Shown: piece after piece, positions 1 to 35,215 of the stretch
Numbering within the stretch: position 1 is the first letter of the stretch
Layout: each line of letters opens with the position of its first letter
Source of the DNA: Acidobacteriota bacterium
Lineage (GTDB): Bacteria > Acidobacteriota > Vicinamibacteria > Vicinamibacterales > CAVVIG01
Direction of reading: 5' to 3'
DNA: 35,215 nucleotides
NCBI GenBank assembly: GCA_028876655.1
Contig: JAGWRA010000245.1
Span: forward strand, 1-35,215
Made by a program: the position numbers and the translations under genes
The notes under the pieces: generated by a model
Databases searched by the model: none
What the model was told of the DNA's origin: nothing
The model's input: the letters and a program-made list of their open reading frames with translations, nothing else

Positions 1-115
1 CACGCCGTCGCGCATGCCGGTGCCGGCAGCGGCGCGCGGTCCCGCCGCTGGACGCTCCGCCGGTCGGCCGCGGCCTGAGCCCGGGAGCCCGCCGCCAGGA
101 GCCCTTCAGGGGCTG
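1..115. other. Window edge, no assignable gene
   Basis: Several frames on the + strand are open across the edge. Frame 1 stops at TGA 76-78 and frame 2 at TAA 125-127, and either could be the tail of an upstream + strand gene. Neither short tail (Arg/Ala-rich or Pro-rich) resembles a family I know, so no call is made. A short GC-rich hairpin (AGCCC / GGGCT) lies near 100-115 but has no T-run. Confidence 0.3.
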
Positions 116-124
116 TGCTATCGT
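116..124 (+). promoter_or_regulatory. Possible extended -10 promoter for lolA
   Basis: TGCTATCGT is a TGn-extended -10 (TG at 116-117, hexamer TATCGT at 119-124). It lies 21 bases before the lolA TTG, and the Shine-Dalgarno sequence AAGGAG (132-137) falls between them. I see no -35 box. The prediction is from sequence only. Confidence 0.35.
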
Positions 125-145
125 TAAGGACAAGGAGCTCGTTCC

Positions 146-823
146 TTGTCCCTTCACGTCATTCCTGGCCTCGCGGTCGCCCTCACCCTCGTCGCGGGCC
201 CGGCGGTGCCAGTGTCGCCGCGCTCCGCCGACGCCAGCACCGTCGCCACCGCCCTCCAGCGGAAATACGACACGGTTCACGATTTTTCCGCGGATTTCAC
301 ACACAGCTATACCGGCGGGATCCTCGGCAAGACCGTGACCGAGCACGGACGGGTCTATGTCAAGAAACCCGGCCTGATGCGGTGGGAGTACGCGGCCCCC
401 AACAAGAAGCTCTTCGTGTCCGACGGCGTGAAGATCTATTCCTACATCCCGGCCGACCGGCAGGTCATCGTCTCTTCGGTGCCGCCGGCCGACCAGGCCA
501 CCACACCCACGCTGTTCCTGGCGGGCAAGGGGGACCTGAACCGCGATTTCGTCGCGACGCTGGTCGACTGGCCGGGGACGCCGCCGGAGGCCGAAGCCCT
601 GAAGCTGGTTCCGCGCCATCCTCAACGCGACTATGATTGGCTGATACTGGTCGTGGGACGGCAGAGCCTGCAGATCCGCAGGCTGGTCACCCGCGACGCG
701 CAGGGCGGGACCTCGTCGATCACCTTCACGGACGTGAAGGAGAACGTCGGGATGCCCGATCGGCTGTTCACCTTCAAGATTCCGCGCGGTGTCGATGTCG
801 TCACGGACAACCCGCAGCGTTGA
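146..823 (+). CDS. lolA: Outer-membrane lipoprotein carrier protein LolA
   Basis: LolA is the periplasmic chaperone that takes mature lipoproteins from the LolCDE transporter to the outer membrane. The 225-aa product has a hydrophobic Sec signal peptide in the first ~30 residues. A LolA-type beta-sandwich follows, with typical features: a FSADFTHSY stretch (~48-56), a GRVYVKKPGLMRWEY strand pair (~68-82), and a C-terminal segment on the pattern ITFTDV...DRLFTFKIP. The start is TTG at 146, placed by a strong AAGGAG at 132-137, 8 bases upstream. The next gene overlaps its 3' end by 35 bases, so the two are probably co-transcribed and linked through outer-membrane biogenesis. No LolB is present in the window. 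Confidence 0.88.
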   Translation: MSLHVIPGLAVALTLVAGPAVPVSPRSADASTVATALQRKYDTVHDFSADFTHSYTGGILGKTVTEHGRVYVKKPGLMRWEYAAPNKKLFVSDGVKIYSYIPADRQVIVSSVPPADQATTPTLFLAGKGDLNRDFVATLVDWPGTPPEAEALKLVPRHPQRDYDWLILVVGRQSLQIRRLVTRDAQGGTSSITFTDVKENVGMPDRLFTFKIPRGVDVVTDNPQR

Positions 824-2669
824 TCCCCCCTCCGGCCCGGTTCGCGCCATCCGGCCCGCGGTCCGCCTGCTGGCGCTCGCCCTGGCCGGCCTGCTGCTCA
901 CCGGCTGCGCGGCGGCCACGATCGCCGCGCGGCAGGGCGAGGAAGCCGAGCGGACCCAGAACTACGACCGCGCGGTCGTCGAATACACGCGCGCCCTGAA
1001 GCTGAAACCGGACGACACCCGCGTGCGGCTCGCGCTCGAGCGCGCGAAGCTCCGTGCGGCGCAGGACCATTTCGCCCGGGGGCGCCGCGACTACGCCATC
1101 GGCAAGCTGGACCAGGCGCTCGTCGAGTTCCAGATCGCCTCCGAGATGAACCCGACCAGCTCGGAAATCGAACACGAGCTGGACGCCACCCGTCAGGCCC
1201 TCCGCGCCAAGGTCGCCATCACCCCGGGCAGCCGCACGGCCCTGCAGCAACTGATCGATCGGTCGCGGCAGGCGCCGGCCGGCGGCCTCGGTCTGCCGCC
1301 GGATCTGAAGCTGCCCGACTCGCTCGTGTTCCGCGACGCGAGCACCCGCGACATCTTCACCGCCCTGGCCCGCTTCACCGGCCTCAGCATCATCTTCGAC
1401 CCGGCGTTCCAGGACAGCCGCCTGACGATCGACCTGCATCACACGACGCTGCAGGACGCCCTGACCTCGCTGACGCAGGCGACCGACACGTTCTACCAGG
1501 TGACCGCGCCGCGCACGATCGTCATCGCCCCCGACACGGCCGCCAAGCGGCGCGAGTACGAACAGGACGTGGTCCGGACCTTCTACCTGAGCAACGCCGA
1601 CCTGAAGGAAACGGTCGACCTCCTGCGGATGGTCGTCGACGCCCGGCGGATTGCGCCGATCACCTCGAACAACGCGATCACGATCAAGGACACGCCCGAG
1701 CGGGTGGCGGCGGCCGGGCGGATCATCGAGGCGATCGACAAGGCCCGTCCCGAGGTGGTCATCGACACCCAGCTGCTCGAGGTGGATCGGACGAAGCTGG
1801 CGGAATACGGCCTCAACCTGGCGTCCACCGACAGCGCCGGCAACCTGCAGTCCGGCATCTCCGGGTCGGCGTCGGTGTCGGGCGGCACGCTGACGCTCGA
1901 CAAGCTGCGGAACCTCTCGCAGGCGGACATCCTGCTGGCCAACCTGCCCGCGCTCTACTACCGGCTCCTGAAGTCGGACACCGACACCCGGACCCTGGCC
2001 AACCCGCAGCTGCGGACCTCGGACGGGGTCCCGGCCGATGCGGAGTTCGGCGACCGCGTCCCCGTCCCGGTGACCACCTTCACGCCGATCGCGACCGGTG
2101 GCACGGCGCAGCAGCCGATCGTCTCGTACAACTACGAGAACATCGGCGTGAACATCAACATCACGCCGCGCATCCACCACGACGACGACGTGTCGCTGGC
2201 GCTGAAGATCCAGGTCAGCAGCATCTCCGGCACCGGGTACGGCGGGCTGCCGACGTTCGGCAACCGTCAGATCAACACGGTGATCCGGCTGAAGGATGGC
2301 GAGACGAGCCTGCTGGCGGGACTGATCAGGGACGACCAGCGCGACGTGCTCGAAGGGGTGCCGGGGCTGAGCGACCTGCCGGTCATCGGCCAGCTGTTCG
2401 CCCACCACCAGAAGCTGAACGATCAGACCGACGTCATCCTGACCCTCACGCCGCACATCGTCCGGGTCCTGGATCTGAAGCCGTCGGATCTGGCGCCGTT
2501 CCGCGTCGGCCGCGATTCGCTGACCCCGGGCGGCGAGCTGACCGTGCCCGTGGCGCCGCCCGCCGCGCCCGGTGCGGGCCAGCCGCAGAAGCCGGGCTCC
2601 GGTCCGGCGCGACCGATTACTCCGCCCAAGGTCCCGCCGGGGCCACCCGGTGGCCACCGCCGCCGCTGA
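789..2669 (+). CDS. Secretin (GspD/PilQ-like) lipoprotein with N-terminal TPRs
   Basis: This 626-aa outer-membrane secretin subunit should form the channel of a type II secretion or type IV pilus-like machine. Residues 24-40 form a lipoprotein signal with lipobox LTGC (Cys40). TPR-like helices cover about 50-140. A short secretin/STN N0-type domain follows at about 180-250, then an N1/secretin_N domain at 258-318. The secretin core spans about 320-562, with VPGLSDLPVIGQLF near 524-537 and the LTLTPHIV strand at 551-558. The tail (580-626) is Pro/Gly-rich. Starts GTG 789 or ATG 795 both fit and both overlap lolA. It is shorter in N domains than a classical GspD. No other secretion genes are nearby, so the substrate and system remain unknown. 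Confidence 0.85.
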   Translation: MSMSSRTTRSVDPPSGPVRAIRPAVRLLALALAGLLLTGCAAATIAARQGEEAERTQNYDRAVVEYTRALKLKPDDTRVRLALERAKLRAAQDHFARGRRDYAIGKLDQALVEFQIASEMNPTSSEIEHELDATRQALRAKVAITPGSRTALQQLIDRSRQAPAGGLGLPPDLKLPDSLVFRDASTRDIFTALARFTGLSIIFDPAFQDSRLTIDLHHTTLQDALTSLTQATDTFYQVTAPRTIVIAPDTAAKRREYEQDVVRTFYLSNADLKETVDLLRMVVDARRIAPITSNNAITIKDTPERVAAAGRIIEAIDKARPEVVIDTQLLEVDRTKLAEYGLNLASTDSAGNLQSGISGSASVSGGTLTLDKLRNLSQADILLANLPALYYRLLKSDTDTRTLANPQLRTSDGVPADAEFGDRVPVPVTTFTPIATGGTAQQPIVSYNYENIGVNINITPRIHHDDDVSLALKIQVSSISGTGYGGLPTFGNRQINTVIRLKDGETSLLAGLIRDDQRDVLEGVPGLSDLPVIGQLFAHHQKLNDQTDVILTLTPHIVRVLDLKPSDLAPFRVGRDSLTPGGELTVPVAPPAAPGAGQPQKPGSGPARPITPPKVPPGPPGGHRRR

Positions 2670-2675
2670 CGCGGC

Positions 2676-3935
2676 TCAGGCCGCCTCCCGCGACACTTTC
2701 GCGCCGAGCTGGCGCAGCCGGGCGACCAGCTGCGTATAGCCCCGCTCCACCGTCTCGAGCGGCGCCAGGCGGCTCTCGCCATCGGCGGCCAGCGCGGCGG
2801 CGATCAGCGCCATCCCCGACCGCAGGTCGCGGCTGTCGAGCGGCCGGCCGCGCAGCCGGCTCGGGCCGTTCACGATGATCCGGTGCGGATCGCAGAGGAA
2901 CAGATCCGCCCGCATGCCGCTCAACTGCTCGAGCGCGAAGAGCCGCAGTTCGTACATCCAGTCGTGCACGAGCGTCCGGCCCTCGGCCTGCGTCGCCAGC
3001 ACCGTGACGAGGCTGACCAGGTCGCTCGGGAACCCCGGCCAGAGGCCGGTGGTGATCCGGCCGGCCGCCACCGGCTTCGACGCCTCTACCCTGAAGATCC
3101 CGGCGTCCATCGAGCAGCGCACCTGCATCTGCTTCAGGACGGCCGCGACCACCTCGATGTCCTCGTCGCGCGCCCCGCCGATCTCGATCTCGCCCCCGGT
3201 GACGGCGGCCACGACCGCCCAGCTCCCGGCTTCGATGTAGTCCCCGTTCAGGGCATGGGTCGCGCCCGACAGATCGCATCCGCCCTCGATGCGCAGCGTC
3301 GAGGTCCCGGCACCGATGATGCCGACGCCCATCTTCCCCAGGAACCGGCAGAGCTCGACGACGTGCGGCTCGCAGGCCGCGTGACGGATCTCGGTGATGC
3401 CCGGCGCCGCCGCCGCCGCGAGAATCGCCGTCTCGGTCCCGGTGACCGAGGCTTCCTGCAGGTAGATCGACGTCGGCCTGAGGCCGTCCGGGACCTCGAG
3501 TGCGTGGATGTCGCTCTCCACCATCCGCGCGCCCATGGCGACCAGCGCCTCGAGATGAGTGGCGATCGTCCGGCGCGCCGGGAAATCACCGCCCGGCGGC
3601 GCAAGCCGCGCGCGGCCCCGCCGCGCCAGCAGCGGCCCCAGCAGGAGCACCGAGCCGCGCAGCCGGCCGACCAGCGTCCGGTCGGGCTCGTCCCTGTTCA
3701 CGCTCGCGCAGCAGACGCGGAGCGTCGACGTCCCGAGGCCATGCACCTCCGCCCCGAGGTCCTGCAGCAGGCGGACCATCACCTCGACGTCGCCGATCCG
3801 CGGCATGTTGGTCAGCGTGCATTCCTTCGACGTCAGCAGGCAGGCCGCCAGCAGCGGCAGCGCCGCGTTCTTGTTCCCTTCGACGTCGAGGCGCCCGGAC
3901 AACCGGGTGCCTCCCTCGATCAGCAGCGTGGACAT
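2676..3935 (-). CDS. murA: UDP-N-acetylglucosamine 1-carboxyvinyltransferase MurA, Cys-to-Asp type
   Basis: MurA catalyses the first committed step of peptidoglycan synthesis, moving enolpyruvyl from PEP to UDP-GlcNAc in the cytoplasm. The 419-aa length is normal. The N-terminal GNKNAALPLLAA (20-31) carries the Lys22/Asn23 pair. GFPSDL holds the usual catalytic Asp, and ERGY near the C terminus holds the PEP-contacting Arg. The mobile loop reads PPGGDFPARRT, so the residue equivalent to E. coli Cys115 is Asp117. Known Asp-type MurAs, such as the mycobacterial and chlamydial enzymes, are naturally fosfomycin resistant. The gene lies downstream of murB across a 105-bp repetitive spacer and converges on the secretin gene with a 6-bp gap. 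I see no clear Shine-Dalgarno before ATG 3935. Confidence 0.93.
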   Translation of the reverse strand: MSTLLIEGGTRLSGRLDVEGNKNAALPLLAACLLTSKECTLTNMPRIGDVEVMVRLLQDLGAEVHGLGTSTLRVCCASVNRDEPDRTLVGRLRGSVLLLGPLLARRGRARLAPPGGDFPARRTIATHLEALVAMGARMVESDIHALEVPDGLRPTSIYLQEASVTGTETAILAAAAAPGITEIRHAACEPHVVELCRFLGKMGVGIIGAGTSTLRIEGGCDLSGATHALNGDYIEAGSWAVVAAVTGGEIEIGGARDEDIEVVAAVLKQMQVRCSMDAGIFRVEASKPVAAGRITTGLWPGFPSDLVSLVTVLATQAEGRTLVHDWMYELRLFALEQLSGMRADLFLCDPHRIIVNGPSRLRGRPLDSRDLRSGMALIAAALAADGESRLAPLETVERGYTQLVARLRQLGAKVSREAA

Positions 3936-4040
3936 GGGTCAGGTGTTGACTTCCAGTTGTCAGTTCTCAGTCTTGAGTTGTGAGTTCTGAGTCGTCCCGT
4001 AGCCCGTAGCCTGGAGCCCGAAGCCCGCGGCCCGTAGCCC
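3936..4040. repeat. Low-complexity repeat spacer between murB and murA
   Basis: The spacer holds two short-period degenerate arrays. About 3951-3993 repeats AGTTGTCAGTTCTCAGT / GAGTTGTGAGTTCTGAGT and contains an internal inverted repeat (CTCAgtctTGAG). About 3996-4036 repeats a CCCGTAG / CCCGAAG heptamer around GAGCCCG. Both differ sharply in composition from the neighbouring codons, and I find no plausible ORF. They look like a slippage-prone or dispersed intergenic family rather than a promoter. Confidence 0.6.
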
Positions 4041-4991
4041 TCAGAATTCTCCCAGGCAGACGATTTCATCACGCAACACCACGCCGAACCGGGCCTGCAC
4101 TTCGCGGCGGCACAATTCGACGAGCGCCCGGATGTCGGCCGCGCGTGCCTGGCCGTCGTTCACGATGAAATTGCCGTGCGTCGGCGACACGCGGGCGCCG
4201 CCCATGGTCCGCCCCTTCAGCCCGGCGCGATCGACCAGCGCGCCCGCCGACGCCGGCATCCCTTCGGGTAACCGGTCGATCCCGGGATCCGGGTTCTGGA
4301 AGATGCAGCCCGCGCTCGGGCTGTCGAGCGGCTGCGTCCGCTTCCGGAACGCCAGTGATTGGCGCGCCACAGCCCGCAGCTGCTCCGGATCGCCCGCGCC
4401 GACCCGGAACACCGCCGACAGCAGCACCTCCCCGGTCCGCTGCAGCCGGCTTCGATCGTACCCGAATTCCATCGCGGACTGCGGGACGTCCTTCACGGCG
4501 CCCTCGCGATCGACCAGGCGCACCTCGGCGACCAGCTCGCCGAGCAGACGCCCGCCGTAGTGCGCGTTTCCGTGGATGCCCCCGCCGACCGTGCCGGGCG
4601 TGCCGGCCCAGGCTTCGAGACCCGCGAGCCCGCGGCCGACGGTCCAGCGCACGAGGCCGTTGATCGTGACGGCCGCATCCGCCCGGACCCGGCCCGGTCC
4701 TTCCTCGACGATCGCCCCGCCACGCGGACGGATGACGAGCCCGCGGATGCCGCGGTCGCCGATGAGGACGTTCGAGCCACCGCCGAGGATCGTCACGGAC
4801 TGGCCGGCCTCGTGCGCCAGCGTCAGCGCGCGGCGGACCTCCTCGGCCCCGTGTGCCTCGACCAGCCAGTCGGCAGGACCGCCGACCTTGAAGGTCGTGA
4901 ACGAGGCGAGCGGCACGTCGCGTCCGACCCGCGCGCGGCCGAAGGCCTCCACCAGTGCGGCGTCGAAGCGGGCGTCCGGCGCGCCGGTCAT
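4041..4991 (-). CDS. murB: UDP-N-acetylenolpyruvoylglucosamine reductase MurB
   Basis: MurB uses NADPH and FAD to reduce the MurA product to UDP-MurNAc. The 316-aa protein shows the FAD-binding module: TFKVGGPA (33-40), GGGSNVL (70-76) and GTPGTVGGGIHGNAH (130-144). FGYDRS (177-182) is a type II-like YxxxR region and Glu309 is the C-terminal acid. The catalytic Ser position (E. coli Ser229, in an AGS motif) is Cys229 here, in PSAGCIFQNP. ATG 4991 overlaps the pxpC stop (ATGA), which implies translational coupling. It works together with murA immediately downstream. Confidence 0.93.
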   Translation of the reverse strand: MTGAPDARFDAALVEAFGRARVGRDVPLASFTTFKVGGPADWLVEAHGAEEVRRALTLAHEAGQSVTILGGGSNVLIGDRGIRGLVIRPRGGAIVEEGPGRVRADAAVTINGLVRWTVGRGLAGLEAWAGTPGTVGGGIHGNAHYGGRLLGELVAEVRLVDREGAVKDVPQSAMEFGYDRSRLQRTGEVLLSAVFRVGAGDPEQLRAVARQSLAFRKRTQPLDSPSAGCIFQNPDPGIDRLPEGMPASAGALVDRAGLKGRTMGGARVSPTHGNFIVNDGQARAADIRALVELCRREVQARFGVVLRDEIVCLGEF

Positions 4992-5917
4992 GACTGCACG
5001 AACGGCCGCTCCTGCTCGATGAGCGCCCTGAGCGCCTCGCGCAGCGTGCAGACGCGAAAGCCGATCCAGTCCCCCGGGGCCAGCTGCCCGGCAAGGGCCA
5101 GGTCGGCGGTGATCACCGTCGCGATCTTCGGATACCCGCCCGTGGTCTGCCGGTCGGCCATCAGCAGGATCGGCTGCCCGGACGCCGGCACCTGCAGGAC
5201 CCCGAGCGGCGTCGCGTCCGAGATGATGTCGGCCCCGCGCGCGTGCGTCAGCGGCGGGCCGTCGAGACGGTAGCCCATGCGATCCGACCGCGTCGAGATC
5301 GTGAAGCGGGCCGACTCCAGCGTGCGCAGGGCCTCGTCGGTGAAGTACTCCGCCTGCGGGCCGGGCCGGACGCGCAGGACGGCACCGCCTTCGGGCAGCG
5401 GCACGATGGGCGGCAGCCGCCAGCCCTGGCGGGGGACTCGGCCGGTCACGGGGCCCGACTGCAGGCGATCTCCAGCCCGCAGCGCGCGTCCCGACAGCCC
5501 CCCCATCGCACTGATGAGGTGCGTGGCCCTGCTGCCGAAAACGGCCGGCACCTGCAGGCCGCCGGCGATCGCCAGGTACGACCGCGCCCCACGCCGGGGC
5601 CCGCCGAACGCCAGCACCGCGCCGGCCTCGGCCTGGCAGACCGTGTTGGTCGGCAGCCGCCGGCCGTCGAGCCGCGGTCCCAGATCGGCGCCGGTCAGCG
5701 CGAAGGTGGCGGCCTGTTCGAACACCAGTTCCGGACCGATCAGCGTCAGTTCGAGCGTGGCCGCGTTCTCGGGGTTGCCGACCAGCAGATTGGCGAGCCG
5801 GTGCGCGTAGGGATCCATCGGCCCGGCCACCGGTACGCCTGACGCCTGATGCCCCCAGCGCCCGAGATCCTGCACCGTGGTCAGCAGCCCCGGCTTGATG
5901 ATGCGGATGGATGCCAC
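4988..5917 (-). CDS. pxpC: 5-oxoprolinase subunit PxpC (biotin-dependent carboxyltransferase-like)
   Basis: PxpC (KipA/YbgK family) is a subunit of the ATP-dependent 5-oxoprolinase PxpABC, which opens pyroglutamate to glutamate in the cytoplasm. The 309-aa protein shows the family signatures: PGLLTTVQDLGRWG near 9-22, GVPVAGPMD (27-35), LELTLIGPE (55-63), SDRMGYRLDGP and SGQPILLMADRQTTGGYPKIA. The start is GTG 5917. It lies 21 bases after pxpB and overlaps murB by 4 bases. The third subunit, PxpA (LamB/YcsF), is not in the window. It sits in the middle of a peptidoglycan recycling cluster. Confidence 0.9.
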   Translation of the reverse strand: MASIRIIKPGLLTTVQDLGRWGHQASGVPVAGPMDPYAHRLANLLVGNPENAATLELTLIGPELVFEQAATFALTGADLGPRLDGRRLPTNTVCQAEAGAVLAFGGPRRGARSYLAIAGGLQVPAVFGSRATHLISAMGGLSGRALRAGDRLQSGPVTGRVPRQGWRLPPIVPLPEGGAVLRVRPGPQAEYFTDEALRTLESARFTISTRSDRMGYRLDGPPLTHARGADIISDATPLGVLQVPASGQPILLMADRQTTGGYPKIATVITADLALAGQLAPGDWIGFRVCTLREALRALIEQERPFVQS

Positions 5918-5938
5918 GCGTCTGGGTCTCCGTTGCGG

Positions 5939-6658
5939 TCAGCGCGTCCCGGTCTCGCCGGCCAGACGCGCGTATTCGGCGGGCGCGATCGCCACGAACT
6001 TCACGGCGTCCCCAGCCTGCATCAGGAAGGGCCGTGGCCGCGTCGGATCGAACGGCGCGATCGGCGTCCGGCCGATCAACTGCCAGCCGCCAGGGCTCTC
6101 GGAGGGATAGATGCCTGTCTGCCGTCCGGCGATGCCGACCGACCGCGCCGGCACCTTCACGCGCGGTGTCGCGTGGCGCGGCATGGCGATCCGCTCGTCG
6201 ACCAGCCCGAGATACGCGAAGCCCGGGATGAACCCGAGCATGTACACCCGGTAGACCTGACTGGTATGCCGCTCGACGACCTCGTCCTCGCTGCAGCCCG
6301 CGTGCCGCGCCACGGCCGCGAGGTCGGGGCCCAGCGTGCCGCCGTAGCAGACGGGGATTTCGATCGGCGCCTGCGCGCCGGTGCCCGCCGGCGCCGGCTG
6401 CGCCCCTTCCCGTTCGAGCAGGGCCCCGAGCGACGCCAGGTCGGTGCGCAGCGGATCGAAGTACACCGCCACGGCCCGGTAGGTCGGCACGACGTCCCGG
6501 ACGCCGGGATGACGGGCGGCGGCAACGGCCCGCGCGCAGGCGATCGCCCGCGCGTTGACGCCCGGGTCGACGCGGTCCTCGAACTCCACGACCAGGGCCG
6601 AGTCGCCGGCCTCGACGATGCGGAAGCCTCCGGGAGGCACGAGCGGCATGACCGTCAT
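5939..6658 (-). CDS. pxpB: 5-oxoprolinase subunit PxpB (KipI-like)
   Basis: PxpB pairs with PxpC in 5-oxoprolinase; in Bacillus the same family contains the kinase inhibitor KipI. The 239-aa protein begins MTVMPLVPPGG at ATG 6658, which overlaps the mpl stop (ATGA, 6655-6658). An in-frame ATG at 6649 is an alternative. Diagnostic motifs are IPVCYGGTLGPDL, the TSQVYRVYMLGFIPGFAYLG core, RVKVPARSVGIAGRQTGIYP and SPGGWQLIGRTP. The open frame extends further upstream, but that part lies antisense-free inside mpl and has no family similarity, so I excluded it. No pxpA is adjacent. Confidence 0.9.
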   Translation of the reverse strand: MTVMPLVPPGGFRIVEAGDSALVVEFEDRVDPGVNARAIACARAVAAARHPGVRDVVPTYRAVAVYFDPLRTDLASLGALLEREGAQPAPAGTGAQAPIEIPVCYGGTLGPDLAAVARHAGCSEDEVVERHTSQVYRVYMLGFIPGFAYLGLVDERIAMPRHATPRVKVPARSVGIAGRQTGIYPSESPGGWQLIGRTPIAPFDPTRPRPFLMQAGDAVKFVAIAPAEYARLAGETGTR

Positions 6659-8058
6659 GCGCTCAGCACCTCGAGCAGGCGCCGGTGGATGCCGGCGAAG
6701 CCGCCGTTGGACATGATGACCACGCGGTCGCCCGGCTCGCGCTCGCGGGCGATGGTGGCAATGATGTCGTCCACCTCTGCGATGTAACGGGCCGCCTTGC
6801 CGCGTCCCTTCAGATCGGCCACCAGCTCGGTCGCCGACAGCCGCTCGTCTTCCGGCAGGCTGCTGCGATACACCGCCGCGATCACCACCTCGTCGGCCGC
6901 ATCGAATGCGGTGGCGAAGTCCTTCTGGAAGACCCGCCGGCATGACGAGGCGGACCGGGGCTCGAACACGGCCCAGATCCGCCCGCCCCCACCGGCCGCC
7001 CGCAGGCCGGCCAGCGTCTCGGCAACGGCCGTCGGGTGATGGGCGAAGTCGTCGTAGATCGTCACGCCCCCCGCCGTCCCCACGATCTCCAGCCGCCGGC
7101 GCACCCCCAGGAACCGGCGCAGCCCCTCGCCGAGCCGCTCGGCATCGATGCCGACCTCGGCGCCGATGGCGAGCGCCGCCAGCGCGTTGCGGACGTTGTG
7201 CTGTCCGACGAGCGGCATCTCGAACCGGCCGTAGACCTGGCCGTTCCTGCGGACCTTGAACACCGTCCCCCCCGGCGTCGGCTCGCTGTCGTAGGCCTGC
7301 CAGTCGGCCTCGCTCCCGAGCCCGAAGGTCTGCACGCGCGACCGGGCCCGTACCGCCAGCGCGGCGGCCTCCGGGCTGTCGCTGCCCAGCAGGAGCAGAC
7401 CGCCGCGGGGGATCAGGTTGACCAGCCGCTGAAACGCGAGCCGGACGGCATCGAGGTCGCGATAGATGTCGGCGTGGTCGAACTCCACGTTGCCGATGAC
7501 GGCGATGTCGGGCAGGTACTTCAGGAACTTCGCCGTCTTGTCGAAGAACGCGCTGTCGTACTCGTCGCCTTCGATGACGAAGTCGCGGCCGAGGCCGGCG
7601 CGATAGCTCGATCCGCCGTCACCGAGGTTCTTCGCAATGCCCCCGACGAACACGCTGGGATCGGCCCCGCCGTGGACGAGCAGCCACCCGGCCAGCGACG
7701 TCGTCGTGGTCTTCCCGTGCGTGCCGGCCACCACGATCGATCGCGCGCCCCAGAGGAAGTGGTCGCGGATCGCCTCGGGCAGCGAGCAGTACCGGATCTT
7801 GCGATCGAGTACTTCTTCGAGCTCGGGATTGCCCCGCGAGATCGCGTTGCCGACGATCACCAGATCGAGATCGGCCGTGATGTGCGCCGGGTCGAACCCT
7901 TCGAGCGCCTCGATCCGCTCGGCGGCCAGGAAGTCGCTCATCGGCGGGTAGACGTGCTCGTCCGATCCGCGCACGGCGAAGCCCTTGCGCGCGAGCAGCG
8001 CCGCCAGTGTCGCCATGGCGGTCCCGCAGATGCCGATGAAGTAGACCCGTTGCGTCAT
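6655..8058 (-). CDS. mpl: UDP-N-acetylmuramate:L-Ala-gamma-D-Glu-meso-DAP ligase Mpl
   Basis: Mpl is the recycling ligase that joins salvaged tripeptide straight to UDP-MurNAc, bypassing MurC, MurD and MurE. The 467-aa protein begins MTQRVYFIGICGTAMATLA. It carries the Mur-ligase P-loop GTHGKTTTT (~114-122), the metal-binding region VIGNVEFDHADIY, NVRNALAALA, and YDDFAHHPTAV in the C-terminal domain. The HxMxFIGICGTAMA start and the FDHADIY pattern favour Mpl over MurC. ATG 8058 is set by the family N terminus and by its ATGA overlap with the ldcA stop. Upstream ldcA and nagZ supply its substrates. Confidence 0.93.
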   Translation of the reverse strand: MTQRVYFIGICGTAMATLAALLARKGFAVRGSDEHVYPPMSDFLAAERIEALEGFDPAHITADLDLVIVGNAISRGNPELEEVLDRKIRYCSLPEAIRDHFLWGARSIVVAGTHGKTTTTSLAGWLLVHGGADPSVFVGGIAKNLGDGGSSYRAGLGRDFVIEGDEYDSAFFDKTAKFLKYLPDIAVIGNVEFDHADIYRDLDAVRLAFQRLVNLIPRGGLLLLGSDSPEAAALAVRARSRVQTFGLGSEADWQAYDSEPTPGGTVFKVRRNGQVYGRFEMPLVGQHNVRNALAALAIGAEVGIDAERLGEGLRRFLGVRRRLEIVGTAGGVTIYDDFAHHPTAVAETLAGLRAAGGGGRIWAVFEPRSASSCRRVFQKDFATAFDAADEVVIAAVYRSSLPEDERLSATELVADLKGRGKAARYIAEVDDIIATIAREREPGDRVVIMSNGGFAGIHRRLLEVLSA

Positions 8059-8987
8059 CCTCTCGCCTCGACAGCCGCCTCTTCGATGATGAGCGCCGGC
8101 CGCGCCTGCGCCACGATCCGGGCCTCTACGCCGAACGGCAGGGTCATCGTGGGCCCGGTGGTATGTCCCGACGGGAACCCGAACAGGATCGGCCCCGGAA
8201 AGTCCTGCAGCGCATCGGCCACCGCCGCGCGCGCCGACACGGCGCCGCCGGGCTCGTCGCAATCCCGCAGTTCGCTGAAGACGATGCCGTCCGCGCGATC
8301 GAGCACGCGGCCGAGGCGCAACTGCATCAGCAGGCGATCGAGGCGGTACGGCCGCTCGCCCACGTCTTCCAGGAACAGCAGGCAGCCCGGCGGCGGGAGG
8401 AAGGCGTACGGCGTGCCGAGCGACGCGGCCAGTTGCGTCAGCGTCCCCCCGAACAGCCGTCCGCGGGCGTCGCCCGGCTTGATGACCTCGAGGGACGGCG
8501 GGGACAGCGGGCCGAGCGGCTCGGCCCGCATCACGGACCGGAGGAACGAGTCCGGGTCGTACCCGTCGGCCCCCCGCTCGAACCGGCCGACGAGCATCGG
8601 GCCGTGGAAGCCGACCATGCCGCAGTTGATCGTGAGGAACGTCAGGAGCGACGTGACGTCGCTGTAGCCGACCAGCGGCTTGCGGCTCGCGCGGGCTTCC
8701 GCCGGATCCAGGAGCGGAAGCAGCTGCACGCTGCCGTACCCGCCGCGGACGGCGAGGAGGCCGGCGATCGACGGGTCGCGCCAGGCCCGGCGCAGCGCCT
8801 CGGCTCGCACGGCCGGATCGCCGGCGACGAACGGCTTCCGCGCGAACACGGTCTCGTCGTAGACCGGCTCGAAGCCCAGGCGCCGGATCTCCGCCACGCC
8901 CCGGTCGAACGCGTCGCGGTCGAAGCCGCTCGCCGGAGCCACGAGTGCCAGCCGATCGCCGGAACGGAGCGCGTAGGGCTTCAGCAT
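8055..8987 (-). CDS. ldcA: Muramoyltetrapeptide L,D-carboxypeptidase LdcA (family S66)
   Basis: LdcA removes the terminal D-Ala from recycled tetrapeptides in the cytoplasm to give the tripeptide that Mpl uses. The 310-aa protein has the S66 layout: RLALVAPAS near 12-20, AVRGGYGSVQLLP (79-91) and the nucleophile Ser109 in VGYSD. Glu207 lies in FLEDVGE and His275 in SGHTTGPTMTLPFG. The three match the known Ser-Glu-His triad of the family. It starts at ATG 8987, 7 bases after nagZ, and is coupled to mpl by an ATGA overlap. Confidence 0.93.
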   Translation of the reverse strand: MLKPYALRSGDRLALVAPASGFDRDAFDRGVAEIRRLGFEPVYDETVFARKPFVAGDPAVRAEALRRAWRDPSIAGLLAVRGGYGSVQLLPLLDPAEARASRKPLVGYSDVTSLLTFLTINCGMVGFHGPMLVGRFERGADGYDPDSFLRSVMRAEPLGPLSPPSLEVIKPGDARGRLFGGTLTQLAASLGTPYAFLPPPGCLLFLEDVGERPYRLDRLLMQLRLGRVLDRADGIVFSELRDCDEPGGAVSARAAVADALQDFPGPILFGFPSGHTTGPTMTLPFGVEARIVAQARPALIIEEAAVEARG

Positions 8988-8994
8988 CGGCCTC

Positions 8995-10107
8995 TCACAG
9001 GAACTGCGCCATCCGATCGGCGATCGCCCGGTGCTCGTCCGTCCCCAGGAGCCGCCGCAGCTCCGTCGCCGGGGCCGGCCTGAACCGGCCGCCGCCTCCC
9101 ACGGCCTGGTTGCCGAGGTAGCGGGCCTTCACGTCGGCCAGCCGCTGCCAGGCGTCCTCGACCCGCGTCAGCGGCAGGCGCTCGGTCTCGACCGCCCGGA
9201 TCGCCGCCTCGAGCGCCGCCGCCTGAAGGTCGTGATCGCCGCCGCAAATCAGCAGGCCGTCGCAACCCGCCGCGAGCGCCGCCACGGCGGCATCCGGCAC
9301 CGCCATCCGCCCGGCAACGGCGCGCATCTCGAGATCGTCGCTGAGCACCATCCCGCGATAGCCCAGTTCGCCCTTGAGCAGATCATGCACGATCGCCGGC
9401 GCCAGCGTCGCGGGCCGCTCCTCGTCGAAGGCCGGCACCAGGACGTGCGCCGTCATGATGGCGGCCACGTCGGCCTCGATGGCCGCGCGGAACGGCACGA
9501 ACTCGACGGCGCGCAGCCGATCGGGATCGTGTTCCACCAGCGGCAGCTCCTTGTGCGAGTCGACACTGGTGTCGCCGTGCCCCGGAAAGTGCTTGCCGCA
9601 GGCGGCCACCCCCCCGGCCTGCAGCCCCCGGATGATGGCGGCCCCCAGCCTGGCGACGTCGGCCGCATCGGTCGAGAGCGCCCGGTCGCCGATGATCGGG
9701 TTCTTCGGGTTCGTGTGGACGTCGAGCACCGGCGCGAAGTCGAGCGTGATCCCCACGGCGCGCAGTTCGGCGGCCAGCGCCCTGGCGAACCGGGCCGCCA
9801 GCTCGGCGTCGCCGCTGCGCCCGAGCGTCGCCATCGGCGGCCACTCGGTGAACGGCGCCTTGAGCCGTGCGACGCGCCCGCCCTCCTGGTCGACGCTCAC
9901 CCACCACGGCAGCTCCCGCTCGAGCTGTCGCAACTCGGCCACCAGCTCGGCCACCTGCTCCGGCGCCTCGATGTTCCGCGCGAACAGGATGACCCCGCCC
10001 AGATCGAATTCGCGGGCCAGCGCCTTCAGCTCCGCAGGGACACGATGCCCGTCGAAGCCGGCGATGAGCAGGCGGCCGATCCGGCGAGGGAGTTCGCGCA
10101 GCGACAT
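8995..10107 (-). CDS. nagZ: Beta-N-acetylglucosaminidase NagZ (GH3)
   Basis: NagZ cleaves GlcNAc from GlcNAc-anhydroMurNAc-peptides imported during cell-wall turnover; it is cytoplasmic and no signal peptide is seen. The 370-aa protein carries WVSVDQEGGRVARL (69-82), the catalytic loop KHFPGHGDTSVDSHKELP (172-189) with its Asp/His acid-base pair, and the nucleophile Asp257 in MVLSDDLEM. It is the first gene of the minus-strand cluster, so it probably begins the transcript. A perfect TATAAT on the minus strand at 10137-10142 gives a short leader of about 22-25 bases without an obvious Shine-Dalgarno. It diverges from the GHMP kinase. Confidence 0.93.
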   Translation of the reverse strand: MSLRELPRRIGRLLIAGFDGHRVPAELKALAREFDLGGVILFARNIEAPEQVAELVAELRQLERELPWWVSVDQEGGRVARLKAPFTEWPPMATLGRSGDAELAARFARALAAELRAVGITLDFAPVLDVHTNPKNPIIGDRALSTDAADVARLGAAIIRGLQAGGVAACGKHFPGHGDTSVDSHKELPLVEHDPDRLRAVEFVPFRAAIEADVAAIMTAHVLVPAFDEERPATLAPAIVHDLLKGELGYRGMVLSDDLEMRAVAGRMAVPDAAVAALAAGCDGLLICGGDHDLQAAALEAAIRAVETERLPLTRVEDAWQRLADVKARYLGNQAVGGGGRFRPAPATELRRLLGTDEHRAIADRMAQFL

Positions 10108-10136
10108 GGAAGGCGGTTCGTCCCGAAAGCGCCTTC

Positions 10137-10144
10137 ATTATAAT
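10137..10144. promoter_or_regulatory. Palindrome-like shared -10 (bidirectional promoter)
   Basis: The octamer ATTATAAT contains TATAAT on both strands, at 10139-10144 on + and at 10137-10142 on -. On + the hexamer ends 6 bases before the GTG of the GHMP kinase, so a start 7 bases downstream would make the transcript leaderless. A weak -35 (TTCGTC, 10117-10122) sits 16 bases upstream. On - it would serve nagZ with a short leader. It is a conspicuous AT island in a sequence of about 70 % GC. Confidence 0.6.
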
Positions 10145-10150
10145 GCCCTC

Positions 10151-11140
10151 GTGCACATCCAATCCTCGGCACCCACCCGGATCGACCTGGCGGGCGGGAC
10201 CCTCGACATCTGGCCGCTCTACCTCTTTCACGACGGCGCCCAGACGGTGAACGCCGCGATTTCCATCCGCGCCCACGCCCGGATCGACACCCGCCACGAC
10301 GGCGGCGTCGCCCTGCGGTCGCTCGACACCGGCCGGACGGTCGAGGCCGCGCGGTGGGAGGATCTGCCGGTCGAGGGGGACCTGCCGCTGCTGGCGCGGC
10401 TCGTCCGGTTCTTCCAGGCGGGCAACCTCACGCTCACCACCGAGAGCCAGTCGCCGGCCGGCGCGGGCCTGGCCGGCTCCTCGGCCCTGAACATCGCGGT
10501 CTGCGCCGCGCTCGCCCGGTGGCGCGGCACGGAGTACCGCCACTCGGATCTCCTGCGCATCGCGATGAACGTGGAGGCGCAGACCATTGCCGTGCCGACC
10601 GGCGTGCAGGACTACCGCCCCGCCCTCTTCGGGGGCGTAGCCGCCATCGAGCTCCGCGTCGACGGCATCCACCGCGTCGGACTCGACGTCGATCCCGCCG
10701 CGCTCGAGGACCGCATCGTCCTGGCGTACACGGGCGAGCCCCGCAATTCCGGCACGAACAACTGGGAGATCATGAAACGTCATCTCGATGGCGACCGCGC
10801 GATCTTCGACGCCTTCGAGCGGATCCGCGACACGGCCGCCGCCCTGCGGCGCGCCCTCGAGCGCGGCGACTGGGCCGAGACGGGCCGGCTGATCGCCGAG
10901 GAGTGGGACAACCGCCGGCGGCTCTCCCCGGGAGTCACGACGCCTGTCATCGACGATCTGATCGCCCGCGCCCGGCGAGCCGGCGCCTCGGCCGCCAAGG
11001 TCTGCGGCGCGGGCGGGGGCGGGTGCCTCTTCTGCTTCGGCGAACCGCAGCGCCGGGACGCCATCCGGGCGGCGCTCGCCGCCGGCGGTGCGCGGCTGCT
11101 CGACTTCCACGTCGACCTGGAAGGCCTGCGTGTCCGATAA
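10151..11140 (+). CDS. GHMP-family small-molecule kinase (sugar kinase-like)
   Basis: This 329-aa protein is an ATP-dependent kinase of the galactokinase/homoserine/mevalonate/phosphomevalonate superfamily. Motif 1 is APTRIDLAGGTLDIWP (7-22). Motif 2 is SPAGAGLAGSSALNIAV (101-117), the phosphate-binding loop. The catalytic-Asp region is VPTGVQDYRPALFGG (148-162) and motif 3 is KVCGAGGGGCLF (283-294). Motif 1 is closest in style to heptose-7-phosphate and fucose kinases, but the substrate cannot be set from sequence. The start is GTG 10151, with no Shine-Dalgarno and a TATAAT 6 bases upstream, so it is probably leaderless. It overlaps polX by 11 bases. Confidence 0.82.
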   Translation: MHIQSSAPTRIDLAGGTLDIWPLYLFHDGAQTVNAAISIRAHARIDTRHDGGVALRSLDTGRTVEAARWEDLPVEGDLPLLARLVRFFQAGNLTLTTESQSPAGAGLAGSSALNIAVCAALARWRGTEYRHSDLLRIAMNVEAQTIAVPTGVQDYRPALFGGVAAIELRVDGIHRVGLDVDPAALEDRIVLAYTGEPRNSGTNNWEIMKRHLDGDRAIFDAFERIRDTAAALRRALERGDWAETGRLIAEEWDNRRRLSPGVTTPVIDDLIARARRAGASAAKVCGAGGGGCLFCFGEPQRRDAIRAALAAGGARLLDFHVDLEGLRVR

Positions 11141-12863
11141 CCTGGCGATCGCCCGGGTCCTCGCCGAGACCGCCGACCTGCTCGAGCTCAAGGAAGCCAA
11201 CCCGTTCAAGATCCGGGCGTACCGCAACGCCGCCGAGACGATCGCCAACACCGGCGAGCGCGTGGCCGCGTTCGACGAGGCCCGGTTGCGCGAACTGCCG
11301 GGCGTGGGCCGCGACCTGGCCGCTCGCATCCGGGAAATCGTCGAGACGGGCGACGCCGGGGTCCATCGCGAGCTCGTCGCCGAGTTCCCGCCGACGATCC
11401 TCGAGTTGCTCCACCTGCAGGGGGTGGGCCCGAAGACGGCGGCCACGGTTTACCGCGAGCTGGGCATCGGGTCGCTCGACGACCTCGAGCGGGCGGCCCG
11501 GGCCGGACAGCTCGCCTCGGTGCGCGGCATGGGCCCGAAGAAGACGGCGCTCATCCTGCGCGCCATCGACGAACGGCGACGGCACGCCTCCCGGTACCTC
11601 GCGCCGGAGGTCGCCGACACCGCGGCGGCCCTGATCGCGCGCCTGCAGGAGGCCGCGCCGGGCGCGGACTTCACGCCGGTCGGCAGCCTGCGCCGCGGGG
11701 CCGAGACGTGCGGCGACCTCGACATCCTCGCCGTCGGCGCCCCGCCGTCGCTGATGGATGCCTTCACCGGCGACCGTCTCGTCGAGCGGGTGCTGGGCCG
11801 CGGCGAGACGAAAGCGAGCGTGCTGCTCCATGGCGGCCTCCAGGCCGACCTCCGGCTGGTCCCGCCCGGGAGCCGCGGTGCCGCTCTCCAGTACTTCACC
11901 GGCTCGAAGGCGCACAACATCGCCCTGCGGGACCGGGCGCTCGCCCGGGGCCTGACGCTGAACGAGTACGGCCTCTTCGACGCGGCCACGTCCGCCCCGG
12001 TCGCCTCCGAGACAGAGGAAGCCATCTACGCCGCACTCGGCCTGCCGTTCGTCCCGCCCGAACTGCGCGAGAACCGCGGCGAGATCGACGCCGCGGCGGC
12101 CGGTTCGCTGCCCCGCCTGATCGAGCGGTCCGACCTGCGTGGCGACCTCCACGCGCACACGACGGCAACCGACGGCCGCGACGACATCGAGACGATGGCC
12201 CTGGCCGCGCGAGCCGCCGGCCTGGAGTACCTGGCGATCACCGATCACAGTCAGGCGCTGGCCATGGCCAACGGGCTCGACGAGCGGCGCGCCCTCGCGC
12301 ATGCCGCCCGCGTGCGCGAGGTCGGCCGGCGCCTCGACGGCATCACGCTGCTGGCCGGCATCGAATGCGACATCCGGCCGGACGGCACGATGGACCTCGC
12401 CGACGACTGCCTCGCGGAGCTGGATCTCGTGATCGCCTCGGTCCACTCGGCGTTCAACCAGGAGGCCTCACAGATGACCGACCGGCTGCGGCGCGCCATC
12501 GCCTGCCCGTACGTCGACATCATCGGCCATCCGACGGGACGGCTGCTGCTCCGGCGCGAGCCCTACCAACTGGACCTCGATGCCGTGCTCCACGACGCCG
12601 CCGCGGCTGGGGTCGCGCTCGAGATCAACAGCCAGATCGAACGCCGGGACCTGAACGACGTCCAGGCCAGGCTCGCCCGCGACCGCGGCATAACACTGAC
12701 GATTGCGACCGACGCCCACGCCCGCGGCGCCTTCAGCCTGCTGCGCTGGGGCGTCCAGACCGCCCGGCGCGCCTGGCTCACGGCGGACGACGTCCTCAAC
12801 ACCCGGCCGATCGAGGCCTTCCGGGCGAGTCTCCGCCGCCACAGGCGACCGGCCGCCCGATAA
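11130..12863 (+). CDS. polX: Bacterial/archaeal-type DNA polymerase X with PHP exonuclease domain
   Basis: PolX is a gap-filling repair polymerase fused to a PHP 3'-5' exonuclease/AP-endonuclease. The 577-aa protein starts at GTG 11130 with GGAAGG 5 bases upstream. Helix-hairpin-helix segments are LRELPGVGRDLA (53-64), LHLQGVGPKTA (94-104) and VRGMGPKKTA (131-140). The palm has GSLRRGAETCGDLDIL with Asp196 and Asp198, and Asp240 in QADLRLV. PHP metal ligands are visible: DLHAHTTATDG (339-349), TDHS with His373, GIECDI with Glu412, SVHSAF with His439, IGHPTG with His467, and ATDAHA with Asp528/His530. All are intact, so both activities are expected. It overlaps the kinase gene, so the two are probably co-expressed. 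Confidence 0.93.
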   Translation: MSDNLAIARVLAETADLLELKEANPFKIRAYRNAAETIANTGERVAAFDEARLRELPGVGRDLAARIREIVETGDAGVHRELVAEFPPTILELLHLQGVGPKTAATVYRELGIGSLDDLERAARAGQLASVRGMGPKKTALILRAIDERRRHASRYLAPEVADTAAALIARLQEAAPGADFTPVGSLRRGAETCGDLDILAVGAPPSLMDAFTGDRLVERVLGRGETKASVLLHGGLQADLRLVPPGSRGAALQYFTGSKAHNIALRDRALARGLTLNEYGLFDAATSAPVASETEEAIYAALGLPFVPPELRENRGEIDAAAAGSLPRLIERSDLRGDLHAHTTATDGRDDIETMALAARAAGLEYLAITDHSQALAMANGLDERRALAHAARVREVGRRLDGITLLAGIECDIRPDGTMDLADDCLAELDLVIASVHSAFNQEASQMTDRLRRAIACPYVDIIGHPTGRLLLRREPYQLDLDAVLHDAAAAGVALEINSQIERRDLNDVQARLARDRGITLTIATDAHARGAFSLLRWGVQTARRAWLTADDVLNTRPIEAFRASLRRHRRPAAR

Positions 12864-12868
12864 CGCTC

Positions 12869-12925
12869 GCAGGAGGTCAGGAGTTCACCGGAGTCTTCAC
12901 AGGAGGCTCAGGAGTTCAGGAGCGC
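12869..12925 (+). repeat. Inverted-sense flank of the AGGAGTTC/TCCTG repeat
   Basis: Repeats of CAGGAG(GTC/GCT)(C)AGGAGTTC occur around 12870-12883 and 12899-12922. They are the reverse complement of the GA(T/C)CTCCTG motif that makes up the array starting at 12942, so transcripts could form a long imperfect stem. The stretch is noncoding and immediately follows the polX stop. Confidence 0.55.
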
Positions 12926-12941
12926 TTCCCCTTGGGATTCC

Positions 12942-13080
12942 TCCTGATCTCCTGACCTCCTGCTCCATCCCTCCCGATCTCCTGACCTCCTGCTCCATCC
13001 CTCCTGATCTCCTGATCTCCTGCTTTACCCCTCCTGGTCTCCTGCGCTCCTGTGTGAAACTCCTGGCCTCCTGCTAAGCT
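12942..13080 (+). repeat. 30-bp imperfect tandem repeat array
   Basis: Units start at 12942, 12972 and 13002 (30 bp each), 13032 (29 bp) and 13061 (partial). The pattern is TCCTGATCT, then CCTGACCTCC, then TGCTCCATCCC; each unit holds about three sub-repeats of the form TCCTGAYCT. Units 1 and 2 differ at a single base, and later units diverge. No unit-sized unique spacers exist, so it is not a CRISPR array. The last unit ends in GCTAAGCT, just before the 84-aa ORF. The pyrimidine-rich strand bias is striking. Confidence 0.8.
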
Positions 13081-13089
13081 AGACACACC

Positions 13090-13344
13090 ATGGATCCCGT
13101 CGACGAAATCAAGCGCCTCTATTACGAGACGACGCGCGCGACGATCGCCCGCGATCTCGCACGGGCCGTCGAACTGCTCAAGTCGCTGCCGTCTGAGGAG
13201 GCGCGCGAGCGCGCGGCCGCCTTCATGGACGGGCTGTCGCAGATGCGGTCGGAATGGGGCGTGCGGGGCGGGGACACCAGCAACGCTCCCGGGCCGCGGG
13301 GGCACCGGCGAGCGGGCGGCCGGCCGAAGAAGCCGGCGCGCTGA
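13090..13344 (+). CDS. Small unknown protein with basic, AT-hook-like tail
   Basis: This 84-aa ORF is of unknown function. The first ~60 residues are predicted helical and charged (MDPVDEIKRLYYETTRATIA, then alternating Ala/Arg/Glu). The tail is Gly/Pro/Arg-rich and ends RAGGRPKKPAR, where GRPKK resembles an AT-hook core, so nucleic-acid binding is possible but unproven. ATG 13090 has no Shine-Dalgarno. A TAAGCT hexamer (13075-13080) 9 bases upstream hints at a very short or absent leader. It stands alone between the tandem repeats and a convergent gene 4 bases away. Codon use matches the neighbours, which supports a real gene. Confidence 0.6.
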   Translation: MDPVDEIKRLYYETTRATIARDLARAVELLKSLPSEEARERAAAFMDGLSQMRSEWGVRGGDTSNAPGPRGHRRAGGRPKKPAR

Positions 13345-13348
13345 GCGG

Positions 13349-14143
13349 TCAGTGCCGGCTGGCGGCGTTCACGACCTTCTTACGCGCCGCCACCCTGACC
13401 GGCTCGGGCACGTTCCGATCCATCGACAGGGCGGTCAGGTCGCGGTCGTTCAGCCGCACGAGCAGGTTCAGGGCGATCGCGACCGGGGTCTTCGGGTTCC
13501 GCGAGAGCCCCTGCACGACCCCGTAATTCCGCATCCAGGCCCGGTTGGCCGCAATCGATCGCAGCACGTCCTCGGGCACGGTCGCCATCCGCGCGAACGA
13601 CTCGATCTCGTCCTCGTTGACCCGCGGGCTGCTCAGGACGGCGAGCGCCACCATCTTGTTGGGATCGCGGACGAGGATAGCCCGCTCCTCGCGGCTCCCC
13701 TTCAGCGCGCAAGTCATCTTCTCGACGACGTTCAGTCCCGCGAGCCGCTGCGCGGCGGGCAACCGCGCCTCGTCACGCGCCTCCTGCTCAGGCCCCAGCG
13801 CCTCGCCCACCGTTTCCCCGCCCTCGATCAGCGGGGCGTCGGCATCCGGGGACGGAACGGCCGCCGCCTCGACGCCGCGCGCCGCGAAGAAGGCCCGGAG
13901 GGCCTCGGGCACCTCCGGCCGACCCAGGAAGGCCGCCAGCGTCGGCTCAGGAATCCGCGCCAGCGTCTGCGCGGCCGTGCTCCGGATCGCCGGGTCCGGA
14001 TCGTCGACCAGCAGGACGAGCAGCGCCAGTTGCTCGAGCGCCCGCGGGGCGAGGGCCCCCTGGGCGGCCAGCAGCCGGATGTCACGCGCCACCTCGCCGC
14101 GGCGGAAGAAGTCCACCAGCGGACTCCGGAGTCCGGTTTCCAT
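13349..14143 (-). CDS. Conserved-looking unknown helical-repeat (HEAT-like) protein
   Basis: The function of this 264-aa protein is unknown. It has no signal peptide or membrane segment. Residues ~20-95 hold HEAT-like helices (AIRSTAAQTLARIPEPTLAA), ~96-125 form an acidic linker, and ~135-264 form a second helical-repeat block. That block contains REERAILVRDPNKMVALAVL, SPRVNEDEIESFARM, RNYGVVQGLSRNPKTPVAIA and DRNVPEPVRVAARKKV. From memory the second block resembles unnamed proteins in Acidobacteriota and delta-proteobacterial lineages; this is not verified. It lies 54 bases downstream of rodZ on the same strand, perhaps as an operon partner. It may be a protein-interaction scaffold. Confidence 0.7.
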   Translation of the reverse strand: METGLRSPLVDFFRRGEVARDIRLLAAQGALAPRALEQLALLVLLVDDPDPAIRSTAAQTLARIPEPTLAAFLGRPEVPEALRAFFAARGVEAAAVPSPDADAPLIEGGETVGEALGPEQEARDEARLPAAQRLAGLNVVEKMTCALKGSREERAILVRDPNKMVALAVLSSPRVNEDEIESFARMATVPEDVLRSIAANRAWMRNYGVVQGLSRNPKTPVAIALNLLVRLNDRDLTALSMDRNVPEPVRVAARKKVVNAASRH

Positions 14144-14197
14144 ACGAGGGTCTGAGTCGAAGGTGCACCCGGACGCGCCGGGCAGGAAGAGACGGGG

Positions 14198-14977
14198 CTA
14201 GTTGCCCTCGACGAACGACCGGTAGTTGTCCGGATCGATCCGGATGGTCACGACCTGGCCCGATCGCCCGATGGGGCGTGCCGGCATCCCGTTGATCGTC
14301 AGGCCGAGCGCACCGGCATCGCCGGCCGTCAGCACCACTTCGTCGTGGCCGCGCAACACCGTCTGCTCGCCCGGCTGCATCAACCGCTGCATCGAGCGGA
14401 CGCCGTCGACCGTCGCCGACACCCAGCACGGCGCCCGGGCTTCGAGCCGCACGCTGAGCGAGGCGCCCAGGGTGCCGTCGGGCAGCGAACCGGTGTTCGA
14501 CGTCGGCACGATCGGCGACGAGGCGATCGGCGCCGCCTCGGCGGCATCGATGCCGTCGGACGGGCTGGAGTTGCGGAATCCGGCGATCGCCACGTACAGC
14601 AGGATGGCGACGAGCGCGATCCCGAGGCCGGCGACCCGGGCGATCCGGCCGTGCTTGCGTGCTTCGCGCTCGCGCACCTGCCGCTGCTCGCGCTCGTGCA
14701 CTTCCGGATGACCGGCCCGCACGGACTCCTGAGGAAAGCTCGCGAGGAAGTCCCGCAGCGTGTCTTCGGGATCGAGGCCGACTTCGACGGCGTAGGCGCG
14801 GACGAAGGCGCGGGTGAAGATGCCGCCCGGGAGACGGGAGATGTCGTTGCGTTCGAGCGCTTCGAGAGCCGGGATGGATATCTTGGTGACGTTCGCGATG
14901 CGACGCAGCGACACGTCGCGCGCCTCGCGGGCAACCTTCAGGCGGGTGCCGAAGTCGGGAGCGGACCGGTCAGGCAT
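14198..14977 (-). CDS. rodZ: RodZ-like helix-turn-helix membrane protein
   Basis: RodZ-type proteins link the MreB cytoskeleton to the elongation machinery across the inner membrane. The 259-aa product has a cytoplasmic HTH_25-type domain at about 8-75 (FGTRLKVAREARDVSL, then ISRLPGGIFTRAFVRAYA). A basic, Arg/Glu-rich juxtamembrane stretch (~90-113) leads to one membrane segment at 112-134 (ending VAILLYVAIAGF). The periplasmic DUF4115-like beta domain spans about 165-255 and contains APCWVSATVDG. It has its own likely promoter upstream. No mre genes are nearby, so the role is inferred from architecture. Confidence 0.85.
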   Translation of the reverse strand: MPDRSAPDFGTRLKVAREARDVSLRRIANVTKISIPALEALERNDISRLPGGIFTRAFVRAYAVEVGLDPEDTLRDFLASFPQESVRAGHPEVHEREQRQVREREARKHGRIARVAGLGIALVAILLYVAIAGFRNSSPSDGIDAAEAAPIASSPIVPTSNTGSLPDGTLGASLSVRLEARAPCWVSATVDGVRSMQRLMQPGEQTVLRGHDEVVLTAGDAGALGLTINGMPARPIGRSGQVVTIRIDPDNYRSFVEGN

Positions 14978-15004
14978 CCTCGGTGGAACTGGAAGCTGTC
15001 TCGA

Positions 15005-15013
15005 ACTGTAACA
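15005..15013 (-). promoter_or_regulatory. Possible extended -10 promoter for rodZ
   Basis: On the minus strand TGTTACAGT (TGn followed by TACAGT) fits an extended -10. Its downstream edge is 27 bases before the rodZ ATG (14977). It lies in the 90-bp gap after the TenI-like gene, and no good -35 is visible. This would separate rodZ from the upstream ribosomal operon. Confidence 0.4.
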
Positions 15014-15067
15014 CCCTCACGCACTTCGAGATCAGGGCGTGAGCGGCCCCAGCGGGTTCATCGGGAC

Positions 15068-15751
15068 CTATGGTAGGGAACTTTGTGCCGGTGTGTCAAA
15101 CAGGACACGAAGGTCTTGCACAATCTCTGCCAGGCTCTTCGCTCGATCTTCGCCACGCGATCCAACGGGTTGAAAGAGCCCGATCGCGGCAACGCCCGCC
15201 GCACCGGCCCGCGCCACGGCGGGAGCCGACACGAGCGTGATGCCGCCGATCGCCAGGACGGGCACGGTGCAGCGGCGCGTCACGGCGGCGAGTGTCGACA
15301 GCCCCAGCGTGGGATGACCTGCGGGCTTGGACGCCGACGGGAAGATCGTGCCGAGCACCAGGAAGTCGACCCCGCCCTCCTCGTCGACGCGCATCGCCTC
15401 GGCGGCGCCATGCACCGATCGTCCGATGAGGAACCCCGGCGGGACCAGCGCCCTCACCCGCCGCGCGTCCATCGACGCCGCGCGCAGGTGGACGCCGTGC
15501 GCACCGGCGGCGAGGGCCACGTCCGCCCGCTCGTTGACGAGGATCCGCGTGCGCGTCCCCCGCACGACCGCCACCGCCCTGGCCACCAGCGCGGCCAGCG
15601 CGCCAGCCTCGAGATCGGGCTCGCGGATCTGCACCAGATCGAGGCCGGCCGCTGCGGCCTCCGCGATCTGGTCCAGCATCGCCTCGGCACCGGGATCGCT
15701 CGTGCCGCGCACCGGAGCCAGCCGGCGCCGGTCGGTCACCAGGCAGAGCAC
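15068..15751 (-). CDS. ThiE/TenI superfamily protein, probably TenI-like
   Basis: This 227-aa TIM-barrel of the thiamine-phosphate synthase superfamily begins at GTG 15751. Shared motifs are LVTDRR (4-9), LVQIRE (39-44), NERADVALAAGAHGVHL (73-89), LIGRSVHGAAEA (108-119), LGTIFPSASKPAG (133-145) and PVLAIGGI (164-171). Residues that ThiE needs are missing: the Lys of QxRxK is Pro45, and the GQxD segment after VHL is RAAS. The GRSVH motif with His114 matches the catalytic His of the thiazole tautomerase TenI. I therefore favour a TenI-type role in thiamine synthesis over ThiE. It lies 5 bases after a small membrane-protein gene, at the end of the ribosomal operon. Confidence 0.75.
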   Translation of the reverse strand: MLCLVTDRRRLAPVRGTSDPGAEAMLDQIAEAAAAGLDLVQIREPDLEAGALAALVARAVAVVRGTRTRILVNERADVALAAGAHGVHLRAASMDARRVRALVPPGFLIGRSVHGAAEAMRVDEEGGVDFLVLGTIFPSASKPAGHPTLGLSTLAAVTRRCTVPVLAIGGITLVSAPAVARAGAAGVAAIGLFQPVGSRGEDRAKSLAEIVQDLRVLFDTPAQSSLP

Positions 15752-15756
15752 GCCGG

Positions 15757-16065
15757 CTACTCCTCGAGCGGCAGCCCGGTCGATTCCGAGCCGCCCGCCT
15801 CGCCCGACCGGGGCGGCCCGCCCGCGTCAGGCCCCGGAGCCCTGAACGGCGGCTCGCTGGCCGACCGGACGGCACCGCCGACCAGGTAGGCCAGGTCGAC
15901 GAGGCCGACGTAGAGGTTGACGAGTCCCAGGCCCGTGATCGCGCCGCGGGCGAAATTGTTGGTCAGCACCAGGCGCAGCAGCGGGATCGAATCGGTGAAG
16001 TAGTTGCGTTCCCAGAACGGCGTCCACGGCACCGCGATGAGCAGGAGCCCGATCTCGATGAACAA
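15757..16065 (-). CDS. Small membrane protein of unknown function
   Basis: The 102-aa product has two likely membrane segments. The first is at the N terminus (EIGLLLIAVPW) and the second at about 41-66 (GAITGLGLVNLYVGLVDLAYLVGG), separated by TPFWERNYFTDSIPLLRLVL. A hydrophilic Pro/Gly-rich tail follows. The TTG start at 16065 cuts into a hydrophobic run that continues in frame upstream (LFRRLLLIA) to a CTG at 16092, just after the TPR-gene stop. The true start may therefore be non-standard and coupled to that gene. I do not recognise the family. It sits between the TPR protein and the TenI-like gene. Confidence 0.6.
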   Translation of the reverse strand: MFIEIGLLLIAVPWTPFWERNYFTDSIPLLRLVLTNNFARGAITGLGLVNLYVGLVDLAYLVGGAVRSASEPPFRAPGPDAGGPPRSGEAGGSESTGLPLEE

Positions 16066-16096
16066 CGCGATGAGGAGAAGACGCCTGAACAGGACA

Positions 16097-17905
16097 CTAC
16101 CCTCGCATCTCGGACTTCGTCAGCCGGTCCACCCGGGCGTCCACGTCGCGATAGGCGCCGGTATCGGTCTGCAGTTCGAGGTAGACCGCCAGGGCGCGCG
16201 CCCATTCGCCGTTCTCCTCGAGCAGCAGCCCCAGATCGTACAGCAGCTCGAGGTTCGCGTCCGGTGTCGGGGCCGGCGCCTGGGCGGCCCGCTCGAACCA
16301 GTCCACCGCCTGCTGAGGCCGTCCACACCGGACCAGCAGCCGCGCCAGCCGGCCGGCCGCTTCGAACCGCAACCGGGGCGACCGCGCGGCCAGCTCCAGC
16401 AGCGCCGCGGCCTCGACGTCCCGGCCGGCCGCTTCCAGCTGCAGCGCCCGCTGATACTGATCCCGCGCCGCGTCGGCAGCCGACAGGCGGTCGGCCGCCA
16501 CTCGCAGGTGCTGGAAGACCTCGTCGAGCGGGGGCTCCTCGGCCGCAGCGTCCCCGCCGGGCGGTTCCACCGCTTCCACGACCAGTCCTTCGAGGGCCTG
16601 ACTCAGGTCCACTTCGATGACGTCTGGCGGCCCTGCCACGGCCGGTCCTCGGTCGGAGGCCGGCAGGTCGCTCAGATCGAAATCGAGCGCCGGCACCAGA
16701 ATCGGCGCGGGACCGGTCAACCGCTCGGCCACGGCCCGGTCGGGATCCGGTTCGCCGAGCAGCACCAGCGCCTGACGCAGCCGCGCTCGATGCGCCGGGT
16801 TCAGTGGATCGCGCGCCACCAGGTCCTCGGCGATGACCCGTGCCTCGTGTCCGGAGCCGCGCAGGAGGTACGCGTCGGCCAGTTGCGCCTGCGCGGCCGC
16901 GACCTCGACCTCGAGCCCCGCGTCGACGCAGACCTCCACCAGCTTCATCAGCGCCGGCACGTGATCGGGCACCTGCGCCACGAACGCCTGAAGCGGCGCC
17001 AGGGCGGCCGGCCAGTCCTGCCGGACGACGCCGCGCTCGCACACCGCCTCGGCGCACCTGAAGGCGCTCTCCGGCGCATCCGCGGCGAGCCGTTCAGCCA
17101 GTTTCGCCACCAGCTCGGGCCGCTCCTCGGCGAGCGAGCCGAGTTCTTCCGCGACCGCGTCCCCGGCGCCCGTGCGCAGGCGGACCTCCACGGCCAGCAC
17201 CCGGATCTCGGGATCCGCACCGGGGTTGTCGGGCAGCAGCGCGGCTGCACGCTCCCAGGCCCCCTGCGCCGCATAGAGTGCGGCGAGGCCGATCCGCCCC
17301 TCGCCATCGCCGGCATCCAGGTGGACCGCCTCCTCGAGCACGTTCCGCGCCTCGTCATCGCGGTGCTTCGCCCGCAGGTCGGCCGCCAGCGCCCGCAGCG
17401 CCGCGGCCGCGCCGGCGCCATCGCCCAGTTCGGCGCGCGCGCGCGCCGCGCGGACGTTCGACGGAACGTCGGCCGGATCGATGCCGCCCAGGCGGACCCG
17501 GATCTCGGCCGCGCCGCGCAGGTCGCCCCGGGCCGTCCGCCGCTCGATGACGGCCGTCAGATATCCGCGCGCGTCGGCGAGCAGGCCCTGCCGGGCCGCG
17601 AGGTCGGCGGCCTGCAGCAGCGCGCTCTCGTCGTGCGGACTGACCTTCAGGATCTTCTTGTAGAGCGCGGCGGCCTTCGGCAGGAAGCCTTCGCGGGCGA
17701 GGTACCCGGCGATGCGTGCGTACTGCGCCACGGCCTGTTCGATCCGCCCGGCCCGCACGCAGAGATCGCCCAGCGCATTCGCGGTCGTCAGGTCGCGCGG
17801 CTGATCCTCGACCAGCCGCACGTACTCCTCGATCGCCTGGTCCAGCCGACCCTGACGCAGCAGCTTCTCAGCCTTCCGGAGCGCAGACTCGCGATCGATG
17901 GCCAC
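16097..17905 (-). CDS. Large TPR-repeat protein
   Basis: This 602-aa soluble protein is built of tetratricopeptide-like repeats. The N-terminal third is clear: RKAEKLLRQGRLDQAIEEYV (10-29), then TANALGDLCVRAGRIEQAVA and LPKAAALYKKILKVSPHDES. Further repeats continue to about 400. An acidic, low-complexity linker (~415-470) follows, then a last TPR set ending in NGEWARALAVYLELQTD. No signal peptide, membrane segment or enzyme domain is seen, so it should act as a scaffold. The start is GTG 17905, 3 bases after rnhB, so it is co-transcribed with the ribosome operon. The partner is unknown; the small membrane protein next door is a candidate. Confidence 0.8.
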   Translation of the reverse strand: MAIDRESALRKAEKLLRQGRLDQAIEEYVRLVEDQPRDLTTANALGDLCVRAGRIEQAVAQYARIAGYLAREGFLPKAAALYKKILKVSPHDESALLQAADLAARQGLLADARGYLTAVIERRTARGDLRGAAEIRVRLGGIDPADVPSNVRAARARAELGDGAGAAAALRALAADLRAKHRDDEARNVLEEAVHLDAGDGEGRIGLAALYAAQGAWERAAALLPDNPGADPEIRVLAVEVRLRTGAGDAVAEELGSLAEERPELVAKLAERLAADAPESAFRCAEAVCERGVVRQDWPAALAPLQAFVAQVPDHVPALMKLVEVCVDAGLEVEVAAAQAQLADAYLLRGSGHEARVIAEDLVARDPLNPAHRARLRQALVLLGEPDPDRAVAERLTGPAPILVPALDFDLSDLPASDRGPAVAGPPDVIEVDLSQALEGLVVEAVEPPGGDAAAEEPPLDEVFQHLRVAADRLSAADAARDQYQRALQLEAAGRDVEAAALLELAARSPRLRFEAAGRLARLLVRCGRPQQAVDWFERAAQAPAPTPDANLELLYDLGLLLEENGEWARALAVYLELQTDTGAYRDVDARVDRLTKSEMRG

Positions 17906-17908
17906 GTG

Positions 17909-18571
17909 TCAGTCGGCCGGATCGTCAGGACCGGGCCTAACTCCCTCTGTATCAATGGTATCAAAGAGCGAGGACGGCCGGAACGAACGCCTGTGCAACG
18001 GCGAGTACCCGAACCGCGCCACCGCCTCGAGGTGGGTCCGGGTGGCGTACCCCTTGTGCCGGTCGAAGCCGTAGCGCGGGTCGGCGGCGTGATGCCCGGC
18101 CATTTCGCGGTCGCGCACGACCTTGGCGACGATCGACGCCGCCGCGATGGCCGTGCAGAGCCGATCGCCGTGCACGACGCTGCGCTGCGCCATCGGCAAC
18201 CCGGCCAGGTGGAACGCATCGATGAGGACGAGATCGGGCAGCGGCACGAGGGCGAGCACGGCCCGGCGCATCGCCTGCAGCGAGGCCCGGTGGATGTTGA
18301 GGCGGTCGATCTCTTCGGGGGTGGACGAGGCGACGGCCCAGGCGAGGGCCTGCTCCAGGATCTCGTCGTGCAGCCGCTCGCGCGCGCGGGCGGTCAGCAG
18401 CTTGGAATCGGCGATCCCGGAGATGCGGCAGCGGGCCGGCAGGACGACCGCGGCGGCCGTGACCGGACCGGCCAGGCAGCCGCGCCCGACTTCATCGACG
18501 CCGGCGATCCGGTCGAACCCGAACCGCCGGAGCGCGTTCTCGATCGTCCGGCGGGCACGCGGGCGGACCAT
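17909..18571 (-). CDS. rnhB: Ribonuclease HII
   Basis: RNase HII cleaves RNA in RNA-DNA hybrids and removes single ribonucleotides from DNA. The 220-aa protein contains GVDEVGRGCLAGPVTAAAV (24-42) with Asp26-Glu27, DSKLL (55-59), the third acid Asp118 in LVLIDAF, and the fourth, Asp154, in AAASIVAKVVRDREM. HKGYATRTHLEA is the usual C-terminal motif. Gene order rplS then rnhB is the classic bacterial arrangement, but here the 168-bp gap between them carries a dispersed palindromic repeat. ATG 18571 is chosen; the upstream region is not coding. Confidence 0.93.
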   Translation of the reverse strand: MVRPRARRTIENALRRFGFDRIAGVDEVGRGCLAGPVTAAAVVLPARCRISGIADSKLLTARARERLHDEILEQALAWAVASSTPEEIDRLNIHRASLQAMRRAVLALVPLPDLVLIDAFHLAGLPMAQRSVVHGDRLCTAIAAASIVAKVVRDREMAGHHAADPRYGFDRHKGYATRTHLEAVARFGYSPLHRRSFRPSSLFDTIDTEGVRPGPDDPAD

Positions 18572-18641
18572 GCGTTCACTCGCAACGGCGGAGGGCGGCC
18601 GGGCGTCGGCGGCTCCTCCGCCGGGCGCCGCCGCCTGAACC

Positions 18642-18733
18642 GCGTAACGGCCCGCACCGCGGGCCCGCGACCGGAACGGCGCGAGCCGTGTCGCGAGCGA
18701 GTGAAGGGAGCCGGGGCTCGGGGCGGAGCCCCG
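18642..18733 (-). repeat. Dispersed ~92-bp palindromic repeat, copy A
   Basis: Read on the minus strand, it runs from GGGGCTCCGCCCCGAGCCCC through CACTCGCTCGC, GGCTCGC and CCGTTCC to CGCGGGCCCGC and GTGCGGGCCGTT. The + strand at about 30006-30100 carries a close copy; by eye about 80 of 92 positions match, with one 2-base gap. Both copies sit in gaps between minus-strand genes but in opposite orientation relative to transcription. This fits a dispersed REP/MITE-like family. Confidence 0.75.
18712..18733 (-). terminator. GC-rich hairpin just after rplS (possible attenuator)
   Basis: A perfect 8-bp stem, CGGGGCTC / GAGCCCCG, with a 6-base loop lies 6 bases beyond the rplS stop on the minus strand. 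It has no U-tract, so it is not a standard intrinsic terminator. It could stabilise the 3' end of the ribosomal transcript or attenuate rnhB. It is also one end of the dispersed repeat. Confidence 0.35.
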
Positions 18734-18739
18734 ATTGAA

Positions 18740-19090
18740 CTAGAGTTCGTGCCGGGTCGTTTCCTTCATCCGGGCGGCCTTGCCGCGGCGCTCCCGCAGG
18801 AAGTACAGCTTCGCCCGGCGGACCTTGGCCGAACGGACGACGTCGATCTTCTGGATGCTCGGCGAGTGCAGCGGGAAGATGCGCTCGACGCCCTGCCCGA
18901 ACGACACCTTGCGCACCGTGAACGACGCCCGGGCGCCGCCGCGGTGCATGCCGATGATCGTTCCCTCGAACACCTGGATCCGCTCCTTGTCGCCCTCGCG
19001 GACCCGCACGTGCACGCGCACGGTGTCGCCGGCCTTCAGCTGCGGCCGCTCGCTGAGCTGCCCCTTCTCAAGCACTTCAATCGCGCCCAT
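18740..19090 (-). CDS. rplS: 50S ribosomal protein L19
   Basis: L19 lies at the 30S-50S interface. The 116-aa protein is of normal length. It shows [20 protein letters not shown] (19-38), the [22 protein letters not shown] core, [20 protein letters not shown] and [23 protein letters not shown] 19090 is fixed by AAGGAG at 19097-19102, 6 bases upstream, one of the best Shine-Dalgarno sites in the window. It overlaps the trmD 3' end by 14 bases. The frame stays open far upstream, but that part is trmD in another frame. Confidence 0.96.
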
Positions 19091-19838
19091 CTCCGTCTCC
19101 TTTTGTCCGTTCCGCGACGAGCTCCCGCAGGATCTCGCGTTCTTCCTCATCGAGCGCCGCCTGCGCGAGCAGGTCCGGCCGCCGCGCCAGCGTCCGCGCC
19201 ACGGCCTGGCGCTTGCGCCAGTGCCGCACCGCCGCGTGATTGCCCGATAACAGCACCTCGGGGACGTCCGCCCCCCGGAAGCTCGCCGGCCGCGTGTAGT
19301 GCGGGAAGTCGAGCAGCCCGCGCGCGAACGAATCGCCCGCCACCGACTGCTCGTCACCGACCACGCCAGGCACCAGCCGGGCCACCGCGTCGAGCACCAC
19401 CAGCGCCGGCAGCTCCCCGCCGCTCAGCACGTAGTCCCCGATCGAGATCTCGTCGGTCGCCAGCTGCTCGCGGACCCGCTCGTCGATCCCCTCGTAGCGT
19501 CCGCACACCAGCACGACGTGCGACAGCCGGCTGAGTCGCTCGGCCTCGGCCTGGCAGAACCGCCGGCCCTGCGGCGACATCAGCACCACGGCCTGCGGCC
19601 CGCCGTCCGGCCGGCCGGCCGCCTCGATCGCCCGGAAGAGCGGCTCGGGCTTCAGCACCATCCCCGGACCGCCGCCGTACGGCATGTCATCGACGACCCG
19701 GTGGCGGTCCTCCGTGAAGTCCCGCAGATCGTGCACCCGGATGTCGAGCACGCCGCGATCCATCGCCCGCCGGATGATCCCCTCGCCGAGCGGGCCCTCA
19801 ACCATCCGCGGGAAGATGGTGATGATGTCGAACTTCAC
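19077..19838 (-). CDS. trmD: tRNA (guanine-N1-)-methyltransferase TrmD
   Basis: TrmD makes m1G37 in tRNAs reading CNN-type codons and uses S-adenosylmethionine in a trefoil knot. With GTG 19838 the protein (~253 aa) begins (M)[11 protein letters not shown], as in homologues. An in-frame TTG at 19847 would add three residues. Motifs are [43 protein letters not shown] and [20 protein letters not shown], followed by [15 protein letters not shown] and [13 protein letters not shown]. It lies between rimM (185-bp gap) and rplS (overlap), in the conserved rpsP-rimM-trmD-rplS order. No strong Shine-Dalgarno is seen. Confidence 0.95.
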
Positions 19839-19847
19839 ATTATTCAA

Positions 19848-20032
19848 TCCGCGTGGGGCCCCACCCCCACGCGTTACCGTCGCTCACGCTCCGGATCCTG
19901 AGATCACCGCTGTGGCCGCTTGGACCGGCATCCCGGGCCGCTCCGCGCTCGCCGTTCTCCTTCGACCTCGGCTGCGCTCGGCGCGGCGCTGCGAGCTTGT
20001 CCCTCGACCCTTGTCCCCGACCCGGGCCACCC
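19848..20032. repeat. 185-bp noncoding insert between rimM and trmD
   Basis: No plausible gene is present. Beside the trmD start, 19851-19872 forms a perfect hairpin (stem GCGTGGGG / CCCCACGC, loop CCCCAC), the same 8+6 geometry as the hairpin at 18712-18733. The rest is rich in CGCTC/GCTCG words (CGCTCACGCTCC, GCTCCGCGCTCGCC), like the dispersed repeat, but it does not align cleanly with it. TTGTCCC occurs twice near 20000-20020. It is odd because the flanking operon is otherwise tight. Confidence 0.5.
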
Positions 20033-20542
20033 TTAGGCATTCAGATCGAGCAGCCCGTCTGGCGGATCGATCACGATCCGTCGCGCAGCCGGGTCGACGT
20101 CCACGCAGATGCCGGCGACCAGCGGTACCAGGACCTCGCCGCGAGCGCCGCCGATGACCAGCCGGCTGCTGTCGATCGTCCCCTCGACCGCGGTCACCGT
20201 GCCCACCGCGACGCCATCAACCGTCTCCACCGCACATCCGACCAGATCGTGACGGTAGTAGGTGGCCTCGGGCAGCGGCGTCAACTCCCCCGGCGGCACC
20301 CGCAGTTCCGCACCGGCCAGCGCCTCGGCGTCGTTCATCGTCGCGACGCCGTCGAGGCCGATGATCGGGCGCCCCTGGTGCAGGCGGACCGCGGTGACCG
20401 TCACGGGCGCGGCCTGGCCGTCACGCGCCAGGTAGAGCACGGCTCCCGGGCGGAAGCGTTGCTCCGGGAAGTCGGTCTCGGGATTGACGATCACCTGCCC
20501 GCGATTGCCATGGGTGCGGGCGATCCGCCCCACGGTCACCAT
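20033..20542 (-). CDS. rimM: 16S rRNA processing protein RimM
   Basis: RimM helps maturation of the 30S head and binds S19. The 169-aa protein has the N-terminal RimM domain (VTVGRIARTHGNRGQVIVNPETDFPEQRF, split by its typical GxxG turn) and the PRC-barrel C-terminal half (YYRHDLVGCAVETVDG, then GEVLVPLVAGICVDVDPAARRIVIDPPDGLLDL). ATG 20542 is preceded by a GGGAGG-like site. The gene lies 22 bases after khpA in the usual ribosome operon. Confidence 0.95.
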   Translation of the reverse strand: MVTVGRIARTHGNRGQVIVNPETDFPEQRFRPGAVLYLARDGQAAPVTVTAVRLHQGRPIIGLDGVATMNDAEALAGAELRVPPGELTPLPEATYYRHDLVGCAVETVDGVAVGTVTAVEGTIDSSRLVIGGARGEVLVPLVAGICVDVDPAARRIVIDPPDGLLDLNA

Positions 20543-20564
20543 CGCCTCCCACCGCCGCTCCGCG

Positions 20565-20819
20565 TCAGCGGCGGGCCGGCTCGTCCCGCACCTCGAGGGT
20601 GGCCTTCAGGCCTTCGTGCTCCGCCGTGGCCGAGACCAGCGTCCGGAGCGCGGCAATGGTGCGGCCCTGCCGGCCGATCACCTTGCCGGCGTCGCCCGGC
20701 GCCACGAACAGTTCCAGGACCGTCGTGCCGCGATGGTCGCTCTCGGTCACCGTCACGGCATCCGGGTGGTCGGTGAGGGCGCGGGCCAGCACCTCCACCA
20801 CGTCACGAGCCCGGCTCAT
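20565..20819 (-). CDS. khpA: KH-domain RNA-binding protein KhpA
   Basis: This 84-aa single-KH-domain protein belongs to the KhpA/YlqC family, known elsewhere as an RNA chaperone partner of KhpB that affects cell size. The KH core is VAPGDAGKVIGRQGRTIAAL (39-58), with the GxxG loop GRQG at 49-52. ATG 20819 overlaps the rpsP stop (ATGA), so translation is probably coupled. The position between rpsP and rimM is the standard one in Gram-positives and Acidobacteriota. Confidence 0.92.
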   Translation of the reverse strand: MSRARDVVEVLARALTDHPDAVTVTESDHRGTTVLELFVAPGDAGKVIGRQGRTIAALRTLVSATAEHEGLKATLEVRDEPARR

Positions 20820-21097
20820 TGCGCCGATCCGGTCGCCGTCGCCTCGGCGGGCGCCGCGGCGGCCGCCGGGTGCCGCGCCAGCAGCGTCCGCACGCTGTCG
20901 GACGGACGGGCGCCCTTCGCCAGCCAGTAGTCCACGCGCTCGTGGTTGACCTGGAAGGTCTCCGGCTGCGAGCGGGGATCGTAGTGCCCGAGAATCTCGA
21001 CGAAGCTGCCGTCGCGCGCCGCCTCCGACGTGGCCACCACCACGCGGAAGAAGGGCCGCTTCTTCGAACCCGTCCGTCTCATACGAATGGCCAGCAT
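20816..21097 (-). CDS. rpsP: 30S ribosomal protein S16
   Basis: S16 is an early-assembly 30S protein. The 93-aa protein begins MLAIRMRRTGSKKRPFFRVV, followed by the usual SEAARDGSFVEILGHYDPRS and VNHERVDYWLAKGARPSDSV motifs, and ends in an Ala-rich tail. ATG 21097 has a GGAG 7 bases upstream on the minus strand. It lies 15 bases after ffh, which is the ffh-rpsP order of many bacteria. Confidence 0.96.
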   Translation of the reverse strand: MLAIRMRRTGSKKRPFFRVVVATSEAARDGSFVEILGHYDPRSQPETFQVNHERVDYWLAKGARPSDSVRTLLARHPAAAAAPAEATATGSAQ

Positions 21098-21112
21098 GTG
21101 CTCTCCAGTACC

Positions 21113-22471
21113 TTACCGTCTCTGTCCCAGCGACTGCAGCATGCCGAGCGCCTTCCGGCGCCCCTTCCTGCCGCCGCCCATTCCGCCAATCGACTTCAAC
21201 ATCTTGCGCATCTGCACGAACTGCTTCAGCAGCTTGTTCACCTCTTCGACCGTCGTGCCGCTGCCCCGTGCGATCCGCTTCCGCCGGCTGCCGTTGATGA
21301 TGTCCTGCCGCCGCCGCTCCTGCGGCGTCATCGAGCCGATGATCGCCTCGATGCGCGCCAGCTGCTTCTCGTCCGGCTTGTTGTCGGCCAGCTGCTTCAG
21401 GTTGCCCAGCCCGGGCAGCATCCCCATGATGCTCTCGAGCGGCCCCATCTTCCGGATCGTCCGCAGCTGATCGCGGAAGTCGTCGAGCGTGAAGTCGTCG
21501 AGCCGGATCTTCTGCTCGAGCCGCTCGGCCTGATCGCGATCGATGGCCGCCTCGGCCTTCTCGATGAGCGACAGCACGTCGCCCATGCCGAGGATCCGCG
21601 AGACGACCCGATCCGGGTGGAACGGCTCCAGGTCCTCGAGCCGCTCGCCGCTGCCCACGAAGGCGATCGGCACGCCGACGACCGAGACCACCGAGAGCGC
21701 CGCGCCCCCGCGCGCGTCGCCGTCCAGCTTGGTCAGCACCACGCCGGTGACGCCCACCCGCCGGTTGAACTCGCCGGCGCTCTTGATGGCGTCCTGCCCG
21801 GTCATCGCGTCGGCCACGAAGAGCCGGTCGGTCGGCTCGACGGCCGACTGGATGGCCTGCAGTTCCACCATCAGGTCGTCGTCGATGTGCAGCCGGCCGG
21901 CGGTGTCGACGATGACGACGTCGAAGCCGGTGTTCCGGGCCTCGCGCAGCGCGCCGGCCGCACGGACCACCGGGTCCATCTCGCCCGCCGGGTCGTGGAC
22001 CCGGATCTTCGCCTTGGCCCCCAGCACGTTCAGCTGCTGGATGGCCGCGGGCCGCCGCACGTCGGTCGACACCAGGATCGGGTGCCGCCCCTGCCGCGCC
22101 AGCCACGCCGCCAGCTTCGCTGCGGTCGTCGTCTTGCCCGACCCCTGCAGACCGAGCAGCAGGACCACACGCGGGCTGCGCGGCGCGGGCGGCAGGCCGC
22201 CGTCGGTGTCGCCGAACAGCGCGAGCATCTCCTCGCGCACGATCTTGACGACGTGCTGGGCCGGCGTCAGGCTGCGCAGGACGTCCTGGCCCATCGCCCG
22301 ATCGCGCACGCGATCGATGAAGGCCTTGACGACCTTGAAGTTGACGTCGGCCTCGAGCAGCGCGAGCCGGATCTCGCGCAGCACCGATTCGACGTTCGAC
22401 TCGGTCAGCCGCGCCTGGCCGCGCAGCGACTTGAAGACGCCCTGCAGGCGATCACTGAGCGAGTCGAACAT
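21113..22471 (-). CDS. ffh: Signal recognition particle protein Ffh
   Basis: Ffh is the SRP54 GTPase that binds signal sequences and 4.5S RNA for co-translational targeting. The 452-aa protein starts MFDSLSDRLQ. The N domain is about 1-90. The G domain has the P-loop GLQGSGKTTTAAKL (107-120), STDVRRPAA (135-143), DTAGR (189-193) and TKLDGDARGG. The C-terminal M domain is Met-rich (ESIMGMLPGLGNLKQL, SMTPQERRR, SRRKRIARGSGTTVEEVN). ATG 22471 is chosen over an in-frame start 14 codons upstream because the family begins MF(D/E)xL. It heads the ribosome operon; ftsY lies 3 kb upstream on the same strand. Confidence 0.96.
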   Translation of the reverse strand: MFDSLSDRLQGVFKSLRGQARLTESNVESVLREIRLALLEADVNFKVVKAFIDRVRDRAMGQDVLRSLTPAQHVVKIVREEMLALFGDTDGGLPPAPRSPRVVLLLGLQGSGKTTTAAKLAAWLARQGRHPILVSTDVRRPAAIQQLNVLGAKAKIRVHDPAGEMDPVVRAAGALREARNTGFDVVIVDTAGRLHIDDDLMVELQAIQSAVEPTDRLFVADAMTGQDAIKSAGEFNRRVGVTGVVLTKLDGDARGGAALSVVSVVGVPIAFVGSGERLEDLEPFHPDRVVSRILGMGDVLSLIEKAEAAIDRDQAERLEQKIRLDDFTLDDFRDQLRTIRKMGPLESIMGMLPGLGNLKQLADNKPDEKQLARIEAIIGSMTPQERRRQDIINGSRRKRIARGSGTTVEEVNKLLKQFVQMRKMLKSIGGMGGGRKGRRKALGMLQSLGQRR

Positions 22472-22553
22472 GAGTCCCCGTCCGTACCGATCCCGGAGTC
22501 CCGCGCCCCCCACCGGGGGACGTCGCGCCTAAAGCCAACGAGCGCAAACCCTT

Positions 22554-22583
22554 ATGGTAATCGAGCGACCGCTGAGGTGTCAA
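22554..22583 (-). promoter_or_regulatory. Promoter for the ffh-rpsP-khpA-rimM-trmD-rplS operon
   Basis: On the minus strand TTGACA (22578-22583) and TACCAT (22554-22559) are separated by 18 bases. This is the only perfect -35 seen in the window apart from the near-perfect groES one. It lies within the 120-bp gap between the ribBA stop and the ffh start and predicts a leader of about 75 bases. It overlaps the end of the riboflavin genes by only a few bases. Confidence 0.6.
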
Positions 22584-22591
22584 CGCGCGCC

Positions 22592-23839
22592 TTAGACCGA
22601 CGACAGCTTGTGCCCCAGCTTCTCCTTCTTGGTCTTCAGATAGCGGCGGGTCGACTCCGACGGCGGGATTTCCAGGGGAACCGTGGACAGCACCGAGAGG
22701 CCGTAGCCCTCGAGCCCCACGAACTTTCGTGGATTGTTCGTCAGCAGCCGCATGGTCCGGACCCCCAGCTCGCCGAGGATCTGCGCGCCGATGCCGTAAT
22801 CCCGCTGGTCGGGCTTGAACCCGAGCCGCTCGTTGGCCTCGACGGTGTCCAGCCCCTGGTCCTGCAGGGCGTAGGCCCGGATCTTGTTGGCGAGGCCGAT
22901 GCCCCGCCCTTCCTGGTTCAGGTACAGCAGGACGCCGCGCCCCTCGGCGGCGATCCGCTCCATGGCGGTCTCGAGCTGCTCGCCGCAGTCGCAGCGCGCC
23001 GAATGGAACACGTCGCCCGTGAGGCAGCGCGAGTGGACGCGCACGAGCAGGTCCTCGCCGTCGCCGATCTCGCCCCGCACCAGCGCGGTGTGGGTCTCGC
23101 CGTCGATCAGGCTCTCGAAGGCGTGGATCCGGAACGGCCCGAAGCGGGTCGGCAGGTCGGCCGACTCGACCGCCCGGACCAGGCGCTCGGTGCGCATGCG
23201 GTACTTGATCAGATCCGCGATCGTGACGACCAGCAGCCCGTGCTTCTTCGCGAAGCGGGTCAGCTGCGGCACGCGCGCCATCGTGCCGTCGTCGTTCATG
23301 ATCTCGCAGATGACGCCGGCCGGGTACAGGCCGGCAATCCGCGCCAGGTCGACCGCCGCTTCCGTCTGCCCGGCGCGCACCATCACGCCGCCCCGGCGCG
23401 CGCGCAGCGGGAAGGTGTGCCCCGGCCGCGCCAGGTCGCCCGGCCGCGTCTGCGGATCGATGCAGGCCAGCACCGTGTTGGCACGATCCTCCGCCGAGAT
23501 GCCGGTGCTCGTCTTCCCCTTCGCTTCCACCGACACGCAGAACGCCGTGCCGAACCGTGCCGTGTTCTGGTTGACCATCAGCGGCAGGTCGAGCTCGTCG
23601 AGCCGCTCGCCCGTCATCGGCAGGCAGATCAGCCCGCGCCCGTACCGCGCCATGAAGTTGATCGCCTCCGGGGTGATCTTCTCGGCGGCAATCGTCAGGT
23701 CGCCTTCGTTCTCACGGTCCTCATCGTCGACGACGATGACCATCCGGCCCGCCCGGATCGCCTCGACCGCGTCCTCGATCGGGGCGAACGGGTTGGTGCG
23801 CTTGCGCGCCCCCTTCGCAATCCGCAGGTGCTGCGTCAT
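22592..23839 (-). CDS. ribBA: Bifunctional RibBA: DHBP synthase / GTP cyclohydrolase II
   Basis: RibBA makes both riboflavin precursors: 3,4-dihydroxy-2-butanone 4-phosphate (RibB) and the GTP-derived pyrimidine (RibA). The RibB half (~15-215) has [12 protein letters not shown] (37-48), [11 protein letters not shown] (138-148) and [15 protein letters not shown] (177-191, Glu179). [16 protein letters not shown] has Gln158 where E. coli RibB has the metal-binding His153. The RibA half (~218-405) has the Zn site Cys272/283/285 in [20 protein letters not shown] and [10 protein letters not shown] (307-316). ATG 23839 fits the family start; the frame is open further upstream but unrelated. It lies downstream of ribD and ribE. 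Confidence 0.93.
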
Positions 23840-23880
23840 GTCTCGCTCCACGCGTCCGGCCGCCGCCCCGCGACGCCGCC

Positions 23881-24498
23881 TCAATGCAGCGTGCTCCCGC
23901 CGCCGCGCCCGCCGGCAATCTCGACGGCCCGGACGACGTACTTGCCGATCACGTCGCACTCGAGGTTCACCCGGTCGCGCGTCCGCCGCGCGTGCAGGTT
24001 CGTGTGCTGCCAGGTGAACGGCACCAGCTGGACGTCGAAGCGGTCCTCGCCCAGTCCGGCCACCGTCAGGCTGATGCCGTCGACCGCCACCGACCCGCGG
24101 TGCACGAAGTAGGGGGCCAGCAGCGCGGGGTACGACACGGTCAGCCAGTAGAAGCCGGCATCCTCGCGAATCTCCTCGATCGTCCCGGTGCCGTCGACGT
24201 GCCCCTGCACGAAGTGACCGCCCATCCGGCCGTCGGCCCGCACCGGCCGTTCGAGATTGACCAGTCCGCCGCGGGTCAGCCCGCCGATCGTCGTGACGCG
24301 GGCCGTCTCGGGGCCGACGTCGGCGTGCACCTCGCCGGCGGTCGCGACGATGACGGTGAGACAGACGCCGTTGACCGCCAGGCTGTCGCCCTCGCGCGCC
24401 GTCCGGGCGAGGTCGGTGGCGATCCGCAGCCGGTAGCCCGCGCTGGTCGGCTTCAGCTCGATGACTTCGCCGACCGATTCAATGAGGCCGGTGAACAT
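23881..24498 (-). CDS. ribE: Riboflavin synthase alpha chain
   Basis: This enzyme dismutates two lumazines to riboflavin, the last step of the pathway. The 205-aa protein shows the duplicated lumazine-binding barrels. Barrel 1 (1-97) begins [12 protein letters not shown] and contains [13 protein letters not shown]. Barrel 2 contains [30 protein letters not shown] and the C-terminal [17 protein letters not shown] 24498 is fixed by the invariant MFTG start, so the gene overlaps the ribD 3' end by 20 bases. The gene order is ribD-ribE-ribBA; no ribH (lumazine synthase) follows here. Confidence 0.95.
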
Positions 24499-25567
24499 AA
24501 CCCTCGATGAGGACGTCGGGGCCGCAGGGCTCGACGCGTCGATCGAACAGACCGGCGAGCGGCACCGGCCGTCCCCCGGCGAACGGCACGCCCTCCGCGC
24601 CGAGCGCATGGGGGGTGACGTAGACGTGGAGGTAATCCACGAGCCCGGCATCCCAGAACGCCGCGTGCAGCGCCGCGCCGCCCTCCACGAGCAGCGAGGT
24701 GATGTCGCGCGCCGCCAGCCCGGCCAGCGCCGCCCGCACCCCGCCGGCCGGATCGACGACCACCAGCTCGGCCCCGGCGTCCTGCAACGGGCCCGCCAGG
24801 CGCGGGTCGGCGGCCGCTTCCGCCGACGCCATCATTATGACCGGCCCCTGGTCGAGCGTCGAGAAGATCCGCGCCGACGCCGGCGTCTGCAGGCGGCGGT
24901 CGAAGACGACACGCACGAAGGGGCGCTCGCGATAGACGCCGCGCACCGTCAGCAGCGGGTCGTCGGCCCGCATCGTCCCGGCTCCGACGGCGATGGCGTC
25001 CACCGTCGCTCGCAGGCGATGCGTGCGGCGATCCGCAGCCGCCGAGGTCAGGGGCGTGCGCCGTCCCGCCGCCGCCGCAATCCGCCCGTCGAGGCTGGTT
25101 GCGGCCTTCAGGATCACGAACGGCCGCTGCTCGCGGATGAAGGTGAAGAAGGGCTGGTTCAACCGGATGGCCGCCTCCTCGCCCACGCCGGTGTCGACGG
25201 CAATCCCCCGCGCGCGCAGGGAGGCGAACCCCCGTCCCTGCACCCGCGGATTGGGATCCTGGACGGCCGCCACGACGCGGGCGATGCCCGCCTCGGCGAT
25301 CCGGACCACGCACGGCCCCGTCCGGCCCGTGTGGCTGCAGGGCTCCAGCGTGCAGTAGAGCGTCCCGCCCCGCGCGCGCGGGCCCGCCTCGTTCAGCGCG
25401 TGCACCTCGGCGTGCGGCTCGCCGGCCCGTTCGTGGGCCCCGTGCCCCACGACAACCCCGTCGGGGCTCACCACGACGGCTCCGACCAGCGGATTCGGGC
25501 TCGTGCGCCCCGACCCGCGCGTCGCCAGGAACAGCGCCCGGCGCATGAAGTCCAGGTCGGCGTTCAC
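24479..25567 (-). CDS. ribD: Bifunctional riboflavin deaminase/reductase RibD
   Basis: RibD deaminates and then reduces the pyrimidine intermediate of riboflavin synthesis. The 362-aa protein has a deaminase domain (1-145) with TSPNPLVGAVVV, HAEVHAL (His52/Glu54) and the Zn cysteines Cys77 and Cys86 in EPCSHTGRTGPC. The reductase domain (~146-362) contains RPFVILKAATSLDGRIA, VGAGTMRADDPLLTVR and LLVEGGAALHAAFWDAGLVD. The start is GTG 25567, 4 bases after ftsY. It probably shares a transcript with ftsY and ribE. Confidence 0.95.
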   Translation of the reverse strand: MNADLDFMRRALFLATRGSGRTSPNPLVGAVVVSPDGVVVGHGAHERAGEPHAEVHALNEAGPRARGGTLYCTLEPCSHTGRTGPCVVRIAEAGIARVVAAVQDPNPRVQGRGFASLRARGIAVDTGVGEEAAIRLNQPFFTFIREQRPFVILKAATSLDGRIAAAAGRRTPLTSAAADRRTHRLRATVDAIAVGAGTMRADDPLLTVRGVYRERPFVRVVFDRRLQTPASARIFSTLDQGPVIMMASAEAAADPRLAGPLQDAGAELVVVDPAGGVRAALAGLAARDITSLLVEGGAALHAAFWDAGLVDYLHVYVTPHALGAEGVPFAGGRPVPLAGLFDRRVEPCGPDVLIEGYVHRPH

Positions 25568-25571
25568 GGCC

Positions 25572-26495
25572 TCACCACTTCTCTTCGAACAGCGCGTCGA
25601 TGTACTCGGCCGGCGCGAAGGGGATCAGGTCGTCCATCCCTTCCCCGACGCCCACGTACCGGATCGGCAGCTGCAGGTCGTGCGCGATCGCCACGGCGAC
25701 GCCGCCCTTCGCGGTGCCGTCGAGCTTGGTCAGGACGATGCCGTTCACGCCAGACGCCCCCATGAACTCGCGCGCCTGCGTCAGCCCGTTCTGGCCCACC
25801 GTGGCATCGAGCACCAGCAGCACCTCGTGCGGCGCCCCGGAGACCTCGCGCGCCGCGATCCGGCGGATCTTCTCGAGTTCGTTCATCAGGTTGACGCGCG
25901 TGTGCAGCCGGCCGGCCGTGTCGACGAGGATCGGGCTGCGGTCGCGCGCCCGCCCGGCGCTGAGCGCGTCGTAGACGACCGCCGCGGGATCCGACCCCTC
26001 GCGCGCGCGGACGATGTCGACGCCGGCCCGCTTCGCCCAGATTTCCAGCTGTTCGACGGCCGCCGCGCGGTAGGTGTCGGCGGCGCAGACGAGCGGCTGC
26101 GCCCCCTGCGCCCGTGCCAGGCTCGCCAGCTTCCCCACGGTCGTGGTCTTGCCCGTGCCGTTGACACCCACGATGAGCACGACGTGCGGGCGCACCTCGT
26201 CGGGCACCGGCCGGTCGGCCGCGTCGAAGATCGCCCGCAGCTCCTCCTTCACCAGGTCCCGGAGGCTCTCGCCCCGCCGGCTGCGCCGGCGCACGGCCTC
26301 GATGATCCGTTCGGTGGCCGGCATGCCGATGTCGGCCGAGATCAGCAGTTCCTCGAGCGCGTCGATCGTCTCCACATCGACGGGGCGGCTCCGCCGTTCC
26401 GGGGTATCGGCCCGGCGGACGATGTCGTCGAAGCGTTCGACCAGCTGGTTCTTGGTGCGGGAGAGTCCCTGGCGGAGGCGGCCGAGAAAGCTCAT
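25572..26495 (-). CDS. ftsY: SRP receptor GTPase FtsY
   Basis: FtsY is the membrane-associated receptor for Ffh in co-translational targeting. The 307-aa protein lacks the long acidic A domain of E. coli and is close to the bare NG core. It has an N-terminal amphipathic start (MSFLGRLRQGLSRTK), the P-loop VGVNGTGKTTTVGKLA, CAADTYRAAAVEQL, DTAGRLHTRVNLMNEL, LVLDATVGQNGL and VLTKLDGTAKGG, and ends in PFAPAEYIDALF. ATG 26495 lies 13 bases after gpsA. Ffh lies just beyond the rib genes on the same strand. Confidence 0.95.
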   Translation of the reverse strand: MSFLGRLRQGLSRTKNQLVERFDDIVRRADTPERRSRPVDVETIDALEELLISADIGMPATERIIEAVRRRSRRGESLRDLVKEELRAIFDAADRPVPDEVRPHVVLIVGVNGTGKTTTVGKLASLARAQGAQPLVCAADTYRAAAVEQLEIWAKRAGVDIVRAREGSDPAAVVYDALSAGRARDRSPILVDTAGRLHTRVNLMNELEKIRRIAAREVSGAPHEVLLVLDATVGQNGLTQAREFMGASGVNGIVLTKLDGTAKGGVAVAIAHDLQLPIRYVGVGEGMDDLIPFAPAEYIDALFEEKW

Positions 26496-26508
26496 TCGAT
26501 CGATTCTA

Positions 26509-27525
26509 TCACCCGGTCTCGGCCTCGGCCCGCTGCCGCCGGAGCATCAGTTCCTCGACCGCCGCCGGCACACCGCGGCGGCCGGCCAGGACGTCGGCAA
26601 TCTGCTCGGTGATCGGCAGCTCGACGCCGCAGCGGGCGCCGAGCGCCAGGGCGGCATCGGTGGTGCGGACCCCCTCGGCGATCATCTTCATGCTCGCCAG
26701 CACGTCCTCGAGCCGGCGCCCGCGGGCGAGTTCGACGCCGACGTGGCGGTTGCGGCTGAGCGTGCCGGTGCAGGTCAGCACCAGGTCGCCGAGCCCCGAG
26801 AGGCCGGCGAGCGTGTCGCGCTGCCCGCCCACGGCGCAGGCCAGGCGGCTGATCTCGGCCAGGCCGCGCGTGATGAGGGCGGCGAGCGCATTCTGCCCGA
26901 GGCCGAGCCCCTCGACCGCACCGGCGGCAATGGCGATGACGTTCTTCATCGCACCGCCGATCTCGACCCCGGCGACGTCGTTGCTGGCGTAGAGCCGGAA
27001 GTAGCGCGACCGGAACTCCTCCTGCACGCGTTCGGCGGCCGCGGCGTCCTCGGAGGCGGCGCAGATGGCCGTCGGCAGCTGCCGGGCGACCTCGGCGGCG
27101 AAACTGGGGCCCGACAGCACGACGATCGGCCGGTGCCGGCCGTCCAGCTCCTCCGCAATGATCTGGGAGGGCCGCTGGAGCGTGGCCGCTTCGAGCCCCT
27201 TCGTCGCGCTGACGACCGTCGCCTCGTCGGCGACGAAGCGGGCGGCGCGCCGCAGCACGCTCCGGGTCCCGTGCGACGGCACCGCCGCGACGACGAGCCG
27301 GGCGCGGTGCAGCGCCTCCTCGATCGACGCCGTCACGTGCACGCCGTCGGGCAGCGTGACGTCCGGCAGGTACACCGCGTTGGCGCGGCGGGCCTGCATG
27401 TCGTCGACGAGCGCCGGGTCGCGGGCCCACAACCGGACCTCGTGCCCCGCCCGCGCCAGGTGGATCGCGAGCGCGGTCCCCCAGCTGCCCGCGCCGAGCA
27501 CCGCCGCCGTCCGCCGGTGCGTCAT
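26509..27525 (-). CDS. gpsA: NAD(P)-dependent glycerol-3-phosphate dehydrogenase GpsA
   Basis: GpsA reduces dihydroxyacetone phosphate to sn-glycerol-3-phosphate for phospholipids. The 338-aa protein has the Rossmann motif AVLGAGSWGTALA (8-20), VSATKGLE, VLSGPSFAAEVA, the catalytic Lys in IGGAMKNVIAIAAG, and the C-terminal GLSGLGDLVLTCTG and SRNRHVG. ATG 27525 gives a 4-base ATGA overlap with the stop of plsY, whose enzyme consumes its product. The long open extension upstream is plsY read in another frame. Confidence 0.95.
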   Translation of the reverse strand: MTHRRTAAVLGAGSWGTALAIHLARAGHEVRLWARDPALVDDMQARRANAVYLPDVTLPDGVHVTASIEEALHRARLVVAAVPSHGTRSVLRRAARFVADEATVVSATKGLEAATLQRPSQIIAEELDGRHRPIVVLSGPSFAAEVARQLPTAICAASEDAAAAERVQEEFRSRYFRLYASNDVAGVEIGGAMKNVIAIAAGAVEGLGLGQNALAALITRGLAEISRLACAVGGQRDTLAGLSGLGDLVLTCTGTLSRNRHVGVELARGRRLEDVLASMKMIAEGVRTTDAALALGARCGVELPITEQIADVLAGRRGVPAAVEELMLRRQRAEAETG

Positions 27526-28133
27526 GGCCCGGTCACCCGTTGCCCGAGCCGCCGCTCGGTCCCGGCCTGCAGCCGCGCGAGATTGCCACGGTGCCGCTGG
27601 ACGACGACCGCCGCGATGATGAGGGCTGCCGCGATCGACGGCCCGGGTGCGTGGATGGCCCAGGTGATCGGCGGCAGCGAGACGGCGGCGAGCACCGACC
27701 CCAGCGAGACGTACCGGGAGAACCACAGCGTGGTGCCGAAGACGAGCACGGCCGGCACCACCGCCACCGGTGCGAGCACGGAGAAGACGCCACAGGCGGT
27801 CGCCACCCCCTTGCCGCCGCGGAACCGCAGCCACACCGGGTAGATGTGTCCCAGCACCGCCGCCACCCCCGCCGCCGCCGGCGCGGCATCGGCGCCGGTG
27901 AAGCGCGAGGCCAGCAGCACCGCCGCCGCCCCCTTGCTGACGTCCAGCGCCAGGACGGCGAGCGCCCTCGACGGTCCACGGGTGCGGAAGACATTGGCAG
28001 CCCCGAGATTGCCGCTCCCCTCCCGCCGCAGATCGCGCCCGCCGGCCCGCCCCAGCAGGAACGCGAACGGGATCGATCCCAGCAGATAGCCGGTGAGCAC
28101 GAGGAGAACGGGCATCAAAAGGCCGAACATCAT
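27522..28133 (-). CDS. plsY: Acyl-phosphate:glycerol-3-phosphate acyltransferase PlsY
   Basis: PlsY transfers an acyl chain from acyl-phosphate to glycerol-3-phosphate, the first acylation of phospholipid synthesis. The 203-aa integral membrane protein starts at ATG 28133. It has GYLLGSIPFAFLLGR (15-29), motif 1 EGSGNLGAANVFRTRG, motif 2 GHIYPVWLRFRGGKGVATA, and motif 3 RHRGNLARL near the C terminus, with several hydrophobic segments between. ATGA overlaps couple it to both thpR and gpsA. PlsX is not in the window. Confidence 0.95.
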   Translation of the reverse strand: MMFGLLMPVLLVLTGYLLGSIPFAFLLGRAGGRDLRREGSGNLGAANVFRTRGPSRALAVLALDVSKGAAAVLLASRFTGADAAPAAAGVAAVLGHIYPVWLRFRGGKGVATACGVFSVLAPVAVVPAVLVFGTTLWFSRYVSLGSVLAAVSLPPITWAIHAPGPSIAAALIIAAVVVQRHRGNLARLQAGTERRLGQRVTGP

Positions 28134-28738
28134 GGCTGCTTCCCGCGATCCGGTGACAGTCCGAGCGCCGCCTGCGTCACCACGACGTGCGACGGGCCAT
28201 CGGGCGACAGATGGCTCTCATACAGTGTGACACGATCCACCCGGACGCGGGCCACGCTCCCGTGGGGCGCCGCCGCCGTGACGGTGGTCCGATCGGCCAC
28301 CCGGCTCTCGCGCCAGCGGCCCAGCGTGAGATGCGCCGTGAACGGCCGCGACTCCGGCGGCACGCCGAGCGCGGCCAGCCGGTCGCGCACTTCGCGGGAC
28401 ACCGCGTGGACCGACGCGTCACCCTCGCCGATACCGATCCAGACCACGCGTGGCGGTCCCGCCGGCGGGAACAGGCCGACGTCCCTGAACTCCGCCTCGA
28501 AGGCGGCGGTCGCCAGCGGCTGGCCCATCGCCTGGCGGATGGCGGGGAGATCGGCGTCGGCGACGGCGGCCATGAAGGCCAGCGTCAGGTGCAGCTGATC
28601 GGCAGCCACCCACCGGACGCCGCGCCGACCCGGGCCGGACGCCAGTGCGTGCGCCAGGTGCCGCATCACGCGCGACACCGCGGCGCGCGCCGCCTCGTCG
28701 AGGTCGATCGCCACGAAGAGGCGGTGGGGGCCGTTCAT
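28130..28738 (-). CDS. thpR: RNA 2',3'-cyclic phosphodiesterase ThpR (2H superfamily)
   Basis: ThpR (LigT-like) opens 2',3'-cyclic phosphates on RNA ends; its cellular role is unsettled. The 202-aa protein carries the two HxT motifs of the 2H fold: HLTLAF (His50/Thr52) and HLTLGR (His136/Thr138). The N terminus RLFVAIDLDEAAR is typical. It lies 4 bases after cinA and overlaps plsY by ATGA. Pairing with cinA is common in other genomes. Confidence 0.92.
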   Translation of the reverse strand: MNGPHRLFVAIDLDEAARAAVSRVMRHLAHALASGPGRRGVRWVAADQLHLTLAFMAAVADADLPAIRQAMGQPLATAAFEAEFRDVGLFPPAGPPRVVWIGIGEGDASVHAVSREVRDRLAALGVPPESRPFTAHLTLGRWRESRVADRTTVTAAAPHGSVARVRVDRVTLYESHLSPDGPSHVVVTQAALGLSPDRGKQP

Positions 28739-28742
28739 CGGC

Positions 28743-29999
28743 TCAGTCCCGCGGCGGCTCCAGCAGGCGCCGCACCATGTCGAGCCCCGCCTGCGCCGCC
28801 TGATACTTCACCTGTTCGCGCGCACCGATGAACCGGAAGGTCTTCACCATCTCCCGCTCGCGCAGCACCGCGGCGACCGCCACGGTGCCGACCGGCTTGG
28901 CCTCGGTGCCGCCGCCGGGGCCGGCGATGCCGGTGATGCCCACCCCGATGTCGACGCCCGCCCGGTCGCGGATGCCGCGCGCCATCGCCTGCGCGACCGG
29001 CTCGCTCACCGCGCCGTGCTCGTCGATCAGCGTCCCGGGCACACCGAGCAGTTCGGTCTTCGCGCGGTTGCTGTAGCAGACCACCCCACGCTCCACGTAG
29101 TCGGAGCTGCCGGCGACGTCGGTCAGCCGCGAGGCCATCAGGCCGCCGGTGCAGGACTCGGCGGTCGCAATCCACAGCCGTTCCGCCCGCAGCCGGTCGC
29201 CGACGACCTGCTCGAGCGTCCGCCCGTCGTCGCTGAACACCGCATCGCCGAGCACGGCCTCGAGCGCACCGACGGCGCCGTCGAGCGTGGCGGCGGCGCG
29301 TGCCGGGTCGTCCGACTGCAGCCGGAGATGCAGCTCGATCTGTCCGAGCGCTGCCAGGATGGTCGTGGCAATCGGCGGATCCCAGGCGAGCCACGGGCCG
29401 TAGACGGGCTGGGCCAGTTGATCGACGTGCGACTCGGCGCGGCCGGTGATCTTGATCACCCGGCGGTACACACGCCGGCCGCCCGCGCGCGGCTCCAGCC
29501 GCTCCGCGATCAGCGTGTCGAGAATCGGGAGGAGCTCGCGTGGCGGCCCCGGCAGGAGCAGCAGGCCGCCCGCGCCCCGTTCGATCCAGAGCCCCGGCGC
29601 CGTGCCGTTGGCGTTCGGCAGGACGACCGCCCCCTGCGGGACGAGCGCCTGCCGCCGGTTGATCTCGGGCATCTGCCAGCCGCGGCGTGCAAAACGCGCG
29701 CGGATGCGCTCGACGATCGTCTCGTCCTCGACGAGCGGCAGGCCGAGTACGTCGCGCACCGCCTCGCGCGTCAGGTCGTCGGCCGTCGGCCCCAGTCCGC
29801 CCGTCATCACGACCAGGTCCGCGTGCGCCAGGGCCTCGCGGATGGCCGCAGCCAGGTCGGCCAGGTCGTCGCCGACCACGGCCTTCGCCCGCACGTCGAT
29901 CCCGATGGCATTGAGCCGCTCGGTGATGGCGAGCGAGTTCGTGTCCATCCGCAGCGGCGTCAACAGCTCGCTGCCCACCGCGATGATCCGTGCGTTCAT
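28743..29999 (-). CDS. cinA: CinA-like protein: COG1058 domain plus nicotinamide-nucleotide amidase
   Basis: CinA combines a MoCF-like ADP-ribose/NAD pyrophosphatase domain with a PncC-type NMN deamidase and acts in pyridine-nucleotide salvage. The 418-aa protein has IIAVGSELLTP (5-15), MDTNSLAITERL (18-29), VVMTGGLGPTADDLTREAV, LPGPPRELLPIL and the C-terminal amidase motifs ATAESCTGGLMASRLTD and GITGIAGPGGGTEAKPVGTV. ATG 29999 is preceded by a GGAG about 12 bases upstream that lies in the loop of a perfect hairpin (30006-30022), part of a dispersed repeat. The repeat separates it from pgpA. Confidence 0.93.
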   Translation of the reverse strand: MNARIIAVGSELLTPLRMDTNSLAITERLNAIGIDVRAKAVVGDDLADLAAAIREALAHADLVVMTGGLGPTADDLTREAVRDVLGLPLVEDETIVERIRARFARRGWQMPEINRRQALVPQGAVVLPNANGTAPGLWIERGAGGLLLLPGPPRELLPILDTLIAERLEPRAGGRRVYRRVIKITGRAESHVDQLAQPVYGPWLAWDPPIATTILAALGQIELHLRLQSDDPARAAATLDGAVGALEAVLGDAVFSDDGRTLEQVVGDRLRAERLWIATAESCTGGLMASRLTDVAGSSDYVERGVVCYSNRAKTELLGVPGTLIDEHGAVSEPVAQAMARGIRDRAGVDIGVGITGIAGPGGGTEAKPVGTVAVAAVLREREMVKTFRFIGAREQVKYQAAQAGLDMVRRLLEPPRD

Positions 30000-30005
30000 G
30001 TTCGA

Positions 30006-30100
30006 GCGGGGCTCCGCCCCGCACCCCGGCTCACTGCACTCGCTCGCCTCACGCGGCTCGCTCCGTTCCGTTCGCGGGCCCGCCGTGCGGGCCGTTGCGC
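30006..30100 (+). repeat. Dispersed ~92-bp palindromic repeat, copy B
   Basis: This close copy of the element at 18642-18733 lies in the cinA-pgpA gap and reads on the + strand. It starts with a perfect hairpin GCGGGGC-TCC-GCCCCGC (30006-30022). CGCTCGC, GGCTCGCTCCGTTCC, then GCGGGCCCGC and GTGCGGGCCGTTGCGC follow. The match to copy A includes runs of more than ten identical bases and one 2-base indel. No ORF is supported here. Confidence 0.75.
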
Positions 30101-30118
30101 TCCAGGCTCCGCGCGGTC

Positions 30119-30586
30119 CTACCGCCGCACCGCCTGCAGCACCGGCAGCGCCCAGACCGCCAACCGCAGGAGCAGGTTGCCGTACACCGCCGCCATCGCA
30201 TCGTCGGCCATGACACCGAGCCCGCCGTGCAGGTGTTCGAGCCGGTTGGCCGGGAACGGCTTCACCACGTCCATGGCCCGGAAGATGACGAAGCCCGCCA
30301 GGACGCCGGGCCAGCCCACCGGAATGCCCCAGAGCGTGATGAGCATCCCCATCACCTCGTCAATGACCACCGGGCCCGGATCCTCCATCCCGAAGTGCCG
30401 CTCGGCCAGCGTGCCGCTCCAGGTGCCGAGCGCGAACAGCACGCCGATGGCAATCGCCTCGGGGAGCCGGCCCTGGCCAACCAGGTAGAAGACGACCAGC
30501 CCGGCCGCCGAGCCGAACGTGCCCGGGGCGAACGGGATGTCGCCGACATGGAAGAAGGTCGCGATGAAGACGGCGAGACGTGTCAT
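30119..30586 (-). CDS. pgpA: Phosphatidylglycerophosphatase A PgpA
   Basis: PgpA dephosphorylates phosphatidylglycerol phosphate in the inner membrane. The 155-aa protein starts MTRLAVFIATFFHVG (ATG 30586). An in-frame ATG at 30625 would add 13 basic residues with no family support. Motifs are IPFAPGTFGSAAGL, DPGPVVIDEVMGMLI, FRAMDVVKPFPANRLEHL and HGGLGVMADDAMAAVYGNL, including the acidic residues of the PgpA active site. Several hydrophobic segments are present. It complements plsY and gpsA as a phospholipid gene in the same region. Confidence 0.93.
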   Translation of the reverse strand: MTRLAVFIATFFHVGDIPFAPGTFGSAAGLVVFYLVGQGRLPEAIAIGVLFALGTWSGTLAERHFGMEDPGPVVIDEVMGMLITLWGIPVGWPGVLAGFVIFRAMDVVKPFPANRLEHLHGGLGVMADDAMAAVYGNLLLRLAVWALPVLQAVRR

Positions 30587-30629
30587 GAGTCGAGGCCGTG
30601 GACGGGCGCCGGTCGGCCGGCGCATCGGA

Positions 30630-31697
30630 CTAGGAGGATGATACTGTGACGACGCGGGTGTGCGCGACGCGATCGTGCAGCGCCTGACGATCCCGGCTGA
30701 TGACGATCGACAGGAAGCCGAGACCCACCGGCAGGGCCTCGAGCCCCCACAGCAGCGTGCGCAGCAGTGCGCGGCCGATCGTGACCGGGTCGTCGTTGTC
30801 GCTCACGACCTGCAGCCCCCCGACCATCTTGCCGATCGTCTGGCCACCAGCCGTGAACGCCGCCAGGTAGCCGCCATTGAGCAGCAGCAGGAAGCCGGCC
30901 AGCGGGATCTTCGGCAGGATCCGCACCTGCGCCGGGCTCAGGCCGGCAATCCGCAGCGTGAAGTACAGCACGACGGCGTCGAGTCCCAGCAGCAGGATGA
31001 CGTCGATGGCGCCCGCCATGAGGCGCGCACCCGGGCGTGCCGGCTCGTCAGCCGCCTCGGGCACGACCGCGCGGGCGGCCGGACGCACCTCGTCCGTGGG
31101 CGCCGGGGTCCGATCGAGGGGCGGCATCGTGCGCGGCTCCGAGCGGACGCGCGGCACTTCCGGCGTGGCCCGGCGGACCGCCAGTGGCGCCCGCGGCCGC
31201 GCCGGCGGCGTAATCAGGGGCGCATCGTCGTCGTCCGGCTCCGCGAAGAGCGGCAGGCGGGTCGGCGTCGCGCCGGTCGCAGTCTTCGCCGTCCGCTCGT
31301 CCGCGACCCGGCGCAGCGCCTCGACCGTGTCGCGGCGCGACATCGGCGGCGCGGCCGGCCCGGTCGCGCCGGCAGCCACGTCGACCTCTGGCGCCGGCGT
31401 CTGCTCCCGTGCGTGCGCAGGGGGCGCGGGAGACCCGGCTTGTGGCGCCGGCTCCCGCACCACAGGTGGCGGCACCGGATCGGGCGGCGCGATCCGCAGG
31501 CGGTCCTCGGCGACGCGGTCGGGCGAGGGCGTCGCGGCGATCGGGAGATCGAGCAGCGGCTCGCCCGCCCGGTCGCGATCAGGGGCGATCTCGAGGTCGG
31601 GCAGATCGAGGCCGCCGGCCAAGGAGAAGTCGTAGCCGCAGTTGCGGCAGCGGTCGCCGCTCTCGAAGCCGAGGTAACCGCACTTGGGGCACTTCAT
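30630..31697 (-). CDS. Zinc-ribbon and RDD-domain membrane protein
   Basis: The function is unknown. The 355-aa protein begins with a zinc ribbon (Cys3, Cys6, Cys17 and Cys20 in MKCPKCGYLGFESGDRC...C). A disordered Pro/Ala/Arg-rich stretch covers about 40-225. A C-terminal RDD domain (~226-350) follows, with the Arg of RPGARLMAGAID, Asp in the same helix, three or so membrane segments, and GQTIGKMVGGLQVV, then SRDRQALHDRVAHTRVV. RDD proteins are suspected transporters. The zinc ribbon should be cytoplasmic. It lies between nrdR (13-bp gap) and pgpA (43-bp gap). Confidence 0.82.
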   Translation of the reverse strand: MKCPKCGYLGFESGDRCRNCGYDFSLAGGLDLPDLEIAPDRDRAGEPLLDLPIAATPSPDRVAEDRLRIAPPDPVPPPVVREPAPQAGSPAPPAHAREQTPAPEVDVAAGATGPAAPPMSRRDTVEALRRVADERTAKTATGATPTRLPLFAEPDDDDAPLITPPARPRAPLAVRRATPEVPRVRSEPRTMPPLDRTPAPTDEVRPAARAVVPEAADEPARPGARLMAGAIDVILLLGLDAVVLYFTLRIAGLSPAQVRILPKIPLAGFLLLLNGGYLAAFTAGGQTIGKMVGGLQVVSDNDDPVTIGRALLRTLLWGLEALPVGLGFLSIVISRDRQALHDRVAHTRVVTVSSS

Positions 31698-31710
31698 GCG
31701 CGGCTCGCCC

Positions 31711-32165
<455 letters not shown>

Positions 32166-32169
<4 letters not shown>

Positions 32170-33197
32170 GCCGTTTGTCCTCCGGGCGCCTGCTGCTGCG
32201 CCAGTTGGCGCATCCGCGCCAGATTCATCCCGTCGCGCGCCGCCAACGCCAGGCCGGCCAGCGTGACCGGCACGAACGACACCGCGTGGAGCACGATCGC
32301 GGCGGCCACCGCCCGGTCGGCCGACGCCCCGAAGAACGCCACGGCGCCGAGCCGGAACGCTTCGTCGAAGCCGCCGACGCCGCCCGGGGTCGGCACCGCC
32401 ACGCCGACAACGAGCAGCATCAGCAGGAGGAAGCTGCCCGGGAACGGCATGGCGATCGCGAAGGCCGTCGTCACCAGCCAGGCCCCGAGCCCGATCGACA
32501 GCCACAACACCACCGACAGCGCGAAGGCCAGCAGCAGCCGCCGCGGCTGCCGGACGACCGCGAGGCCGCTGGCGAAGGTGCCGGCGACGTGCTCGGCCGT
32601 GCGCGCGGCCCGCTCGGGCAACCAGCGCTCGATCCACCGGGCCAGCCGCCACAGCCGGCCGGTGTCTCCGGCCAGCACGACCAGCCCGACCAGCAGCCCC
32701 CCCGCTCCCAGCGCCGCGATCAACCCACCGATCTGTACGGCGTGCATCAGCGCGTCGTCGCGGCCGGCCGGGTTGCCGCCGAGGAACAGGACGAAGACCC
32801 CGAAGAGGACAAGCACCGTCACCATGTCGAGCAACCGCTCGACCACGATCGTGGCGAAGGCGCCGGCCGGCGGCAGCTGCTCGCGGCGCGCGAGCACCCA
32901 GGGGCGGATGACCTCGCCCGCCCGCGCCGGCAGCACCGCATTCGCGGCGAAGCCGAGCACCGTGGCGTGGAACGCCTCCCACAGGCGCGTCGGCCCGAGC
33001 GGCGCCAGCAGGTACTGCCAGCGCAGGCTCCGCACGATCATGTTCACGCCGATCAGGCCCGCCGACAGGACGATCAGGTCGAGCCGGGCGCCGCGCAGGT
33101 CCGCCCCGACGCGCCGCAGGTCGGCATGCCACAGGAAGACGGCCAGCAGGCCGGCCGTCACCCCGAGCACGAGCATCAGTCTGATCGTTCTGCGCAT
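32166..33197 (-). CDS. YbhN/UPF0104-type integral membrane protein (lysylphosphatidylglycerol synthase TM family)
   Basis: This 343-aa polytopic membrane protein belongs to the family found in AglD and in the flippase part of MprF. It has about seven hydrophobic segments, starting with [20 protein letters not shown]. Family motifs are [13 protein letters not shown] (~56-68), [36 protein letters not shown] and, near the C terminus, [14 protein letters not shown]. No soluble aminoacyl-transferase domain is attached, so it is more likely a lipid flippase or carrier than a full synthase. ATG 33197 has no clear Shine-Dalgarno. A TATAGT (minus, 33238-33243) may be its -10. It diverges from purC. 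Confidence 0.85.
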
Positions 33198-33237
33198 GCC
33201 ACGTGGCGCTGTCCCGGCTCCGGTCCGACCGCACTGT

Positions 33238-33243
33238 ACTATA
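33238..33243 (-). promoter_or_regulatory. Possible -10 for the YbhN-nrdR transcript
   Basis: TATAGT on the minus strand lies 40 bases before ATG 33197, in the 189-bp divergent gap to purC. No matching -35 is convincing. It is an AT-rich island in GC-rich DNA. Confidence 0.35.
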
Positions 33244-33330
33244 TGCGCCCGGGGCGATCCATCGTGTTCGCGGCACGTACGGCCGAGGCCGGATGCACCT
33301 CGACGGCGCAGGACGGGCGCGATCGACCTC

Positions 33331-33359
33331 TTGCGACGCGCCACGCGGGCGAGTAATAT
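33331..33359 (+). promoter_or_regulatory. Likely purC promoter
   Basis: TTGCGA (33331-33336) and TAATAT (33354-33359) are 17 bases apart; each matches the sigma-70 consensus at four of six positions. The predicted start is about 20 bases before the purC TTG (33387) and leaves room for GAGGAA (33375-33380). No purine riboswitch is evident. Confidence 0.5.
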
Positions 33360-33386
33360 CTGAAGCTTTCCCGCGAGGAACCAGCC

Positions 33387-34301
33387 TTGCCGCTCAGCCC
33401 CGCCATTCTGCAGACGTCGTTCAACGGCCTGACGCCGACGCGCCAGGGCAAGGTGCGCGATCTCTACGACTTCGGCGATCGCCTGCTCATCGTCGCGACC
33501 GATCGCATTTCCGCGTTCGACTACATCCTGGGCTCGGGCATCCCCGACAAGGGCAAGGTGCTGACGCAGATCTCGACGTTCTGGTTCGATCGGACGCGGG
33601 ATCTCGTGCGGAACCACCTGCTGTCGACCGACCCCGCCGATTACCCCGAGCCGGCGCGGCACGCCGCCGGCCTGCTGGCGGGCCGCTCGATGCTGGTGCG
33701 GCGGACGACGCCGCTGCCGGTGGAGTGCGTGGCGCGCGGGTACCTGTCGGGGTCGGGCTGGAAGGATTACCGGGCGACGGGCGCCGTGTGCGGCATCAGG
33801 CTGCCGGCCGGCCTGCGCGAGTCGGACCGGCTGCCCGAACCGATCTTCACGCCGGCGACCAAGGCCGAGAGCGGTCACGACCTCAACATCTCGGAGGACG
33901 AGGCGGCCACGCTCGTCGGCCGCGACGTGCTGAACGCGGTGCGCGACCTGACGCTCCGGCTCTACCGCGCCGGGGCGGCCCACGCCGACGCGTGCGGCAT
34001 CATCGTCGCCGACACGAAGTTCGAATTCGGCCTGATCGAGGGCGAGGGCCCGGCGACCTCGCGGCTCATCCTGATCGACGAGATGCTGACGCCCGACTCG
34101 TCGCGCTTCTGGCCGAAGGACCTGTACGAGCCGGGCCACGCGCAGCCGAGCTTCGACAAGCAGTACGTCCGCGACTATCTCGAGTCGATCAAGTGGAACA
34201 AGCAGCCGCCCGTCCCGTCGCTGCCCGACGACGTGGTGGCGCGGACGCGCGAGAAGTACCTGGAAGCCTTCCGCCGGCTCACCGGCCGCGAGCTCAGCTG
34301 A
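33387..34301 (+). CDS. purC: Phosphoribosylaminoimidazole-succinocarboxamide synthase PurC
   Basis: PurC joins aspartate to CAIR in purine synthesis. The 304-aa length is the long form also seen in yeast Ade1, rather than the ~240-aa short form. Motifs are [97 protein letters not shown] and [13 protein letters not shown]. The start is TTG 33387, set by GAGGAA 6 bases upstream. It is followed 2 bases later by a small Fis-type gene. Confidence 0.95.
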
Positions 34302-34303
34302 CC

Positions 34304-34510
34304 GTGCGCGAGCAGCTCGACAGCCTCATCGCGGAGATGGTCGACAAGGGCATCCGCTACGCCGACGCCCAGCGGGAGTTCGAGCGCCGGTTCATCGCCC
34401 AGGTGCTCGACCGTCAGGACGGCTGCCTGCTGAAGGCGGCCAAGGCCCTCGGCATCCACCGCAACACGCTCAGCCGCAAGCTCGTCGAGCACCGCCTGAA
34501 GCGCCGCTGA
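34304..34510 (+). CDS. Small Fis-type helix-turn-helix protein
   Basis: This 68-aa protein is made almost entirely of a Fis-like C-terminal DNA-binding domain. FERRFIAQVLDRQDGCLLKA (about 28-47) leads into the HTH AAKALGIHRNTLSRKLVEH (47-65), and it ends LKRR. The N-terminal ~27 residues (VREQLDSLIAEMVDKGIRY) may dimerise. It lacks the AAA+ and receiver domains of NtrC-type regulators, so it is a stand-alone nucleoid or regulatory protein. GTG 34304 follows the purC stop by 2 bases, so it is co-transcribed with purC; whether it regulates purine genes is unknown. Confidence 0.82.
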   Translation: MREQLDSLIAEMVDKGIRYADAQREFERRFIAQVLDRQDGCLLKAAKALGIHRNTLSRKLVEHRLKRR

Positions 34511-34544
34511 CCCCCGGCGGCGCGCCGGCCCCCGCCCCGCCGTC

Positions 34545-34572
34545 TTGACTTCAATCCGGGCTGCACTATAAT
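34545..34572 (+). promoter_or_regulatory. groESL promoter
   Basis: TTGACT (34545-34550) and a perfect TATAAT (34567-34572) are 16 bases apart. The -10 abuts the CIRCE element, so the transcription start falls inside the operator, the usual layout for HrcA repression. Confidence 0.85.
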
Positions 34573-34598
34573 TAGCAGTCGCACGCTTTGAGTGCTAA
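34572..34598 (+). promoter_or_regulatory. CIRCE operator (HrcA binding site)
   Basis: The inverted repeat TTAGCAGTC-N9-GAGTGCTAA matches the CIRCE consensus (TTAGCACTC-N9-GAGTGCTAA) in 17 of 18 arm positions; the single change is C to G in the left arm. It overlaps the start of the groES leader, so heat-shock control by HrcA is strongly implied. hrcA is not in the window. Confidence 0.93.
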
Positions 34599-34667
34599 TC
34601 CGCAGAGGGTTCCGGCGCCTTAATCAGGCTTTCTCATCAGTCACGTCAGACACGGAGTTGACAGCCC

Positions 34668-34973
34668 ATGAACGTCAGACCGCTACACGACCGCATCATC
34701 GTCCAGCGCATCGAGGAAGGCGAGCAGAAGATCGGCGGGATCATCATCCCCGACACGGCCAAGGAGAAGCCGCAGCAGGGCAAGGTGATTGCCGTGGGCG
34801 CCGGCAAGACGAAGGATGACGGCAAGCGCGTGCCCCTGGACGTCCAGGCCGGCGACACCATCCTCTTCGGCAAGTACTCCGGCCAGGAGATCAAGATCGA
34901 CGGCGAGGAGTACCTGATCATGCGGGAGGACGAGGTCCTCGCGGTGATCGAGGGGAGCGCGAAGAAGAAGTAA
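34668..34973 (+). CDS. groES: Co-chaperonin GroES
   Basis: GroES caps GroEL in ATP-dependent protein folding. The 101-aa protein begins [20 protein letters not shown]. It has the mobile loop [20 protein letters not shown] (19-38), [30 protein letters not shown] and [15 protein letters not shown], with a Lys-rich end. ATG 34668 has GGAG 10 bases upstream. The leader is about 90 bases after the CIRCE site. groEL follows after 131 bases. Confidence 0.97.
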
Positions 34974-35011
34974 CCCCGCGACCGGCGCCACCCGCGCCGG
35001 ACGTCGGTTGA

Positions 35012-35215
<204 letters not shown>

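Follow-up and report, generated by a model that had tools for sequence, protein, structure and literature searches.

BOX, ERIC and similar repeats belong to the same size class as the element described here and occupy intergenic or intragenic positions. REPINs are of similar length, with two end hairpins within about 90 bp, and IS200/IS605 insertion occurs without target duplication. According to passages of two reports, Rickettsia palindromic elements (RPEs) are short palindromic mobile repeats of about 150 bp that reside in frame inside unrelated protein genes, and the CGTC-tagged kinds of repeat apparently lack a dedicated transposase (PMC10969869, PMC3733652). REPINs and REPs with their RAYT are described, in three reports, as hairpin pairs at close distance that form clusters, are mostly intergenic and often lie near gene ends (PMC3733652, PMC6006769, PMC3116915). 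For IS200/IS605, a section of one of these reports describes hairpin ends and a fixed left-flank motif that is chosen by base interactions near the hairpin foot (PMC6006769).

The repeat analyzed in this study acts like an RPE or a REPIN/REP. Similar to RPEs, it resides in frame within unrelated protein genes as well as between genes. Different from RPEs, it is about 90 bp long with three stems, is hosted by a different phylum, carries no CGTC at its left foot and has its left end anchored to gene edges; the likeness described here is one of features. BOX and ERIC, which are named in a passage of PMC10969869, are likewise similar as short repeats by description. Different from REPINs, the end hairpins of the element are unlike each other, no GTAG/CGTC foot and no RAYT match in the genome were found, and the core of the element is itself a conserved imperfect hairpin. 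Similar to IS200/IS605, the element has hairpins and a leader motif, and no duplication was seen at the one clean pair of empty and filled sites; different from IS200/IS605, no Y1 enzyme was matched in its genome and its pairing bases lie within the stem itself.

An open-access literature search found no such family described in Vicinamibacterales. The family is an RPE-like case at a great distance from Rickettsia, with inserts in frame in a replication protein (HolB) and a vitamin B6 protein (PdxJ), and provides a genome pair that differs at named sites. It also raises the question of what moves a palindromic repeat in genomes without a Y1 transposase match, a question that a passage of PMC3733652 poses for CGTC-tagged repeats. 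The reading that we favor, with a probability of about 0.6 for the statement as a whole, is that the repeat is a non-autonomous element that would be moved as a folded single strand by a trans-acting enzyme.

Two Copies in the Window

The initial annotation had described two near-identical copies of a palindromic repeat, in opposite orientation relative to transcription. In the window, which is the whole 35,215-nt stretch of DNA that was analyzed, the pair is real: it accounts for the two longest inverted repeats, 18687-18740/30000-30053 (54 nt, 85% complementary) and 18642-18691/30051-30100 (50 nt, 90%), well above the next pair, which was only 72% over 43 nt. The sequence blocks quoted in that annotation are present. 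At 85–90% likeness, "near-identical" is a slightly strong wording. The orientation was as described, with copy A on the strand opposite to its neighboring genes and copy B on the same strand as its neighbors. The features are as follows.

30006..30101, plus strand: copy A, flanked by cinA and pgpA (both minus)
30006..30022, plus strand: copy A, left hairpin with a 7-bp stem and the triloop TCC, outer pairs GC/GC
30029..30075, plus strand: copy A, imperfect hairpin of the core, with mismatches between two-bp Watson-Crick steps
30077..30093, plus strand: copy A, right hairpin with a 7-bp stem and the triloop CGT
30094..30101, plus strand: tail of copy A, GTTGCGCT; the commonest form is GTTACGCT; elsewhere it is the linker joining tandem units
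18641..18734, minus strand: copy B, flanked by rplS (L19) and rnhB (both minus)
18718..18734, minus strand: left hairpin of copy B, outer pairs TC/GA
18667..18711, minus strand: core imperfect hairpin of copy B
18649..18665, minus strand: right hairpin of copy B
28743..29999, minus strand: cinA (PF02464), start codon 8 nt from the GGGG of copy A
30119..30625, minus strand: pgpA (PF04608), its end and the right end of copy A being 17 nt apart
18740..19357, minus strand: rplS (ribosomal protein L19; PF01245), stop codon 7 nt from the GGGG of copy B
17909..18571, minus strand: rnhB (RNase HII; PF01351), downstream of copy B

A covariance model built from 47 copies, copy A included, scored copy A at 99.7 bits (30002-30098) and copy B at 101 bits (18644-18738). 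The Rfam models gave no match in the window at gathering score. The first-listed direct-repeat family of the window is a tandem array of CTCCTGATCTCCTGACCTCCTG-type units at 12937-13052.

Family Size and Distribution

The genome from which the window was taken (G000) consists of 281 contigs with a total of 4.19 Mb and is 97.2% complete. Its closest cinA relatives place this uncultured host in Vicinamibacterales (Acidobacteriota). A genome-wide copy search had been named beforehand as a check, and with copy A as the query it expanded the family far beyond two members: 51 matched pieces were found at E ≤ 10, and for 45 of these E was ≤ 1.1e-11. The exact block CACTCGCTCGC occurred 45 times, compared with 5 times for a backward-read control. 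After 150 of its 10,825 first-look candidates had been scored, the covariance model identified at least 57 copies at E ≤ 0.01; the roughly nine places matched by this model alone (in C70, C80, C104, C124, C208, C235, and C245) were left out of the context counts below. G000 holds about 45–57 copies, which are dispersed, mostly intergenic and partly in tandem clusters.

Copy A was matched at E ≤ 0.001 in 15 of 60 genomes of Vicinamibacterales, its own included. A second subfamily, taken from genome G011, was matched in 20 of the 60 at E ≤ 1e-6, and 21 of the 60, again including G000, were positive by either query; the match counts per genome are lower bounds, given that few candidates were scored. 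A search of phages or plasmids with the element gave no match at E ≤ 0.001.

Three Conserved Stems

The unit is about 86–95 bp long. From 47 aligned copies, 36 of G000 and 11 of the same-genus genome G001 (alignment A1), RNAalifold proposed three stems, which are in order a left hairpin (7 bp, triloop), an imperfect core hairpin of five two-bp steps with mismatches between them, and a right hairpin (7 bp, triloop). A1 was made without truncated copies, internal tandem copies, the divergent copy of L073 and the first copies of L036 and L066 (contig end). Compared with shuffles, which do not keep the relatedness of the copies, A1 had 98.2% of its 1126 stem cells paired (90.8% shuffled), two-sided change at 9 of 24 pairs (5.5 shuffled) and in 83 cells (21.4 shuffled), and a covariation score of 0.211 (0.075 shuffled); none of 500 shuffles reached any of these four values. 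The count of further pair types in A1 was 17 and showed no excess over the shuffles (17.6; 403 of 500). Versions of the stems that were slid along A1 were 29–43% paired. The three stems are conserved with compensatory change. Because single-copy DNA folds were not clearly better than those of shuffled sequences (copy A strands, z of -0.05 and 0.62; copy B strands, z of -2.19 and -1.83), the structure claim rests on covariation.

The second subfamily has the same fold with a different core sequence. Its alignment (A2) comprised 21 copies, 20 of G011 and G028 plus one of G000, and excluded L249 and L264. In addition, a divergent form with a different left hairpin was found at L073 and at the beginning of L065. 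The left hairpin (GGGGC-TCC-GCCCC) and the right hairpin (GGCCCGC-CGT-GCGGGCC) are not inverted copies of each other.

By eye, a second GC-rich hairpin family of about 85 bp, TCGCCTTCG...GCTTCGGCGGAGCTCGCCGAAGC...GCGAAGGCGG, appears to be nested between the ACCC and the CGGCTCACTGC of the element in the downstream part of the arrays at L033, L036, L037 (from about 5775), and L041. Also by eye, about half of the 20 G011 copies (a set with members such as L259 2826, L345 1218, and L346 1255) carry an extra tail of about 45 nt past the right hairpin, GCCCGTTATGCGGAACGAG...ATTCTCGTTTCGACC, and the remaining ones end sharply near GCGCGCCTA, which gives a short and a long form.

Mobility of the Family

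The repeat family is mobile, which we regard as practically certain. Occupancy differed between G000 and G001 at 8 of 11 scored orthologous sites; the comparison covered 1.05 Mb of G001, which is about 82% complete. Seven sites were filled in G000 and empty in G001, i.e., cinA/pgpA, tRNA-Thr (where the array has three copies), the regions 5' of recA (L073) and of an ABC transporter gene (L042), a trpG/trpE-like site (L059), the L035 gene, and pdxJ. The site upstream of ribBA was filled in G001 and empty in G000, and L19/rnhB, holB and the site upstream of an FtsW/RodA gene (L054) were filled in both. Synteny with G001 was left unscored at L033, L065, and L067, of which L065 did not align. At the window junctions, the element was found in none of 10 other genomes at cinA and in none of 10 at L19. 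Moreover, 12 of 20 G011 copies, which were picked from the best-matching places, were identical over 86 nt at unrelated sites with unrelated flanks.

The ends had also been proposed for a check of target duplications. At L073, the one pair of empty and filled sites clean enough to exclude a duplication, none was found: the flanks run on directly beside the insert, and the leader differs by 3 nt. The other pairs are too diverged. Target duplications were also not seen by eye in the short G011 copies.

The L073 copy (4136-4229) lies between the apparent promoter and the Shine-Dalgarno sequence of recA (PF00154) and uses the divergent left hairpin GGCGGGG...CCCCGCC. Judging from this position, an effect on recA expression is conceivable.

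Anchoring at Gene Edges

In 19 of 33 clean first copies of G000, no more than 10 nt separated the left hairpin from a gene edge, compared with 7.0 expected from uniform placement (none of 20,000 simulations); the right end was equally near in 3 of the same 33. The edges were start codons of genes on the opposite strand, stop codons of genes on the same strand, and tRNA 3' ends; four tRNA genes were followed by copies at 9–10 nt. Genes were called with ARAGORN and a self-trained gene finder. Of the 45 first copies, 12 were left out because a called gene overlapped them, one side was missing or the distance exceeded 400 nt. In other genera, the left hairpin was within 10 nt of an edge in 15 of 37 copies (4.3 expected) and the right side in one; these 37 were from a set of 42 copies of G011, G013, G028, G037, and G038 in best-matching rather than random places. 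By eye, the arrays look polar, with the gene-adjacent copy being the most intact and followed by remnants.

The initial annotation had also stated that the copies are not simply operon terminators, and this was borne out. Copies occur in all four combinations of flanking gene orientation, i.e., in sense, antisense, convergent and divergent settings, as well as inside coding sequences, and an operon terminator was rejected on these grounds. These same settings, the difference in occupancy between the sister genomes and the lack of an Rfam match in the window argue against a structured RNA or terminator that is kept for its function in transcripts. The strong covariation of the stems, the copies just past the four tRNA genes and an excess of antisense over sense copies in co-directional gene pairs (18 vs. 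6, p 0.02) would fit such an RNA, which we nevertheless hold to be the least probable of the readings weighed here.

In some other genera, unrelated AT-rich heptad-type repeats were seen by eye to abut the start or stop codon at the same junctions, at 4 of 10 for the cinA start (L192, L196, L198, and L205) and at least 2 of 10 for the L19 stop (L193 and L195). Therefore, the cinA and L19 junctions may be general landing sites for repeats.

Outer Base Pairs and Leader

The outer two pairs of the left hairpin are formed by the two nucleotides before GGGG and the two nucleotides after GCCCC. Both were Watson-Crick pairs in 39 of 45 first-in-array copies, compared with 15.0 by permutation, and the pair types were TC/GA (23), GT/AC (8), CC/GG (3), AT/AT (2), GC/GC (2), and CT/AG (1). 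For G001 alone, the result was not significant (10 of 15 vs. 8.1 expected, p 0.08). The first-copy tests set aside seven internal copies. Internal tandem copies kept both outer pairs in 2 of 6 cases (Fisher p 0.010), or in 3 of 7 (p 0.020) with L060:4109, a member of the other subfamily that seems to have been inserted separately. The difference between 39 of 45 first copies and 2 of 6 internal ones suggests that the unit is duplicated without its outer bases. An argument to the contrary comes from G011, where the outer pair was GT/AC in 20 of 20 copies and the leader was ACGT in 19 of 20, a near-invariance that is expected if the element carries both.

The leader T[CT]A was found at positions -6 to -4 before GGGG in 26 of 45 copies, compared with 1.6% of nearby upstream positions. 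By site, it was present at 14 of 28 start codons, 5 of 9 stop codons, 4 of 4 tRNAs and 3 of 4 in-gene loci. TCA and TTA are stop codons read backwards; an antisense stop codon as the source of the leader is weakened by its presence at the tRNA and in-gene loci. The leader, similar to the outer pairs, could have come from the target or could be carried by the element: L035 and L073 lean toward a host-derived leader and G011 leans against it.

In one further reading, the family would be distinct from REP/RAYT and two target bases would complete the left hairpin; the insertion site would then be picked by the flank pairing with the element, and the mover would be of an enzyme class new to such repeats. 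Such target pairing would explain why the outer pairs covary in first copies but hardly do so in internal tandem copies. We consider it quite unlikely.

A spread without any dedicated enzyme, via replication-associated template switching or gene conversion among hairpin-forming sequences, is also held to be unlikely. It would fit the arrays of tandem units, the recurrence of left-hairpin variants inside one array, mosaic or nested units (by eye) and the unrelated repeats that fill the same junctions in some other genera. However, the discrete ends, the conserved leader and the 12 identical G011 copies at unrelated sites suggest a specific process.

Copies in Frame Inside Protein-Coding Genes

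Four of 45 first-in-array loci were wholly within a called gene and were read through in frame. The hosts are:

In-frame host 1: DNA polymerase III delta' (HolB-type) protein, PF13177
In-frame host 2: PdxJ, PF03740
In-frame host 3: HGSNAT/acyltransferase protein, PF07786
In-frame host 4: S58 peptidase, PF03576, with two tandem units, the second partial

In addition, the last 32 or so residues of a glycosyltransferase are coded by the element. HolB is essential. Its insert was present in G000 and G001, with two residue differences between their insert peptides, and absent from all 14 other homologs compared (16 loci were fetched, and 20 genomes have HolB). The PdxJ insert was found in G000 only, among 16 loci fetched from 21 genomes. 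Homologs without the insert were thus found by comparison for pdxJ and holB, and also for the L035 gene. The element was read in both sense and antisense and in more than one frame, and copy A is open in 5 of 6 frames. In holB of G010 (L310), the same HolB loop holds a different repeat of GGTTCAGGGTTC units, which is also in frame.

Search for a Mobilizing Enzyme

A cognate REP-associated transposase, which had been suggested as a check, did not turn up in G000: Y1_Tnp (PF01797) was not matched at E ≤ 0.01, nor was the REP transposase model REP_Tyr_transpos (NF047646) at E ≤ 0.1, in a genome whose 97.2% completeness leaves room for a gap. Y1_Tnp also had no match in the element carriers G003, G011, and G047, the last being only 74% complete. 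Across the order, Y1_Tnp was matched in 43 of 60 genomes, including the sister G001, and was not associated with the element (14 of 21 positive vs. 29 of 39 negative genomes, p 0.56, with positives counted by the union of both queries, 21 of 60, G000 included); with the copy-A query alone, the numbers were 11 of 15 and 32 of 45. The one Y1 gene found in G001 (L214, about 18620-19710) is bracketed, by eye, by its own unrelated inverted repeat, GGTCAGATCTTG..TTCTTGCA. It resembles in this respect the Y1 genes flanked by TIR that are described in a passage of PMC3733652.

The sequence marks of REPs were not found, either. GTAG or CGTC just before the left hairpin occurred in 0 of 47 copies of A1 and 0 of 21 of A2, with the right end read by eye only. 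The CnGA foot, which a section of PMC6006769 reports for rare class 3 Y1 proteins in Acidobacteria, was also absent from all 47 and all 21. Anywhere in the unit, GTAG/CTAC was found in 1 of 47 (A1) and 6 of 21 (A2) and CGTC/GACG in 10 of 47 and 5 of 21, respectively. Paired inverted REPs were not found, as the left and right hairpins differ. Because the left-foot tag, paired identical REPs and the enzyme were all looked for and not found, the element is not filed as a REP or REPIN.

These results bear on a REPIN or REP moved by a RAYT (Y1 transposase) that was lost from the genome or lies in an assembly gap. The end hairpins within about 90 bp, the tandem clusters and the architecture like that of single-stranded DNA elements resemble REPINs, and Y1 matches are common in the order. 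However, the lack of matches in G000 and in three other carriers, the lack of an association between Y1 and the element, the unrelated repeat around the G001 gene and the missing feet make this reading unlikely, and a RAYT is not supported as the mover in G000.

A classical MITE from a double-strand (DDE) transposon was judged improbable. The element is short, non-coding and mobile and has an AT-containing leader, as such a MITE might. Its ends, however, are two different hairpins and not terminal inverted repeats, no target duplication was present at L073, and the fetched copies did not reveal a larger unit that shares these ends. Of the initial label "REP- or MITE-type," the parts that stand are therefore that the repeat is dispersed, mobile, palindromic, mostly intergenic, partly tandem and not bound to one gene orientation; the marks of either class that were looked for were not found.

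RVT_1 (reverse transcriptase) was matched in 8 of 21 genomes with the element and 8 of 39 without it (same union of queries, p 0.22), which gives no clear support. One reverse transcriptase domain match was noted in G000 (G000:C251:9890-10552, RVT_1, E 3e-25).

Proposed Movement as a Folded Single Strand

In the favored reading of a non-autonomous element, one strand would fold into the left triloop hairpin, the long imperfect core hairpin and the right triloop hairpin, and a trans-acting recombinase or transposase would most likely recognize the folded single strand. The strand would then be inserted immediately 3' of a short AT-rich leader (in G000, T-C/T-A 4–6 nt before GGGG), and the target would not be duplicated. 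Because AT-rich leaders would be available beside start codons, stop codons and tRNA ends, most copies would come to lie at gene edges. Copies within genes would survive where they are read through in frame, which the GC-rich unit would allow because it has few stop codons. New copies or local duplications may join next to the gene, with older, decaying ones farther away, so that the arrays would grow with a polarity.

Among the cinA relatives, one contig (L088, CALQBJ020000059.1) of a metagenome-assembled genome labeled Bifidobacterium breve was found to encode a Vicinamibacterales-like CinA with 62% identity, with PgpA apparently upstream (by eye); this genome is probably mislabeled.
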